From assembly GCA_017461315.1 (NCBI GenBank), contig JAFTYR010000005.1:1-64000 (forward strand): a DNA stretch of 64,000 nt, written 5' to 3'. Below the pieces are notes generated by a model. The model had not been told where the DNA came from. It did not search any database and saw only the letters and a list, made by a program, of their open reading frames with translations. The stretch is from Burkholderiaceae bacterium (lineage in GTDB: Bacteria > Pseudomonadota > Gammaproteobacteria > Burkholderiales > Burkholderiaceae_F). A program made the position numbers and the translations under genes. Shown in pieces: positions 1 through 64,000 of the stretch (within the stretch, counting starts at the first letter, position 1; each line of letters begins with the position of its first letter).

Positions 1-1
1 G

Positions 2-610
2 GGTGACGCAGATATGAAACGTGGCGGAGCTGAAACCGATGCATACAGCTTGGCCGCTTACGGCACAAAGATGTTTGATAACGGTATGTTCGTAGACGTA
101 ATCGGTCGCGCCGCAACGATCGACACGGACGTTACAGTTGACGGTAATAAGAAGGGCTCAGCCGATAACGTAGCTCTGAGCTTATCCGGCGAATTAGGCT
201 GGCGCTTACCTGTCAATGATAAGTTCTACGTCGAACCACAGGCTGAATTAACTTATACCTATATTGACTCCGACACATTAAAGTTAAATAGTGGCGTTAG
301 CTACGAAATTGATTCTGTAGATAGCTTAATGGGTCGTGTTGGTTTTGCAGCTGGTTTGAAGTGCCCAGAAAACAAGGGTGATGTTTATGTACGCGTTTCT
401 GCAGTTCATGAATTCTTAGGCGATGTTGCGGTTACAGGCGGTCGCAATGTTCATGAAGTCGATGGTAAGGATACATGGGTTGAATTTGGTATTGGTGGTC
501 AATACAACGTCAACAAGAGTACCTACATCTATGCGGATGTAGAACGTACATCGGGTGCCTCTTTAGAAGAAGATTGGCGTGCTAATGTTGGATTACGTTA
601 TAACTTCTAA
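2..610 (+). CDS. Autotransporter beta-barrel domain, C-terminal part (5' end outside window)
   Basis: The reading frame is open from the first bases of the window, so the gene begins upstream; the ATG at 14 is only an internal methionine. The visible ~200 residues show alternating polar/aromatic strands typical of an outer-membrane beta-barrel, and the protein ends in GLRYNF, a C-terminal Phe being the usual BAM-complex recognition signal. This matches the translocator domain (PF03797 type) at the end of type Va autotransporters or large adhesins. The passenger domain is not visible, so its role is unknown. A bidirectional terminator follows at 673-713. Confidence 0.8.
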   Translation, partial: GDADMKRGGAETDAYSLAAYGTKMFDNGMFVDVIGRAATIDTDVTVDGNKKGSADNVALSLSGELGWRLPVNDKFYVEPQAELTYTYIDSDTLKLNSGVSYEIDSVDSLMGRVGFAAGLKCPENKGDVYVRVSAVHEFLGDVAVTGGRNVHEVDGKDTWVEFGIGGQYNVNKSTYIYADVERTSGASLEEDWRANVGLRYNF

Positions 611-672
611 TAACTTTTAAAAACAGAGGATTTAGGGGTAGCGTAGTTAATGTAAGTTACGCCTAAATAAAA

Positions 673-713
673 AAAACGGTAGAGGGATTTAAAAATTTGA
701 ACTCTACCGTTTT
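673..713. terminator. Bidirectional rho-independent terminator
   Basis: AAAACGGTAGAG (673-684) pairs perfectly with CTCTACCGTTTT (702-713). A- and T-rich flanks let it work for the autotransporter (+) and the HigA-like gene (-). Confidence 0.85.
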
Positions 714-748
714 GCTGTCTGAATCAAAAACTTGATCAATAAAATCAT

Positions 749-1114
749 TTAAAAAAATGATGTTTCCGTGGACACATCTTTTAATTTTTCTAAAGCTTGC
801 CGAAGATCCCATCTCATCTGTAGTATCAACCAAAACTCAGGATCCGTATCAAAATATAGAGATAACTTGATGGCAGTATCTGGGGTAATTGAACGTTTAC
901 CAACAACTAATTCATTGACACGACGTCGAGAAATACCCAGATCTTTGGCTAGTTGTGCTTGAGAAATTGCAAGAGGTTGCAAAAACTGAGTTTCTAGAAA
1001 AACACCTGGATGGGGTGCACTCCGTGTTGAGCGAGTCATCCTAGGACTGAATTTGACTCCAGTCAGTTGTTTTTTTTGAGCTGTTTTCAGTACTTTGCGA
1101 ACCTCTCTTGACAT
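749..1114 (-). CDS. HigA-family XRE DNA-binding protein without a HigB partner
   Basis: This 121-residue protein carries a helix-turn-helix around residues 52-75 (SQAQLAKDLGISRRRVNELV), followed by KRSITPDTAIKLSLYF and the DPEFWL motif typical of HigA-type antitoxins (VapI/HigA family). An N-terminal extension of about 30 basic residues precedes the core. It starts 14 bp after the hyaC stop, behind an AGAGGA ribosome binding site, so it probably reads through from the hydrogenase operon. HigA normally follows a ~90-residue HigB toxin; none is present on either side. It may be a solitary regulator of the hya operon or an antitoxin stranded from its toxin. Confidence 0.85.
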   Translation of the reverse strand: MSREVRKVLKTAQKKQLTGVKFSPRMTRSTRSAPHPGVFLETQFLQPLAISQAQLAKDLGISRRRVNELVVGKRSITPDTAIKLSLYFDTDPEFWLILQMRWDLRQALEKLKDVSTETSFF

Positions 1115-1128
1115 TACGGATTGTCCTC

Positions 1129-1839
1129 TTATTTTTTGACGGGTTCCTTGAAGTATCGGATACCATTGACGATCGTTGAGATTTGAGTGTCATGTCCCAT
1201 GATATCTTCGCGGAAACTCATATAAAGATGGAAGCTTAAGAAGAGTAACAAGTAGTACATTAAAGCATGATGCACGGTTCGTACAACTTGTGCGCCACCC
1301 ATGTAATGCGTTACCCATCCAAAGTAAGTCATCCAGCTAGTATCCCATCCCCACTGCTGAGCATATAATCCAAAGCCAGTGATGATGATGGCAATACTAC
1401 CGAGGACATACATGGCAAACATAGCGGTTTGAGCCAATGGGTTGTGTCCAACATAGATAGGTGGATGCTTTTCAATGAATAAGTAATGCATCGCAGTCTT
1501 CCAAATGCCTTTGACCCACATGGCATCCCAGAACGGCAATATGAAAATCATGCGTGAATACTTATTACCGACAAATGCCCAGTAGATACGATAGATCATG
1601 AGCAATGTGAAAAGCATTGCACAGATCAAATGCACCACAATGATGTTACCAAAGAGGTAGGTCGACCACGTGTCTGCATAGTTGGCCGGTAATGGCCAAC
1701 CAATAAGAAATCCCGTGATACAAAGCAGGAAGAACGTGACAGCCTGAGCCCAATGCCAGAAGCGTACGGGTGCTTCATAGACATAAACAGGCTTTGCAGG
1801 TCCTTCTAGGATTTCATATGACCAATTTGAGATTTTCAT
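1129..1839 (-). CDS. hyaC: Ni/Fe-hydrogenase b-type cytochrome subunit
   Basis: This 236-residue membrane protein has about four hydrophobic helices, with histidines placed as in HyaC/HupC cytochromes b (RFWHWAQ near residue 27, VHLIC near 69, HHALMYYLLL and FHLYMSFRED near the C-terminus). It anchors the periplasmic hydrogenase to the inner membrane and passes electrons from the small-subunit Fe-S chain through b hemes to quinone. It follows hyaB by 14 bp with a GGGAGAT ribosome binding site. Its length matches the family. No hyaD-type maturation protease or hyp genes follow in this window, so these must lie elsewhere. Confidence 0.95.
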   Translation of the reverse strand: MKISNWSYEILEGPAKPVYVYEAPVRFWHWAQAVTFFLLCITGFLIGWPLPANYADTWSTYLFGNIIVVHLICAMLFTLLMIYRIYWAFVGNKYSRMIFILPFWDAMWVKGIWKTAMHYLFIEKHPPIYVGHNPLAQTAMFAMYVLGSIAIIITGFGLYAQQWGWDTSWMTYFGWVTHYMGGAQVVRTVHHALMYYLLLFLSFHLYMSFREDIMGHDTQISTIVNGIRYFKEPVKK

Positions 1840-1853
1840 AATGATCTCCCAAA

Positions 1854-3614
1854 TTAACGAACCTTAACTTCACAAAGTTCCTTTCCATTTAAGTCAAGAA
1901 CATGTGTAGCACAGGCCAAACAGGGGTCAAAACTGTGAATGGTTCGAAGAATTTCAAGCGGTTGATCAGCAACGGCAACTGGAGTTCCCAATAAAGAAGC
2001 TTCATAAGCACCGAGTTGACCGGCAGGATCTCTTGGACTAGCGTTCCAAGTTGAAGGTACAACAGCCTGCCAATTTTCGATTACACCATTTTTAATGACA
2101 CACCAGTGACCTAATGCACCACGAGGAGCCTCTGCTGGGCCAACACCCCGGCATTCTTTTGGCCAGGTTGAAGGTTCCCATTTGTCCATATTCGCAGCGA
2201 CTTCGTCCCCATTTTTGATATTGGTTGTTAAGTCATTGAGGCACTCTAACATGTACTCTGCCATGAGACGAGCTTCAAGGCAACGGGCCAAGGTGCGACC
2301 AAGAGTGGAGAAGAGCGCTTGAACTGGAACATTCGCTTCTCGTAAAGCTTGTTCGACAAGTTCAGTTTGTCGAGGCATTTTCTTTGCATAAGCCATAACC
2401 ATGCGAGCCAAAGGTCCCGTTTCCATGGCATGTCCCTTCCAGCGAGGCGCTTTAATCCATGAGTAGCGACTTTCAGCACCAAGCCACTTAATGTCTGTCT
2501 TAGTGCCTTCAGTACCTTGACCGAGTTCAAATTTAGGATCAGTGATGCCATCCCAAGGATGTAATCCTTCTTTTGCCTTTGGATACTGATACCAAGAGTG
2601 ATCTACAAATTCTTTGATTTGTTCCGGATCCTTTAAGTCAACTGGATGAATTTCAGAAAGTTTGCCATCAATAATGGCGCCATTCGGCATTAAAAGACTA
2701 CTTTCTGACCAGTCGTTCGCATACTTTGGAAAATCGCCGTAGCAGAGTAGATTCTGATTAGAAAGGCCTCCTCCAATCTTGAACCAATCTTTGTAATACG
2801 AGGCGATTGCCATAAGGTCTGGATAGTAGACATTCTCAATAAATCGAATAGTGTCCTTGGCAACGTCAATCATGTGGTTCATCCATACTTGATTGATCAT
2901 AACGCCTTGAGCACCAGTATCGTTCATGTTAATTGGGCAGGGAACACCACCCACTAAATAGTTAGGATGTGGGTTTTTACCTCCGAGAATGGTATGAACC
3001 TTAATGATTTCTCTTTGGAAGTCTAATGCTTCTAGGTAGTGTGTGACTCCAAGAAGATTGACTTCGGGAGGTAACTTATAAGCAGGATTGCCCCAATAAG
3101 CGTTTGCAAAAATACCTAATTGACCGCTTGCGACAAATTTTTTCAATTTATCTTGAATGCCCTTGAAGTAAGCGGGTGAAGAAAGAGCGTGATTCGACAA
3201 AGATTGTTGAATTTCACTCGTTTTCTTTGGATCTGCGTTAAGAGCACTGATTAAGTCAATCCAATCTAGGCCGTGCAATTGATAAAAATGAGTAACATGG
3301 TCCTGACAGTAAAGTGTGGCGTTCATCAGGTTACGGATGATATTAGCATTTGCCGGAATTTGAATTCCAAGTGCATCTTCAACGGCACGAACTGCTGATA
3401 ATGCATGAATACCAGTACAAACGCCACAAATTCTTTCAACAAAGGCCCATGCATCGCGTGGATCACGTCCTTTCAAAATAACCTCTAAACCTCGCCACAT
3501 CGTACCAGTAGACATGGCATCAACGATTACGTTGTTTTCGTCAAGAACCGCTTGCATGCGTAAATGACCCTCAATACGGGTAATAGGGTCAACAACTATC
3601 TTTCTATTTGCCAT
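1854..3614 (-). CDS. hyaB: [NiFe]-hydrogenase large (catalytic) subunit
   Basis: 586 residues, full length for group 1 uptake hydrogenases. The N-terminal nickel-binding motif RICGVC (C63, C66) and the C-terminal DPCLACATH (C565, C568, H571) provide the four cysteine ligands of the Ni-Fe(CN)2CO centre. Fifteen residues after H571 form the tail normally removed by a HyaD-type endopeptidase after nickel insertion. The enzyme oxidises H2 in the periplasm, riding out on the small subunit's Tat signal. The start codon overlaps the hyaA stop by one base, indicating translational coupling. Confidence 0.97.
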
Positions 3615-4717
3615 TATTCATCTACTCCCATATCTTTGTTGACTTCTTTACTGCGAGCACGGGCAACGGCACTAGCGGCGATGTGCGCTGCGATTGCCAC
3701 ACCAGTGACACCCAGAGCCGCCAAGCCTACTTTATCCGTAGTGGCCTGAATTCCTAGACCCCAACTCGGAGGCAATACAGTAGTTTCATGAGCATAGAAG
3801 CTACCTTTATCGAAGTAATCAGGTTCAGAACAAGCTAAGCAAGGATGACCAGATTCAATCGGGAATGAAAGTCCATCGTTCCAGCGAATTGCTGAACATG
3901 CGTTATAAGTGACCGGTCCTTTACAACCAACCTTATAGAGACAGTATCCTAGTTTAGCGCCCATATCGTCGAATTTTTCGACAAACTGCCCTGCGTCAAA
4001 GTGGGCACGACGGTAGCATTTATCGTGAATTCTTTGACCATAGAACATCTTAGGACGAAGCTGTGAATCTACAGGTGGTAGACGATCGTAGGTGAGCATA
4101 TAGGTAATTACTCCAGTCATCACCTCAGGAATTGGTGGACAACCAGGTACTCGAATAATCGGCTTGTCTTTGATCACCGATGTGATTGGAACCGATTGAG
4201 TTGGGTTCGGTTTTGCAGTGTTAATACAGCCCCAAGAAGCGCAAGATCCCCAAGCAATAACCGCTTTGGCGCCTTGAGCACAATGCAATAGTTTTTCTGT
4301 AAAAGGTTTACCGCCTGGAATACAGAAAACACCGTCATCGCCTAATGAAGGAGAACCTTCAACCGCTAAGATGTAATTTCCATGGTATTTTTGAATGACT
4401 TCTTCAAGAACTTCATGGTCTTGTTGACCCGCTGCGACCATAAGCGTGTCGTCATAAGCTAAAGAAATCATTGAAAGAATGACATCTTCGATTAGTGGAT
4501 GGTAGGAGCGAATAAACGATTCGGTACAACAGGTGCATTCATTACCATGAAGCCAAATTACTGGAGTTCTTGGCTTCGTTTCCATGGCATGAGCAATGTC
4601 TGAGGCTCCTTGGGCACCTAGGCCGAGCGAAGCAGCTGTTAGTGAACAGAATTTCAAAAAACTTCTTCTTGAAACCCCTTGCTTACGCATCATTTGATAG
4701 TTTGTTTCTACTGTCAT
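3614..4717 (-). CDS. hyaA: [NiFe]-hydrogenase small subunit, Tat-exported
   Basis: The ATG at 4717 is preceded by a good AAAGGA site, giving 367 residues; a longer frame reaches 4756 but has no ribosome binding site. A twin-arginine signal RRSFLKF (residues 17-23) is followed by a hydrophobic stretch. CTCC (C61-C64) starts the ligands of the proximal [4Fe-4S] cluster, with further cysteines along the protein (for example GCPP and [10 protein letters not shown]). A C-terminal hydrophobic helix (about 335-350) anchors the complex and contacts HyaC. First gene of hyaABC, divergent from ccmA. Confidence 0.96.
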
Positions 4718-5018
4718 AAGTATCCTTTCTATCGTTAGGGGAAAACAAAAATACAACTATGAGTGAAGATTAATCTGAATTAATAAATGGTGCAAACCCA
4801 ATTTGACTCTTAAAAAATTAATTAAATCAATTGGTTACATGGTATATAAAGTAACCAATATAGTTACAGATGTACAAAAGATATTAAGGTGGATTTCTTA
4901 TGTCGTAATTGATTGGAAATTTATATGTTATTCATTCTTAAAATTCATAAGGTTGGATTAATGCTTTGTTCATAAACTGTAACAGCGTAGAAACAAAATA
5001 AAGCTGGTAGATAAATCT
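4718..5018. promoter_or_regulatory. Divergent hyaA/ccmA control region
   Basis: About 300 bases separate the two divergent operons. No ORF is credible here. The clear structure is the dyad at 4831-4858, listed separately. Only weak half-sites of an FNR-like TTGAT/ATCAA motif are visible (for example near 4825 and 4909), and none forms a full palindrome. Promoters for both operons must lie here, but I could not fix convincing -35/-10 pairs. Confidence 0.5.
4831..4858. promoter_or_regulatory. Perfect 8+8 bp dyad, candidate operator
   Basis: TTGGTTAC (4831-4838) and its exact reverse complement GTAACCAA (4851-4858) are separated by 12 bp. A further AGTTAC half-site lies at 4862-4867. The arms are about 20 bp apart centre to centre (two helical turns), which fits a dimeric regulator better than an RNA hairpin. 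It lies 114 bp from the hyaA start and 160 bp from the ccmA start. The binding protein is unknown. Confidence 0.5.
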
Positions 5019-5702
5019 ATGACCGATCAAACTACCCAATTGCAACTAAAAGATATTCGTTGTCAACGAGGCGATCGTTTGTTATTCAAAAATCTGAATT
5101 TCAGCTGTCCAAAAGCAACGTTAGTTCGCATTGGTGGACCGAATGGCACAGGAAAGACAAGTCTTTTACGATTGATTGTGGGGCTCATGCAACCAACTCA
5201 AGGTCAGATTCTCTGGGGCGGTGAACCTATTACTAAATTAAAGGAAGATTTCTGGAAAGATCTTGTTTATATCGGTCATCTTAATGGGGTCAAAGATGAA
5301 TTAACAGTTCTTGAGAATTTACTGATCAATTGTGAAATTGGAGAGCACGTTATTACAGAGGAAGAAGCGATTTCAGCCTTAGAACGTGTTGGGCTTGTAG
5401 GATTTGAAAATTATTTAGTACGTCAATTATCTCAAGGACAAAAAAGACGCGTGGCATTAGCTCGGTTATATGTCGCTTCTTACGCCAAACTTTGGGTACT
5501 CGATGAACCCTTTGTTGCATTAGATGTTAAAGCGGTTGCTGAATTGGCAAATCAGATTGTTCAGTACGTCAACGCGGGTGGCATTGTGATTTACACAACG
5601 CATCAAGAAGTACCAATTGCGGTTAACCATTCAATGCAAATTGATCTTTCTGGTGGTGTGTGGCTTCGTGGAAAGAATTTGGAAAGGAGTGCGAGATGCT
5701 AA
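5019..5702 (+). CDS. ccmA: Heme-exporter ATP-binding protein CcmA
   Basis: 227-residue ABC ATPase: Walker A GGPNGTGKT (39-47), signature LSQGQ (137-141), Walker B LWVLDE (158-163), switch His in YTTHQE (H195). With CcmB, CcmC and CcmD it forms the System I complex that loads heme on CcmE and releases holo-CcmE in the periplasm. First gene of ccmABCDEFGHI; it overlaps ccmB by 7 bp. Length matches the family. Confidence 0.96.
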   Translation: MTDQTTQLQLKDIRCQRGDRLLFKNLNFSCPKATLVRIGGPNGTGKTSLLRLIVGLMQPTQGQILWGGEPITKLKEDFWKDLVYIGHLNGVKDELTVLENLLINCEIGEHVITEEEAISALERVGLVGFENYLVRQLSQGQKRRVALARLYVASYAKLWVLDEPFVALDVKAVAELANQIVQYVNAGGIVIYTTHQEVPIAVNHSMQIDLSGGVWLRGKNLERSARC

Positions 5703-6364
5703 GACTTTTTTGGGCGGTGTTTTGCCGAGATCTGCGTTTAGCATTACGACAAAAGTCCGATGTCATTAACACCGTATTCTTTTTTGTTGTCGTTGTTTCC
5801 TTAGTTCCACTTGGAATCGGTCCAGACACAGCGTTGTTACGTTCTATTGCACCTGGAGTAATTTGGGTTGCTTCGCTGTTAGCCGCACTTCTTTCCTTAC
5901 CCCGTTTATTTGCTAATGATTATGCGGACGGTACTTTAGAGCAGATGTTGCTATCAGGTGAACCCTTAGTAGTGATTGTGTTCGGAAAGGTGTTTTCTCA
6001 TTGGTTAACGACTGGAATTCCTTTAACTCTCATTTCCGTCGTTTTTTCATTCATGTTTGACTTAAGCACTGAAGTATCCGTTGTTTTGTTGATATCTTTG
6101 CTAATTGGTACTCCGGTTTTAAGTTTGGTGGGTAGTGTGGGAGCTGCTCTTACCCTGGGGTTAAGAGGTGGTAGTGTTTTAACTTCTCTTTTAGTGTTAC
6201 CCCTTTACATTCCAGTACTGATTTTTGGTGCGGGAGCTTCTGAGGCCTGTGCAGTCGGTTTGGCTTCAACCGCTTATTTTTTAATTGTTTGTGCGTTAAC
6301 ACTCTTTTCCTTGGTGGTGATGCCGGTCGCAGCAGCAGCTGCGCTTCGCATTGCTGTTGAATAA
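5696..6364 (+). CDS. ccmB: Heme-exporter membrane protein CcmB
   Basis: 222 residues from the ATG at 5696, which has a strong GGAAAGGAG site 6 bp upstream inside the end of ccmA. The frame is open further upstream, but family members begin near this methionine (MLRLFWAVFCRDLRLALR). Six predicted transmembrane segments and the early motif LRQKSDVINTVFFF match CcmB, the ABC-2 type permease partner of CcmA. It acts in holo-CcmE release in the inner membrane. Overlaps ccmA; ccmC follows after about 20 bp. Confidence 0.95.
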   Translation: MLRLFWAVFCRDLRLALRQKSDVINTVFFFVVVVSLVPLGIGPDTALLRSIAPGVIWVASLLAALLSLPRLFANDYADGTLEQMLLSGEPLVVIVFGKVFSHWLTTGIPLTLISVVFSFMFDLSTEVSVVLLISLLIGTPVLSLVGSVGAALTLGLRGGSVLTSLLVLPLYIPVLIFGAGASEACAVGLASTAYFLIVCALTLFSLVVMPVAAAAALRIAVE

Positions 6365-6383
6365 TTTTTTCCCCGATGTGTAT

Positions 6384-7121
6384 ATGACCTCTAACCGCAA
6401 ATTATTTACCCCTCAAGGCCTTTACCCTGTTGCCGGTAAATTGATCAAACCTATTTTATTAATGGCGTCGGTCTTAATCCTCGTTGGCCTATATGTGGGA
6501 TTTTTCCTTGCTCCAGTCGATGCGACACAAGGAAATTCCTATCGCATTTTGTATGCTCATGTTCCATGCGCTTGGATGGGGATGCTTTTTTATGTTGTGA
6601 TGGCTGTCTTTTGTGCTTCAAGCATTGTGACGGGAAATCGTTTATGGTCGATGGTTGCTTCAAGTGTTGCCCCAACCGGAGCTATGATGACCTTCCTTTC
6701 TTTGTGGAGTGGCTCTCTTTGGGGACGTCCCACTTGGGGAACTTACTGGGTTTGGGATGCACGTCTTACTAGTGCATTGATTCTACTTTTCTTCTATCTT
6801 GGTTTTATTGCTTTAGAGAATGCAATCGATGATTGGCGTCGAGTTGATAAAGCTTGTGCTGTGATTGGGATTGTGGGTGTAATCAATGTTCCAATCGTTT
6901 ATTTCTCGGTCCAGTGGTGGAATACCTTGCACCAAGGTGCTTCAATTACCGCTTCGGGTTCTAGTATTCATCCAATGATGCTCTCAGCAATGCTTTTAAT
7001 GGTGTTCGGTTTCTTGTTCTACGGTATCGCAGTTTCTTTAGCTCGATTGCGTTCGATCATTCTTGAAAGAGAAAAAAGTGAACAGTGGGCTCAGAACTTA
7101 TCAATTAAGGGAGAAGTCTAA
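6384..7121 (+). CDS. ccmC: Heme-handling protein CcmC
   Basis: 245 residues from the ATG at 6384; a GTG at 6378 and a TTG at 6351 are in frame, but the latter would overlap ccmB by 14 bp and no start here has a strong ribosome binding site. The tryptophan-rich WWD motif WGTYWVWDARLTS (118-130) lies in a periplasmic loop, and H59 and H183 (TLHQG) are the expected axial heme ligands. Six transmembrane helices. CcmC presents heme to CcmE for covalent attachment. Its stop overlaps the ccmD start (TAATG). Confidence 0.95.
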   Translation: MTSNRKLFTPQGLYPVAGKLIKPILLMASVLILVGLYVGFFLAPVDATQGNSYRILYAHVPCAWMGMLFYVVMAVFCASSIVTGNRLWSMVASSVAPTGAMMTFLSLWSGSLWGRPTWGTYWVWDARLTSALILLFFYLGFIALENAIDDWRRVDKACAVIGIVGVINVPIVYFSVQWWNTLHQGASITASGSSIHPMMLSAMLLMVFGFLFYGIAVSLARLRSIILEREKSEQWAQNLSIKGEV

Positions 7122-7309
7122 TGGATCAGTGGAATAGCATTTCAGATTTCTTTTACATGAGTGGTTATGGACAATACGTCTGGGGCGCTTATGGAATGGT
7201 TCTATTTTGTTTTATTTGTGAATTGGTTGGATTAATCAAGCGTCGTCGTCGAGCTGCTCGCGAATTAGCGTTAGAAGCACGTGCACGTCAAGCAGAGGAG
7301 CGTATCTGA
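7121..7309 (+). CDS. ccmD: Small heme-exporter protein CcmD
   Basis: 62 residues: one hydrophobic helix (about 20-37, [20 protein letters not shown]) followed by a basic cytoplasmic tail [10 protein letters not shown]. Size, topology and place between ccmC and ccmE are diagnostic. It tethers the CcmABC complex and is needed for holo-CcmE release. It overlaps both neighbours by one base. Confidence 0.92.
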
Positions 7310-7758
7310 TGAATAGTACTCAAAAACGTGTGGGGTTGGTTGTTGGGGGCTTAGCTATAGTCGGAGTCGCTGCTACCCTTGTCTTAAGCGCCTTTGAAGA
7401 AAATCTGGTTTTTTTCTTCTCGCCCTCGCAGGTCGCTGCGAATGAAGCGCCCGAAGGTCGTGCTTTCCGCATTGGTGGTTTTGTTGAAGAAGGTAGTGTT
7501 AAGCGTCAAAGTGATGGCGTTACGGTTCAATTTGTTGTGACCGATACCGTCGCTTCCGTTCCTGTTACCTATAGAGGTAGCTTGCCCGATCTTTTTAAAG
7601 AGGGAAAGGGTGTTGTAGCTCAGGGTAAATTGAAGAAGGGTGTATTCCATGCAGATCAGGTTCTAGCTAAGCATGATGAAAATTACATGCCTCCTGAAGC
7701 GGAAAAAGCCGTGCAAGACGCACATAAAAAAGTGCGCTCAGCTTCTAATTCGCGTTAA
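7309..7758 (+). CDS. ccmE: Heme chaperone CcmE
   Basis: 149 residues with an N-terminal membrane anchor (about 8-27) and an OB-fold periplasmic domain. The HxxxY motif is present as H122-D-E-N-Y126; the histidine binds heme covalently before transfer to apocytochrome c. A GAGGAG site precedes the ATG, whose A overlaps the ccmD stop. The C-terminal tail is short and charged, as usual. Confidence 0.96.
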
Positions 7759-7779
7759 TACTTTTTAAGGAATATAGCA

Positions 7780-9744
7780 ATGATTCCTGAATTAGGTCAT
7801 TTTGCATTAATTTTGGCCCTAATCGCCGCTCTGATCCAGGGTATCCTTCCTTTAGCTGGAACACTGTTAGGTGTACGTAGCTGGATTCAAGTGGCTCGTC
7901 CGGCTGTTTTTGCTAATGCTTTTTTTTGCATATTTGCTTTTGGTTGCTTGGCTTGGAGCTTCTACGTCAGTGACTTTTCTGTTCTAAATGTGGCAAGTAA
8001 TTCCAATACTTTATTGCCATGGTACTACCGTCTCTCAGCTACCTGGGGTTCACATGAAGGATCAATCCTGTTTTGGACCTTACTTTTAGCTGTCTGGGGA
8101 TTAGCAATTGCTTTAACCTCTCGACATCTACCTCAAGAAACAGTGGCTCGGGTCATTGGTGTGATGGGGTTAATTTCAGTTGGATTGACGCTGTTTATGC
8201 TTTTAACAAGTGATCCATTTGAAAGACTTTTCCCGGCCGCAGCGGAGGGGAGAGACCTAAATCCACTCCTTCAAGACCCAGGTATGGTTTTCCATCCACC
8301 CCTTCTTTATATGGGTTATGTGGGTATGGTAGTGCCATACGCTTTTGCGGTCGCAGCTCTAATCGGTGGTCGCTTGGACGCCGCTTGGGCCCGTTGGACT
8401 CGTCCCTGGACCAGTATTGCTTGGGTGTTTTTGACACTAGGTATCGCATTGGGTTCCTGGTGGGCTTACTACGAACTCGGCTGGGGAGGTTGGTGGTTCT
8501 GGGATCCCGTTGAAAATGCATCCTTTATGCCTTGGTTAACTGCAACGGCGTTGCTTCACTCATTGGCAGTTACGGAAAAAAGGGGGGCTTTTAAAATCTG
8601 GACGGTTCTTTTAGCTTTGCTGACTTTTTCGCTCTCGTTGCTTGGTACATTTCTTGTTCGATCCGGTGTCTTGACATCCGTTCATGCGTTTGCAACGGAT
8701 CCTCAACGAGGCTTATTTATTCTGACACTTCTGATTATCGTAATCGGTGGATCTTTACTGCTATTTGCCTGGAGAGCACCTAAGGTCGGTTCCGGTGGAT
8801 TCTTTGAACTCTTTTCTCGAGAAGCTATGTTGCTTGTTAATAACGTACTACTGGTTGTATCGATGTCAGCTGTATTGTTAGGTACGTTATATCCCTTATT
8901 TATTGATGCGCTTAATGCAGGAAAGATCTCTGTAGGACCTCCTTATTTTGATTCTGTATTTGGTCCTTTAATGGTACCAGTAGTATTTTTGATGGGTATC
9001 GGCCCGTTAATTCGTTGGAAAGATGCCAGCATCGTTGATGTTGTTCGCCGTGTCGCTTGGTGTTTTGTGGTTGCCATATTACTTGCAGGAACTTCTCTTT
9101 GGGCGATGGGAGGTGGTTGGCACACATGGACTTTTGTTGGCCTCTTTTTGGCTTTCTGGATCTTACTGACTTTTGTTGAAGGCCTTAGAGAAGTGACTCG
9201 TAATATCCGTGGTAATTTCTTCAAGAAGGTTGCTCAGCAGTCTGCTTCTTGGTGGGGAATGATGGTGGCTCACTTGGGGATTGCGGTTTTTATTGTAGGG
9301 GTCTCCATGGTGATGACTTATCAATTAGAAAGAGACGTCACCATGGTTCCTGGACAAGAGGTTTCCGTGGGTTCCTATACCTTTAAATTCACAGACGTTA
9401 AGGTAGGAGTTCGTGGTCCTAACTACATTGCCGATGAAGGTACCTTTGATGTCTATAAAGAAGGTGAAAAAGTTACGACTTTAACGCCTCAGAAACGTAA
9501 GTATTTCTCGAGTGAAATGCCGATGACAGAATCTGCCATTCATTCATCACTGGCTGGAGATCTTTATGTTTCTATGGGGGCTCAAACGGCAGAGGGAGCT
9601 TGGGTTGTTCGTGTCTATAACAAGCCATTTGTAAATTGGATTTGGTGGGGCTGTCTTGTGATGTCAATCGGAGCATTAATTGCTATGTTTGATCGACGTT
9701 ATCGTACACAACGCAAAAAAAATTTAGCTCATTCAGGTAGTTAA
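7780..9744 (+). CDS. ccmF: Cytochrome c heme lyase subunit CcmF
   Basis: 654-residue polytopic membrane protein. The WWD heme-handling motif GWGGWWFWDPVENASFMPW (234-252) is intact, and H172 in FHPPLLYMGY is among the conserved histidines. CcmF takes heme from CcmE and, with CcmH and CcmI, attaches it to CXXCH motifs. ATG with AAGGA 8 bp upstream. This is the only ccmF in the window, so no dedicated NrfE-type lyase accompanies the nitrite reductase here. Confidence 0.97.
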   Translation: MIPELGHFALILALIAALIQGILPLAGTLLGVRSWIQVARPAVFANAFFCIFAFGCLAWSFYVSDFSVLNVASNSNTLLPWYYRLSATWGSHEGSILFWTLLLAVWGLAIALTSRHLPQETVARVIGVMGLISVGLTLFMLLTSDPFERLFPAAAEGRDLNPLLQDPGMVFHPPLLYMGYVGMVVPYAFAVAALIGGRLDAAWARWTRPWTSIAWVFLTLGIALGSWWAYYELGWGGWWFWDPVENASFMPWLTATALLHSLAVTEKRGAFKIWTVLLALLTFSLSLLGTFLVRSGVLTSVHAFATDPQRGLFILTLLIIVIGGSLLLFAWRAPKVGSGGFFELFSREAMLLVNNVLLVVSMSAVLLGTLYPLFIDALNAGKISVGPPYFDSVFGPLMVPVVFLMGIGPLIRWKDASIVDVVRRVAWCFVVAILLAGTSLWAMGGGWHTWTFVGLFLAFWILLTFVEGLREVTRNIRGNFFKKVAQQSASWWGMMVAHLGIAVFIVGVSMVMTYQLERDVTMVPGQEVSVGSYTFKFTDVKVGVRGPNYIADEGTFDVYKEGEKVTTLTPQKRKYFSSEMPMTESAIHSSLAGDLYVSMGAQTAEGAWVVRVYNKPFVNWIWWGCLVMSIGALIAMFDRRYRTQRKKNLAHSGS

Positions 9745-9762
9745 TTTAGAGAGAGTTTGAAT

Positions 9763-10299
9763 ATGAAATTAAAGTTTATTCTTCCATTAGTTCTCTTTTT
9801 AGGTCTATCTGCATTTTTGCTTTTTGGCTTATTTAATGACCCAAGAGAAGTTCCTTCGCCATTGATTAATAAGCCTGCACCTGAATTTGCATTGCCTCGT
9901 TTAGATGATCCGTCTCAAGTCGTAACAAAAGACAGTATGAAGGGGCAAGTCTGGATGATGAATGTCTGGGCTTCATGGTGCGTGTCTTGTCGTCAAGAAC
10001 ATCCGATGTTAGTGAAAATTGGCAAAGAAGGAGATCGAGTTGTGCCGATCATTGGCCTCGATTACAAAGATAAGAATGCCGATGGAAAAATGTTTTTAGC
10101 CCGTAACGGAGATCCATACGATTTTTCTATTACAGATCCAACCGGAGAAGTCGGAATTAACTTTGGTGTTTATGGAGTTCCAGAAACTTTTGTGATCGAT
10201 AAGAAGGGTGTAATTCGCTACAAGCAGATCGGTCCAATTACAGAAAAAGTTTGGAATCAGACCATGTATCCACTTATTCAGAAATTGGAGAAAGAATGA
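9763..10299 (+). CDS. ccmG: Thiol-disulfide oxidoreductase CcmG/DsbE
   Basis: 178 residues from the ATG at 9763; a TTG six bases upstream is less likely. An N-terminal anchor helix (about 4-23) precedes a thioredoxin fold with the active site WCVSC (C73, C76), where family members usually have WCPTC or WCPSC. The cis-proline loop GVYGVPETFVID is present. It reduces the CXXCH cysteines of apocytochromes in the periplasm. Its stop overlaps the ccmH start (ATGA). Confidence 0.95.
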   Translation: MKLKFILPLVLFLGLSAFLLFGLFNDPREVPSPLINKPAPEFALPRLDDPSQVVTKDSMKGQVWMMNVWASWCVSCRQEHPMLVKIGKEGDRVVPIIGLDYKDKNADGKMFLARNGDPYDFSITDPTGEVGINFGVYGVPETFVIDKKGVIRYKQIGPITEKVWNQTMYPLIQKLEKE

Positions 10300-10808
10300 T
10301 GAAACGGTTTTTCTTATCTCTATGGATTGTGGTATCTGTAGCAACGGGATTGAGTGCAAATGCGGTCGCACAGATTTCCGCTGCGGATGTGAAACCAACC
10401 ATGTTGGATCCAGTCGCTAATAAGCGTGTTGCAGAAATCTCGTCTCAATTGCGTTGTTTGGTTTGTCAAAATCAGTCAATTGCGGACTCTAATGCGGAGT
10501 TGGCAATGGATCTTAAAAACCAAGTGATGAGACAAGTGGCGGATGGTCGAAGTAATGAACAAATTATCGACTACATGGTGGAACGCTATGGTGATTTTGT
10601 TCTCTATGATCCACCTTTCAAACTTAGTACCGCATTACTTTGGATCGGTCCAGGTGCACTTTTCGTTATCGCTCTATTTACTCTTTTCTGGACTCTTTCT
10701 AAGAGACAAAAAGAAGTGGCATCTGAGCGTCCGTTGACTGAGGAGGAAAAGAAAAGAGCTCAGGCTCTTTTAGCGGGTGAAACAGGTCAATCTAAAAGGA
10801 AGGGGTAA
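10296..10808 (+). CDS. ccmH: Cytochrome c maturation thiol protein CcmH
   Basis: 170 residues. A signal peptide (about 1-25) precedes the domain with LRCLVCQNQ (C54, C57), the redox motif that engages apocytochrome cysteines. One transmembrane helix follows near 112-133, then a charged tail. ATGs at 10296 and 10299 are adjacent; the first overlaps the ccmG stop. It is the short type that works with a separate CcmI, which follows 3 bp later. Confidence 0.94.
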   Translation: MMKRFFLSLWIVVSVATGLSANAVAQISAADVKPTMLDPVANKRVAEISSQLRCLVCQNQSIADSNAELAMDLKNQVMRQVADGRSNEQIIDYMVERYGDFVLYDPPFKLSTALLWIGPGALFVIALFTLFWTLSKRQKEVASERPLTEEEKKRAQALLAGETGQSKRKG

Positions 10809-10811
10809 GGC

Positions 10812-12206
10812 ATGGCGATTTTTCTCATTAGTGCGACAGTGATGACGCTTGTTTTACTCGGTATTGTCATTATTCCTTTGGTTCGTAAACCTAAAAAAAT
10901 TAAAGTAGATGCCGCTCCTCAAGCAAGTCTTGCTGTCTATCGTGATCAATTTAAAGAACTCGAAGATGAATTAGCCCGAGAAGCGATCACTCAAAAAGAA
11001 TACGATGAAACTAGAGCAGAACTTGAAAGACGTGTTTTGGAAGATTCAGCTCCGACTTTAGTACTTCCGGAAAAAGATTCTAAGATCGGAGTCTATACAG
11101 CCTTTGCACTTGTTTTGATCGTACCTTTATTTTCGGCTTTTCTATGGATTTCTACGCAACCATTAGGAAACTTCCGTTTAGACGGTGGTGTTTACGAAGG
11201 AATCATGGATTATGAAACAGGCCGTCAGTTTGGAGGTCAAGCGCAAAGTAGTGAAATGATGGATATCAATCAAGCTATCGTTAAACTGACTCAGCATCTT
11301 AGCCAAAATCCAGGGGACTTAGAGGGTTGGATGATGTTGGGACGCACGATGCTTGTGACTCAGCGTTACTCCGATGCAGTTCAAGCTTTTGATAAAGCAA
11401 ACCAGTTAGCACCTGGAAATCCAACCATCATGGTGGATCTAGCTGATGCCATGGCGATGACTCAGGGTCAAGATCTTTCAGGTCGTCCTTGGGAATTGAT
11501 TCAACAGGCTTTAAGAATTGATTCAACGAATTGGAAAGCTTTAGCTATGGCAGGAACGGATAAGTTCAACCATAAAGACTATCGCCAAGCTATTATGTAC
11601 TGGGAACGTTTATTGAAAGTGATTCCAAGTGGTGATGGAATGATTGATGGGGTTAAAGCAAGTATTCAAGAGGCTCGTCAGTTAGGCCATATCATTGGGC
11701 CGGTTAAAGATACTTTGGTATTTGGTGCCCAAGTGGAAATGCCTTCGATGTCGATGCCTTCTATGATTAAAGAGGAATTGCAACCATTAGGACAAAGTCC
11801 TGTTCCGACTCGTAAAAAAGTGAATCCGAACCAATCGAAAGAAGTAACTCATACTCTATCGGGCGTGGTTCAAATAAGCTCTTCTTTAGTTGAGAAGATT
11901 CAAGATCGATCCGTTCTTTATGTGAGCGCTCGTCCCGTTTCAGGAAATTGGGCACCGATTGTCCAAATGCGTGTTGTTGTTTTAGATTTTCCGGTTCAAT
12001 TTAAGTTAGACAATACGATGGTGCCTCCCATGGATATGGGGTCTGGTTCTTTAGATCAACATGAGGAAGTGATTATTACGGCTCGCTTAGGAAAACCGAA
12101 TAGTCTCATGCCACAAGCGGGTGACTTAGAAGGTTTAACCACAAAACCGGTTCGATTGAATTCAGATTCAATCAAGATCGTGTTGGATCGAGTTATTACT
12201 CAGTAA
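10812..12206 (+). CDS. ccmI: Cytochrome c maturation apocytochrome chaperone CcmI
   Basis: 464 residues. Two N-terminal membrane helices (about 3-22 and 93-113) flank a cytoplasmic loop with a heptad-like charged stretch (QFKELEDELAREAITQKEYDETR). The periplasmic part has TPR repeats (about 150-280, for example NPGDLEGWMMLGRTMLV) and a C-terminal beta-rich domain, as in long CcmI proteins. It holds the C-terminus of apocytochromes for the CcmFH lyase. Last gene of the operon, ended by the terminator at 12226-12266. Confidence 0.93.
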   Translation: MAIFLISATVMTLVLLGIVIIPLVRKPKKIKVDAAPQASLAVYRDQFKELEDELAREAITQKEYDETRAELERRVLEDSAPTLVLPEKDSKIGVYTAFALVLIVPLFSAFLWISTQPLGNFRLDGGVYEGIMDYETGRQFGGQAQSSEMMDINQAIVKLTQHLSQNPGDLEGWMMLGRTMLVTQRYSDAVQAFDKANQLAPGNPTIMVDLADAMAMTQGQDLSGRPWELIQQALRIDSTNWKALAMAGTDKFNHKDYRQAIMYWERLLKVIPSGDGMIDGVKASIQEARQLGHIIGPVKDTLVFGAQVEMPSMSMPSMIKEELQPLGQSPVPTRKKVNPNQSKEVTHTLSGVVQISSSLVEKIQDRSVLYVSARPVSGNWAPIVQMRVVVLDFPVQFKLDNTMVPPMDMGSGSLDQHEEVIITARLGKPNSLMPQAGDLEGLTTKPVRLNSDSIKIVLDRVITQ

Positions 12207-12225
12207 ATGAATTTAAGTTAATAAA

Positions 12226-12266
12226 AAAGACTCCGTTTATTCAAGGTAAGAGTAAATGGAGTCTTT
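12226..12266. terminator. Bidirectional terminator, ccm operon / DUF362 gene
   Basis: AAAGACTCC (12226-12234) pairs with GGAGTCTTT (12258-12266), with A-rich DNA on the left side. It sits between convergent genes. Confidence 0.8.
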
Positions 12267-12279
12267 GGGGTAGAGAAGA

Positions 12280-13236
12280 TTAATCAATAGAAATTAATTC
12301 GTATTGTTTTTTGCCCATTCCTAATTCGTTCATGTAGGAAAGTTGTCTTAATCCATGTCGAGATTGAATTCGTTCGACAAGATCATGGTTTTCTTCATGA
12401 GTCATGGAGAAAACAAGGTCAACGGAGGCTTGGTCGATCGCTAGGATATCAGTTGAGGCGACAATACCGATGTCTGGAATTGTAGGCTCTGCCGCTGAGA
12501 GTCCCGCGCAATCACAGTCAACCGACATACGACGCATGACATTGATAAAACAAATGTGTTTACCAAAGAAATCACAAACGGCTTTAGCCGATTCGGCCAT
12601 CTGTTCCATTAATTGTTCTTTACCAGGCCATTGATCCCAAGGAAGCGACACATCGCTGACGCCATGTACTTGTTGTTTACCGATACGGCCATCTGCGCAT
12701 CCAATCGCAATATTTTTCATAGAACCGCCAAAACCACCCATGGCGTGTCCCTTAAAGTGTGTCAGTACAACCATTGAATCGTAATTGACGATCGTTTTGC
12801 CCATGGAAATTTCTTGGAAGTGTTGTCCACCCTGAACCGGAAGGTTAACCGTTCCTTCTGCATCCATGATGTCAACTGGGCAGAAAGTCCAACCGTTTAC
12901 TTTGAGCGTTTCTAAATGTTGCTCTGTGGTGTAGCGGTCCCCTTTATAAAGGGTATTGGTTTCGACAATTGTGCTTTCAGGAACTTGAGCTTGGAATGTT
13001 TTTACCATTTTACGGGGCAAAATGTTGGGCCCATGTTGCTCTCCGGTGTGTAATTTAATCGCTACTTTTCCCTGAATTTCTTGATTGATACGCTTATAAA
13101 GTTCAATAAGATGTTCTGCGTCAATATGCTTAGTGAAATAAACCTTAGCTGTAGAATCAGGGGAACCATTTGTTACTTGTTGACATCCAATGACAGGAGT
13201 TGAAGATTGAATATTAGGTATTGTGGTTTGAGGCAT
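12280..13236 (-). CDS. DUF362 domain protein
   Basis: 318 residues. The stretch from IKLHTGEQHGPNILPRKMV through MVVLTHFKGHAMGGFGGSMKNIAIGCADGRIGKQQVHG matches the DUF362 family, often found alone or fused to ferredoxin domains. Here no CxxCxxC ferredoxin module is present, although cysteines occur at DCDCAGLS. No signal peptide. The biochemical role of DUF362 is poorly defined (some are called iron-sulfur cluster proteins), so none is assigned. It may share a transcript with the parvulin gene upstream, but a hairpin at 13256-13285 separates them. Confidence 0.8.
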   Translation of the reverse strand: MPQTTIPNIQSSTPVIGCQQVTNGSPDSTAKVYFTKHIDAEHLIELYKRINQEIQGKVAIKLHTGEQHGPNILPRKMVKTFQAQVPESTIVETNTLYKGDRYTTEQHLETLKVNGWTFCPVDIMDAEGTVNLPVQGGQHFQEISMGKTIVNYDSMVVLTHFKGHAMGGFGGSMKNIAIGCADGRIGKQQVHGVSDVSLPWDQWPGKEQLMEQMAESAKAVCDFFGKHICFINVMRRMSVDCDCAGLSAAEPTIPDIGIVASTDILAIDQASVDLVFSMTHEENHDLVERIQSRHGLRQLSYMNELGMGKKQYELISID

Positions 13237-13255
13237 ATTTGTTCACCAAAAAAAG

Positions 13256-13285
13256 ATCGCTGACTAGTTAATTCTAATCAGCGAT
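13256..13285 (-). terminator. Terminator of the parvulin gene
   Basis: ATCGCTGA (13256-13263) pairs with TCAGCGAT (13278-13285); on the minus strand the stem is followed by a run of seven T. Confidence 0.85.
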
Positions 13286-13308
13286 ATTGAAGTCGAAAAG
13301 AGTATTGA

Positions 13309-14109
13309 TTACTTCTTTAAGGGTACTGCGGGATACTCTACCTTTGCTTTATTTAGAAGATTTTCAATATATTGATTTCGTTGCTGTTGCTCGAGATTAA
13401 GCGTGATTTGCTTTTTAACAGAATCAAATGATGGAATTGGCTGATCTCGCGTATCTTCAACTCGAATAATGTGCCAACCAAATTCTGTTTGAACAGGAGC
13501 CTTGCTTAATTCTCCTTTTTTCATTTTTTCTAGAGCAGAGGCAAATGGCTTAACAAAGCTTGAAGGACTGTACCAACCTAAATAACCTGCGGTGTCCTTG
13601 GCACCTTCATCCTTAGAGTGTTGTTTTGCAAGTAACTCAAAACTTTCACCTTTTTTGATTTTGGCTAAAAGTTCATCGGCTGTTTTCTTGTCATTGACTA
13701 GGATATGACGAACTTCATACTGTTTTTTATCCAGTTTTGCGACTTGTTCATCGTAATAAGCCTTGATCTGCTTTTCAGTAATTGGATGCTTCTTGAGGTA
13801 TTCCTGTGTTAGAACATCTTGGAGAATTCGGAATTTAGCGTATTGCAAAGCAAACTGAACCTTGGGTTGCTTTTCAACGTCCATTTTTTTTGCTTCTTGT
13901 TCAACGATGACTCCAGCCACTAAATTATCAAGAATCTGAGCACGAACTTCTGGAGTATCTTGTCCACCGTTGGCAACAAGTTCTGCAACCCAATAGTCTT
14001 GGAGTTTTTTGGAAATATTCTGTCCATTAACTGTGGCAATCGGTTGCTCAGCCATGGCTAACGTAGTAGTGGCGAGTAGTGCAGATGCTAAAAGTAGTTT
14101 GGCTTTCAT
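13309..14109 (-). CDS. Periplasmic PpiC-type peptidyl-prolyl isomerase (parvulin)
   Basis: 266 residues. A signal peptide is cut probably after AMA (residue 20). An N-terminal SurA-like helical region (about 25-120) is followed by one parvulin domain (about 131-225: EVRHILVNDKKTADELL, GYLGWYSPSSFVKPFA, FGWHIIRVED). This resembles PrsA/Cbf2/PpiD-type folding factors that isomerise X-Pro bonds of exported proteins. Single-gene unit with its own terminator. Which exported substrates it serves is unknown. Confidence 0.93.
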   Translation of the reverse strand: MKAKLLLASALLATTTLAMAEQPIATVNGQNISKKLQDYWVAELVANGGQDTPEVRAQILDNLVAGVIVEQEAKKMDVEKQPKVQFALQYAKFRILQDVLTQEYLKKHPITEKQIKAYYDEQVAKLDKKQYEVRHILVNDKKTADELLAKIKKGESFELLAKQHSKDEGAKDTAGYLGWYSPSSFVKPFASALEKMKKGELSKAPVQTEFGWHIIRVEDTRDQPIPSFDSVKKQITLNLEQQQRNQYIENLLNKAKVEYPAVPLKK

Positions 14110-14348
14110 TCTTATTCCTTTTGTTTCAGTTCCACTGATTCTAATATCAAGGAATGCTTTTTGAAGTAATGAAATCGTTAGTTTTTGCGAATTTGAATAA
14201 GATAGGTATTTCCACTTATATCTAAAGGGGTAATAAGCTGATTATTTGGGGATAGTTTGAAATTTAAGATTGATTTAATTTTTGAAATCGGTGAATATCA
14301 CAATAACCCCAAATTAAGTAAACCTTAAAGGCTCTAAAGGAGAACCTT

Positions 14349-15998
14349 ATGAAGAAAGCTGGTTTTGCTCTTTCAACATTGATGGCACTGGCTCTTTATG
14401 GTTCGGTTTCAGCTTACGCTGCTCCAGCCAATAGCAATCAAGCTATGTGTCTTGCGTGTCATGCGAATGTTGCTCAAATGCATACGGGCAATAAGCATAA
14501 AGATCTTTCTTGCACAACTTGTCACGATGGTACAGACAAGCATCTTAAGAATCAGAAAGATCATCCAACGGTTTCGATGAGTCCACAACAGTGTGGTACT
14601 TGCCATACCGATCAGTTCAATACGATGTACAAGGTTAACGATCATCGTGTACCTCGCGATTCCAAGAAGAATCTTAACAATATCGCACCGAACCCATTCT
14701 TTGATGAAGCATTAGGTGCACACGGTTTCGTAAAAGAACATAACTTGCTTCGTTCTCACGCCTTCGCAGCGATTGACCAGTTTATTTGCGATCGAGCCTT
14801 CGGTGGTCGTTTTGAACCTAAGGATGGTTGGCTATTCGGTGGTGATGAAGGTGGTTTCATCGGTGTATGGGATAAAATCAAAGATACAGTCCCGGAAAAC
14901 AATCTTCAGAAACCTCATAAGCCTGGCACAGCTGCGGCTGCTAACCCCGTTTGCTGGACCTGTAAGTCCACTGACGTCATGATGGATTGGGCCTACATGG
15001 GCGATCCTAAGAGTGGTGCAAAATGGAGTCGTGCTTCCAATCCAGTTGATTTGGTTAAGAACATTAACCACGCCGTGAACTGTAATATGTGTCACGATCC
15101 ACACAGTGCAAAACCACGCGTTGTACGTGATGCTTTGATCCAGGCGATGACTCGCACCGACTTTCCAACTTTGTATTCCGAATCTAAGAATAAGACGGGT
15201 ATGCAGGTTGTTGACATGGGTCTACGTGGATTCACACGTAAGATTGGTATTTTAGATAAACCGGATTCCAAGTTAATGTGTGCTCAGTGCCACGTTGAAT
15301 ACAACTGCAATCCAGGTACTGATCCTGCAACAGGTAAGCCAATCAAGATGGATGATATCCGAACCAATCTCTTCCCATTGGTTGATGTCACTAAGATTGA
15401 TGAATACTACAAGCATGCTTCCTTCAAGGATTTCAAACACAATCAGACTGGTGCTCTTCTTACCAAGATGCAACATCCTGATGTAGAAATTTACTGGAAC
15501 TCTAAGCATGATCAAATGGGTATCGGTTGCGCATCTTGCCATATGCCTAAGGTTAAAGATGAAAAGACTGGTAAGACCTATACTTCTCACTGGGCTACAA
15601 CTCCAAGTGCCTACATCCAAGAAACTTGCTTGCAGTGCCACAAGGATAAGTCTGAAAAGCAAATGAAGATGGTTGTTAAGTCCATGAACGTTCATTACAT
15701 GAGCAAGTTAAGAGAAGCTGAAGCATCCATGACTCAAATGTTTGAAGCATTCCGTGAAGCCAAGGCCGCTGGTGTCTCTCTCGATGTGATCAAGCAGGCT
15801 CAAGAACTTCATTCCATCGCTCACTCAAATTGGGAATGGTGGACTGCCGCTAACGGTGCTTGGTTCCATAACCTTCCACAGGCAAAGGCCTCTTTAGCTA
15901 AGTCTGTTGAAGCTTCTAAGAAGGCAACTGCTCTACTGAGAAGCGAAGCTGCGAAGCTTTACCCAAAGCCCGCTAAGACTAAAGTTGCTTCAAAGTAA
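14349..15998 (+). CDS. nrfA: Octaheme ammonia-forming cytochrome c nitrite reductase (ONR type)
   Basis: 549 residues with a signal peptide (to about A25). Eight heme sites are visible: CLACH (34-38), CTTCH (55-59), CGTCH (82-86), the catalytic CWTCK (202-206), CNMCH (245-249), CAQCH (311-315), CASCH (394-398), CLQCH (427-431). Ordinary NrfA has five; three extra N-terminal hemes and a lysine-ligated fourth match the octaheme nitrite reductase (TvNiR) type. Y318 and H376 (QHP) correspond to the catalytic Tyr and His; C320 gives the Y-x-C pair that is cross-linked in TvNiR. It reduces nitrite to ammonium in the periplasm. No nrfH lies nearby. Strong AAAGGAG site. A GTGA-N3-TCAC dyad lies upstream at 14291-14301. 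Confidence 0.93.
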   Translation: MKKAGFALSTLMALALYGSVSAYAAPANSNQAMCLACHANVAQMHTGNKHKDLSCTTCHDGTDKHLKNQKDHPTVSMSPQQCGTCHTDQFNTMYKVNDHRVPRDSKKNLNNIAPNPFFDEALGAHGFVKEHNLLRSHAFAAIDQFICDRAFGGRFEPKDGWLFGGDEGGFIGVWDKIKDTVPENNLQKPHKPGTAAAANPVCWTCKSTDVMMDWAYMGDPKSGAKWSRASNPVDLVKNINHAVNCNMCHDPHSAKPRVVRDALIQAMTRTDFPTLYSESKNKTGMQVVDMGLRGFTRKIGILDKPDSKLMCAQCHVEYNCNPGTDPATGKPIKMDDIRTNLFPLVDVTKIDEYYKHASFKDFKHNQTGALLTKMQHPDVEIYWNSKHDQMGIGCASCHMPKVKDEKTGKTYTSHWATTPSAYIQETCLQCHKDKSEKQMKMVVKSMNVHYMSKLREAEASMTQMFEAFREAKAAGVSLDVIKQAQELHSIAHSNWEWWTAANGAWFHNLPQAKASLAKSVEASKKATALLRSEAAKLYPKPAKTKVASK

Positions 15999-16043
15999 AT
16001 TAAAAACAAACAGTGGAAACCATGTTTTCCTCTGACTAAAATG

Positions 16044-16081
16044 AAGGAAGAGTGAATTAAATAAGTTCCTCTTCCTTTTTT
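16044..16081 (+). terminator. Terminator after the nitrite reductase
   Basis: AAGGAAGAG (16044-16052) pairs with CTCTTCCTT (16069-16077), followed by a T run. It separates the reductase from the CcmI-like gene. Confidence 0.75.
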
Positions 16082-16121
16082 CTTGCTCAAGTTTTAGACC
16101 ATCCTAATAGGAAGATCGTTC

Positions 16122-17003
16122 ATGCTTTTTTGGTGTTGTATCGCATTCATGATTTTAGTTTTGCTCGGTGCAATAGCCTGGGGATTATTAAAGCCAATTG
16201 ATAGAAAAAGGGAAGATCATCCTAATATGCTTAATCGCTTGGTTTACCAAGATCAAATTGATGAATTAAAGCGAGAATTAGATCGTAAGGCCATTTCGAC
16301 AGATACTTACAGCCGTAGCATTGAAGAGATCGAAAGAAGAATTATTAATGAGACGAGTGTAGAAGAGGTTGTTACTCGTGATCGTCTAAAAAAACAAACA
16401 CTAATTGTTCTATTCACTACTATTCCAGTCGTTGCACTGATTTTGTACTTTCAGATAGGAAATCCTTCTTTATCTAATTATTTTCCATCTACTCAAAGTG
16501 GAACGTTTATTACTGAAGATAATCGATTAGATCGCGAGGAGATGGTCTCTATTGATGAAAGTACATTAAAAAAATATCTTAAAGAATCTCCTAACGATGT
16601 GCGAGCTTGGTTGACGTATGCTCGAATTTTAGAAAATCAAAAAAAATGGCGAGAAGCCTTAGAAGTCATGGATCGAGTTTTTGAACTTTCTCCTAACAAG
16701 ATTGCTAAGAATTCGTCCCTGATTTTAGAAAAAGTCTTTTTGATGCTTCAGACTGAAGATCCGTTATATAAAAATAAAATTGAAAAAGAATTAGAGAGAG
16801 CTATAGAAGAAGATCCTAATAATATTGAGGTATGGGAAGTTTCCGGTATGGTGGCCTATAAAAACGGTCAATACAACAAGGCGGTAGAAGCTTGGACCAA
16901 ACTCTTGTCGTTTTATCCTTCTGGATCTCCTCAATCGATTCGTTTATTAGATGCGATTGGAGAAGCTCAAAATCGTGCATTTATGAGTGGTTCCTTCCGG
17001 TAG
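16122..17003 (+). CDS. CcmI/NrfG-like TPR protein (second copy)
   Basis: 293 residues, shorter than the CcmI of the ccm operon. Two membrane helices (about 2-21 and 88-107) flank a cytoplasmic loop whose motif YQDQIDELKRELDRKAISTDTY mirrors YRDQFKELEDELAREAITQKEY in CcmI. TPR-like repeats follow (about 155-270: NDVRAWLTYARILENQKKWREALE, NNIEVWEVSGMVAYKNGQYNKAVE). The C-terminal beta domain of CcmI is missing. Placed behind the octaheme reductase, it may be a chaperone for that apoprotein, comparable to NrfG for the CXXCK heme of E. coli NrfA; this is inference. No ccmF/ccmH partner is next to it. Confidence 0.8.
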   Translation: MLFWCCIAFMILVLLGAIAWGLLKPIDRKREDHPNMLNRLVYQDQIDELKRELDRKAISTDTYSRSIEEIERRIINETSVEEVVTRDRLKKQTLIVLFTTIPVVALILYFQIGNPSLSNYFPSTQSGTFITEDNRLDREEMVSIDESTLKKYLKESPNDVRAWLTYARILENQKKWREALEVMDRVFELSPNKIAKNSSLILEKVFLMLQTEDPLYKNKIEKELERAIEEDPNNIEVWEVSGMVAYKNGQYNKAVEAWTKLLSFYPSGSPQSIRLLDAIGEAQNRAFMSGSFR

Positions 17004-17057
17004 AACCTTAGATTTATTCAGCAGATAAAATATTTCTCTAAATATGAGTCGGTAGAC

Positions 17058-17086
17058 TTGCGTTAAATTTTTAATTCCTATAAAAT
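17058..17086 (+). promoter_or_regulatory. Probable promoter of tRNA-Ser
   Basis: TTGCGT (17058-17063) and TAAAAT (17081-17086) are spaced 17 bp, ending 35 bp before the tRNA. The -35 is a weak match. Confidence 0.45.
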
Positions 17087-17121
17087 TCGAGCCTCGTTAC
17101 CGAAATTGGTAGTGAGTGTGC

Positions 17122-17214
17122 GGAGAAATGGCCGAGTGGCTGAAGGCACACCCCTGCTAAGGGTGCAGACTGGCAAAACCGGTCTCGAGGGTTCGAATCC
17201 CTCTTTCTCCGCCA
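17122..17214 (+). tRNA. tRNA-Ser (anticodon GCU)
   Basis: The acceptor arms GGAGAAA (17122-17128) and TTTCTCC (17204-17210) pair, followed by G and an encoded CCA (17212-17214). The anticodon arm CACCC-CTGCTAA-GGGTG gives GCT at 17156-17158, reading AGC/AGU serine codons. A long variable arm (ACTGGCAAAACCGGT region) and the T arm GGGTTCGAATCCC are present, as expected for class II tRNA-Ser. Confidence 0.97.
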
Positions 17215-17223
17215 AGATACTAG

Positions 17224-17256
17224 TCTCATGTTGTTTCATGCAACGTGAGATTTTTT
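17224..17256 (+). terminator. Terminator of tRNA-Ser
   Basis: TCTCATGTTG (17224-17233) pairs with CAACGTGAGA (17241-17250), allowing one G-U, then TTTTTTATTTT. Confidence 0.85.
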
Positions 17257-17399
17257 ATTTTCCTAATCATTTCAAACACTTAACAGTCTTAATCAGTTTT
17301 ATCTCATACCACCTAAACGCAAGGTTTTATGTGTGCGTTTATGTGTGCAATTTTGTTTTAGTGCATGTAACTTGTTGATGTTTAATTGAATTTGGGAGC

Positions 17400-17452
17400 T
17401 CTCTTCCGCCAGAAGGTAGTCTCAGATAGTCCAACGACATCTGAGATTTTTT
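17400..17452 (+). repeat. Partial copy of the tRNA-Ser 3' end plus terminator
   Basis: CTCTTCCGCCA (17401-17411) resembles the tRNA 3' end (CTCTTTCTCCGCCA). Like the real tRNA it is followed by TAGTCTCA and a hairpin (CTCAGAT 17421-17427 with ATCTGAG 17439-17445) ending TTTTTTATTTT. It may be the stump of a deleted second tRNA or a remnant attachment site. No complete tRNA body is present. Confidence 0.45.
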
Positions 17453-17497
17453 ATTTTGAACTGGTATGGAATTCTTGGACACTCAAGGAGCCAGTCC

Positions 17498-17942
17498 ATG
17501 CATATTCCCATCCATATCAAACAGAAAGCCTGCGAAGGTCTTTTACATTTTCTTCCTAAAAAAGTCTTAGCTAAAGAACTCGGAGTATCCGTCGGATCCA
17601 TTCGTGATTAGTCCATTTACGTAGACAACAATAATTTTGAATGGATCCATCAAAGGATCCTGCCTCAAAATAAACCACTCTTACATAAAGCCATCGCTTA
17701 TTGGTTTGATCATTATCCAATTGGTTATACCGATGTCGCTCGTCAATTCACTTGCTGTTATGCTCAGACCTAAACGGATCCGTTACTGGGATAGTATCCC
17801 GGCTCAATCACTAGGAAGCTTAAAAATGAACATTCAAAAACTCTCCGATATTCCAGCCGATCGTCCAGTAACTGAGTCCCTTCTAACCAAGAACCTTTTT
17901 GTCATTTTGTTTTCTAAAAACTTCACGAAGATCTTTAACAAG
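17498..17942 (+). pseudogene. Decayed IS3-type OrfA / helix-turn-helix transposase fragment
   Basis: From the ATG at 17498 (AAGGAG upstream) the frame encodes two HTH-like segments: KVLAKELGVSVGSIRD, then, after an in-frame TAG at 17609-17611, HKAIAYWFDHYPIGYTDVARQF. The TAG sits where a Trp (TGG) would read well (GSIRD-W-SIY). The frame ends at 17773, and a shifted frame continues with RYWDSIPAQSLGSLK and KLSDIPADRPVTES to about 17942. Tandem HTHs are typical of IS3-family OrfA. No OrfB or terminal inverted repeats are recognisable. The family assignment comes from pattern only. Confidence 0.5.
17866..17883 (+). repeat. 18-bp direct repeat, copy 1
   Basis: CAGTAACTGAGTCCCTTC here is repeated exactly at 18427-18444. 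Copy 1 lies inside the OrfA remnant. Confidence 0.8.
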
Positions 17943-17944
17943 AC

Positions 17945-18310
17945 CTAATTGATTGGCCTTAACCAACAAGTCCAAGTGTTGCTATATCGTAGCGTACAGT
18001 TAAATTCGGAAAAGTATTCCGAATCCGGTAAATCGAATAAATCTAAAAGCTCTTCAAAATTTTCTTTTTCAACTAAATCAGAATTTTCGAGAAAGAGGAC
18101 TTTGTCTTTGTATTTGGGGTGCTTTTCATGAAAGGTTTGGGTACTGACAAAGTCTTTATTCATGGCACAAGATTGTTTAATTTCATGACTTCAGACGTTT
18201 TGGTAGTCCTCGATATAAGCTCGTCCGTCTTTATCTTTTTCGATTCGGTAGCGGAGGTGGTTTTCGGGTAGAGTACGGGGTATGCCATTTGTAGCGTCTA
18301 TCGGATGATA
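17945..18310 (-). pseudogene. Unrecognised degenerate coding remnant
   Basis: On the minus strand one frame runs from about 18310 to 17945 and reads like protein: ENHLRYRIEKDKDGRAYIED, one internal TGA, then KDFVSTQTFHEKHPKYKDK and ENFEELLDLFDLPDSEYF. An ATG at 18163 opens 72 residues after the stop, without a clear ribosome binding site. I do not recognise the family. It lies between the two 18-bp repeats in mobile-element debris, so a dead accessory gene is more likely than a live one. Confidence 0.35.
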
Positions 18311-18426
18311 TGGAGGCTTTTATATCATTTCAAAAAATCTGCAGCAACTTTAATCCCACAAAAACAAGGAGTTATTAAAATTATTTATCCACTAGGCGTT
18401 GGAGTCTGGACTTATAATACATGAAT

Positions 18427-18444
18427 CAGTAACTGAGTCCCTTC
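18427..18444 (+). repeat. 18-bp direct repeat, copy 2
   Basis: Identical to 17866-17883. It lies 35 bp before the flavoprotein start codon. Confidence 0.8.
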
Positions 18445-18479
18445 GCTGTAATCCTTAAATTGTCTAAAGGAGAAAGTAA

Positions 18480-19958
18480 ATGTCAAAATTGTCTCGTAGA
18501 AGTTTTTTAGGTGGTGCCGCTACTGGTACAGCGGGCTTACTTACCTCCATAGCATTGCCTTCTGCCACTTATGCGGCTGATGCTACTCCACAGAAATGGG
18601 ATCAAACAGCCGATCTTTTAGTTATCGGTGCTGGTGGCGGTGGATTAGCTACTGCAGTTTCTGCTGCACAAAATGGTGTTAAGAATATTATTATTCTTGA
18701 AAAGATGTTATTTATTGGAGGCAACACTTCTATCTCGGGTGGTGGATTTAACTCCGTAGACCCAGTTCGTCAGAATCGTCAAAAAATTCAAGATAGCCCT
18801 GATTTACATGCAGAACAAACGCTAATGGGTGGCGATGGACGAGCTAATCCGGAACTTGTTAAGACCATGACTGCTAATTCTTATGATGCTATTAAGTGGT
18901 TGCAGGATATGGGTATGAAATTCAAAGATGATGTCTATCAAATTTACGGTGGACTTTATCCTCGTTGTCATGCTCCTTTTGGTTCTTTAGGCAGTGACTA
19001 CATCAAGGTTCTAAAACCGCAGTGCGATAAAGAAGGCGTCAAAATTTTCACAAATTCCAGAGTTGTCCGTTTGTTTAGAGAAAATCAGCTCTCCGGCAAA
19101 GTTATCGGTGCTGAATATATAGATAAAAACGGCAACCATAAGACAGTTAAAGCCAATAAGGCTGTAGTAGTTGCTACGGGAGGTTATGGTGCTAATCCTC
19201 AAATGCGTGCTAAATATGATCCACGTATGCTGAATCTAACTACTACTAACTTACCTTGCTCTACTGGCGATTTAATCCCATTAATGCAAGATATTGGAGC
19301 AGATACTGTTGGTATGGACTTTATTCAGTGTAATCCTGGCTGTCCTCCGGGAAGAAAACAGAGAATTATCCTTCATTTATATGCTAAAAACTTCATATTG
19401 GTTGGACCCGACGGTAAAAGATTTATTCGTGAGGACGAAAGACGCGATAACATCCGCGATGCCGTACTAGCTCTTCCAAAACAGACAGGTTTCGCCATTG
19501 TTGATACCAGAGGATTCAACGATTTGAACCCAGGACACCAGGATATGGCCAAGAAGGGTTTAGAAACCGGAGATGCTTGGACAGCCAATACTATCGAAGA
19601 ACTTGCCCAGAAGATGGGTGTCGATCCTAAAGCTCTTAGGGCCACCATTGATGAATTTAATGCCGGCGTTGACGCCAAACAAGACAAGTTAGGCAAGGCA
19701 CCTCGTAATTTGACCAAGATAGAACAAGCACCGTTCTGGGCAGGATACTCAGGAATGAGTGTTCACCACACAATGGGTGGTGTTGTCATCAATCCACAGA
19801 GTCAGGTAATCGACAGATACGGTAAACCGATTGATGGTTTATATGCGGTTGGTGAGGTCACTGGAGGAATTCATGGAACCAATCGTTTAGGCGGAAATGC
19901 TATCTGCGATATTTTCACGTTTGGACGACTTTGCGGAATTCAAGTTTCTAAGCTCTAG
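18480..19958 (+). CDS. Tat-exported flavocytochrome-c-family FAD reductase, substrate unknown
   Basis: 492 residues. The twin-arginine signal SRRSFLGG (5-12) is cut near AYA/A (about 30-33). The FAD-binding motif VIGAGGGGLATAVSAA (48-63) and a C-terminal DGLYAVGEVTGGIHGTNRLGG place it in the fumarate reductase/urocanate reductase/flavocytochrome c family. HH429-430 (HHTMGG) and R469 match catalytic positions, but the usual QAHPT substrate histidine is replaced by QCNPG (N285), so fumarate is unlikely. It lacks both the heme domain and the FMN-binding domain, and no cytochrome partner is adjacent. Good AAAGGAG site. Probably a periplasmic terminal reductase. Confidence 0.9.
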   Translation: MSKLSRRSFLGGAATGTAGLLTSIALPSATYAADATPQKWDQTADLLVIGAGGGGLATAVSAAQNGVKNIIILEKMLFIGGNTSISGGGFNSVDPVRQNRQKIQDSPDLHAEQTLMGGDGRANPELVKTMTANSYDAIKWLQDMGMKFKDDVYQIYGGLYPRCHAPFGSLGSDYIKVLKPQCDKEGVKIFTNSRVVRLFRENQLSGKVIGAEYIDKNGNHKTVKANKAVVVATGGYGANPQMRAKYDPRMLNLTTTNLPCSTGDLIPLMQDIGADTVGMDFIQCNPGCPPGRKQRIILHLYAKNFILVGPDGKRFIREDERRDNIRDAVLALPKQTGFAIVDTRGFNDLNPGHQDMAKKGLETGDAWTANTIEELAQKMGVDPKALRATIDEFNAGVDAKQDKLGKAPRNLTKIEQAPFWAGYSGMSVHHTMGGVVINPQSQVIDRYGKPIDGLYAVGEVTGGIHGTNRLGGNAICDIFTFGRLCGIQVSKL

Positions 19959-20000
19959 TCAAGCCTAATTATTGATTCTTAGATCCCTAGACTGTTGACG

Positions 20001-20024
20001 AATCCCCTCATTTTTGAGGGGATT
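20001..20024 (+). terminator. Terminator after the flavoprotein gene
   Basis: AATCCCCTCA (20001-20010) pairs perfectly with TGAGGGGATT (20015-20024) around a TTTT loop. The U-tract is weak. Confidence 0.7.
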
Positions 20025-20856
20025 ATTATGTGTTTAGATTCATTTTGGAAGGCTATTTTTGATTCCTATCTTCGTAAATGTATTTGTAGGATTAATCGGA
20101 TGACTGAATCAACCACTGAAACTGGATTTCGAGATCCAAAACAGCACAATCGAGTAGTCATATCGAACGACTTTCGAGCAACCTTTATCGCCAGAAGCAA
20201 AATAAGGGATAAAAAGGAAACTTCTCTCTATATAGTCTATGACTTAATTGCTCGTTTCTTCGACAGGATACGAAAAGATGTCATGACACACGGAGGTATT
20301 TCCCTAAGTTGAAAAATATTGAAGACGATATTTCTGAATTTTTTCCAAGAAAGTAAATAAACGATCATTTTTAACTAAACGATCAAAGTAAATATTAAGA
20401 AAAATTCTATGAATCTTTGAGAAATAGGATTGAAATAGAACAAAATTTCTCTTTTGAAATGCCTTTTAGCCTACAGATTGGCTCTTCCATTACAACCACA
20501 TATGCCGAATCATTAGATTTAAAGGCTGGCTTAATCAAGGCTTCTAACGTGGATGTTGGAATTGATGATTAATTTAGATGAGGGATAATCTTTTCCCTTT
20601 TTCAAACTTAAAAGTGGTCTTAATTTGACAAAACAAGGCTGTAATACCTGTCTAGCATTCCAATCATTGACCTTATTTTGATGGTCTTTACTCTTCAAAT
20701 CAAAAACTAAATCGTGTAGAGCAAAATAAGTCGATTTAAGTTCCTTAAAGAATTTCCTCAAATTGGTGGCTATCCGATCTTTCGGTTTGATTCCTCTATT
20801 TAGAATCAATTCAGCTTTTCAGGGCTGTTCGTAGATCTTGTTAAAAGAAAAGGGGC
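20025..20856. other. Gene debris between the flavoprotein and the RND operon
   Basis: No intact gene is convincing here. A plus frame (about 20030-20312, MCLDSFWKAIFDSYLRKC) starts in the terminator tail. A second plus fragment (20399-20572) has no start codon at its head and ends in LKAGLIKASNVDVGIDD. A minus ORF (20809-20531, 92 residues) contains YFALHDLVFDLKSKDHQNK and overlaps it. Several stretches read like real protein but are cut by stops, suggesting decayed insertion elements. I do not recognise the families. Confidence 0.45.
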
Positions 20857-22035
20857 ATGATCGTGAGTAATACCGTTAGATTGTCACTGTTGCCTTGTGC
20901 TGTTGCAATATTTTCAGCGTCACTTTTAAGTGGTTGTAAAGAGAAGAATGTTGAGGTTCATTCAGAGGTTCTTCCTGTAACTACCGTAACAGTCCGGGCG
21001 ATGGATATTCCAGCAGATTTAAGTTATGTAGCCAAGGCGGAAAGTTCTCGTAAAGTCGATATTTTTAGCCGAATATCAGGCTTTTTAGAAAAACGCCAAT
21101 ATACGGAAGGAGGTATGGTTCAGGCTGGAGACGTACTGTTTACCATTGATCCGAAACCGTTTGAGGTTCAGTTAAAGCAGGCAGAAGCGGCGTTGGAGTC
21201 AAGCCGAGCGGCTCACCTATCAGCGCAACAAAACTTAAATCGAATTCGACCATTAGCTAAGATCAAGGCTTTAAGTCAAACGGACTTAGATAACGCAGTA
21301 GCTCAATTTAATACGACAGAAGCTCAAGTTTCTATTTCTAAAGCCCAAGTTGAAAGCGCTAAATTAAATCTTTCTTATTGCACGATTACATCTCCTGTTA
21401 CAGGACTCGTTGGCTCAGCCCTTCAAACCGATGGGACCTATATCAATATGAGTAACTCGCATCTGACAACAGTTTACACCATGTCTCCGATGTGGATTGT
21501 ATTTTCGATGTCAGAAAATGAAAGACAAAAATTAACTCAAGAAGTCCAAGAGGGGCGCTTGGTTTTACCTCAAGATTTACGTTTCACTACTCAGATTCAA
21601 ATAGGAAATGGTGAAGTTTTACCGCAAGAAGGTGTAGTGACTTTTCAAAGTCCAAATTACAACCCGAATACAGGCACATTCGAAATACGTTCCTCAATCG
21701 AAAATCCTCTCGGAACCTTAAAACCACAGCAGTATGTACGAGCGATATTAAAAGGTGCGTACTATCGTAATGCCATTTCAGTTCCTCAAGTTGCAGTTCA
21801 GCAAGGGGCTCAAAGTCATTATGTTTGGGTGATTAATAAAGATAAGCGCGCTGAATATCGACCGGTATCGGTCGGGGAGTGGGTTGGTAGTAATTGGGTC
21901 ATTACTTCAGGTCTTAAAGATGGAGATCAAGTGGTGACTTCCGGAATGTTGATGCTTGGTAATGAAGTCCCCGTTACGGTACTAAGCAATAAAGATCAAG
22001 AAACAAAGACCAAAGATTCCGTTAATCAGCAATAA
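20857..22035 (+). CDS. RND efflux periplasmic adaptor (MexA/AcrA family)
   Basis: 392 residues. The lipoprotein signal peptide ends in LLSGC (Cys at about 27). The order is that of membrane fusion proteins: beta/lipoyl segments (SRISGFLEKRQYTEGGMVQAGDVLFTID), an alpha-hairpin (KQAEAALESSRAAHLSAQQN to QVSISKAQVESAKLNL), a second lipoyl half (YCTITSPVTGLVGSAL), then a beta-barrel and membrane-proximal domain. It bridges the transporter and the outer-membrane channel. An AAAAGGGG site precedes the ATG. First gene of a three-gene operon; no TetR/MarR regulator is adjacent, only debris upstream. Confidence 0.95.
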   Translation: MIVSNTVRLSLLPCAVAIFSASLLSGCKEKNVEVHSEVLPVTTVTVRAMDIPADLSYVAKAESSRKVDIFSRISGFLEKRQYTEGGMVQAGDVLFTIDPKPFEVQLKQAEAALESSRAAHLSAQQNLNRIRPLAKIKALSQTDLDNAVAQFNTTEAQVSISKAQVESAKLNLSYCTITSPVTGLVGSALQTDGTYINMSNSHLTTVYTMSPMWIVFSMSENERQKLTQEVQEGRLVLPQDLRFTTQIQIGNGEVLPQEGVVTFQSPNYNPNTGTFEIRSSIENPLGTLKPQQYVRAILKGAYYRNAISVPQVAVQQGAQSHYVWVINKDKRAEYRPVSVGEWVGSNWVITSGLKDGDQVVTSGMLMLGNEVPVTVLSNKDQETKTKDSVNQQ

Positions 22036-22045
22036 GAGGTCTTAT

Positions 22046-25000
22046 ATGATTTCCGAATTTTTCATTAGACGACCGATTTTTGCGATCGTTACCTCACTGG
22101 TTATTGTAATTGGTGGTTTGCTTTCTATGTTGCAACTACCTGTTGAACAATATCCAAATATGAGTCCAGTACAGATTACTGTATCTGCAACTTATCCTGG
22201 AGCGGACGCTCAAACAGTGGCTGAAACGGTGGCTTCACCGATTGAAACTCAGATTAACGGTGTTGACAACATGATCTACATGACAAGTTCCAGTTCATCA
22301 TCTGGAACGATGTCGATTACCGTCTTTTTTGGTATTGGTACCGATCCTGATATTGCCCAGGTTCAAGTTCAAAATCGAGTCAACTTAGCGCAACCACAGC
22401 TTCCTGAAGAAGTAATTACCAATGGTTTAACCGTTGAAAAACGATCTTCTTCTATTTTGATGCTCATTGGTATTTACGGTACTGACGATCGATATTCTCG
22501 CGAGTACATCAGTAACTATGCCAATGTTTACGTTTTAGATGCGATTAAAAGGGTCCCCGGTGCTGGTCAAAGCGCTGTGATGGGTTCTGCAAACCAAGCG
22601 ATGCGTATTTGGTTAAATCCAGATCGAATGGCTTCTTTAGGTATTACTACGAGTGACGTTCAAAATGCCGTATCAGTTCAAAATCAGCGTTTTGCGTCTG
22701 GAAATTTAGGGGCTTCTCCATCAGTTCCCAATACGATTCAAACATTTCCTATTGTTACTCCGTCACCAGCGGTTACCGCACAAGGCTATGAGAACATTAT
22801 TCTACGTGCATCACAAGATGAAAGTGCCATTGTTCGACTCAAGGATGTCGCTGATGTTTCTTTAGGACGCCAAAGCTACGATGTGAATTCCAATATGAAC
22901 GGGCGTCCCACCACGTTTATCGCGGTGTATTTACAAGCGGGAGCTAATGCATTAGATGTCGCTAGCGATGTAAAAGAAACTCTAAATACTTTAAAGACGA
23001 GTTTCCCTGATGGGTTGGATTATCGTATTGCGGTTGATACAACAACGTACGTCAAAATTTCAATTCAAGAGGTTCTTAAAACTCTGTTGGAAGCGGCTCT
23101 TTTAGTCATTGCCGTAATTTTCTTATTTCTACAAAACTTTAAATCCACTGCAATTGCCTGTTCAGCCATTATCGTGTCCTTAACCGGCACTTTTATTGGT
23201 ATGTATGCACTTGGTTTTTCGATTAACCAATTGACCTTATTTGGCCTTGTGTTAGCCATTGGTTTGGTTGTCGATGATGCCATTGTAGTGGTTGAAAATG
23301 TGGAACGTAATATTGCTGAACATAATATGAATTCGGTTGATGCAACGATTTCAGCGATGCGTGAAGTCACGGGGCCCGTGATTGCGACCGTTCTTGTTTT
23401 AGGTAGTGTATTTATTCCGGCAGGATTTATCTCTGGAACCATTGGGATGCTGTATAAGCAATTTGCAATCACGATTGCAATCTCAGTGACGATTTCTGGT
23501 TTTGTTGCACTAACTTTAACGCCTGCATTATGTGCAACATGGTTAGAACACCGAGAACCACCAGTCAAAGGTTTCTTTTATTGGTTCAATAATTGGTTTA
23601 CTCGTTTAACACAACACTACGTGAGTTGTATCCGAAATCTTTTCAGTCGAACTTTTTTATTAGTAGTTTCGTTGGTAGATATTGTATTTGTCATCGTACA
23701 ACTCTTCCGAGTGACTCCAACGGGATTTGTACCGGAAGAAGATCAAGGGTATTTGATGGCGGCTCTTATCATGCCGAGTGGTGCTAGTTTAGAAAGAACT
23801 TCTGAAACAATGGATATTCTGGAAAAGAATATACAAGCGGTTAATGGAATTGAGACAGCTAATTCGATCGCAGGTTTCTCACTTTTAGATGGTGGAATCA
23901 AATCTAGTGGTGGAACCTTCTTTATGACATTAACACCTTTCGATGAACGTTATAAAAATTCAAAAACCTCTCAATTGCTGAGCGCTTCCACAATTAAAGG
24001 TGAAATTGGACGAATTGGTTTTACACATCAGTTAAATGGAATTTTCGTTCCGATTACACCACCAGCCATTCCTGGTCTCGGTACCACAGGCGGTTTTGAA
24101 TTCTGGATTCAAGACACCAATGGTTCAAATCCAGAAGCCTTACAGACGGTTGTCGATCAATTTATAGCTGAAGCCAAGAGGCGACCTGAATTAACTGGAT
24201 TAACGACGACTTTTAATGCTAATAATCAGCAACTAAAAATTCATTATGATCGAGATAAGGCCCAATTATTGGGTATAACGTCTCAAGATGTTTTTGGAAC
24301 CTTACAGGCTCAGTTTGGATCCTCTATTGTGAGCCAGTTTAGTCAGTTCTCACATATCTGGTACGTCATTATGCAGGCTCATCCTCAATATCGAATTCAA
24401 CCAAGTGATATTGGTCGCCTGTATGTTCGAAATACCTCAGGAGATATGATTCCTTTGTCTTCAGTGGTAACGGCTGAATATGTTAGAGGCCCAACACAGT
24501 TGCCTCACTACAATGGGTTCCCTGCAGCGCAGATTATCGGTAATGCTTCTGCTGGATACTCATCTGGGGATGGAATGAAAGCGTTAGAAGAGGTAGCTTC
24601 TAAAGTACTTCCTAAGGGCTATAGCTACGGATGGAGTGGTATCAGCTATGAACAACAGTCTTCGGGTGCTTCATCGGCCGTTGCATTTGCTTTCGGATTG
24701 TTACTAGTGTTTTTAGTCCTCGCAGCTCAGTATGAAAGTTGGACTTTACCGGGTTCTGTCTTGCTAGCGGTTCCTTTTGGTCTAATTGGAGCGCTGATTG
24801 CAACCTGGTCTCGAGGTCTTATTAACGATGTTTACTTCCAAATTGGTTTACTGGTCATGATTGGGTTAGCGGCGAAGAACGCTATTTTGATTGTAGAGTT
24901 TGCCGTTGAATTACGTAATAGAGGCTTAGAACTTTTGGACGCCGCAGTTAATGCGGGAGAAATTCGCTTCCGCCCCATCATTATGACGTCTTTAGCCTTC

Positions 25001-25393
25001 ATCGGTGGTACATTACCATTGATGTTTGCAACTGGAGCGGGAGCTGCGTCGCGTCACTCTCTAGGTACCGGAATTGTCGGTGGCATGATTGGGGTTTCCA
25101 CTTTAGCACTGTTATTTGTCCCCATTTTCTATGTTTGGTTTGAACGGTGGGCAGAAAAACGAGCCGGGAAGAAGGCTGTTCAAGATGCTATTCAACTTGC
25201 TAAACGTAATATCCCTTTGACCGAGAAAATTAGAAAAGCCATTTTATGTTCGAGTGGTAAGGCCTACGATGTCAATGCCAAGATTGAAGTGACAGCAAAG
25301 GGGCAAATAACCATCACTAATTCTCCATCTGAAGATTCGGATTCAAGTGCGTTGGCCTCGAGTCAAGAGAAAAATTTAGGAGAACGTCAATGA
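22046..25393 (+). CDS. RND multidrug efflux transporter (HAE1, AcrB/MexB family)
   Basis: 1115 residues with the 12-TM, two-porter-loop architecture. The proton-relay aspartates are D410 and D411 in GLVVDDAIVVVENVER, and the conserved lysine lies in GLAAKNAILIVEFAVELR. The N-terminus MISEFFIRRPIFAIV is typical. A polar C-terminal tail of about 75 residues after the last helix (FVPIFYVWFERW) is longer than in E. coli AcrB. It pumps hydrophobic or amphiphilic compounds from periplasm or membrane using proton motive force; substrates cannot be read from sequence. Its stop overlaps the next start (ATGA). Confidence 0.96.
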   Translation: MISEFFIRRPIFAIVTSLVIVIGGLLSMLQLPVEQYPNMSPVQITVSATYPGADAQTVAETVASPIETQINGVDNMIYMTSSSSSSGTMSITVFFGIGTDPDIAQVQVQNRVNLAQPQLPEEVITNGLTVEKRSSSILMLIGIYGTDDRYSREYISNYANVYVLDAIKRVPGAGQSAVMGSANQAMRIWLNPDRMASLGITTSDVQNAVSVQNQRFASGNLGASPSVPNTIQTFPIVTPSPAVTAQGYENIILRASQDESAIVRLKDVADVSLGRQSYDVNSNMNGRPTTFIAVYLQAGANALDVASDVKETLNTLKTSFPDGLDYRIAVDTTTYVKISIQEVLKTLLEAALLVIAVIFLFLQNFKSTAIACSAIIVSLTGTFIGMYALGFSINQLTLFGLVLAIGLVVDDAIVVVENVERNIAEHNMNSVDATISAMREVTGPVIATVLVLGSVFIPAGFISGTIGMLYKQFAITIAISVTISGFVALTLTPALCATWLEHREPPVKGFFYWFNNWFTRLTQHYVSCIRNLFSRTFLLVVSLVDIVFVIVQLFRVTPTGFVPEEDQGYLMAALIMPSGASLERTSETMDILEKNIQAVNGIETANSIAGFSLLDGGIKSSGGTFFMTLTPFDERYKNSKTSQLLSASTIKGEIGRIGFTHQLNGIFVPITPPAIPGLGTTGGFEFWIQDTNGSNPEALQTVVDQFIAEAKRRPELTGLTTTFNANNQQLKIHYDRDKAQLLGITSQDVFGTLQAQFGSSIVSQFSQFSHIWYVIMQAHPQYRIQPSDIGRLYVRNTSGDMIPLSSVVTAEYVRGPTQLPHYNGFPAAQIIGNASAGYSSGDGMKALEEVASKVLPKGYSYGWSGISYEQQSSGASSAVAFAFGLLLVFLVLAAQYESWTLPGSVLLAVPFGLIGALIATWSRGLINDVYFQIGLLVMIGLAAKNAILIVEFAVELRNRGLELLDAAVNAGEIRFRPIIMTSLAFIGGTLPLMFATGAGAASRHSLGTGIVGGMIGVSTLALLFVPIFYVWFERWAEKRAGKKAVQDAIQLAKRNIPLTEKIRKAILCSSGKAYDVNAKIEVTAKGQITITNSPSEDSDSSALASSQEKNLGERQ

Positions 25394-26820
25394 AAAAAAC
25401 GTTAACCTTGTCGGTATTGTTTTTATCTTTGTTGACTGCTTGTACGGTTGGACCTAATTATCAGCGTCCTTTTCTGGAGATCCCTAAAGAGTATCGTCCA
25501 ATTACAGGACAAGCTCAAGATGCATCGCAATGGTTACAAGCGAGATGGTGGATGCAGTACAAAAGTCCGGCATTAAATCGATTAGTTAGCTCCGCTTTGT
25601 CGAATAATCGATCGCTTCAACAAGCCATGGCAAATGTTGAAAAGGCCGCTTCCTCTCTTACGGTTACACGTTCGGATTTATTTCCTCAACTGAATTATTC
25701 CTCTGAAACACTAAAGAATCGTGCAAGTGAGAATACCTTGCAAGGTGCTGAGTTAAAAGGGAAGACGAACTCTTCTTACGAGATACTAGGCGCTTCTTCC
25801 TGGGAATTAGATCTTTGGGGCAAAATTCGTCGGCAAACCGAATCTGCTCAAGCCAATCTTCGATCGGCTCAAGCCTCGTACCGTGGAGCCATCGCCTCTG
25901 TGATTGGCTCTACCGTTATAACGTATTTGAATCTTCTTCAAGTGGATGAACAGATTCGTATCGCTAAAGAAACCGCTCAAAGTTATAAAGAAACTTATGA
26001 TCTTTTTAATAAACGATTTCAGTATGGCAATCTCTCGAAAATGGAGGTGATGCAGGCTAAATCACAATGGCAAAGTGCAAAAGTTCAAGTTTCTCCTCTA
26101 GAGCAAAATCGAGTCGAACTTTTGAATTCCTTGTCGATACTAACCGGGATCTCAGTGGATCAAATGCCCAAAAGAGAGTCTTTGTCCCATTTGAAGTTTC
26201 CTGTAGTAGTCCAAGGAATACCAAGTCAACTATTGGTGGATCAACCGAATATTGTGGTAGCAGAGGAGCAGTTGATCGCGGCGAACGCTAACATTGGGGT
26301 GGCCCGAGCCGCTTACTTCCCATCTATTTCACTATCAGCCGGATACGGTTTTTCGAGTGATGAGTTAAGAAGTCTTTTTAAATCACCCTCACACTTATGG
26401 AATTTTTCAGGATCTATTACAGGCCCTATTTTTCATTGGGGTGCTGTAGAGGCTACCGTACGTTTAGCTAAAGCGGAAGAACAAGCTCTGTTAGCATCTT
26501 ATCAGTTGGCTGTCTCTCAGGCTTTTGCTGATGTTGATAATGCGCTTAGTGCCCGAGCTTATTTATTGCAGGAACTAAAGGATAAAACTGAATTAGTCGA
26601 GAGTTTAAAGATCTATAAGCATTTAGCCTATGAACAATACAATGGCGGTTACACCGGGTATGTGACTGTTTTACAAGCAGAACAGTCTCTTTTACCTCAA
26701 GAGTTAAATTTAGCTCAAGTGAATGCGGATTTATTAGCCTCTATTGCTCGTATCTATCAGGCCTTAGGAGGTAGTTGGATTGAGCAAGCTTTGATTGAAG
26801 AATTCCAAGGAAATCAATAA
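25390..26820 (+). CDS. Outer-membrane efflux lipoprotein (OprM/NodT family)
   Basis: 476 residues. The lipoprotein signal LLTAC-TVGPNYQRP is the hallmark of NodT/OprM-type factors. Two repeated OEP domains form the trimeric channel: the first around 60-250 (NRSLQQAMANVEKA, WELDLWGKIRRQTESAQANL), the second around 270-460 (QPNIVVAEEQLIAANANIGV, YQLAVSQAFADVDNAL). Last gene of the RND operon, coupled to the transporter by a 4-bp overlap. A hairpin at 26845-26870 follows. Confidence 0.95.
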   Translation: MKKTLTLSVLFLSLLTACTVGPNYQRPFLEIPKEYRPITGQAQDASQWLQARWWMQYKSPALNRLVSSALSNNRSLQQAMANVEKAASSLTVTRSDLFPQLNYSSETLKNRASENTLQGAELKGKTNSSYEILGASSWELDLWGKIRRQTESAQANLRSAQASYRGAIASVIGSTVITYLNLLQVDEQIRIAKETAQSYKETYDLFNKRFQYGNLSKMEVMQAKSQWQSAKVQVSPLEQNRVELLNSLSILTGISVDQMPKRESLSHLKFPVVVQGIPSQLLVDQPNIVVAEEQLIAANANIGVARAAYFPSISLSAGYGFSSDELRSLFKSPSHLWNFSGSITGPIFHWGAVEATVRLAKAEEQALLASYQLAVSQAFADVDNALSARAYLLQELKDKTELVESLKIYKHLAYEQYNGGYTGYVTVLQAEQSLLPQELNLAQVNADLLASIARIYQALGGSWIEQALIEEFQGNQ

Positions 26821-26844
26821 GCAAGTCTTAAGTTATAAAAGGAA

Positions 26845-26870
26845 CTCTAGTCTTGCCGTAAAGACTAGAG
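26845..26870 (+). terminator. Probable terminator of the RND operon
   Basis: CTCTAGTCTT (26845-26854) pairs perfectly with AAGACTAGAG (26861-26870). No T run follows, so efficiency is uncertain. Confidence 0.6.
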
Positions 26871-27142
26871 GGACTTGATACCAATCATTTAACGACAAAT
26901 AAGCCAGAGGAGAAAAACTTATTTGTCTTAAATGCGTAGGTTGACGAATCGTCAAAATCCTATGAACACAAACTTTTTTGTGATAAAAATAAACTTCTTT
27001 TTATTTGTTTATTATGTCGACAACGCTACTTGTACGTCTGTGTGTAATTGTGAAAGTTGAAACAAAGTCGTACAGGTATAACAAATGAAAACCCTTTTAG
27101 TGAGTATTTGACGAATTCGGATTGAAAAAAAGAAAGAGGTAT
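26871..27142. other. Intergenic region rich in inverted repeats
   Basis: No ORF is supported. Three inverted repeats are visible: GACAAATAAG (26894-26903) with CTTATTTGTC (26918-26927); TTGACGA-A-TCGTCAA (26941-26955); and TGTACG near 27029 with CGTACA near 27070. They may be operators or a small structured transcript. No family recognised. Confidence 0.4.
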
Positions 27143-27775
27143 ATGGGACGTATGATTAAAAGATACCGATTCTTTATCGTAGTGGTTTTGATTTTTATAG
27201 CTGGATTTTCGTATTGGTATTGGACGCCTTACGGTGTTGTCAAAACAGTAAAAGAAGCGTTTTATGCGAAAGACGATGTTGTTTTATCTCAATATATTGA
27301 TTTCAAATCCGTACGACAGTCTTTAAAAAACGATGTCTCTGAGGCTATCGAGCTTAAATTGGCCAAAATTGATGATAGACAGGGATGGAAAAAGTTGGGG
27401 ATTTCTTTGATACAAGGACTTTCCAATCGTCTGATTGACGATGTTGTCACTCCCGTTGGCATTAAAAAGATGATGGAAGGCGAAGATACGCTACAGAAAT
27501 TGTCCGATGCATTGATGTTAGATCGGAATCGATCTAATACAAAAAAACAAAATTTAGATTCCGTTGCTACGGAGCAGGGATCCACCCAAAGTAAAGAAAA
27601 AACTCAAAAGAAAGAACGGAAATATACGCTTTCATTAGGTTATCTAAATAATTTAAATCATTTTGAAATCAAAGCCTTATCCAAAAAGGATCCCAATCAA
27701 AGCTTTTCTGTAGAGATGACTCGCGTTGGTCTATTTGATTGGAAGATTACTCGGATTAATATGAATCACTTTTAA
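27143..27775 (+). CDS. Membrane-anchored DUF2939 protein
   Basis: 210 residues from the ATG at 27143, preceded by AAAGAGG at 27133-27139; a TTG at 27122 is in frame but lacks a site. One N-terminal membrane helix (about 9-27, FFIVVVLIFIAGFSYWYW) is followed by TPYGVVKTVKEAFYAKDDVVLSQYIDF and KSVRQSLKNDVSEAI, the signature of DUF2939. The central part is Lys/Gln-rich and probably flexible. The C-terminus ends VGLFDWKITRINM. Function unknown; likely periplasmic domain tethered to the inner membrane. It may be co-transcribed with the FAH-family gene 20 bp downstream. Confidence 0.75.
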   Translation: MGRMIKRYRFFIVVVLIFIAGFSYWYWTPYGVVKTVKEAFYAKDDVVLSQYIDFKSVRQSLKNDVSEAIELKLAKIDDRQGWKKLGISLIQGLSNRLIDDVVTPVGIKKMMEGEDTLQKLSDALMLDRNRSNTKKQNLDSVATEQGSTQSKEKTQKKERKYTLSLGYLNNLNHFEIKALSKKDPNQSFSVEMTRVGLFDWKITRINMNHF

Positions 27776-27795
27776 TTTTGTCTAAGGAGATATCT

Positions 27796-28506
27796 ATGTC
27801 CTTTGTTTTTGCGCCGTACTGTATTCCAGCCGTTCCGGTTTGGGAAAGAAAGAATGAATATTTTCCGGTACATCGAGTTTATTGCGTTGGTGCTAATTAC
27901 ACAGATCACGTGAAAGAAGTGGGTGCTGAAGGTCGTGAACGTCCATTTTTCTTCTGTAAGCCTGCGGATGCCCTCGTCATTTCTCATGAAGGTAAAGAAG
28001 TAGAGATGACATATCCAAGAGATACGCATAATTTAAACCTGGAAGTTGAACTGGTTATTGCAATTGGTAAAAATGCTCCAGAAAAGGGCATTATTACTAC
28101 GGAAGAGGCGATGGATTATGTTTGGGGCTACGCCGCAGGGGTTGAATTTACTCGTCGTGATTGGCACTTAACTTTACGTGAAAAAAGACTCGCTTGGGAA
28201 AAAGCAAAAAGCTTCGATCAATCTGTGCTTATTACCGATATTCGTCCTAAGGAATATGCTCCAGATCCTGAAAAAATGGATTTATGGCTTTATGTTGATA
28301 ATCAAGAGCGTCAACGCGGTAAGTGTAATCATATGATTTGGAATGTTGCTGAAATTATCAGTGAACTTTCGACATCATGGCAACTTTGTGCGGGTGACTT
28401 GATTTATACCGGAACTCCTGCAGGAACCGGTCCTATTGAAGCAGGACAGGCCTTTGAAGGTGGTGTTGGCGGAGTCGGTGTATTTAAGGCCAAAATGACT
28501 GCTTAA
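27796..28506 (+). CDS. Fumarylacetoacetate hydrolase family protein
   Basis: 236 residues from the ATG at 27796 with an AAGGAGA site. The FAH core is clear: YCVGANYTDHVKE, FFFCKPADALV, then the metal-binding acidic residues in LNLEVELVIAIGKNA and the GAEFTRRDW-like segment AAGVEFTRRDW, and the C-terminal DLIYTGTPAGTGPIEAGQAFEGGVGG. Members are Mg/Mn-dependent hydrolases or decarboxylases acting on acylpyruvates and oxaloacetate; the substrate here cannot be told. Its stop shares the palindrome TTAA with the stop of the convergent transglycosylase gene. Confidence 0.92.
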   Translation: MSFVFAPYCIPAVPVWERKNEYFPVHRVYCVGANYTDHVKEVGAEGRERPFFFCKPADALVISHEGKEVEMTYPRDTHNLNLEVELVIAIGKNAPEKGIITTEEAMDYVWGYAAGVEFTRRDWHLTLREKRLAWEKAKSFDQSVLITDIRPKEYAPDPEKMDLWLYVDNQERQRGKCNHMIWNVAEIISELSTSWQLCAGDLIYTGTPAGTGPIEAGQAFEGGVGGVGVFKAKMTA

Positions 28507-29567
28507 CCAATTAAGCCTGGTTGATTAAGCCGTTTTGCAATTGTTGAGCCAAGTTCTGCGACTGCACCTGCATAAAAGTATGATGCGTTGTAGCGCAAAA
28601 CTGTTGCAAAATTAGAGGTTACAAGCCGATAAAGTGTACGACTTTCCTTAGATCCGGAAGGATAGTAAGGAAAGTCCGCTACGAATACTCTCGTTTCTGG
28701 TGAAAGACGAGTATTCGAAGGATGGAATCGAACTCCAGAGGATTGGAGCTGAGCAAGAGTAAAACGTGCACTTCTTCCACCACCGTATTTTTGAGCGACT
28801 CGTAAAGAGATATCAGCATTAAGAATCATCGGCAAATCCGCTTGCCATCCATTTTTTAAAAGATAGTTGGCAATAGAGCCAACGGCGTCTGCAAAGGATC
28901 GATGAATGTTGATTTGTCCATCTCCATCAAAATCCACACCAAATCGACCGATAGAACTCGGCATAAATTGTGGTAAACCGATTGCTCCGGCATAGGAACC
29001 CAGGATTTCTTCTGGATCTAATTTGTTTTGGTAAACAATAACGAGAAAAGATTCCAGTTCTTTTCTAAAAAAGTCAGCACGCCGTGTGTAATCAAAACTT
29101 AATGTGACAAGTGCATCTAAAACTTTCCACGATCCTGTATTCTCTCCATATCGCGTTTCAACTCCTAAAATTCCAACAATAACCGCTGGATCAACACCGT
29201 ATTCTCGTTTGGCACGTTCTAAAAGATCACGATGCAGTTTCCAGAAGTTGATACCTAGACTAATACGATAAGAACCTAGGAAATTAGAACGATAACGGTT
29301 CCAATCTCGGGATGATATTTTTTTCCCAGGTACGGTTTTAGGAGGTGTCATCAAGCGTTCAATTCGAGATTGATAAGTAGCTTGATCGATGACACTTGCA
29401 ATCCACCTAGCTTCGATTCCATGGCGGTTTGAAACAATTTTTATGAATTTTTGTACTTCGTCTCGTTGACTATAAGGAGTATTTCTTCCATAAGCTAAAG
29501 CCGGATAATTCAATCCGGTTAAAGCGAGTGCACTTAATGCACTAATAGAAAAAATACGTCTACGCAT
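28503..29567 (-). CDS. Lytic murein transglycosylase, MltB family
   Basis: 354 residues from the ATG at 29567 (GGAG seven bases upstream; a TTG at 29573 is in frame). A signal peptide (about 1-25, ending YPALAYG) lacks a lipobox cysteine, so a soluble or anchored periplasmic enzyme is expected. The catalytic Glu is in ILGVETRYGENTGSW, and the family motif YAGAIGLPQFMPSSI and DFDGDGQINIHRSFADAVGSIANYL follow. It cleaves the MurNAc-GlcNAc bond, forming 1,6-anhydro ends. No peptidoglycan-binding domain at the C-terminus. Convergent with the FAH-family gene. Confidence 0.93.
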   Translation of the reverse strand: MRRRIFSISALSALALTGLNYPALAYGRNTPYSQRDEVQKFIKIVSNRHGIEARWIASVIDQATYQSRIERLMTPPKTVPGKKISSRDWNRYRSNFLGSYRISLGINFWKLHRDLLERAKREYGVDPAVIVGILGVETRYGENTGSWKVLDALVTLSFDYTRRADFFRKELESFLVIVYQNKLDPEEILGSYAGAIGLPQFMPSSIGRFGVDFDGDGQINIHRSFADAVGSIANYLLKNGWQADLPMILNADISLRVAQKYGGGRSARFTLAQLQSSGVRFHPSNTRLSPETRVFVADFPYYPSGSKESRTLYRLVTSNFATVLRYNASYFYAGAVAELGSTIAKRLNQPGLIG

Positions 29568-29713
29568 AAACAATCTCCAAGTACAGCTTCATAAGAGTAC
29601 CTGAAAAAACTTTGGAGAGAAAGAAATGAGGTGCCAATTCAAGCACGATCAAAGAGTTTGAAAAACAGAATAGATAAAAACTAAAGAGAAGTAATGGTAT
29701 TAGTACGCTCAAT

Positions 29714-29739
29714 AAAAAAGGCCAGAAAATACTGACCTT
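29714..29739 (-). terminator. Terminator of the HU gene
   Basis: AAGGCCAG (29718-29725) pairs with CTGACCTT (29732-29739), one G-U; the minus strand continues into six T. Confidence 0.75.
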
Positions 29740-29772
29740 TCGAATCAAAAATAATTTTCTAGAAATTTAAAA

Positions 29773-30084
29773 TTATTTCTTTGATTTCTTGCAACACTTT
29801 TTGCACTTAGGAGTGTTAACGGCTTCTTTGAAGGCTTTACCAGGAACGAAGCGAGGAACTTTTTTAGCTGGAATCTTGATAGTTTCACCCGTCGAAGGAT
29901 TGCGACCTTCACGAGCGGTACGTTCTAGTATATTGAAAGAGCCAAAACCGATTAATTGAACGGAATCACCAGCGACAACGCTTTTTATTACGTTGGCAGT
30001 AAGGGCGTTAACCACTTTTTCAACTTCAACTTTTGGCAGTTCGGTGTCAGCGGCAATGGCAGAGACTAATTCTTGTTTATTCAT
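29773..30084 (-). CDS. HU-family histone-like DNA-binding protein with Cys/Lys tail
   Basis: 103 residues from the ATG at 30084, where homologues start (MNKQELVSAIA); an ATG at 30093 is closer to the GGGAG site but too close for good spacing. The HU fold is complete: N-terminal helices, GFGSFNILERTAREGRNPST with the DNA-binding arm, IPAKKVPRFVPGKAFKEAV. Instead of ending there, about 13 extra residues follow, TPKCKKCCKKSKK, with three cysteines and many lysines. Normal HU is about 90 residues. It bends and compacts DNA. Monocistronic, with its own terminator. Confidence 0.94.
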   Translation of the reverse strand: MNKQELVSAIAADTELPKVEVEKVVNALTANVIKSVVAGDSVQLIGFGSFNILERTAREGRNPSTGETIKIPAKKVPRFVPGKAFKEAVNTPKCKKCCKKSKK

Positions 30085-30327
30085 GTTGTACATATCTCCC
30101 TAAGAAACAAGTTGAGTTACTTGTCGTAGGAATTGTAAGTCAGTTTTATATCAATAGGATTAAAAGATTTAAATAAATCATCCACTGTGGCATAAAATGT
30201 CTATTTTTACGTACAGAGGAATATCCATTTTGGATTTAAATTGGTTCAAGGACAGAAATAATGGAATCGGTTTAATCTATTGATAAAATCTGAAAAAGAT
30301 ACCTTGGAGTAGGTGACTCAATATTTT

Positions 30328-31266
30328 ATGAAAAAAATTGCAAAGGTAGCGTTTTATAGTCATCCAACCTTTCAAAAACATGTGATGGGTGAAGGCAATC
30401 CTGAATGTCCGCTACGATTAGAAAAGATTGATGAAATTATGTTGACTACAGGAATTGATCGTATGGTGGTTCCTGTTACGGCTCCCGTGGTAGCGTATTC
30501 GGATCTACTAGCGGCACACGATGCGGATTACCTGTCGTTTTTATCTCGCTCAGTCCCTTATGAAGGTTCTGTTCGTCTTAATATGGACACAGCGATGAAT
30601 TCGTATAGTTGGGAGGCGGCGCAACACGCTGCAGGGGCCATAACCGATGCCGTAGATCGAGTGATTTCTGGCGAATTTGATCAAGCTTTTTGCGCAGTAA
30701 GACCTCCAGGACATCATGCACATCGAGATCATTTTGGAGGTTTTTGTTTTATTAATAATATTGCGGTCGGAGCGCTCCATGCTCTAAAAGTTTGTGGTCT
30801 AAAAAAGGTGGCCGTGGTGGATTTTGATGTGCATCATGGAGATGGTACGACCAATATTTTGGGTGGACGGGAAGACGTTTTGATCATTGATGGCTTTCAA
30901 AATGATTTATTTCCGTATGCACACTTACATAATTGCCCCAGTAATGCGATTTATACCCCCTTTGATGAAGGTATGGGTGGAGAGGAATTTATGAAGGTAG
31001 TCGATACCATTTGGATTCCTCACCTGTTGCAGTATCAACCGGAATTAATTTTAGTGTCTGCTGGATTTGATGCTCACCGAGAAGAGGATCAGGCTCAACT
31101 TTTAATGGTCGAATCTAATTATGCTTTCATTGGACGACGATTGAATTCAGTTGCTCAGTCCATTCCCGCATGTCGAGGTGTTATTGGTGCACTAGAAGGC
31201 GGTTATCGTACTTCGAGTTTAGCGAGAAGCTGTGCCTCTTTTATTCGACAGTTGGTTTGTTCGTAA
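30328..31266 (+). CDS. Histone-deacetylase-family amidohydrolase
   Basis: 312 residues from the ATG at 30328; a GTG at 30313 is an alternative. The arginase/deacetylase fold is shown by PPGHHAHRDHFGGFCFINN (catalytic His-His pair) and zinc ligands in VDFDVHHGDGT and SAGFDAHREED; the C-terminus LEGGYRTSSLARS is typical. Bacterial members deacetylate small acetylated amines (acetylpolyamines) or lysines; the substrate is not predictable here. Probably monocistronic or followed by the MFS gene 18 bp downstream. Confidence 0.92.
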   Translation: MKKIAKVAFYSHPTFQKHVMGEGNPECPLRLEKIDEIMLTTGIDRMVVPVTAPVVAYSDLLAAHDADYLSFLSRSVPYEGSVRLNMDTAMNSYSWEAAQHAAGAITDAVDRVISGEFDQAFCAVRPPGHHAHRDHFGGFCFINNIAVGALHALKVCGLKKVAVVDFDVHHGDGTTNILGGREDVLIIDGFQNDLFPYAHLHNCPSNAIYTPFDEGMGGEEFMKVVDTIWIPHLLQYQPELILVSAGFDAHREEDQAQLLMVESNYAFIGRRLNSVAQSIPACRGVIGALEGGYRTSSLARSCASFIRQLVCS

Positions 31267-31284
31267 TTCAATAAATCAAAAATT

Positions 31285-32565
31285 GTGAAATTTTCATTTT
31301 TTCAAAATCAACTAAAGCCAGGAGTAAAACCCTCAGAGGTTTTCTCTTGGGCTAGTTATGATTTTGCTAATTCTGGATATTCGACGGTTGTTCTTACCGC
31401 CATTTTTAATGCGTACTTTGTTGGTGTTGTTACAAACAATGAAAGCTGGTCCACATTAGTTTGGACTCTTGTGATTACACTCTCAAATCTGATCTCAATT
31501 GCTGTAATCCCAATCATTAGTGCAAGAGCGGATAGGAATGCCAATAAAAAACAGTGGTTGGGACTCGTTACTTTGATTTGTATTACAACCACGGGGGCCC
31601 TAGGGTGGAGTCAAGCTGGTGATTTTCTTTGGGCCTCAATTTTTGTCATCCTATCTAATATTGCTTTTAATGCGGGTGTCGTTCTGAATTCTGCCTTTTT
31701 GTCAGAACTTGCGCTACCAAATAGCTTCGGACGAATATCGGGATGGGGATGGTCCTTTGGATATTTAGGCGGAATTATTTGTTTGGGTTTGTGTTTAATG
31801 GTAGTTGAAGCCCAAAAACACGAGGGTGCTGAAGTTTATGTTGGTAGCTGTATGCTAATCACAGCTCTTGTATTTTTGTTGGGTTCGCTTCCCATGTTTT
31901 TTTGTGTTAGAGAACGGTCCAAACCCTTAGTTGCGCAAGAAAAACATCCATTTGAAGAACTGAAAGATACTGTCCGGGAAGTGATTAAAGAAAATAAGAA
32001 CTTCGCCTGGCTTTGTTTATCGGGTGTTTTTTATCAGGCTGGGATTGCGGTTGTGGTAACCCTATCGGCGGTTTATGCTCAAATTGTGATGAAGTTCAGC
32101 ATGGCTGAGACGATTCTATTAATTTTGATTGTTAACTTCACAGCTGCTTTTGGCGCTTTTGCCTTAGGTTTCCTTCACGATATTATTGGACACAAAAAAA
32201 ACTTAATAGTAACGATATTAATTTGGATACTTACTATAGTAATTGCTGGTTTTTCTGAGTCAAAAATTATGTTTTGGATTTCGGCTAACTTTGCCGGTAT
32301 TGCGATGGGGTCCTCGCAATCTTCTGGCCGAGCAATGGTAGCAGCGCTTGTTGCTAAAAATAAACTAGCTCAGTTTTACTCTTTGTGGAACGTTTCTGTA
32401 TGGATCGCTAATGTTCTAGGTCCCATTACCTATGGAGTAATTACCTGGATAAGCGGTGGAAATCATCGGATGGCGATTTTGATTACGGGACTCTTTTTTG
32501 TTATAGGACTCTTAGCTTTGTGTCCGATTAAGCTTCAGGATCAAAAAAAGATCCCATCACAATAA
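31285..32565 (+). CDS. MFS transporter, UMF1 (Atg22-like) family
   Basis: 426 residues with about 12 hydrophobic helices. The N-terminal FSWASYDFANSGYSTVVLTAIFNAYFV is the UMF1 hallmark, related to yeast Atg22 vacuolar effluxer. Starts with GTG and only weak ribosome binding signals, 18 bp after the deacetylase gene, so translation may be coupled. Substrates of bacterial UMF1 proteins are mostly unknown; amino acid export has been proposed for relatives. The stop codon lies in the loop of the terminator at 32549-32580. Confidence 0.88.
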   Translation: MKFSFFQNQLKPGVKPSEVFSWASYDFANSGYSTVVLTAIFNAYFVGVVTNNESWSTLVWTLVITLSNLISIAVIPIISARADRNANKKQWLGLVTLICITTTGALGWSQAGDFLWASIFVILSNIAFNAGVVLNSAFLSELALPNSFGRISGWGWSFGYLGGIICLGLCLMVVEAQKHEGAEVYVGSCMLITALVFLLGSLPMFFCVRERSKPLVAQEKHPFEELKDTVREVIKENKNFAWLCLSGVFYQAGIAVVVTLSAVYAQIVMKFSMAETILLILIVNFTAAFGAFALGFLHDIIGHKKNLIVTILIWILTIVIAGFSESKIMFWISANFAGIAMGSSQSSGRAMVAALVAKNKLAQFYSLWNVSVWIANVLGPITYGVITWISGGNHRMAILITGLFFVIGLLALCPIKLQDQKKIPSQ

Positions 32566-32580
32566 AAGGAGATGGGATCT
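32549..32580. terminator. Bidirectional terminator, MFS gene / fhs
   Basis: AGATCCCATC (32549-32558) pairs perfectly with GATGGGATCT (32571-32580). The minus strand runs into seven T. The MFS stop TAA (32563-32565) is in the loop. Confidence 0.85.
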
Positions 32581-32606
32581 ATCGGTACTTGCGAGTAGCT
32601 AATGAC

Positions 32607-34253
32607 TTAGCTTAAACCGGTGATTTTTCCGTCAACGACATCGATGGTGTAGGCAGCCGGTTTCTTTGGAAGACCTGGCATACGCATAATGGCACCAGTT
32701 GTCACGACAATAAATCCAGCACCTGCATTCAAAATCAATCTTTGAACCGGAAGAGTAAAGTCTTTAGGAGCCCCCTTCAGTGCAGGTTCATGTGACATAG
32801 AAAATGGTGTTTTTGCAATACAGATTGGTAACTTATCAAAGCCGAGTTCTTTTAGACGAGTTAAGTCTTTGAGAGCGGCGGGGGAAAGGTCAATATTCTT
32901 ACCACCGTAAATTCTCGTATTAATACTTTGAATCTTGTCGGTTAATTCATCTTCGAGTTGATAAGCATAATCTAGGGCTTCGGAAGCTTCATTTGTTGCT
33001 TCGATAACAGCACGGGCTACATCTAAAGCGCCTTCGCCACCCTTGGCAAAACCATCGGAAACCGCAAATCGAACGCCAAGAGCAAGACACTCATCTCGGA
33101 CGATTTGAATTTCTTCTTCTGGATCATTGTAGAAGTGATTTAAGGAAACCACGACTTTCTGGCCAAAACGTTTCAGGTTTTCAATGTGAGCGTGTAAGTT
33201 AGGAAGACCCTTGATAAGGGCTTCTTTATTGGGTTTACCAATTTCAGGAAGAGCAATGCCACCGTGCCACTTTAGAGCTTTTAAGCTTGTAACTAGTACA
33301 GTTGCATCTGGTTGAAGTCCTGCCATACGACATTTGATGTCATAGAATTTTTCGGCCCCTAAATCGCTACCGAAACCAGCTTCAGTAATCGCCCAATCGG
33401 CAACGGTCATTGCGGCTCGAGTCGCTACAACAGAGTTACATCCATGAGCGATATTAGCGAAGGGTCCACCATGAACAAAAGCTGGAACGCCTTCTAAGGT
33501 TTGAACCAGATTAGGAAGCATTGCATCTTTAAGAAGAGCCATTAGAGCACCAGTTGCGCCTAGTTCTTTGCAGGTAAATGCAGATCCATCTACTTTGATA
33601 CCAACGACTAAACGATCAAGGCGAACTCGTAAGTCGTCTAAGTCGTTAGCAAGACATAATACTGCCATCAGTTCACTAGCTGCGGTGATATCAAATCCAG
33701 TTTCTGTAGGAATGCCATTAGCTGAGCCACCTAAGCCATCAACGATGTTACGTAACATACGATCGTTAACGTCTAAAACACGGCGCCAGGTAACATCTTT
33801 AAGACAAACTTGACCTTGGTGACGGGCGTTGTCAATGAGGGCCGCTAGTAGGTTATTCGCAGCGGTGATCGCGTGGAAGTCGCCCGTGAAGTGCAAGTTG
33901 ATGGACTCCATCGGAACGACTTGAGAGTAGCCACCACCCGCAGCTCCGCCCTTCATACCGAAAGATGGACCTAAAGACGGTTCACGAAGAGCAAGGCAAG
34001 CAGAATTACCGAGCTTCTTTAAACCCTGTGCAAGGGCAATAGAAGTTGTTGTTTTTCCAGAACCAGCTGGCATACCAGAAGTTGCGGTAACAAGAATCAG
34101 TTTTCCGTTTGCCTTACGGTCTTTAGAAAGATCAACTTTTGCCTTATCTCGGCCATAAGGAATATATTCTTCTTCCTTTAGACCAATGGATTCTGCAAGC
34201 TGATTGATTGGGATTAGTTTGGCTTGTTGAGCGATCTCAATATCAGTTAGCAT
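32607..34253 (-). CDS. fhs: Formate-tetrahydrofolate ligase
   Basis: 548 residues, close to the usual ~555. It makes 10-formyl-THF from formate, ATP and THF for one-carbon metabolism. The P-loop is SGMPAGSGKTTTSIALAQGL (about 60-79), where most family members have TPAGEGKTT. Other conserved stretches: EPSLGPSFGMKGGAAGGGYSQVVPMESINLHFTGDFHAI, PAFVHGGPFANIAHGCNSV, EAGFGSDLGAEKF. ATG with AAGGAG upstream. Terminators bracket the gene on both sides, so it is a single-gene unit. Confidence 0.96.
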   Translation of the reverse strand: MLTDIEIAQQAKLIPINQLAESIGLKEEEYIPYGRDKAKVDLSKDRKANGKLILVTATSGMPAGSGKTTTSIALAQGLKKLGNSACLALREPSLGPSFGMKGGAAGGGYSQVVPMESINLHFTGDFHAITAANNLLAALIDNARHQGQVCLKDVTWRRVLDVNDRMLRNIVDGLGGSANGIPTETGFDITAASELMAVLCLANDLDDLRVRLDRLVVGIKVDGSAFTCKELGATGALMALLKDAMLPNLVQTLEGVPAFVHGGPFANIAHGCNSVVATRAAMTVADWAITEAGFGSDLGAEKFYDIKCRMAGLQPDATVLVTSLKALKWHGGIALPEIGKPNKEALIKGLPNLHAHIENLKRFGQKVVVSLNHFYNDPEEEIQIVRDECLALGVRFAVSDGFAKGGEGALDVARAVIEATNEASEALDYAYQLEDELTDKIQSINTRIYGGKNIDLSPAALKDLTRLKELGFDKLPICIAKTPFSMSHEPALKGAPKDFTLPVQRLILNAGAGFIVVTTGAIMRMPGLPKKPAAYTIDVVDGKITGLS

Positions 34254-34298
34254 GTTGTTAACTCCTTACTGAATGTTCAAAATAAATCCTTAAATAGA

Positions 34299-34321
34299 AA
34301 ACCGAGCTTGACGCTCGGTTT
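34299..34321 (-). terminator. Terminator after the gene at 34324-34938
   Basis: AAACCGAGC (34299-34307) pairs with GCTCGGTTT (34313-34321) around TTGAC, followed on the minus strand by a T-rich tract. Confidence 0.85.
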
Positions 34322-34323
34322 CC

Positions 34324-34938
34324 TTAATTCTTTTTAGACGCAACAGTGGTGTCTTTGGTGTTTGAGGTCTTTTTCTTTTTAATTTTGTTTTGCTTTTGAA
34401 GGTGATCGAGTCCCTTTTCTACACCCTGGATCAAAGAAAACAAGTAGCGACCAATTTGAAAATCAACAGCAACTTGATGACGAGTGCTGTTCAAAACCGC
34501 AGGATTGGGATCAGTTGCCTCAGGACCAAACAACTTGTACATAAACAAAGTTGACAATCCGCTCACTAAGGGACGAATGGTATCGTTTTGCTTAGCGTTT
34601 TCTTCTTGAATCAAACGCCAATAGCTATCGAAACTTTTTTGTCGATCAACTGAAAGCAATTTTTTTCGCATCTGTTCCATTAGCATCTCTTCCGGGCTAC
34701 CAAATTGTTTGGTTGTAGCACCGCGGATCGCCTCTACGAGCATGGCGACGCTAAGGGGAGCGTACTGGTCTTCAAATTCACTTAATCGCTCTTTGCGTTT
34801 AATAAACCAGGGAACATGAAAGTCACTCGCCTTCAGTAATGAGTGGTTTACCATTTTGTAGTAATGCTGAAAGACCTGGTTAATAATGGCGGTCATTTCA
34901 TTGAGTTCTTCTTGTGAAAATTCGGTTTTATGTTTCAA
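34324..34938 (-). CDS. Unrecognised soluble protein with Lys-rich C-terminus
   Basis: I place the start at the TTG at 34938, which has GGAG eight bases upstream (204 residues); an ATG at 34980 gives 218 residues but has no ribosome binding site. The protein is helix-rich and soluble, with no signal peptide. Notable stretches are FHVPWFIKRKERLSEFEDQY, LFMYKLFGPEATDPNP and a C-terminal run of lysines (NKIKKKKTSN). I do not recognise the family. It has its own terminator and lies alone between fhs and the divergent YqaA-like gene. Confidence 0.7.
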   Translation of the reverse strand: MKHKTEFSQEELNEMTAIINQVFQHYYKMVNHSLLKASDFHVPWFIKRKERLSEFEDQYAPLSVAMLVEAIRGATTKQFGSPEEMLMEQMRKKLLSVDRQKSFDSYWRLIQEENAKQNDTIRPLVSGLSTLFMYKLFGPEATDPNPAVLNSTRHQVAVDFQIGRYLFSLIQGVEKGLDHLQKQNKIKKKKTSNTKDTTVASKKN

Positions 34939-35062
34939 GAAAGAATCTCCATTTAGACATTTCCAAGAGGCCTTAATCATACGGTATTTTTAGGGCTTAC
35001 ATCGATTATGACGGTAAACAAAATCATAAAATTTAAAGAAATCTAAAAATGAACAAAATAAG

Positions 35063-35470
35063 ATGAGTTTTGAAACGTATTTATTAAGTTTATTAACCAG
35101 TTCTTTTGTTTCATCAACACTTCTGCCAGGGGGTAGCGAAGTTTTACTCCTATGGGGCGTTAATGAATATCCAGAGTCTTTATGGTCAATCATAATGGTG
35201 GCTACTGTAGGTAATACGATTGGGGCGATAGTGACTTACGGTATTGGTCGATGGATTCCAAATCGAGTGGAATCGAAAACAGTCGATTTTTTTAGGCGTT
35301 GGGGTGTTTGGAGTTTATTGTTTTCCTGGGTTCCGTTAATTGGCGATGGGTTTTGCCTCGCTGCAGGCTGGTTAAGAATCTCTTGTGTGCTTTCAATTAC
35401 TTTGATTGTGATCGGTAAATTAGCTCGTTATGCGGTTCTTGCCTATGGATATGGGATATTTTTCAATTAA
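35063..35470 (+). CDS. YqaA-family membrane protein (VTT/DedA-like)
   Basis: 135 residues with four to five hydrophobic helices. The motif SSTLLPGGSEVLLL near the N-terminus and WVPLIGDGFCLAAGWLR later are typical of YqaA, a small relative of the DedA/VTT family. Exact function is unknown; relatives act in membrane lipid handling. Its gene is divergent from the lysine-tailed protein gene. Confidence 0.88.
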   Translation: MSFETYLLSLLTSSFVSSTLLPGGSEVLLLWGVNEYPESLWSIIMVATVGNTIGAIVTYGIGRWIPNRVESKTVDFFRRWGVWSLLFSWVPLIGDGFCLAAGWLRISCVLSITLIVIGKLARYAVLAYGYGIFFN

Positions 35471-35537
35471 GACGTCTATCAAGACAATATTTCTGCAAAT
35501 AGCCAAAAAAGGGTCAGTTTTTTGCCAATGCATTCCC

Positions 35538-35543
35538 TATAAT
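35538..35543 (+). promoter_or_regulatory. Probable -10 box of etfBA
   Basis: A consensus TATAAT lies 32 bp before the etfB start. No good -35 is visible upstream. Confidence 0.4.
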
Positions 35544-35574
35544 TCCGAAACAGGATTTTGAGGATAATTTGTCG

Positions 35575-36321
35575 ATGAAAGTACTAGTCGCTGTAAAAAA
35601 TGTTGTCGATGCCAACATTAAAGTAAAGCTAACTCCTGAAGGTAAATTGGACGTTAGTGCATTGAAAAAGTCAATGAACCCATTTGACGAAATTGCAACT
35701 GAAGAAGCCGTAAAACTGAAGGAAAAAGGACTTGCTAAGGAAGTCGTCGTGGTTACGGTAGGTGCAGGAAAGGCATCAGATGTGCTTCGAGTTGCTTTGG
35801 CAATGGGTGCCGATCGTGCTGTTTTTGTTGAAACAGAAACTCAGGTTGAACCGCTTTTAGTAGCTAAATTGTTGCAAAAAGTGGTAGACGAAGAAAAGCC
35901 AGATTTGATTTTAACGGGTAAACAAGCCATTGATGATGACTGCAATCAGGTTGGTCAGATGCTTGCTGCCCTGTGTGATATGCCTCAAGCAACCCATGCT
36001 TCCAACCTCGTATTAGAAGGTAGCAAAGTGCGTGTCACTCGTGAAATTGACGGTGGTTTAGAAACAGTTGAAGTGGTCTTACCTGCTGTAGTCACAGTTG
36101 ATTTGCGATTGAATGCGCCTCGCTATGTCACTTTGCCTATGATGATGAAAGCAAAGAAAAAGCCAACACAAATTAAGAAAGCGACAGATTTAGGTGTAGA
36201 ACTGAAGTCCCGTATCGAATGTGTTGCTGTTGAAATGCCTCCATCTCGCAAGACAGGTGTCATCGTAAAAAGTGTCGATGAGCTTTTAGAAAAATTAAAG
36301 AATGAAGCCAAAGTACTTTAA
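35575..36321 (+). CDS. etfB: Electron transfer flavoprotein beta subunit
   Basis: 248 residues from the ATG at 35575, with GAGGA upstream; a TTG six bases earlier is less likely. The N-terminus MKVLVAVKNVVDANIKVKL, the segment SMNPFDEIATEEAVKLKEKG and the beta-subunit signature VTREIDGGLETVEVVLPAVVTVDLRLN are clear. With EtfA it forms the FAD/AMP heterodimer that takes electrons from acyl-CoA and related dehydrogenases and passes them to ETF-quinone oxidoreductase. etfA follows 18 bp later. Confidence 0.96.
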   Translation: MKVLVAVKNVVDANIKVKLTPEGKLDVSALKKSMNPFDEIATEEAVKLKEKGLAKEVVVVTVGAGKASDVLRVALAMGADRAVFVETETQVEPLLVAKLLQKVVDEEKPDLILTGKQAIDDDCNQVGQMLAALCDMPQATHASNLVLEGSKVRVTREIDGGLETVEVVLPAVVTVDLRLNAPRYVTLPMMMKAKKKPTQIKKATDLGVELKSRIECVAVEMPPSRKTGVIVKSVDELLEKLKNEAKVL

Positions 36322-36339
36322 TTAGGGGAAGTTTAAGAA

Positions 36340-37269
36340 ATGTCTGTATTAGTTGTTGCTGACCATAACACATTGGAATTAAACCCGGCTATGCGTTCCG
36401 TAGTTGCCTGTGCTTTGGAAATTTCTTCAGAAGTTGACTTTCTTGTAACAGGACATGAATGTCAGAAAGTTGCTGATGATGCTACTAAGTTGCACGGTAT
36501 CCGTAAAGTATTATTGGCTCAAGCCGAATGTTTAGCAAAAGGTCTTCCTGAAAATCTATCAGCTCAAGTGCTTATGCTTGCTGGTCAATATAGCCATATT
36601 CTCTTTTTGGCTAACCCGGGCGGTAAGAGCGCTGCGCCCCGAGTCGCTGCCAAGCTTGATGTAGCCCAAATTTCTGAAGTTATTGCCGTTATTGATGGTG
36701 ATACCTTCAAGCGTCCTTTATATGCAGGATCCATTATCGCAACCGTTCGTTCTAGCGACGCTAAAAAGGTTATTACCGTTCGTCCAACCGCATTTAATCC
36801 AGTGGCATTAGACAACACGGTTGCAACAGTTGAAACGATCGAAGCTGTTAAAAAAGATGAACGAGTAGTTTTTGTTTCTCACGAAACCGTTCATTCGGAT
36901 CGACCTGATTTGCAAACCGCTAAACGTGTTCTCGCTGGTGGTCATGGTTTGGCTAATGAAGCTGAGTTTGCAGAAATGGAAGCTTTGGCAGACCAGTTGG
37001 GAGCTGCAGTCGGTTCTACTCGTGCTGTAGTTGATGCTGGAATTACACCGAATGACTGGCAGATTGGTCAGACCGGTAAAATAATCGCTCCTGATTTGTA
37101 TATTGGCTTTGGTATTTCAGGTGCTATTCAGCACGTTGCTGGTATCAAAGATGCCAAGGTTATCGTTGCGGTCAATAAAGATCCAGAGGCCCCAATTTTC
37201 GAAGTGGCCGATTATGGTCTTGTCGCCGATGCTATGACAACGATTAGAGAATTGAAGGCTAAGCTCTAA
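36340..37269 (+). CDS. etfA: Electron transfer flavoprotein alpha subunit
   Basis: 309 residues. The C-terminal FAD-binding domain has the signature VGSTRAVVDAG and YIGFGISGAIQHVAGIKDAKVIVAVNKDPEAPIF, the ETF-alpha fingerprint. The N-terminal domain pairs with EtfB. Length is normal. A terminator at 37293-37332 closes the two-gene operon. No acyl-CoA dehydrogenase is adjacent, so the electron donors are encoded elsewhere. Confidence 0.97.
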   Translation: MSVLVVADHNTLELNPAMRSVVACALEISSEVDFLVTGHECQKVADDATKLHGIRKVLLAQAECLAKGLPENLSAQVLMLAGQYSHILFLANPGGKSAAPRVAAKLDVAQISEVIAVIDGDTFKRPLYAGSIIATVRSSDAKKVITVRPTAFNPVALDNTVATVETIEAVKKDERVVFVSHETVHSDRPDLQTAKRVLAGGHGLANEAEFAEMEALADQLGAAVGSTRAVVDAGITPNDWQIGQTGKIIAPDLYIGFGISGAIQHVAGIKDAKVIVAVNKDPEAPIFEVADYGLVADAMTTIRELKAKL

Positions 37270-37292
37270 TTTCAGTATAGTTTAGAAGAATG

Positions 37293-37332
37293 CCCCGTCT
37301 AGCAGTTTGATTGAACTATCGACGGGGTGTTT
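37293..37332 (+). terminator. Terminator of etfBA
   Basis: CCCCGTC (37293-37299) pairs with GACGGGG (37321-37327), followed by TGTTTT. Confidence 0.75.
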
Positions 37333-37372
37333 TGCATCTTGAAGCGGAAACAATAAAAAAATCAAAAAGCAC

Positions 37373-37398
37373 TTGACAAAAAAATATTTTTTTAAAAT
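37373..37398 (+). promoter_or_regulatory. Possible promoter of the rpsP operon
   Basis: A consensus TTGACA (37373-37378) is followed by TAAAAT (37393-37398), but only 14 bp apart, shorter than ideal. The poly-A/poly-T spacer may bend. A leader of over 100 bases precedes rpsP. Confidence 0.35.
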
Positions 37399-37513
37399 GG
37401 TGCGTTTGAGATTGTTTTTATTGAAAATTTAATATAAAATGCACGCCTTCTGTGACGTGATTTACGTCAAGCGTAAAAGATTATTTGAATACATAATAAG
37501 TAGAGGTTTAAAA

Positions 37514-37774
37514 ATGGTAGTTATTCGTCTGTCTCGTGGTGGCTCTAAGAAGCGTCCTTTCTACAATATCGTAGCGACAGATTCCCGCAATCCACTTGGC
37601 GGTCGTTTCAATGAACGTATCGGTTACTACAACCCAATGGCTTCTGGCGCTGCAACTCGTTTATTCATGAACGAAGCTAGCTTGAACGCTTGGATTGCCA
37701 AGGGCGCTAAGATGAGCGATACAGTTGCTCGTCTTTACAAAGAATTCAAGAAGACTTCTGCTCCTGTTGCTTAA
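37514..37774 (+). CDS. rpsP: 30S ribosomal protein S16
   Basis: 86 residues from the ATG at 37514 (AGAGG eight bases upstream). [20 protein letters not shown] and [13 protein letters not shown] are unmistakable S16. The frame stays open upstream to 37439, but S16 always starts at this methionine. First gene of rpsP-rimM-trmD-rplS. Confidence 0.97.
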
Positions 37775-37787
37775 TTGATATTTTCTT

Positions 37788-38309
37788 GTGAAAAACAATT
37801 TTGAACAAAACGCCGAGCCGATTGCGCTCGGCGCTTTACGTGGTGCATACGGATTAAAAGGCTGGGTACGTATCGATCCATTTCAAGACGGTGAGGCTTT
37901 GCTTGCATCTAAGAAATGGTTGCACATGTTCCGTGATGGAACTTTTAAGGAATTAGCTGTCCAGCAAGTAAAACCACACGGCAATGGTGTTGTTGCAAAG
38001 TTTGCAGGTATTGAAACACCCGAAGAAGCTTCAACGCTTAAAGGCGCCGTTGGTTTGATGCGAGCTAATTTTCCAGAACCCGCTGAAGGCGAATTCTACT
38101 GGGTCGATTTAATCGGTTGTCAAGTTATCAATACTAAAGATCAAGTTCTAGGAATAGTTGAGGCATTAGATTCGAACGGTGTACAAGATATTCTTGATGT
38201 GCGTAGTTCAGAATCTCGTTTTTTGATTCCTTTTATTGACCATTACGTTCTTTCTGTCGATGTGACAGAAAGAATGATTAAAGTAGATTGGGAACTTGAC
38301 TGGAAGTAG
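37788..38309 (+). CDS. rimM: 16S rRNA processing protein RimM
   Basis: 173 residues starting with GTG, 13 bp after rpsP. The N-terminal beta-barrel has LGALRGAYGLKGWVRIDPF; the PRC-barrel part has EFYWVDLIGCQVINTKDQVLGIVEAL and ILDVRSSESRFLIPFIDHYV. It helps maturation of the 30S head around S19. It is followed by trmD after 3 bp, the usual order. Confidence 0.95.
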   Translation: MKNNFEQNAEPIALGALRGAYGLKGWVRIDPFQDGEALLASKKWLHMFRDGTFKELAVQQVKPHGNGVVAKFAGIETPEEASTLKGAVGLMRANFPEPAEGEFYWVDLIGCQVINTKDQVLGIVEALDSNGVQDILDVRSSESRFLIPFIDHYVLSVDVTERMIKVDWELDWK

Positions 38310-38312
38310 ATT

Positions 38313-39062
38313 ATGCGTTTTGATGTCGTTAGTCTTTTTGGATCCATGTTCTCTGCGGTCTCTGAAGAGGGTATTACATCTCGAGCTCGTAGAAGAGGAC
38401 TTTGGGATCTAAAAATTTGGAATCCACGTGATTTTGTCTCTGACGTACATAGAACGATTGATGACCGTCCCTTTGGGGGTGGACCTGGTATGGTTATGAT
38501 GGCTGAGCCACTCGCTTGTTCTATTGAAGCGATTCGAAATTCGGGAAATCAAGGTAAGGTCATTAGTTTTGCACCAAATGGTAGGAAACTTAATGACGAA
38601 TGGGTTCGCCAAACGGTAGCTAAAAATGAAGATTTAATTCTCATTTGCGGTCGCTACGAAGGGATTGATGAACGTTTCTTGGAAAGCTATGTCGATGAAC
38701 AGATCTCTATTGGTGATTTTGTTTTATCGGGTGGGGAGCTCGCAGCGATGGTCTTAATTGACTCTGTGGTTCGTCAGCTTCCAGGGGCTTTAAAAGATAT
38801 GTCGACCTTAGATGAGTCATTTGCTACGGGACTATTAGATGCTCCACACTATACAAGACCAGAAGTATGGCGTGGAAAATCAGTACCTGAAGTCCTTTTA
38901 AGTGGGCATCATCAGAAGATTCAAGATTGGACGCGTGAAAAAGCTCTAAAAATAACTCACACAAAACGTCCAGATTTGATTACAATAGCGCGCTCGAAGA
39001 ATTTGCTTTCTGAAAAAGATGAGCAGTATCTTCGAACGATTGATCAGCTAGCCGAACCGTAA
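38313..39062 (+). CDS. trmD: tRNA (guanine-N1)-methyltransferase
   Basis: 249 residues. The SPOUT trefoil-knot elements are present: RPFGGGPGMVMMAEPL, LICGRYEGIDERFLESYVDEQISIGDFVLSGGELAAMVLIDSVVR. It methylates G37 next to the anticodon using SAM, preventing +1 frameshifts. The stop TAA (39060-39062) forms the loop of a terminator-like hairpin before rplS. Confidence 0.97.
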   Translation: MRFDVVSLFGSMFSAVSEEGITSRARRRGLWDLKIWNPRDFVSDVHRTIDDRPFGGGPGMVMMAEPLACSIEAIRNSGNQGKVISFAPNGRKLNDEWVRQTVAKNEDLILICGRYEGIDERFLESYVDEQISIGDFVLSGGELAAMVLIDSVVRQLPGALKDMSTLDESFATGLLDAPHYTRPEVWRGKSVPEVLLSGHHQKIQDWTREKALKITHTKRPDLITIARSKNLLSEKDEQYLRTIDQLAEP

Positions 39063-39074
39063 GGCTCGGTTTTT
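39052..39074 (+). terminator. Hairpin with U tract between trmD and rplS
   Basis: CCGAACC (39052-39058) and GGCTCGG (39063-39069) pair with one A-C mismatch around GTAA, then five T. The trmD stop TAA is in the loop. Since rplS has no clear promoter after it, this may be a partial terminator. Confidence 0.6.
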
Positions 39075-39140
39075 AAAATCCATCCTCTCGGTAGATTAAG
39101 AAAAACAGAACTACATGATGATGGTCATTTGGAGTTAAAA

Positions 39141-39509
39141 ATGAATATTATTGAAACACTTGAAAAAGAAGAAATCGCTCGCCTTTCTGAAGGCAAGACT
39201 TTCCCTCGTATTAATCCTGGTGACACCGTTGTTGTTAACGTAAACGTTGTTGAAGGTAACCGTAAACGTGTTCAGGCTTTCGAAGGCGTTGTTATTGCCC
39301 TTCGTAACCGTGGTTTGAACTCTGCTTTCACTGTTCGTAAGATCTCTAGCGGTGAAGGCGTTGAACGTACTTTCCAACTTTACTCTCCATTGATTGCTAG
39401 CATCGAAGTTAAGCGTCATGGTGATGTTCGTCGTGCCAAGCTCTACTACTTACGTAGCCGTTCTGGTAAGGCCGCTCGTATTAAAGAAAAGTTGGTTCGT
39501 AAGGCCTAA
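39141..39509 (+). CDS. rplS: 50S ribosomal protein L19
   Basis: 122 residues from the ATG at 39141, with GGAG at 39131-39134. Recognised by [33 protein letters not shown] and [36 protein letters not shown]19 sits at the 30S-50S interface. Last gene of the operon, before two hairpins. Confidence 0.97.
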
Positions 39510-39531
39510 TACGATCAATGTTTCAGCCGGA

Positions 39532-39597
39532 TTGAATACCAATTTTGGTATTCAATCAAAAAAACGCAGAAATCCTTTTGGAAGTTCTGCGTTTTTT
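39532..39597. terminator. Two hairpins between rplS and rsgA (bidirectional terminator)
   Basis: First hairpin TTGAATACC (39532-39540) with GGTATTCAA (39547-39555). Second hairpin ACGCAGAA (39564-39571) with TTCTGCGT (39585-39592), flanked by A and T runs on both sides, ending both convergent units. Confidence 0.85.
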
Positions 39598-39609
39598 GTC
39601 GTTTACGCT

Positions 39610-40497
39610 TTAGATTTTTTCTACAAGTTCTCGATAAAATGCATAACGTCTCGGATCGATTTCACCGTCCTCAACTGCTTTTTTGATCCCACAACCTGGT
39701 TCTTCTAGATGTCGACAATTAGTAAATCGACACTCCTCAACACGTTGATAAATTTCAGGCATACCTCGCATGATGTCATTAATCGTTAGGTGAGCCAGAC
39801 CAAATTCCTGAAATCCTGGAGAATCTACAATTGCACTATCCTCTAAGTAATCGAACCAATGAGTCGAAGTAGTTGTTTGTTTTCCTAGATTTAAAGCAAC
39901 GGAGTATTCTTGAGTTCTTTGTTTCGCTTCCTTGATCAATAAATTAAGGATGGTTGATTTTCCCATTCCAGATTGTCCAATTAGAAGCGTCACTTTATGT
40001 TCAAAAATGGGTTGGAGAATTTTTTCTGTTTCTTGCGGATTATTAACAGCAGAAACTTCAATAACTTCAATACCTAAATTTTGTAAGTGTTGAATAAAAG
40101 GGCGAACTTCAGGTTCGTCTTCTGTGAAATCACACTTGTTTCGAATAATGATGATAGGAATATTGGCGGTTTCTGAAGCAAGAATCGCCTTCCAAATAAA
40201 AACTGGGTTATAGGTTGGACGAGTCGCAAAAACAACAGCTACTTGGTCAATGTTAGAAGCGAGAGGTTTGGTACGTATTTCATCGCTTCGAAAAAGAAGT
40301 GATTCACGAGGTAGGATAGATTCCACCACGGCTTGGTGATCCGAACTCAATTGACAAACAACTCGATCACCAACCACCAAATCTTTTTTCTTTCCGCGTC
40401 GACGAGCTTCCATAGTTGAAGCATCATCAAGTTGAATCAGATTGTGGTGACCGTGAGTAGCGATCACTCTCGCTTGAAAATTTTTATTTTGAGACAT
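39610..40497 (-). CDS. rsgA: Ribosome small-subunit-dependent GTPase RsgA
   Basis: 295 residues from the ATG at 40497 (MSQNKNFQARVIATHG). An N-terminal OB fold precedes a circularly permuted GTPase with G4 RNKCDF, G1 GQSGMGKST and G3 DSPGFQ in that order. The C-terminal zinc knuckle has CRFTNCRHLEEPGCGI. It checks late 30S maturation by displacing RbfA. Its start overlaps the end of the M48 peptidase gene by 14 bp, so the two are coupled. Confidence 0.96.
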   Translation of the reverse strand: MSQNKNFQARVIATHGHHNLIQLDDASTMEARRRGKKKDLVVGDRVVCQLSSDHQAVVESILPRESLLFRSDEIRTKPLASNIDQVAVVFATRPTYNPVFIWKAILASETANIPIIIIRNKCDFTEDEPEVRPFIQHLQNLGIEVIEVSAVNNPQETEKILQPIFEHKVTLLIGQSGMGKSTILNLLIKEAKQRTQEYSVALNLGKQTTTSTHWFDYLEDSAIVDSPGFQEFGLAHLTINDIMRGMPEIYQRVEECRFTNCRHLEEPGCGIKKAVEDGEIDPRRYAFYRELVEKI

Positions 40498-41761
40498 GAG
40501 TATTTCGTGTTTCGTTTCTGCGAATTGCTTCAATACGGGTTGATGCATCTGGATGAGATGAATAAAACAACGAGTAGATTGAATCCGGCGTTAAGGTCGA
40601 AGCATTGTCATTAAACAACTTTACCAGTGCACTAATGAGGGAATCACCATCGCTATTACAAACAGCAAAGTGATCGGCCTCAAATTCATGCTTACGAGAT
40701 AGTTTATTAGTAAGAGGAGTTAAAGGGAATAGAAAAACAGGAAGAACAAAGAAAAATAACAGTAATGCGCTTGCCTGGAAATTCTCTGGCTGATAGCTAA
40801 TTCCTAAACCTTCATAAAACCATGCACACTGTGCTAGGTAAGCCAATAGGGCAAAAAATACAAAACTAACCGTAAAGGATACAAGCATGTTTTTTTGGAT
40901 ATGCTTTAATTTGTAATGTCCTAATTCGTGAGCAAGAACGGCTTCAACTTCTGCGGGTTCTAACTTAGATAACAACGTATCAAAAAAGACGATTCTTTTA
41001 TTACGACCGAATCCGGTCATATAGGCGTTACCTTTAGCACTACGTTTAGATGCATCCATCACAAAAAGGCCATTATTTTCAAATCCGATACGATCTAAAA
41101 GGCTATCGACTCGTTTTTTTAATTCCCCTTCAGGAAGCGGTGTAAATTTATTGAAGATAGGAGCGATAAAAGTAGGATAGATCCAAAGTAACGCAAGGTT
41201 AAATATGACATAGAACAGCCAGGCCCAGATCCACCAAGACGGTCCGACAACTTCCCAAAGATAAAATAAAAGCGTTAAAAATGGCAGACCAATAATTGCG
41301 GATAGAATAATATTGAGTCCAAGGTCTTTGAAAAACCGAGATTTGGTCTGGGTATTAAAACCAAAACGCTCTTCAATACTAAATTGACTATACCAGGAAA
41401 AGGGAAGAAAACATAAGGTATTAACAACTGAGAAACTAACAACAATAAGGAGTTGAGAGACAATTCCTGGACCGACTAAATTTTCACAAGTCTGAGATAA
41501 CCAGTTAATTAGACCCCCGAAAGTTGAAATCATTAAGAAAATTAACGATGCAAAGCGTTCTTTTTGTGTAAAACGAATGGAGGTTATGGTGTAGTCTGCA
41601 GCCTTCTGGTGTGAAAACAATGAAATTTTGGACACAAAAGCGTGAGGAACACAATCTCTATGAGACCGTACTGAGCGAATTTGCCGGCAATCCAACCAAA
41701 ATTTGATAAAAAAATTGAGTACTAGAAAAAAAAGAAAAGTAAATCCAAATGTCGTAAACAT
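40484..41761 (-). CDS. M48 family membrane metallopeptidase (Ste24/CAAX-protease-like)
   Basis: 425 residues with several membrane helices. The zinc site HELGHYKLKH (HExxH) is followed by EFEADHFAV, which supplies the third ligand (ExxxD). The N-terminal part FSIEERFGFNTQTKSRFFKD is typical of the Ste24p/CAAX prenyl protease 1 type rather than short HtpX. Bacterial members degrade or clip membrane proteins. The order M48-rsgA is common in Burkholderiales; orn is divergent, 139 bp away. Confidence 0.94.
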   Translation of the reverse strand: MFTTFGFTFLFFLVLNFFIKFWLDCRQIRSVRSHRDCVPHAFVSKISLFSHQKAADYTITSIRFTQKERFASLIFLMISTFGGLINWLSQTCENLVGPGIVSQLLIVVSFSVVNTLCFLPFSWYSQFSIEERFGFNTQTKSRFFKDLGLNIILSAIIGLPFLTLLFYLWEVVGPSWWIWAWLFYVIFNLALLWIYPTFIAPIFNKFTPLPEGELKKRVDSLLDRIGFENNGLFVMDASKRSAKGNAYMTGFGRNKRIVFFDTLLSKLEPAEVEAVLAHELGHYKLKHIQKNMLVSFTVSFVFFALLAYLAQCAWFYEGLGISYQPENFQASALLLFFFVLPVFLFPLTPLTNKLSRKHEFEADHFAVCNSDGDSLISALVKLFNDNASTLTPDSIYSLFYSSHPDASTRIEAIRRNETRNTHVSK

Positions 41762-41900
41762 AATAGTGCTTTAAAATTTTGGGAAATTTTAACTCAAGCT
41801 AAAAAAATTAATCTGAGTCTTTTCATATTAAATATTTTGATCTCTTTTCTTTTTGATCATTTCCATTTTGAGACGATTCAGGTGACGGAGTCAGATAAGT

Positions 41901-42464
41901 ATGAGTACCGAAAGAAGTGAAAAATATAACGAAAATAATTTAATTTGGATGGATCTTGAAATGACTGGGCTTCAACCCGAAGTCGATAGAGTCATCGAAA
42001 TCGCTGCGGTTATTACTGATTCAGAACTGAACGTTATTGCAGAAGGTCCAGTCATTGCAGTTCATCAAACTAAAGCGACTCTGGCTAAGATGGATGCATG
42101 GAATACAACAACACATACTCGTTCAGGTTTAGTAGCTCGAGTCGAAAAAAGTGAGATTGATGAAAAAGAAGCTACTAAGCAGTTACTTCGCTTCTTTGAA
42201 CAATATGTTCCAGCTGGTAAGAGTCCATTGTGTGGTAACTCGATTGGGCAAGATAGACGATTTATGGCTCGTTGGATGCCGGAACTAGAAACCTATTTCC
42301 ACTATCGAAATGTCGATGTCTCGTCTATCAAAGAGCTTGTTCGTCGTTGGTCTCCATGCACTCTTAAGCATTACCAAAAGAGTAGTCGCCACGAAGCGTT
42401 ATCAGATATTTACGACTCTATTGAAGAGTTAAAGTTCTACCGTCAGAACGTGATGAAAATTTAA
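41901..42464 (+). CDS. orn: Oligoribonuclease
   Basis: 187 residues. The DEDDh exonuclease motifs are present: WMDLEMTGL (Exo I), [19 protein letters not shown] (Exo II), and [20 protein letters not shown] with His and Asp (Exo III). It degrades 2-5 nt RNAs, including linear pGpG from cyclic-di-GMP turnover. Length matches the family (~180). Confidence 0.96.
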
Positions 42465-42480
42465 ACTTGGTGGAGTGAAA

Positions 42481-43458
42481 TTGAAAAACCGAGTTCTAGT
42501 TACCGGAGCGAACGGTTACGTTGGAAATGCACTGATTTTATCTTTACTAGAGAAAAAGTCTGACTTTATTGTTCGAGCTTCTGCTCGTAGAGGCAGTGTT
42601 CTTAAATCTAAAGAACTTGAAGTCTTTAAGGTTGGAAACTTAGAAGATAATCCAGATTACAGTAAAGCGTTTGAAGGCTGTGATACGGTTGTGGATTGCG
42701 CGGCGATGGTTTCACCTCGCCGAAATCAAGGTTGGATCGATCAGTCTGCATTCCGAAGAGTCAATGTTATTGGAACTGCTTATATGGCTCGTCAGGCTCA
42801 TCTAGCAGGGGTCAAACGCTTTATCTTCTTAAGTTCTACCCAAGCTAATGGGGAGACGACTCCTCCCTATAAAAAATTTTTCCCAAATTCTTTGCCTCGT
42901 CCTAAATTGGCTTTTGGAATTTCGATGCTCGATGCCGAAAAAGAATTAAAGAAGATTGCAAAAGAAACCGGTATGGAGGTCGTTATTGTTCGTATCCCAA
43001 CGGTCTATGGTCCAGAATGTAAAGGGCTGGTTGGGGTAATCCGAACTATGGTGCGTTATTGTTTACCACTCCCTTTACGTTGGGCTAATAAAAATCAACG
43101 TAGTCTCGTGGCAATTGATAACCTTACGGATTTTTTAAGTCTGTGTATTAAGAACCCGAAGGCGGCAAATCAACTTTTTTTCGTAAGCGATGGAAAAGAT
43201 CTGTCGACTTTAGAAATTTTTAAGCTTTTTGCCCGAACCGGTTCTCGCCCTTGTTGTCTATGGGGATTTCCTGTTGCGCTACTTAAATTGTTTAATAGCT
43301 ACATTGGACGACAATCTTGGGAGGATTTCTTTTTTGGCAGTATGGTTGTAGATACGCAAAAAGAAAAAATGGAATTAAATTGGACGCCTCCTGTTCCAAT
43401 TGAAGAGTGTTTTAGACGAGCCTGGGGAAAGCGTAAGGTACTTGGTGGCAATTTATAA
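42481..43458 (+). CDS. NAD(P)-dependent epimerase/dehydratase family protein
   Basis: 325 residues from the TTG at 42481, which has GGAG five bases upstream; a GTG at 42475 overlaps that site. The Rossmann motif VTGANGYVGNA opens the protein, with FLSSTQANGETTPPYKKFFP and YGPECKGLVGVIRTMVRYC further on. The usual YxxxK is not clear at the expected place, where KLAFGISMLDAEKEL is seen, so catalysis is uncertain. Extended SDR family; the substrate could be a sugar nucleotide or a steroid-like or flavonoid-like ketone. Function not assigned. Confidence 0.85.
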   Translation: MKNRVLVTGANGYVGNALILSLLEKKSDFIVRASARRGSVLKSKELEVFKVGNLEDNPDYSKAFEGCDTVVDCAAMVSPRRNQGWIDQSAFRRVNVIGTAYMARQAHLAGVKRFIFLSSTQANGETTPPYKKFFPNSLPRPKLAFGISMLDAEKELKKIAKETGMEVVIVRIPTVYGPECKGLVGVIRTMVRYCLPLPLRWANKNQRSLVAIDNLTDFLSLCIKNPKAANQLFFVSDGKDLSTLEIFKLFARTGSRPCCLWGFPVALLKLFNSYIGRQSWEDFFFGSMVVDTQKEKMELNWTPPVPIEECFRRAWGKRKVLGGNL

Positions 43459-43489
43459 GTTGGGCCACCGCAGGATGTGAATAAAAGAC

Positions 43490-44233
43490 ATGACTGTTTT
43501 ATTTGAAATCATACTGGCAACACTGTTTCTCACGGTACTGTCCATACTCATTGCCGGACTAGTTAGCTTTAGACTTGTAGACCGTCATTTTGCAAAGATG
43601 ATTTGTGTTTCTGCAGGTCTCCTTCTAACCGTTGCTTTCACTCACTTAATTCCTGAAGCTTTTGAAATACATGGGAATTTATCGCTAATCGGTTGGACTA
43701 TGTTAATTACAGTTCTAGCTGTTTTTACGTTAGAGCAACTAACCCACAAAGAAAATGAAGTAAAGGGTTGGACCGGTAGAGGAGGACAGGCTATTTTGAT
43801 TGGCGATGCCTTTCATAATTTTACCGATGGTCTTTTAATTGCTAGTTCTTTCATGGTGGATAGCAATTTAGGATGGGTAACGGCTCTTGCCATTATGACT
43901 CATGAAATTCCTCAAGAAGTTGGTGACTTTTTTATTCTTTTACATTGTGGGTATAGTAAGATCCGTGCAATGGCCTATAACCTAATTTCAGGTATGACAT
44001 CGATTATTGGTGGAATTGCGGGCTATTTTATTTTGGATCGAGTTGAATTTTTGATGCCATATGCTTTTGCGATCGCTGCGTCGAGTTTTATTTACATTGC
44101 ACTTTCTGATCTGATCCCCGAGATCAATCGCAAAAGCTCAAAAAGATTTGGTACCCAATTCTTCTTTATTTTGGTTGGTGTGGCACTTGCCATGATTGCG
44201 ACCGGAGGATTTTGTGTTGGTCATTCACACTAA
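43490..44233 (+). CDS. ZIP-family metal transporter
   Basis: 247 residues, about eight membrane helices. The ZIP metal-site motifs are intact: GDAFHNFTDGLLIASSF (HNFxDG, helix IV) and MTHEIPQEVGDFFILLHCG (HEIPQE, helix V). It imports divalent cations such as Zn2+ or Fe2+; specificity is not clear. It is convergent with the sulfurtransferase gene, with 3 bp between stops. Confidence 0.94.
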   Translation: MTVLFEIILATLFLTVLSILIAGLVSFRLVDRHFAKMICVSAGLLLTVAFTHLIPEAFEIHGNLSLIGWTMLITVLAVFTLEQLTHKENEVKGWTGRGGQAILIGDAFHNFTDGLLIASSFMVDSNLGWVTALAIMTHEIPQEVGDFFILLHCGYSKIRAMAYNLISGMTSIIGGIAGYFILDRVEFLMPYAFAIAASSFIYIALSDLIPEINRKSSKRFGTQFFFILVGVALAMIATGGFCVGHSH

Positions 44234-44236
44234 ACC

Positions 44237-45103
44237 TTAGGGTACTTCAATGGGATTCGTTGGATCATCGATCCATTGACTCCAGGAACCCGGATAGAGT
44301 TTTGCACCGTAAAGCCCGCAATAAGCCATTGCTAATAGATTCAGGCAAGCATTAACGCCCGAACCACAAGAGTTCACAACTTGATTAACACTCCAAGATC
44401 CAATTAGATCCAACCATTCTTTCCGTAATACTGGAGCAGGTTTAAATTTTCCTGTTTCGTCAAGATTAAGAGATCCACATCTTGTTAAAGAACCTGGGAT
44501 ATGTCCGGCTTTGTGATCTAAAACTTCGTTTTCTCCATGGAATCGGGAGGTAGGACGAGCATCAACAACAAGATATTTTTTTTCAGTTAAATTTCTTTGG
44601 AGTGAAACCATCTCAATAGGAGTTTCTAAGAAAACAGAGGAATCCCAACTACCTTTGGTTTTAGCAGAAGGAACTTCTGTTGAGATCGGACGCCAACCGT
44701 TGTTCCAAGCTTTAAAGCCACCGTCTAAAACAGCTACTTTTTCATAGCCTGCCCATCGTAACTGCCACCAAAGACGAGGAGCAAATCCAAGACCACCTTG
44801 ATCGTAGACAATAACCTGTCGATTATTACCAACACCCAACTTTTGCATTTCATCAATGAAAGTTTGGCGATCAGGAAGTGGATGACGCCCCGTTCCAAGC
44901 GATGCTTTTCCGGAAACGATTTCGTCGAAATCAATGAACAAAGATCCTGGAATATGAGCATTATCGTAGTTACGTTTTCCAAGCATTCGATCCGTAAGGT
45001 TACATTGACAATCAATGATGAGTAAATTGTCTTCCTGACTTGCTTTGTGATTAAGGATCAAAGTATGTAATTCTGCCGGTGAGATCAAAGTCGTGTAAAT
45101 CAT
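44237..45103 (-). CDS. sseA: 3-mercaptopyruvate/thiosulfate sulfurtransferase
   Basis: 288 residues, two rhodanese domains (about 1-130 and 160-285). The active loop is NSCGSGVNACLN, close to CGSGVTA of mercaptopyruvate sulfurtransferases rather than CRxGxx of thiosulfate sulfurtransferases. It transfers sulfane sulfur to thiols or cyanide. ATG with GGAGAGG upstream. Confidence 0.93.
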   Translation of the reverse strand: MIYTTLISPAELHTLILNHKASQEDNLLIIDCQCNLTDRMLGKRNYDNAHIPGSLFIDFDEIVSGKASLGTGRHPLPDRQTFIDEMQKLGVGNNRQVIVYDQGGLGFAPRLWWQLRWAGYEKVAVLDGGFKAWNNGWRPISTEVPSAKTKGSWDSSVFLETPIEMVSLQRNLTEKKYLVVDARPTSRFHGENEVLDHKAGHIPGSLTRCGSLNLDETGKFKPAPVLRKEWLDLIGSWSVNQVVNSCGSGVNACLNLLAMAYCGLYGAKLYPGSWSQWIDDPTNPIEVP

Positions 45104-45364
45104 AGTGCCTCTCCATAATCAATAGCAAAATTTTATCAGTTATCGTAAAGAAGACTGCGATTACAATATAGAGTCAATATCGTTGATATGAATGCATTTG
45201 TTTGCTTTTTGGACGATGTTTAGAGATAAATTTCTGATTAGAATCTCGTGATGTATCAAAAAAATAAAATGGATTCGTTTTATTAACAGAAATGATTCAG
45301 AAGGTGTGGTCAATACCAATCGAATCGGGTAAAGTTCAACATTAGCATTTTTGTGAGTTGGTAG

Positions 45365-45619
45365 ATGGGTAAAAAATCGATCCAAAATATGACATTTGAA
45401 GAAGCTTTGGCTGAATTAGAAGAACTTTCTTCTCGTATGGGCCAGGGTGGTTTGTCTCTGAACGACTCGGTTGATGCCTATGCCAGGGGTGTTGAGTTAA
45501 GTCGACATTGCCGGAAATTGCTAAATACGGCACAACGCAAAATTCAACAGCTTGATGGAGAACTCTCAGATCTTACAGAGAATAATCTTAAGTCAGATAG
45601 TAATGATGTCAGATTTTAA
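45365..45619 (+). CDS. xseB: Exodeoxyribonuclease VII small subunit
   Basis: 84 residues: MTFEEALAELEELSSRMGQGGLSLNDSVDAYARGVELSRHCRKLL is XseB. It binds XseA in ExoVII. It overlaps ispA by 17 bp, matching the xseB-ispA-dxs operon common in proteobacteria. Confidence 0.95.
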   Translation: MGKKSIQNMTFEEALAELEELSSRMGQGGLSLNDSVDAYARGVELSRHCRKLLNTAQRKIQQLDGELSDLTENNLKSDSNDVRF

Positions 45620-46505
45620 AGAGTGGATGAAAGTACATCAGGCAAGAGTTCAATCCGTGGCAGAACGGCTCTTGCCGAGCGAAGATCTTGTTCCAACAGC
45701 ATTACATCAAGCGATGCGATATGCTGTTATTGGAGGAGGAAAGAGGGTGCGTCCCTTATTGGTGTACGCAGCTTCGGAAATTACCGACGGATGTAAAGAT
45801 GTTGTTGATTTAGTTGCTCTTGCTGTTGAATGTGTACATTCCTATTCGCTCATACACGATGATCTTCCCTGTATGGATAATGATACGTTGCGTCATGGCA
45901 AACCGACTGTACATATTAAATTTGGCGAAGCGACTGCTATGCTCGCAGGGGATGCCTTACAGCCTGAAGCGATTCTTCTATTGCTTCGAACTGGACTACC
46001 GGCTGAACAATGTATGGAACTGGTCCGATTACTGGCTGAGGCTTCTTCTACAACGGGAATGTGTGGTGGACAGGCTATTGATCTGTCTGTAGTCGGTCAG
46101 GCTATTTCATACGAAGATCTTCAAAGAATGCATGCCATGAAGACAGGAGCACTTTTGAAAGCCTCTGTTTTGATGGGAGCAATGAGTGGTCAGTCCGAGT
46201 TTATTTCATCCGATCTTTTAAAGAATTTGAAAGAGTATGGCGAAGCGATTGGTTTGGCTTTTCAGATCGTAGATGACATTTTGGACGTCACAGAAGATAC
46301 GGCTACTTTAGGTAAAACAGCAGGAAAAGATGAAAAGAACGATAAGCCGACTTATGTTTCTTTATTTGGTTTAGATCGATCACGCCAACTCGTTGTAGAA
46401 CAACATAATCGTGCGTTAGATGCACTTTGTTCTCTTGGACTCCTTCAAGGTAAATCAAAGCATCTTGCAGATATCGCTGACTATATAATTAAGCGCTCAT
46501 ACTAA
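45603..46505 (+). CDS. ispA: (2E,6E)-farnesyl diphosphate synthase
   Basis: 300 residues from the ATG at 45603 (or 45606). First Asp-rich motif DDLPCMDND, second motif FQIVDDILD, with GGGKRVRPLLVYAA near the start. It condenses IPP with DMAPP and GPP to FPP, precursor of undecaprenyl-PP and quinones. Translationally coupled to xseB; dxs follows 7 bp later, so isoprenoid supply genes are together. Confidence 0.96.
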   Translation: MMSDFKEWMKVHQARVQSVAERLLPSEDLVPTALHQAMRYAVIGGGKRVRPLLVYAASEITDGCKDVVDLVALAVECVHSYSLIHDDLPCMDNDTLRHGKPTVHIKFGEATAMLAGDALQPEAILLLLRTGLPAEQCMELVRLLAEASSTTGMCGGQAIDLSVVGQAISYEDLQRMHAMKTGALLKASVLMGAMSGQSEFISSDLLKNLKEYGEAIGLAFQIVDDILDVTEDTATLGKTAGKDEKNDKPTYVSLFGLDRSRQLVVEQHNRALDALCSLGLLQGKSKHLADIADYIIKRSY

Positions 46506-46512
46506 GGTTGTC

Positions 46513-48375
46513 ATGTATAAGTTATTAAAAACAATTAATAGTCCGGCAGATTTAAAACAGCTTAGACTACCAGAGCTTAAACAACTTGCTGTAGAGCTTC
46601 GTCAGTACATTATTGATGTTGTTTCCCATACGGGAGGGCATCTATCGTCTTCGCTCGGTTGTGTCGAGTTAGCGATCGCAATTCACTATGTATTTGATAC
46701 CGAAGATGACAAACTCATCTGGGATGTTGGTCATCAGGCTTATGCTCATAAGGTTTTAACCGGACGACGTGATGAAATGCCGACATTGCGTCAATATCGA
46801 GGAATTTGTGGTTTTCCAAAGAGATCTGAAAGTATTCACGATTGCTTTGGTACGGGACATTCATCGACTTCAATCTCCGCAGCTCTAGGTATGGCGGTTG
46901 CCTCCAAGTTACAAGGCAATCACAAAAGAAATCACATTGCGGTGATCGGTGACGGTGCTATAACTGCAGGAATGGCTTTTGAGGCCCTAAATAATGCAGG
47001 CGATATGAAAGATATTCGCCTATTAGTTATTCTAAATGACAACGATTGCTCAATTTCTCCTCCGGTAGGTGCACTAAGTAAGCATTTCACAAGACTTATG
47101 AGTGGGCGTTTTTATGCTCAGGCTCGAGATTTGGGTAAATCAATCGTAAAGCCATTTCCAAAGTTGTGGGAATTTACACGTCGCGCAGAAGAGTACAGTA
47201 AAGGTTGGGTAGCACCGAATTCAACGTTGTTTGAAGAGTTTGGATTGAATTATCATGGTCCAATTAATGGACATGATCTAGAAGCCTTAATTCCCGTTTT
47301 GCAAAATATGAAGAATCTGCAAGGTCCTCTTGTATTGCATGTTGTTACAGAAAAGGGACACGGCTATGAGTTGGCTGAACGAAATCCAACAAAGTATCAC
47401 GGTATTTCACCGTTTGATGTTAAAGTAGGCGTAACTTCAAAGCCTCATGCTAAAACCTACACGGAGGTTTTTAGTGATTGGATTTGTCAGGTTGCGGAAA
47501 AAGATGAAAAAGTAGTTGCGATTACGCCCGCTATGAAAGAGGGATCTGGGCTTGTAGAGTTTCAGAAAAGGTTTCCAGATCGTTTTTTTGATGTTGCGAT
47601 CGCCGAACAACACGCCGCGACCTTCGCAGCAGGACTTGCTGAATCTGGTATGAAACCCGTTGCTACGTTTTATTCCACATTTGCTCAGCGGGCATACGAT
47701 CAGATTTTGCATGATGTCTGTATTCAAAATTTCCCCGTTCTTTTTGCAATTGACCGAGGTGGTCTCGTAGGAGCCGATGGCTCAACCCATCACGGTGCAT
47801 TTGATTTGAGTTTTTTACGATGCATTCCTAATTTGATTCTCATGACACCTTCGGATGAAAATGAGTGTTGTCGTATGTTGCAAACTGGATTAGAAGCCAA
47901 CGGACCATCAGCGGTTCGTTACCCCAGAGGCAAAGGTCTAGGAGTCGTGATTGATTCAGAAATCAAGGCGTTAGAAATTGGTAAATCAAGAACATTACGT
48001 AGTAGTGAAAAACAAATAAATCGAGTCGCTTTCCTCGCCTTTGGTTCTATGGTAGAAGTAGCGATGCGGGTTGCCAATAAGATCGATGCTACTGTGATCG
48101 ATATGCGGTTTGTAAAACCTATTGATGAAAAGGCAATTGAGAAAGCAACTAAAGAACATGATTTACTTGTAACCATAGAAGAAAATGCCATACTTGGCGG
48201 TGCAGGAAGTGCTTGTTTAGAGGTTGTTTCTCGTTTAGGTATACCGGTTCGCACACTTCAAATTGGTTTACCGGATCAGTTTGTGGAACACGGTGATAAA
48301 GCTAGGTTATTCCAAGATTGTGGAATGGATGAACTAAGCATCATTGAACGCGTGAAATCTGCATTGCAGGTTTGA
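46513..48375 (+). CDS. dxs: 1-deoxy-D-xylulose-5-phosphate synthase
   Basis: 620 residues. Thiamine-PP site AVIGDGAITAGMAFEALNNAGD with NDNDCSISPPVGAL, and the transketolase-like VAIAEQHAATFAAGLA and DRGGLVGADGSTHHGAFDLSFL are conserved. First step of the MEP pathway: pyruvate plus glyceraldehyde-3-phosphate to DXP. Last of xseB-ispA-dxs, then murB 16 bp later. Confidence 0.97.
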   Translation: MYKLLKTINSPADLKQLRLPELKQLAVELRQYIIDVVSHTGGHLSSSLGCVELAIAIHYVFDTEDDKLIWDVGHQAYAHKVLTGRRDEMPTLRQYRGICGFPKRSESIHDCFGTGHSSTSISAALGMAVASKLQGNHKRNHIAVIGDGAITAGMAFEALNNAGDMKDIRLLVILNDNDCSISPPVGALSKHFTRLMSGRFYAQARDLGKSIVKPFPKLWEFTRRAEEYSKGWVAPNSTLFEEFGLNYHGPINGHDLEALIPVLQNMKNLQGPLVLHVVTEKGHGYELAERNPTKYHGISPFDVKVGVTSKPHAKTYTEVFSDWICQVAEKDEKVVAITPAMKEGSGLVEFQKRFPDRFFDVAIAEQHAATFAAGLAESGMKPVATFYSTFAQRAYDQILHDVCIQNFPVLFAIDRGGLVGADGSTHHGAFDLSFLRCIPNLILMTPSDENECCRMLQTGLEANGPSAVRYPRGKGLGVVIDSEIKALEIGKSRTLRSSEKQINRVAFLAFGSMVEVAMRVANKIDATVIDMRFVKPIDEKAIEKATKEHDLLVTIEENAILGGAGSACLEVVSRLGIPVRTLQIGLPDQFVEHGDKARLFQDCGMDELSIIERVKSALQV

Positions 48376-48391
48376 CATAACTGGAGCAAAA

Positions 48392-49417
48392 ATGGTACCG
48401 GAAATCTTGCAGGATTTTCAACTTAAACGCTTTAATACATTTGGTGTAAGTGCCAAAGCATCGGAGTTTGTTCGAATTAATTCACTTGAAGATCTCCGAG
48501 TAATTCGAGATTATTTATCTCAAACTCCTGAAAAACCTTTTATGGTTCTAGGAGGAGGATCGGATGTGTTATTCCGACAAGATTTTCCGGGACTTATTCT
48601 CTTAATGGAGATGCGTGGGATCACAGTCGTTAACGAGGATACGGATTACCATTATATTCGTGCAGGAGCCGGTGAAAATTGGCACAGCTTTGTGCGCCGT
48701 ATGTTGGATGCAGGAAAAACCGGACTTGAGAATTTAGCTCTTATCCCTGGAACGGTAGGAGCTTCTCCGATTCAAAACATTGGAGCTTATGGTATTGAAG
48801 TCGCTGAGCGAATCGTTTCGGTTGAATGCTTTGATATGCAAAGTGGAGAAGTAGTTGAATTTTCCGCAGAACAGTGTGAGTTTGGCTATCGCTCGTCTAT
48901 TTTTAAGAAACCTGAAAATCATAAGTATGTCATCATCTCGGTGCTCTTTAAACTTCCAAAAAACTGGATTCCGTTGTTAGATTATGGCGATTTAAAACGT
49001 GAAATCGACTCCTATCGCCCGCCTCGTCTTAATGTAGAAGATGTGTTTGCTTCTGTGGTCGCATTAAGATCTCGCAAGCTACCTAATCCACAAAGAATTG
49101 GAAACGCTGGAAGTTTCTTTAAGAATCCGATTCTAAGTAGAGAGAAGTTTAGGGAAATTCTTCGAATTGCTCCTGATGTGGTTTCGTATCCGGTCGATGA
49201 GGATCGGGTTAAGCTCTCCGCGGCTTGGTTAATTGATAAAGCCGGTCTAAAGGGACTTCGTATGGGAAATGTTGGTACATACGAACGTCAACCTCTCGTT
49301 ATTGTTAACTATGGACAGGCTTGCGGTGAAGAGGTTTATGCCATGGCACAAGATATTTGTCTTCATGTTAAGAATTATTTTGGTATTAAACTTGAACCAG
49401 AAGTCGTGATTATTTGA
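48392..49417 (+). CDS. murB: UDP-N-acetylenolpyruvoylglucosamine reductase
   Basis: 341 residues. FAD-binding motifs FNTFGVSAKASEFVRI, LGGGSDVLFRQDFPG and GLENLALIPGTVGASPIQNIGAYG; catalytic Ser in NAGSFFKNP and Glu in LEPEVVII. It uses NADPH to make UDP-MurNAc. Type I MurB. Ended by the inverted repeat at 49445-49485, convergent with argF. Confidence 0.96.
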   Translation: MVPEILQDFQLKRFNTFGVSAKASEFVRINSLEDLRVIRDYLSQTPEKPFMVLGGGSDVLFRQDFPGLILLMEMRGITVVNEDTDYHYIRAGAGENWHSFVRRMLDAGKTGLENLALIPGTVGASPIQNIGAYGIEVAERIVSVECFDMQSGEVVEFSAEQCEFGYRSSIFKKPENHKYVIISVLFKLPKNWIPLLDYGDLKREIDSYRPPRLNVEDVFASVVALRSRKLPNPQRIGNAGSFFKNPILSREKFREILRIAPDVVSYPVDEDRVKLSAAWLIDKAGLKGLRMGNVGTYERQPLVIVNYGQACGEEVYAMAQDICLHVKNYFGIKLEPEVVII

Positions 49418-49444
49418 TCGGATAATGAAATTGTTCATAAAAAA

Positions 49445-49485
49445 ATAAGAAGAAAGAAACGATAAAATGCTTTCTTTCTTCTTAT
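49445..49485. terminator. Bidirectional terminator, murB/argF
   Basis: ATAAGAAGAAAGAAA (49445-49459) pairs perfectly with TTTCTTTCTTCTTAT (49471-49485), an unusually long A/T-rich stem of 15 bp. Confidence 0.7.
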
Positions 49486-49506
49486 AAAAGTTGAAAATTT
49501 AGACTA

Positions 49507-50412
49507 TTAGTGACAGAGTAGAAATTCCATAATAGCTTTTTGTACGTGCAGGCGGTTAGCGGCCTCGCTCCAAACAGCAGACTGTGGTCCGTCAATGACT
49601 TCTGCGGTGACTTCTTCCCCGCGATGGGCTGGAAGACAGTGCATGAACAAAGCATCCGATTTTGCTTTTTCCATGATGGCTTCATTGACTTGCCAGCGTG
49701 CTGAAACGGGACGATTTTTTTCTTTCCTTGTATCGTATCCGGAAGAGGTCCATGTGTCTGTGGTGACGAGATCGGCGCCACGAGCGGCATCTTCTGGTGT
49801 TAAGAAAAAGTCATAACAACGTGTAGAAGGCATACGTGTTGCATCTATCTTAAAGCCGACAGGAGCGTAGATATTGATGTGGAAATCGAAAATGTCCGCA
49901 GCTTCCAACCAGGTGTAAAGCACGTTATTCGCATCCCCGATCCAAGCAACATTACAGCCTTGAACACTTCCCCTAAGTTCCTTGAACGTGAATAGGTCTC
50001 CCATGATTTGACAAGGATGCCATTCATTAGTCAAACCATTAATGACGGGAACGACTGAAGCAGATGCAAAAGACTCTAATCTCTTTTGTTCAAAGGTACG
50101 AACCATAATCAAATCAACCATACGAGATACGACACGGGCGGTATCTTCAAATGTTTCGTGATTGATTAGATGTGAATCTTTAGGATTTAAATCAATAACA
50201 GAACCACCTAATTGAGAAAATCCCGATTCAAAAGAAACTCGAGTACGAGTGCTAGCTTTTTCAAAAAGCATAGCAAGAACTTTACCAACGAAAGGCTGAT
50301 AAACCTCTCCAGACTCTTTTTGTTTTTTGAGAACACCCGCTCTGGCTAAAATGGAACGAAGTTCTTCCACACTATAGTCAGACAGTCTTAAAAAATGTCG
50401 AAGCGTAGTCAT
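49507..50412 (-). CDS. argF: Ornithine carbamoyltransferase
   Basis: 301 residues. Carbamoyl-phosphate site FEKASTRTRVSFESG; ornithine side MHCLPAHRGEEV. It forms citrulline in arginine biosynthesis. It follows argD by 11 bp on the minus strand, so argD-argF form an operon. Confidence 0.96.
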   Translation of the reverse strand: MTTLRHFLRLSDYSVEELRSILARAGVLKKQKESGEVYQPFVGKVLAMLFEKASTRTRVSFESGFSQLGGSVIDLNPKDSHLINHETFEDTARVVSRMVDLIMVRTFEQKRLESFASASVVPVINGLTNEWHPCQIMGDLFTFKELRGSVQGCNVAWIGDANNVLYTWLEAADIFDFHINIYAPVGFKIDATRMPSTRCYDFFLTPEDAARGADLVTTDTWTSSGYDTRKEKNRPVSARWQVNEAIMEKAKSDALFMHCLPAHRGEEVTAEVIDGPQSAVWSEAANRLHVQKAIMEFLLCH

Positions 50413-50423
50413 GAAATCCCCGA

Positions 50424-51605
50424 TTAAATTTTCGGCTGTGCGAGGAATGCACGAATGACAGGCGTAATTCGAGAAACGATTTCATCGGCTTCGGCTTCGC
50501 TTAAATTAAGTGGTGGGACTAAGCGAATGACGTTGCCCGCTGTAACACTGAAGGTTAAACCTGCTTTAAGACCTGAATCTAAAATATCGTGAGCATCGCG
50601 ATCCAAAACGATACCGAGCATCAAGCCTTTACCTCGAATACCACGAACGCCTGCGAAACCATTTAAGGACTTGGAGAGAGCCTTCTTTAATCGTTTACCA
50701 ACCACTTCAGCGTTTTCTACTAATTTTTCATCTTCGATGATGTTGATGACTTCGAGAGCCGAGCGCATCGCAAGTGGGTTTCCACCAAACGTTGTACCGT
50801 GATTACCAGGTTTAAAAATTTGTTTTGCTTTTTCGCTACATACAACGGCTCCAACTGGTACACCACCCGCCAAACCTTTAGCAAGTGTCATAACATCAGG
50901 TTTAACTTCGGCCCATTGATGAGCAAACCATTTACCAGTTCGACCCATACCACTTTGAACTTCATCAACCATGAGTAACCAGTCGTTTTCGTCGCAGATT
51001 TGACGTAATTCTTGTATGACGTGTAAATCAATAGGAATAACACCGCCTTCACCTTGAACGGGTTCAAACATAACGGCAACCACGTTAGGATTGTTTTTTG
51101 CAATTTCACGGATAACTTCAGTATTTTGCTCTTCCACATGGATAAAACCTTCTGTGTATGGAGCAAAGCCAGAACGGACCAACGGGTTACCTGTTGCAGA
51201 TAGGGTTGCAATGGAGCGACCGTGGAATGCATGTTTCATAACAATAATGTTGGGAACCTCAATTCCCTTATCGTGTCCATACTTACGAGCTAGTTTAAAG
51301 GCGCATTCATTAGCTTCTAATCCACTGTTGCAGAAAAAAGCTGCGGACAACCCCGAGTACTCAACTAATTTTGAGGCAACTGCTTCCTGTAGTGGAATTT
51401 CAAAATAATTCGAACAATGAAGGAGTTTAGAAGCTTGATCTGAAATCGCCTTGACCAGACGGGGATGAGCATGACCTACAGAACAGACTGCGATTCCGGC
51501 TAAGGCATCGAGGTACTTATTTCCGTCCTTATCCCAAAGCCAAGAACCTTGTCCATGAGTAAAGCTGATTGGGAGACGACCATATGTGTTAAGCAAGTGG
51601 GTCAT
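50424..51605 (-). CDS. argD: Acetylornithine transaminase
   Basis: 393 residues, class III PLP aminotransferase. GIAVCSVGHAHPRLV, FFCNSGLEANECAFKLARKYG, DEVQSGMGRTGKWFAHQ and the PLP lysine in MTLAKGLAGGVPVGA are clear. It makes N-acetylornithine and may also act in lysine synthesis. ATG with AAGGAAG upstream. Confidence 0.96.
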   Translation of the reverse strand: MTHLLNTYGRLPISFTHGQGSWLWDKDGNKYLDALAGIAVCSVGHAHPRLVKAISDQASKLLHCSNYFEIPLQEAVASKLVEYSGLSAAFFCNSGLEANECAFKLARKYGHDKGIEVPNIIVMKHAFHGRSIATLSATGNPLVRSGFAPYTEGFIHVEEQNTEVIREIAKNNPNVVAVMFEPVQGEGGVIPIDLHVIQELRQICDENDWLLMVDEVQSGMGRTGKWFAHQWAEVKPDVMTLAKGLAGGVPVGAVVCSEKAKQIFKPGNHGTTFGGNPLAMRSALEVINIIEDEKLVENAEVVGKRLKKALSKSLNGFAGVRGIRGKGLMLGIVLDRDAHDILDSGLKAGLTFSVTAGNVIRLVPPLNLSEAEADEIVSRITPVIRAFLAQPKI

Positions 51606-51771
51606 TGCAGAAAACTTCCTTTTTTAGATTAAAGTGACTAAATCTTATTTTGCGTTTAACGCATTCGATCAATTATAGGAGACGAGCGGGTAATAGGGGT
51701 TAGTTACAAAAGAATTTATGACTTTTTTTGTCTACGTTTAGTTAAATTGGAAAAATTAAAAAGGACTTTAT

Positions 51772-51793
51772 CGAGCTAAGTCCACAAAGTCCT
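51772..51793 (-). terminator. Terminator of murJ
   Basis: AGGACTTT (51772-51779) pairs with AAAGTCCT (51786-51793), and the minus strand continues with a T-rich tract. Confidence 0.65.
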
Positions 51794-51830
51794 ATATTGA
51801 AGAAAGAGATGTAGACGATAAACTTTATTT

Positions 51831-53378
51831 TTATTCTAATTCCGAAGCTTTTAAGTCACTAATTCGATATCCAAAAATAAAGAGTATTAAAAGATAAGCA
51901 AAACCAGCAATAGCAATTGTGGCTAATAAAACAATCAACTGATAAGGTCCGTTCAAAGAATTCAGGCTTAAAAGATTTTGTTCACAGACATAAAGAATTG
52001 TGAATAAAACGATGCATCCAATAAACACTGTTAGAAAAAGTTTTTTCCAACCATTTGTGGGACGGTATTGACCTCTTTTATAAAGTACTACCAACAATAG
52101 CAAGGCGTTAATACAAGCGCCTAAACCAACGGATAAAGCCAAACCAGCATGGGCAAAAAGAGGAACATTGATAAGGTTGAGCATTTGCGTAGCAACTAGG
52201 GCAACACAAGCGATTTTGACGGGGGTTTTTATGTCTTTTTGAGAATAAAAGCCTGGGGCCAGAATCTTAATGGCAATAAGGCCAATTAATCCACAGGAAT
52301 AGCCAAGCACGGCCATAGAGGTTTGTTCAATATCATAAGAAACGAAGCGAGAACTTCTAAAAAGAACGTCGATCAATTCTTTGCTGATACAGGCTAGGCC
52401 AATTGAGGCCGGAACAGCAAATACGACGACTAATTTCAAACCCCAGTCAAGTAATTTGTTGTAGCGATCAAGGTCCTTTTTGGCATAAGCCGAAGATAAA
52501 CTAGGTAGTAGTACGGTACCAAGGGCTACTCCAAGAAGTGCTGTCGGAAATTCCATGAGTCGGTCGGCATAAGCTAACCAAGTGACTGATCCTTCTTGTA
52601 AGAAAGAAGCAATATTAGTATTGATTAGAATCGATATTTGGGCTACACCAACAGCAAAAAGAGCAGGCGCCATTAATTTAATAACTTTTCGTACTGAGGC
52701 ATCTCTTATGGCAGAAAAAGGGTTGATTGGATGAGGAAGTAAACCTATTTTCTTAAGAGAAGGAAGTTGAACTAAAAGTTGCAACAAGCCTCCAGACATG
52801 ACTCCTATCGCCAGAGCATAAATGGGGCGATCGAGCTTTGGTGCTATGAATAAAGTTGCTGAAATGAGCGATAAATTTAATAGAACAGGGACCACAGCTG
52901 GAATTGCAAAGTGCTTCCAGGTGTTAAGAACCGCTGAACAGAAAGCTACCATAGACATGAAAAAAATGTATGGGAACATGTAACGGGTCAATTCAGTAGC
53001 AATATTAAAGGCGTGAGATTGTTGCGCTAAACCTGAAGCAATAATCCAGACCAAGATAGGAGCGATAAAAACGCCAAGGATGCTGACTGCAAGAACGACC
53101 ATCGCGAGTACGGATGCAATGCGATCAATGAATTGTTTGGTTTCTGAAAATTCTTTATTTTCCTTGGAGTCGGCAAGCATGGGAACAAATGCTTGTTGGA
53201 ATGCACCTTCAGCGAAGAGTCGACGTAGTAAATTGGGTAGACGAAAAGCTACGTAATATGCGTCTGTATCGCTACTAACGCCGAAGACACGAGCGATGAG
53301 GATATCTCGGATGAGTCCTGTAACTCGAGACAATAATGTCATGCCAGAAATGACAGCGGCACTTCGAAAAAGACTCAA
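51831..53378 (-). CDS. murJ: Lipid II flippase MurJ
   Basis: 515 residues with about 14 membrane helices. The N-terminus SAAVISGMTLLSRVTGLIRDILIARVFG and the segment RLPNLLRRLFAEGAFQQAFVPML are diagnostic of MurJ/MviN. It flips lipid II across the inner membrane for peptidoglycan synthesis. Divergent from rpsT, a common beta-proteobacterial arrangement. Monocistronic with its own terminator. Confidence 0.96.
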   Translation of the reverse strand: MSLFRSAAVISGMTLLSRVTGLIRDILIARVFGVSSDTDAYYVAFRLPNLLRRLFAEGAFQQAFVPMLADSKENKEFSETKQFIDRIASVLAMVVLAVSILGVFIAPILVWIIASGLAQQSHAFNIATELTRYMFPYIFFMSMVAFCSAVLNTWKHFAIPAVVPVLLNLSLISATLFIAPKLDRPIYALAIGVMSGGLLQLLVQLPSLKKIGLLPHPINPFSAIRDASVRKVIKLMAPALFAVGVAQISILINTNIASFLQEGSVTWLAYADRLMEFPTALLGVALGTVLLPSLSSAYAKKDLDRYNKLLDWGLKLVVVFAVPASIGLACISKELIDVLFRSSRFVSYDIEQTSMAVLGYSCGLIGLIAIKILAPGFYSQKDIKTPVKIACVALVATQMLNLINVPLFAHAGLALSVGLGACINALLLLVVLYKRGQYRPTNGWKKLFLTVFIGCIVLFTILYVCEQNLLSLNSLNGPYQLIVLLATIAIAGFAYLLILFIFGYRISDLKASELE

Positions 53379-53488
53379 GTTACTCTCCTTATGTTGTTTA
53401 TTTTTCTCATCTTGAGTATAGATTAAAGGAAAATTTCATAAAAAACGATTGTTTTTTGTTTGTGATTTAAGAAAAAACGATATTGATC

Positions 53489-53517
53489 TTGAAAGAAAAT
53501 CTCATTTTTGATATATT
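53489..53517 (+). promoter_or_regulatory. Promoter of rpsT
   Basis: TTGAAA (53489-53494) and TATATT (53512-53517) are spaced exactly 17 bp. The predicted start leaves a leader of about 130 bases. Confidence 0.65.
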
Positions 53518-53591
53518 CTCTCGCTTTGAGGATTCGTGATTTAAGCACGAGTCATTTGATTTTTTATTGATATAACCGGCCGAGCCCGAAG

Positions 53592-53638
53592 TAATGCTAG
53601 TGGCAACCGGTAAGAACAAAACAATGCCACGAGCATTA
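53592..53638 (+). promoter_or_regulatory. Long leader hairpin before rpsT
   Basis: TAATGCTAGTGGCA (53592-53605) pairs with TGCCACGAGCATTA (53625-53638), 13 of 14 positions. It ends just before the rpsT ribosome binding site and is not followed by T, so it is a leader structure rather than a terminator. It may serve S20 autoregulation. Confidence 0.55.
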
Positions 53639-53656
53639 GGCAAGGAAATTTAAGAA

Positions 53657-53920
53657 ATGGCAAATACGAAACAAGCTCGTAAGCGTGCGCTTCAGTCTGT
53701 CGCTCGCAATAAGCATCTTTCTGCTCAGCGTTCTCGTTATCGCACAGCAATCAAGGCTGTGCGTAAGCTCGTTCTTGCGGGCGACAAGGAAGCTGCTCAG
53801 CAGGCCTTTGTTAAGGCACAATCTGTAATTGATTCTATGGCTGATAAGAAGGTTCTCCACAAGAACGCTGCTGCTCGCCATAAGACTCGTCTTGTTGCTG
53901 CAATCAAGGCAATGGCTTAA
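53657..53920 (+). CDS. rpsT: 30S ribosomal protein S20
   Basis: 87 residues: [18 protein letters not shown] and [15 protein letters not shown] are S20. AAGGAAA precedes the ATG. Monocistronic, with a structured leader and a terminator at 53984-54017. Confidence 0.97.
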
Positions 53921-53983
53921 TAAGCAAAGTGAAAGTTTAAATACTTTAGGACTTGTGTCTTAAGGTAGCTAAATGAGTAAAAC

Positions 53984-54017
53984 AAACCGCTAATAGGATT
54001 CATCTTGTTAGCGGTTT
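53984..54017 (+). terminator. Terminator of rpsT
   Basis: AAACCGCTAA (53984-53993) pairs with TTAGCGGTTT (54008-54017), followed by GTTGTTTGT. Confidence 0.75.
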
Positions 54018-54079
54018 GTTGTTTGTACGGTTGAAATGCTTGTATACGTATTTCAATAAAATGAATCAAAGTATTTCAA

Positions 54080-54111
54080 GCAAAAGAAAAGGGTAACTTT
54101 ACGATACCCTT
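54080..54111 (-). terminator. Terminator of the Fur-box small ORF unit
   Basis: AAGGGTA (54089-54095) and TACCCTT (54105-54111); read on the minus strand the stem runs into TTCTTTTG. It lies just after the small ORF. Confidence 0.7.
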
Positions 54112-54119
54112 ATGACAAT

Positions 54120-54206
54120 TTAACCCAATAGCCATGCCAAAAGTAAAACAGTGCAAAAAGGAGCGAGGGTTAAACGAATTAACTGTGCATCAAAGAAGAC
54201 TCTCAT
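54120..54206 (-). CDS. 28-residue hydrophobic micropeptide under a Fur box (candidate)
   Basis: The ATG at 54206 has GAGGGG six bases upstream; another ATG at 54212 is too close to it. The peptide begins MRVFFDAQLIRLTLAPF and continues as a hydrophobic segment ending LLLAWLLG, so it looks like a single-helix membrane peptide. Promoter and Fur box at 54233-54261 and a terminator at 54080-54111 frame it exactly. I do not recognise a family; it is not HemP. It could also be an iron-regulated small RNA whose ORF is incidental, but the strong ribosome binding site argues for translation. Confidence 0.6.
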   Translation of the reverse strand: MRVFFDAQLIRLTLAPFCTVLLLAWLLG

Positions 54207-54232
54207 ACTCATCCCCTCAAAAAAGATGATTT

Positions 54233-54261
54233 ATAGTATCATAAATGAGAATCATTCTCAA
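54233..54261 (-). promoter_or_regulatory. Fur box within a promoter (minus strand)
   Basis: TGAGAAT-C-ATTCTCA (54246-54260) is a perfect 7-1-7 palindrome fitting the Fur consensus TGANAAT-N-ATTNTCA. It overlaps TTGAGA (-35, minus strand 54261-54256) and the spacer to TACTAT (-10, 54238-54233), which are 17 bp apart. Binding there would block RNA polymerase when iron is sufficient. Confidence 0.75.
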
Positions 54262-54267
54262 ATTAAA

Positions 54268-54567
54268 TTAATTTAAATCTTCTTCTGCTTCTTGTGAGTT
54301 AACCTTACCGTGTTTAAACGGTAATACAGCGGGGAAGGCGATTAAGTCATCGTCTTCCATTTGCATCAAAGCGTTGGAACCGAGTTCAGCGCTATTAAAT
54401 GCGTAATTTAACTTGGCATAAACGTTTGCGATGTCTTCTTCAAGGATCTCTTGAACTTCATCGGGATTGTCTTCAATCTGTGCAATCAGTGCTTCTAAAG
54501 CTTCTTTTGCATCATTTAGTGTTGCCAGACTCCACTGTGCATCGAATAAATCTTCATTACTTGTCAT
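54268..54567 (-). CDS. Small acidic protein, unrecognised
   Basis: 99 residues from the ATG at 54567 (GGAG upstream; the frame is open to 54621 but without a site). It is strongly acidic and helical (ALIAQIEDNPDEVQEILEED), with no signal peptide or cysteines. No known family is recognised. It lies divergent from aroC, and its stop is seven bases from the Fur promoter's -35, so read-through into the micropeptide unit is possible. Confidence 0.7.
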   Translation of the reverse strand: MTSNEDLFDAQWSLATLNDAKEALEALIAQIEDNPDEVQEILEEDIANVYAKLNYAFNSAELGSNALMQMEDDDLIAFPAVLPFKHGKVNSQEAEEDLN

Positions 54568-54718
54568 AAACAGCTCCAATACGACTTTGTGACATTGTAT
54601 CGCCAACGCTCGATCCAACAATACAAGAATTTAGAGTTTGTATAAAAAGATTTTCGTAACTTGTAATAAAACGATCATTCTTGATTAAGATTATAAAGTT
54701 GACTATTGAGGGGTTTTT

Positions 54719-55795
54719 ATGTCGGGATCGACCATAGGCAAGCTTTTTACTGTCACAAATTTTGGAGAATCACACGGACCAGCTATTGGTTGTGTGGTCG
54801 ATGGTTGTCCTCCAGGACTACAACTGTCAGAAGAGGACATCCAATTAGAACTAAATAGAAGACGACCAGGTACCAGTCGTCACGTGACCCAACGTCAAGA
54901 AACCGATAAAGTAGAAATTCTATCTGGTGTTTATGAAGGACAAACCACGGGTACTCCCATTGCACTTCTTATTCGTAATATTGACCAGAAGAGCAAAGAT
55001 TATTCTGCTATTGCTACAAGTTTTCGCCCAGCTCATGCAGACTGGAGTTATTTTCAAAAATACGGTATCCGTGATCCAAGAGGTGGGGGTAGAAGTTCCG
55101 CTCGTCTGACCGCACCGACGGTAGCTTCGGGTGCTATTGCTAAAAAATGGTTGGCGGAAAAATTCAACATTTTGATTCGGGCTTGCGTTACTAATATTGG
55201 TGGTGTGAAGTTAGAGATTAATGATTGGGATTCGGTTAATAAAAACCCTTTCTTCTGTGCTGATTCTGAAAAAATTCCTCAACTAGAACAATTAATGGAC
55301 GAGGTTCGTCGCTCGGGAGATTCTGTTGGAGCGGAGGTGTTTGTTCAGGCTATTGGTGTTCCTGCCGGATTTGGGGAACCGATTTATGACAAACTCGATG
55401 CAGACATTGCTCACGCTTTCATGGGGCTAAATGCCGTAAAGGCGGTCGCTATTGGTGATGGTTTTGATGTAGTTAATATGAAGGGAAGTCAGAATTCCGA
55501 TGAAATGGATTCTAAGGTTCCTGGTTATTTCTTATCAAACCATAGTGGCGGAATCTTAGGGGGTATATCGACTAGCCAACCAATTAATGTTCGTGTAGCC
55601 ATTAAACCAACCCCGTCGATTCGTTTAGAGCAAAAAAGCATGACCGAAAATGGGGACAGTACGATTATTTCAGTCAAGGGACGTCATGACCCTTGTGTTG
55701 GCATACGAGCCGTTCCAGTTTTAGAGTCACTGCTAGCTATTGTACTTATGGATCATGCACTTCGTTTAGGTGCCATGAAAAGTATGCTGAAATAG
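54719..55795 (+). CDS. aroC: Chorismate synthase
   Basis: 358 residues. Signatures [35 protein letters not shown] and [18 protein letters not shown] (FMN and EPSP sites) are present. It forms chorismate from EPSP with reduced FMN. GAGGGG precedes the ATG. It is 81 bp before leuC, possibly separate. Confidence 0.97.
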
Positions 55796-55876
55796 CATCC
55801 ATACTTTGAATTATTTTGCAATAAGCATGGCATACTCAAAGGAAATAACTTTCAAACTTTAATTAATTAAAAGAAT

Positions 55877-57310
55877 ATGCAAAATAGCACTCCTAAAACA
55901 CTCTACGACAAGATCTTTGAAGAACATGTTGTCCGTATGGAAGAAGACGGAACAGCTACTTTATATATCGATCGTCATTTAGTACATGAGGTGACCAGCG
56001 CTCAGGCTTTTGAAGGGCTTCGTTTACAAAAACGCTCACTGTGGCGTAAGAGTTCCATTGTGGCCACCGCAGACCACAATACGCCAACAACCGGCTGGGA
56101 GTATGGTTTAGATGGTATTGCCGATCCAATTTCTAAGCTTCAGGTTGAAACATTAGATCGAAATATTAAGGAAAATGGTTGCGCAGCGTACTTTCCATTC
56201 TTAAGTAAGGGACAGGGCGTTATCCATGTTATGGGTCCCGAAGAAGGTGCTACTTTGCCAGGAATGACAGTTGTTTGTGGCGATTCCCATACGAGTACGC
56301 ATGGTGCTTGTTCCGCAATTGCTTTCGGTATCGGTACGAGTGAAGTTGAGCATGTCATGGCAACTCAAACGTTGCTGACAAAGAAAATGAAGAATATGCG
56401 TATCAACGTCACTGGTGAACTACAATCTGGTGTAACCGCTAAAGATATTGCATTGGCTGTTATTGGAAAAATCGGTACAGCCGGTGGTACGGGATGCGCG
56501 ATCGAGTTTACCGGCTCAACTATCCAACATCTTTCAATGGAAGGACGCATGACACTCTGTAACATGGGCATTGAAGCTGGTGCTCGTTGTGCTTTGGTGG
56601 CTTGCGACGAAAAAACAATTGAATACATGCGAAATCGTCCATTAGCTCCTAAGGGTGCAGAGTGGGATGAAGCTGTTTCTTATTGGAAGACGTTGCATAG
56701 TGACCCAGGTGCCTATTTCGACTTTGAAGTTGAATTAGATGGTTCCAGAATTGAACCAATGGTCACTTGGGGAACCTCTCCAGAAATGGTGGCTTCCATT
56801 ACTGAAAAGACACCGTGTCCGGAAGATCAAAAGGATCCTGTACGTCGGGAAGGTTGGGAAAGAGCTTACGTTTATACGGGTTTAAATCCAGCAACTCCAG
56901 TAGAAGAAATTCGTCCGAATAAGATTTTCATTGGCTCCTGTACCAATAGTCGTATTGAGGATTTAAGAAGCGCCGCTCATGTGGTGAAAAAACTAGGCAA
57001 GAAAGTTGCTTCGACCGTTGAACAAGCCCTCGTTGTACCGGGTTCTGGTCTTGTAAAAGCCCAAGCTGAAGCGGAAGGGTTAGATAAGATTTTCAAAGAA
57101 GCTGGATTCGAATGGCGTGAACCAGGTTGTTCAATGTGTTTGGCTATGAATGCAGACCGATTAAATCCTGGCGATCGTTGTGCTTCAACCAGTAACCGTA
57201 ATTTTGAAGGTCGACAGGGCAATAAGAGCCGTACTCACTTGTGTTCTCCCGCAATGGCTGCCGCCGCTGCGATCGAGGGACACTTTGTCGATGTTCGTAA
57301 ACTTTTTTAA
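55877..57310 (+). CDS. leuC: 3-isopropylmalate dehydratase large subunit
   Basis: 477 residues. [4Fe-4S] cysteines in [13 protein letters not shown] and CSMCLAMN, with [30 protein letters not shown]. With LeuD it isomerises 2- to 3-isopropylmalate in leucine synthesis. Starts leuC-leuD-leuB, tightly spaced. Confidence 0.97.
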
Positions 57311-57321
57311 GGGTAGTTACA

Positions 57322-57966
57322 ATGGAAAAATTTACTGTCCACAAGGGTGTGGTTTGTCCGTTGGACCGTTCCAACGTAGATACCGATGCCATCATTCCGA
57401 AGCAATTTCTTAAGTCTATTTATCGAACCGGATACGGTCCTAATCTGTTTGATGAATGGCGTTATTTGGACAAGGGTGAACCGGGAATGGATCCCGCTAC
57501 ACGTAAACCGAATCCTGATTTTGTTTTAAATCAGATGCGCTATCAAGGTTCCACCATTTTGATGGCTCGTAAGAATTTCGGTTGTGGTTCTTCTCGAGAA
57601 CACGCAGCGTGGGCTCTGACTCAATATGGTTTCCGAGTTGTAATTGCTCCGAGCTTTGCCGATATTTTCTATAACAACAGTTTTAAAAATGGTTTGTTGC
57701 CAATCATTCTTCCCGAGTTTGTAGTGGATTATTTGTTCCAAGAAGTTTTAGAAAACGTAGGCTATGAACTTTGCGTTGATCTAGAGCGACAGTTGGTTAT
57801 TGAACCAAGTGGCAAAGAACACCAATTTGAGGTGCCCGAATTTCGTCGTTATTGCTTGCTGAATGGTTTAGACGATATTGGTATCACATTACAACACGCT
57901 GATGAAATTAGAGACTTTGAACAAAAACGTTTGGCAGGCAAGCCCTGGCTTGCAAAATCTTTATAG
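57322..57966 (+). CDS. leuD: 3-isopropylmalate dehydratase small subunit
   Basis: 214 residues. [19 protein letters not shown] and the swivel-domain motif [17 protein letters not shown] are diagnostic. It completes the LeuCD active site. 11 bp after leuC, 8 bp before leuB. Confidence 0.97.
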
Positions 57967-57974
57967 GATAGAAA

Positions 57975-59051
57975 ATGGTAAAGAAAATAGCAATTCTTGC
58001 TGGTGATGGTATCGGTAATGAAATTATGGAACAAGCTCTGAAGGTAATGCGTGCTATGTCATTGCCTTTAGAGTACGAAAGTGGTTTAGTAGGGGGCGTG
58101 GCCTACGCAGCTCACGGACACCCTTTGCCCGAATGTACTTTAAAGCTCGCTAAAGAATCTGATGCCGTATTGTTTGGTGCTGTTGGTGACTATAGGTACG
58201 ATACTTTGGAGCGTCATTTAAGACCAGAACAAGCAATTTTAGGTCTTCGTAAAGCGTTGGGACTTTTCGTTAATTTACGTCCAGCCATTTGCTTCCCAGA
58301 ATTAACGTCCGCTTCTTCTTTGAAGCCAGAATTGGTTGCAGGATTAGATCTTTTACTCGTTCGAGAATTAACGGGAGATGTATATTTCGGTCAGCCTCGT
58401 GGTCGTCGTAAGAGTCCAGATGGTTTCTTCCCTGGAGCAGAAGAAGGCTTTGATACGATGCGATACAGCGAACCTGAAGTTGAACGTATTGCACATGTGG
58501 CGTTCCAGACTGCGATGGGTCGCAAAAAACACCTAGTCAGTGTTGATAAAGCTAACGTATTGGAAACTAGCCAGTTGTGGCGCGACACGATGAATCGTAT
58601 TGCAAAAGAATATCCTGAAGTAACACTAGAACATATGTATGTGGACAACGCTGCGATGCAACTCGTCCGTGCTCCAAAGAAACTGGACGTGATTGTCACA
58701 GGGAATCTGTTTGGCGATATTCTTTCTGACGAAGCCGCGATGCTTACTGGCTCCATTGGAATGCTCGCCTCCGCTGCGTTGAATGAAAAGAAACAGGGTC
58801 TATATGAACCAAGTCATGGATCTGCCCCTGATATCGCTGGTAAGAATATTGCAAATCCTTTGGCTCAGATTTTATCGGCTGCGATGATGCTTCGTTACTC
58901 ATTAGATATGCCAGATGAAGCAGTTGCTATCGAAGAAGCTGTCAAACAAGTTTTACGGCAAGGCTACCGTACAGGCGACATTTGGAGCGAAGGTTGTACA
59001 AAGGTTAGCTGTTCTGAAATGGGTGATGCAGTCGTAAAGGCACTTAGATAA
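57975..59051 (+). CDS. leuB: 3-isopropylmalate dehydrogenase
   Basis: 358 residues. [51 protein letters not shown] and [24 protein letters not shown] are the LeuB signatures. NAD-dependent oxidative decarboxylation giving 2-oxoisocaproate. Followed by asd after 27 bp. Confidence 0.97.
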
Positions 59052-59078
59052 TTTATCTATTTTATTGGAGATACCATT

Positions 59079-60215
59079 ATGTTGAAATTAGGTATGGTCG
59101 GTTGGCGTGGTATGGTCGGTTCTGTTCTTATGGACCGCATGATCAAAGAAAAAGATTTTGATCATGTTCATACAACCTTTTTTTCGACCAGTAATGCAGG
59201 TGGGAAAGCACCGACTGTTCCTAATTCCGATCCTATTTTGAAGGACGCCAGCCATCTTAATGAATTAGCCCAGTGTGATGTTGTCATTTCTTGTCAAGGC
59301 GGAGATTGGACTAAGGCACATTACCAGCCCCTGCGTGACACGGGATGGAAGGGCTACTGGATCGACGCTGCGAGTACTCTTCGCATGGAAAAGGATGCCA
59401 TCATTGTTTTAGATCCTGTCAATCTTGATGTAATCCAGGACGGTCTTAAAAATGGTGTTAAAGACTTTATTGGCGGTAATTGTACGGTTAGCTTAATGTT
59501 GATCGCTTTACACGGTCTCATTAAAGCCGATTTAGTCGAATGGATTTCGTCTATGACGTACCAGGCAGCCAGTGGTGCTGGTGCCCCTAATATGCGAGAA
59601 CTTCTTAAACAGATGGGACAGATCTATTCCTCTGTTAGCGAAGAGCTAGCAGATCCTAAGTCAGCGATTTTAAATATTGACCGTAAAGTTTCTGAAGCGA
59701 TTCGTTCTGATTCCTTTACAACTAAAGCATTTGGTGTTCCTTTAGCAGGAAGCTTAATTCCTTGGATTGATAAGGAAGTTGCTGGTGGTCAAAGTCGTGA
59801 AGAATGGAAGGGTGGTGCTGAAGCTAATAAGATTCTAGGACTTCCTCCGATTGGAGAGGCGGGTTGCATTCCTGTTGATGGCTTATGTGTTCGTATAGGA
59901 TCCATGCGATGCCATTCTCAAGCACTAACTATTAAATTGAAGAAGGATATTTCTTGTGAAGAAATTGAAACACTTTTAAAAGAAGCTAATTCCTGGGTAA
60001 AAGTGATTCCAAATAACAAGGAAGATTCTATTCATGAACTGACTCCAGCGAAGGTATCTGGTACGCTTTCTGTTCCGATTGGCCGTATTCATAAGATGAA
60101 TTTTGGTCCGGAATACGTTACTGCTTTCACTTGTGGGGATCAATTGCTGTGGGGCGCTGCGGAACCCCTCCGTCGTATGTTGCGCATTTTGGTTGACTTC
60201 AAGAAAGGACTGTAA
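59079..60215 (+). CDS. asd: Aspartate-semialdehyde dehydrogenase
   Basis: 378 residues. Rossmann start [15 protein letters not shown]; catalytic Cys in [31 protein letters not shown] and the catalytic His in [12 protein letters not shown]. Proteobacterial type Asd with WRGMVGS. It feeds lysine/DAP, threonine and methionine synthesis. A fimV-like gene, often found before truA in relatives, is absent. Confidence 0.96.
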
Positions 60216-60220
60216 TCTAT

Positions 60221-61015
60221 ATGCGTATCGCACTAGGCATTGAGTACGATGGAAGGTCTTTTGATGGTTGGCAAACCCAACCTTCTGGTAATACCGTACA
60301 AGATAAATTTCAAGAGGCGGTGTATCAATTTACTGGAGATCGTGTCAATGCTGTGTGCGCAGGGCGCACTGATGCCGATGTGCATGCAAGTTCTCAGGTC
60401 GTTCATATTGATACCAAGTGCAAACGTCAGGAAATTTCTTGGATCCGAGGGCTCAATTCGTTTTTACCTAAATCGGTAGCGGTTCGTTGGGCTAAAGAAG
60501 TTCCTGATGATTTTCATGCTCGTTTTTCTGCAACGAGCCGATCCTATGAATACTGGATCTCAAATGAACCGGTGCGCTCCCCACTATTGGATGGTAAAAC
60601 GGGTTGGGTATTTCGTCCTCTTGATGTCAACGCCATGCAACAGGGGGCTAATTTCTTATTAGGTACACACGATTTCACCTCATTTCGTGCTTCAGGTTGT
60701 CAGTCAAAGACTCCTGTCAAGACCGTGGAGTTTGTCTCTGTTAAGCGTTACGGTCGCTTGATTTGCTTAAAAATTAGGGCGGATGCTTTTCTCTACCATA
60801 TGGTTAGAAATGTAGTTGGCTCTTTAGTTTATGTTGGAACTGGAGTACGTGAGCCAAGTTGGATTGGAGAGCTGATTGAGGCAAAGGATCGATCAATTGC
60901 GGCTCCCACTTTTTATCCTTCCGGTCTTTATCTTACAGGAGTCGGTTATCCAGAGCGTTTTGGGTTACCACAATATGCAGTTTCTCCCTTTGGTTCATTT
61001 GTAGAAAATTTCTAG
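60221..61015 (+). CDS. truA: tRNA pseudouridine(38-40) synthase
   Basis: 264 residues. Catalytic Asp in CAGRTDADVHASSQVVH; GIEYDGRSFDGWQ at the start and FLYHMVRNVVGSLVYVGTG near the end. It modifies the anticodon stem-loop at 38-40. Only 5 bp separate it from both asd and trpF. Confidence 0.97.
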   Translation: MRIALGIEYDGRSFDGWQTQPSGNTVQDKFQEAVYQFTGDRVNAVCAGRTDADVHASSQVVHIDTKCKRQEISWIRGLNSFLPKSVAVRWAKEVPDDFHARFSATSRSYEYWISNEPVRSPLLDGKTGWVFRPLDVNAMQQGANFLLGTHDFTSFRASGCQSKTPVKTVEFVSVKRYGRLICLKIRADAFLYHMVRNVVGSLVYVGTGVREPSWIGELIEAKDRSIAAPTFYPSGLYLTGVGYPERFGLPQYAVSPFGSFVENF

Positions 61016-61019
61016 TTTT

Positions 61020-61643
61020 ATGAGAACTCGGGTTAAATTTTGTGGTTTTTGCAATGTAGAAGATCTTATTCAAGCTCAAATGTTAGGGGTTGATGCGGTT
61101 GGTTTTGTGCTTTATGAGCAATCAAAAAGATTTGTTTCCGTGGAGCAATTGCAAAAGCTAGCCCGTTATTTAACCACCTTTGTGACTCCAGTTCTTCTTT
61201 TTGTGAATCCTAATAAGGATTTAGTCATAGATGCATTACGAATTTTACCTAATGCTACCCTTCAATTTCATGGAAATGAACCGGTGGCGTTTTGTTCTAG
61301 TTTTTCCCGTCCCTGGATCAAGGCTGTATCGATTCAGAATTCTGAAGAATTATTGCTAAAAGAAAAGCAATATTGTGATGCTCAGGCTTTACTGGTTGAT
61401 GCTCCAAGTAGTCAATGGGGAGGGAGCGGTAAAATCTTTGACTGGAATTTAATACAGCAAGGAAATAAAAGTCGCATCATTTTAGCTGGGGGGCTTTCTG
61501 CTGATAATGTGGCTCAAGCGATTAGGGTAGTAAAACCGTGTGCTGTCGATGTTTCTAGTGGTATTGAAATAGATCCTGGGAAAAAAGATTTTGAAAAAAT
61601 GAAACGTTTTCTTCAACAGGTTCGTCTCGCAGATCAAAAATAG
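61020..61643 (+). CDS. trpF: Phosphoribosylanthranilate isomerase
   Basis: 207 residues. RVKFCGFCNVEDLIQAQMLGVDAVGFV gives the catalytic Cys (KFCGF, where KICG is usual). The catalytic Asp lies in LLVDAPSSQWGGSGKIFDW; LAGGLSADNVAQAI and VDVSSGIEIDPGKKDFEKM close the barrel. It acts in tryptophan synthesis. Unlike in most relatives, trpB and trpA do not follow; accD comes next. Confidence 0.94.
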   Translation: MRTRVKFCGFCNVEDLIQAQMLGVDAVGFVLYEQSKRFVSVEQLQKLARYLTTFVTPVLLFVNPNKDLVIDALRILPNATLQFHGNEPVAFCSSFSRPWIKAVSIQNSEELLLKEKQYCDAQALLVDAPSSQWGGSGKIFDWNLIQQGNKSRIILAGGLSADNVAQAIRVVKPCAVDVSSGIEIDPGKKDFEKMKRFLQQVRLADQK

Positions 61644-61823
61644 TTAAAAGATAATTAAAGTAAAGACCTTCTACTGAAGGGTACAACCACTGTAATTTAA
61701 GTTTATTGGTTATTAGTCGGTAAAAAAAGAGCGCTAGTGATAGAGGATTACAAAAAAACGTCAGGCACTAGAGACTTCTGTGCGCTAAAATCAGCGCAAC
61801 AGTTTAATAATGGAATCGTTATG

Positions 61824-62699
61824 ATGAGCTGGATTGATAAGCTATTACCTCCAAAGATCAAACGCACAGGTGATGATAAAGGCAAAAAGGATATGCCGAG
61901 TGGCGTTTGGACAAAATGCGAGAACTGCGGTGTTACCTTATATGCGCAGGAACTCAAACAGAATTTTAATGTCTGTCCAAAGTGTGATTTCCACATGAGA
62001 ATCGACGCCCGTACGCGTCTCGATTTGATTTTGGATCCTCAGGATCGTAAAGAAATCGGTTTGGAGGTCAAGCCTCTTGATCCATTGAATTTTTCCGACA
62101 GTAAAAAGTATCCAGACAGAGTCAAACAAGCTCAGGCTAAGACAGGCGAAACAGATGCACTTGTAGTAATCAGTGGTTCTATGGATGCAATCCCGGTGGT
62201 GGCCGCGGCCTTTGAATTTGGATTCATGGGTGGTTCAATGGGATCTGTGGTTGGAGAACGTTTTGTACGAGGTGTCCAAGAAGCTATTAATCGTCATTGC
62301 GCATTCGTCTGTTTTACTGCAACCGGTGGTGCCCGCATGCAAGAAGGTCTTTTCTCCTTGATGCAAATGGCTAAGACAACTGGAATGATTGCAAAACTTT
62401 CTGAACATGGTCTTCCTTTTATCTCTGTTCTGACCGATCCGACCATGGGTGGTGTGTCCGCTAGCTTTGCCTTCATGGGAGACGTAGTAATTGCAGAACC
62501 TAAGGCTCTTATCGGTTTTGCAGGACCTCGCGTTATTGAGCAGACTGTGAGAGAAAAATTACCCGAAGGCTTCCAGAGAGCTGAGTTTTTGCAAGCAAAG
62601 GGTGCAGTTGATATGATTGTCAACCGTAAGGATTTGAAGAGTGAGATTGCACATCTTATTGCGCTACTACAGAAAGAATCCAAAGAAGCGATTATCTAG
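61824..62699 (+). CDS. accD: Acetyl-CoA carboxylase carboxyltransferase subunit beta
   Basis: 291 residues from the ATG at 61824 ([14 protein letters not shown]), where the family starts; the frame is open to 61737. N-terminal zinc ribbon CENC (C32, C35) and CPKC (C51, C54), then the crotonase fold [36 protein letters not shown] and [17 protein letters not shown]. It transfers carboxyl from biotin to acetyl-CoA for fatty acid synthesis. Followed by a terminator that abuts folC. Confidence 0.96.
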
Positions 62700-62711
62700 A
62701 ATTTAGACAAG

Positions 62712-62732
62712 GGCCTCGTAAGAGGCCTTTTT
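62712..62732 (+). terminator. Terminator between accD and folC, covering the folC ribosome binding site
   Basis: GGCCTC (62712-62717) pairs perfectly with GAGGCC (62722-62727) around GTAA, then five T. The AGAGG at 62721-62725, the only Shine-Dalgarno candidate for folC (ATG 62735), lies in the 3' arm. Confidence 0.75.
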
Positions 62733-62734
62733 AA

Positions 62735-64000
62735 ATGGAAATGAAAACACTAAAAGAATGGCTTGAACATGTTGAGTCATTGCATGCGAAATCGATTGAT
62801 CTCGGATTGGAACGTATGCAAAAAATGCTCAAGGTGATGAATATTCATTTTGACTGTCCTGTAATCCTAGTAGGTGGAACCAATGGTAAAGGTTCTACAT
62901 GCAATTGTTTAGAACAAATCTTGTTATCAGCGGGTTACCAGGTTGGAGTTCATACGTCTCCGCATTTGATTCATTTTAATGAGCGTGTCCGTGTCAATGG
63001 AGTGATGGCCAGTGATGAGGAATTACTTCCTCATTTTTCTAAAGTAGAAGAATGCCGTGATGAAACAACGCTTTCATACTTTGAATTCACACTTCTAGCT
63101 ATTTTGGATCTTTTTTACTCAAAGCATTTAGATGTGTTAATTTTAGAAATTGGTCTAGGTGGACGCTTAGATGCTGTTAATACATTAGAACCAACCGCTT
63201 CCATTGTGACTACAGTTGATATTGACCATACTGGATTTTTAGGTAATACAAGAGATGCGATTGGTTGGGAAAAGGCTCATATTTATCGTCCTGGAAAAGT
63301 AGCCATTTGTGCCGATGAACAACCTCCTGAAACACTAGTGCAATACGCCAACAAAATTCAGGCTAAGACTGTGTTTAGCGGTCGAGATTATCACTACCAG
63401 ATTGATGCCGAAAACTCAAAATGGACTTTTGTTCTAGGTGAAAAAGTATTTGCAGATTTACCCATGCCGGCTTTACCGGGAGAACATCAAATTCGTAACG
63501 TTTCTGGGGCTCTTGCCGTTCTTTTATCGATTCAAAACGAACTTCCTGTTCAACGAAAGGATATCGAAAACGGTTTGATGTCTATGCACGTGACGGGTCG
63601 ATTTGAACGAGTGAGTCAAAATCCAGAAATTATTTTGGATGTAGGACACAATCCCCACGCCGCTCGTGCTCTAAAAAAAGCTTTAAACGAATCCGTTTGC
63701 AAGGGAAAAACATACGCAATCTTTGGGATGCTCGCTGATAAAGACCGATCCAGTGTCTGTGAAATCATGAAAGATTCGATCGATGAGTGGGTCTTGTTGG
63801 ATCTTGATGGTCCTCGTGGTGGTAAAGCAGAAGACCTAGAATCATTTTTAGTTCATTTCGGCGTACAGGCCTCAAAGATTCAGAAATGCATTTCGATGAT
63901 TCAAGCTTTAGAGACGATTCAGTACAAAATGAAACCGACTGATAGAATAATAGTGTTTGGTTCATTTTTGACAGTCAGCAGTGCCATCGAAGCATTGCAT
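62735..64000 (+). CDS. folC: Bifunctional folylpolyglutamate synthase/dihydrofolate synthase (3' end outside window)
   Basis: An open frame of 422 codons runs from the ATG at 62735 (or 62741) to the window edge without a stop. The P-loop VGGTNGKGSTCNCLEQIL, the HTSPHLIHFNERVRVNG segment, ILEIGLGGRLDAVNTLEP and LDVGHNPHAARAL mark FolC; the last residues seen, GSFLTVSSAIEAL, are close to the usual C-terminus. It adds glutamate to folates and dihydropteroate. Follows accD, as in many beta-proteobacteria. Confidence 0.95.
   Translation, partial: MEMKTLKEWLEHVESLHAKSIDLGLERMQKMLKVMNIHFDCPVILVGGTNGKGSTCNCLEQILLSAGYQVGVHTSPHLIHFNERVRVNGVMASDEELLPHFSKVEECRDETTLSYFEFTLLAILDLFYSKHLDVLILEIGLGGRLDAVNTLEPTASIVTTVDIDHTGFLGNTRDAIGWEKAHIYRPGKVAICADEQPPETLVQYANKIQAKTVFSGRDYHYQIDAENSKWTFVLGEKVFADLPMPALPGEHQIRNVSGALAVLLSIQNELPVQRKDIENGLMSMHVTGRFERVSQNPEIILDVGHNPHAARALKKALNESVCKGKTYAIFGMLADKDRSSVCEIMKDSIDEWVLLDLDGPRGGKAEDLESFLVHFGVQASKIQKCISMIQALETIQYKMKPTDRIIVFGSFLTVSSAIEALH

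Follow-up and report, generated by a model that had tools for sequence, protein, structure and literature searches.

The minus strand of the window (the whole 64,000-nucleotide stretch of DNA that was analysed) carries, within positions 54080-54261, a compact unit that is best explained as a Fur-repressed gene whose transcript would also, or instead, give a membrane peptide. Judged from the sequence, this reading has a probability of about 0.5. The host is a gut bacterium akin to Parasutterella, and the unit is likely a Fur-controlled small gene. The finding is sound but modest, and the body of the unit has no relative of the same sequence in the data that were searched.

In the mechanism that we propose, holo-Fur bound to the palindrome at 54246-54260 would occlude the -35 element and the spacer of the promoter in the iron-replete state. 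When iron falls the promoter would open, and iron starvation would turn on a stand-alone Fur-repressed gene with a short transcript of approximately 148 nt that ends at about 54080. Its promoter geometry and size would place the unit in one class with short Fur-driven units of related genera, which resemble RyhB-type small RNAs (sRNAs). The transcript would also, or instead, serve as mRNA for a single-span membrane peptide of 28 residues, which might tune a membrane iron or respiratory complex.

Anatomy of the unit and its neighbourhood

The Fur box TGAGAATGATTCTCA is a perfect 7-1-7 palindrome (54246..54260, minus strand, as are all parts of the unit), supported by its sequence, by a genome pattern count and by enrichment in relatives. 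A promoter scan placed a -35 element, TTGAGA, over the edge of the box (54256..54261), in a geometry that recurs in Fur-driven sRNA units of relatives. The -10 element TACTAT (54233..54238), with TG immediately upstream, follows after a 17-bp spacer and sits 7 nt past the box, and from its position transcription is predicted to start at about 54227. A Shine-Dalgarno (SD) sequence, GAGGGG (54213..54218), is found 6 nt ahead of ATG 54206, where the 28-codon open reading frame (ORF) MRVFFDAQLIRLTLAPFCTVLLLAWLLG begins (54120..54206, also in the ORF list, with its TAA ending at 54120). An alternative in-frame ATG at 54212 would give 30 residues, but directly abuts the SD sequence. About 8 nt past the stop codon comes an intrinsic terminator, recognised by sequence and folding (54080..54111, tail TTCTTTT). 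Its hairpin AAGGGTA/TACCCTT has a 7-bp stem (54111-54105/54095-54089), an energy of -8.9 kcal/mol and a shuffle z of -2.8, and the loop of 9 nt was overlooked by a simple terminator scanner with a loop limit of 8. An earlier note had described the palindrome over the -35 and spacer, the 17-bp spacing, the SD sequence, the 28-codon ORF and the terminator, and all of these agreed with the sequence letter by letter.

The unit is flanked on one side by rpsT (plus strand) and on the other by a gene for an acidic protein of 99 residues (54271-54567, minus strand). The acidic protein, which is conserved across much of the family (42 of the 67 genomes), has no significant match in Pfam or NCBIfam, and the earlier description of both neighbours, the latter as lacking a known family, was accurate. 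Synteny was considered and set aside: the acidic gene of relatives has other neighbours, and neither a Fur box nor a small ORF comes after it where the downstream side was read. The unit occurs once in its own genome, a 1.55-Mb draft that is 84.7% complete.

Fur boxes in the genome and in the family

The pattern TGANAATNATTNTCA without mismatch is found at one site in the genome of the host, which is the window unit. With up to one mismatch there are 8 sites versus 9 for a reversed-pattern control, i.e. no enrichment. In 18 relatives from the family, the perfect pattern occurs at 41 sites versus 2 for the reversed control, and at 24 of the 41 an SD-led ORF of at least 60 residues begins within 250 bp. 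The genes preceded by these boxes include feoA (PF04023) and an AhpC/TSA peroxiredoxin gene, and others that, by sequence impression only, encode TonB-type receptors, radical-SAM haem-utilisation proteins and porins. One FUR-family protein is encoded in the genome of the host (PF01475, 141.6 bits, contig C24). When the whole unit was used as a DNA query against the 67 family genomes, the top matches were short and confined to the Fur box and promoter (query positions approximately 15-34), indicating that the box is typical of the family and the unit body specific to the lineage; beyond the box no DNA homologue was found in these genomes. Judged by sequence, Fur likely binds the palindrome, and a real Fur-controlled small transcript very probably arises from the unit.

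Other Fur-like boxes of the family were noted in passing. One, TGAGAATAATTCTTA (L055 735-749), lies ahead of a gene for a DUF6110-like protein of 96 residues, after which comes an ORF resembling a metal P-type ATPase, and small genes of the DUF6110-like type are also found behind Fur-like boxes in G067, G085, G020 and G062. In Parasutterella G020 (L094 800, plus strand) and in Turicimonas G025 (L101 800, plus strand), a perfect Fur box directly precedes a small protein with a CPMCESH/CLMCESH-type motif that by eye is HMA-like.

Short Fur-driven units in related genera

Several of the 41 sites in relatives are followed not by a protein gene but by a unit of about 90-170 nt that ends in a terminator. 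By their anatomy these units look like RyhB-like sRNAs, a function that we infer. A first family consists of a GAATC...GATTC hairpin followed by CUCCUUG, (A/U)AAUGGGG and a strong terminator. Two Turicimonas genomes each carry it twice (in tandem in G013), G004 has it as well, and two Parasutterella genomes have diverged forms, one of them, G032 (P. muris), as a tandem pair; the tandem arrangement in two genomes recalls PrrF1/PrrF2. Copies are located at L109 589-749 and 801-961, L102 801-965 and L098 323-441 (all plus strand), at L082 642-815 and L092 687-815 (both minus strand, the latter with an upstream tandem copy) and at G025 C10:4856-4927.

A covariance model, R1, was built on this Turicimonas/Parasutterella/G004 family. 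With this model, copies from Turicimonas and G004 score 70-86 bits, and the one in G020 scores 17.8 bits. The best score in the host genome was 17.6 bits at a site without a Fur box, leaving nothing convincing, and at the window unit there was no match with E values up to 10. The window unit could therefore fill the role of the family that goes undetected in its own genome. The PBP1A locus, site of the Turicimonas sRNA, was not found in the host draft, an empty answer of little weight. Against Rfam, no family came near its cut-off for the first family, apart from a sub-threshold ncS54 match of the P. muris copy (L092); at 35.3 bits versus a cut-off of 43, and with the iron column for ncS54 empty in the source paper, this similarity was discarded.

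A second type of unit is common to G069 and G027 of genus g16 and has the order ACCAACTGAAGA..TGTTGGGGTCG..TTTCTCCTGC in about 170 nt with a terminator (putative sRNAs from approximately 1530 in both L160 and L166, plus strand). Single candidate short Fur units with terminators and no ORF were found in G018 and G064 (L087 800 and L162 1500, plus strand).

The gap of 7 nt that separates box and -10 in the window unit recurs in seven of 11 such units, most of which also share its 17-bp spacing to a TTGANA -35; the count is somewhat generous since the scoring favours a gap of 7 on ties. None of the 11 has an SD-led ORF of more than 4 codons, and the window unit is alone among the units compared in having one. 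The window unit and those of relatives are alike in promoter geometry and length, and unalike in sequence. The CUCC and GGGG motifs common to both are too short for a claim of homology. The R1 family in particular shares with the window unit the promoter geometry, length class, terminator and a CUCC-type motif, but lacks sequence homology to it, has the CUCC and GGGG motifs in the reverse order, and has no ORF.

Peptide, small RNA or both

Among dinucleotide-shuffled versions of the transcript, 0.18% have the combination of SD sequence, ATG and an ORF of at least 28 codons, and 0.08% have an SD sequence with a transmembrane-like ORF, whatever its start codon. The codon log-odds of the ORF, 0.15 bits per codon, puts it at the 36th percentile among gene windows and, when set against 309 random short ORFs, in their top 3.6%; for synonymous codon choice the corresponding positions are the 55th percentile and the top 2.6%. 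Other reading frames have negative log-odds. It should be kept in mind that the codon and SD statistics come from one 28-codon sequence, with the codon usage measured over 27 codons. The hydrophobic helix that had been proposed for the peptide is seen in the AlphaFold2 model of the 30-residue form as a single helix of residues 3-29 (mean pLDDT 89.5). Accessibility of the ribosome binding site, at the 16th percentile of 25 genes in the window, is within the ordinary range, and the SD sequence and AUG are predicted to be mostly paired in the fold of the full transcript.

No homologue of the peptide was found in the 67 family genomes, where the relatives are of other genera, in 399 genomes of the order (an overlapping set) or in PLSDB plasmids, nor did it match any Pfam or NCBIfam family. 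Every weak match that was inspected turned out to be in another frame, within a longer ORF or in an unrelated short frame that has no Fur box. A degenerate DNA pattern for MRVFFDA gave 17 matches in viral contigs, none of them related. With no homologue anywhere searched, there is no sign of selection on the frame. The micropeptide is plausible, without homology to any sequence in the genomes searched, and we regard translation of the ORF, dual function included, as about even to slightly favoured. The interpretation in the earlier note is supported in part: its self-contained Fur unit is borne out by anatomy, box statistics and the geometry in relatives, and each of its two product readings, micropeptide and sRNA, is plausible.

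It is quite possible that the unit is purely noncoding, i.e. a Fur-repressed sRNA like RyhB or PrrF that base-pairs to messages coding for iron-using proteins, e.g. via an exposed CUCCU, and that the ORF is incidental. Its sequence anatomy is that of RyhB-like sRNAs: short, stand-alone, Fur-driven and closed by an intrinsic terminator. This reading gains weight because the noncoding Fur units of relatives match its promoter geometry and length: stand-alone Fur units without an ORF are found in several further genera of the family, mostly with the same promoter geometry. Also, no copy of the sRNA family found in relatives was detected in the host genome. The CUCCU stretch, which lies within the ORF (54159..54163), is predicted to be mostly unpaired (0.71) and would be a possible pairing site, and CUCC-type motifs are also present in most of the Fur sRNA units of relatives; on the other hand, CUCCU arises in about 10% of shuffles. 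The fold z-score at first seemed to discriminate decisively between coding and noncoding units, but was withdrawn since bodies without terminators overlap (-0.6 for the window unit, inside the range of -2.1 to 0.1 for relatives). The full-length fold (z of -1.6 and -0.45 in two calculations) and the terminator are weaker than in most relatives, and there is no sequence relation to the relatives' sRNA families. At the unit no Rfam family reached its cut-off, and a ctRNA_p42d match on the terminator (22 bits versus a cut-off of 50) was taken as chance. Moreover, the SD-led ORF and its gene-like codon usage would be a coincidence if the unit were purely noncoding. A RyhB-like sRNA would have no ORF and this unit has one, which does not exclude the class since dual-function sRNAs exist.

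The two functions may also be combined. A dual-function Fur sRNA would be the RyhB counterpart of this lineage, pairing with target mRNAs while encoding a new 28-residue membrane peptide, and would be a translated counterpart of what is, in every sister genus examined, a noncoding unit; on present evidence we consider this rather unlikely. RyhB and PrrF likewise are short stand-alone units with a Fur box over the promoter and an intrinsic terminator, and in EHEC ryhB is reported also to encode a short peptide, RyhP (PMC5331693). They differ from the window unit, which has a hydrophobic, SD-led ORF of 28 codons and no Rfam family at its cut-off. BrrF, an iron sRNA of Burkholderia, is the 3' part of the Fur-controlled hemP mRNA and has no Fur box of its own (PMC7377471, PMC5688073). 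HemP/BrrF resembles the window unit as another small-ORF transcript of Burkholderiales under Fur control, one to which an sRNA belongs, but the short distance from stop codon to terminator leaves the window unit no room for a BrrF-like 3'-derived RNA. Its peptide has no HemP match in Pfam, in line with the earlier claim that the two are distinct. MntS, CydX and KdpF are small membrane peptides, the last two with a single hydrophobic helix. The window peptide is of their size class and shares that helix with CydX and KdpF, but has no sequence or profile match to any of the three.

Explanations other than translation or a noncoding sRNA are, taken together, improbable. The ORF could be a leader peptide, or the unit a remnant of a decayed Fur-regulated gene, without a present product, as the lack of a homologue might suggest; this is very improbable, as no minus-strand gene is found downstream for more than 700 bp (the next starts at 53378), rpsT is on the plus strand, and all parts of the gene are intact and compact. 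Peptides of the TisB/Ibs class are short with a single hydrophobic helix. The window peptide resembles them in length and helix, but a type I toxin with its transcription tied to Fur is more improbable still, with a single genomic copy, no family match and, by a consensus scan only, no promoter-like site nearby on the plus strand for an antisense RNA. Chance assembly around a palindrome that is no working Fur site is the least probable, for although about 0.24 perfect sites are expected per genome (9/37, our own estimate from the reversed-control count), the box lies exactly over a promoter with the spacing of relatives' Fur sRNA promoters and is followed by SD sequence, ORF and terminator.

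A literature search on Fur in Parasutterella or Sutterella turned up no account of small transcripts driven by Fur in gut Sutterellaceae. Both the window unit and the sRNA units of its relatives are concrete candidates for iron-starvation transcripts. The most interesting reading, if true, is a translated and possibly dual-function version of an sRNA-type unit: one lineage may hold the translated version of an otherwise noncoding unit, which bears on the origin of small proteins.
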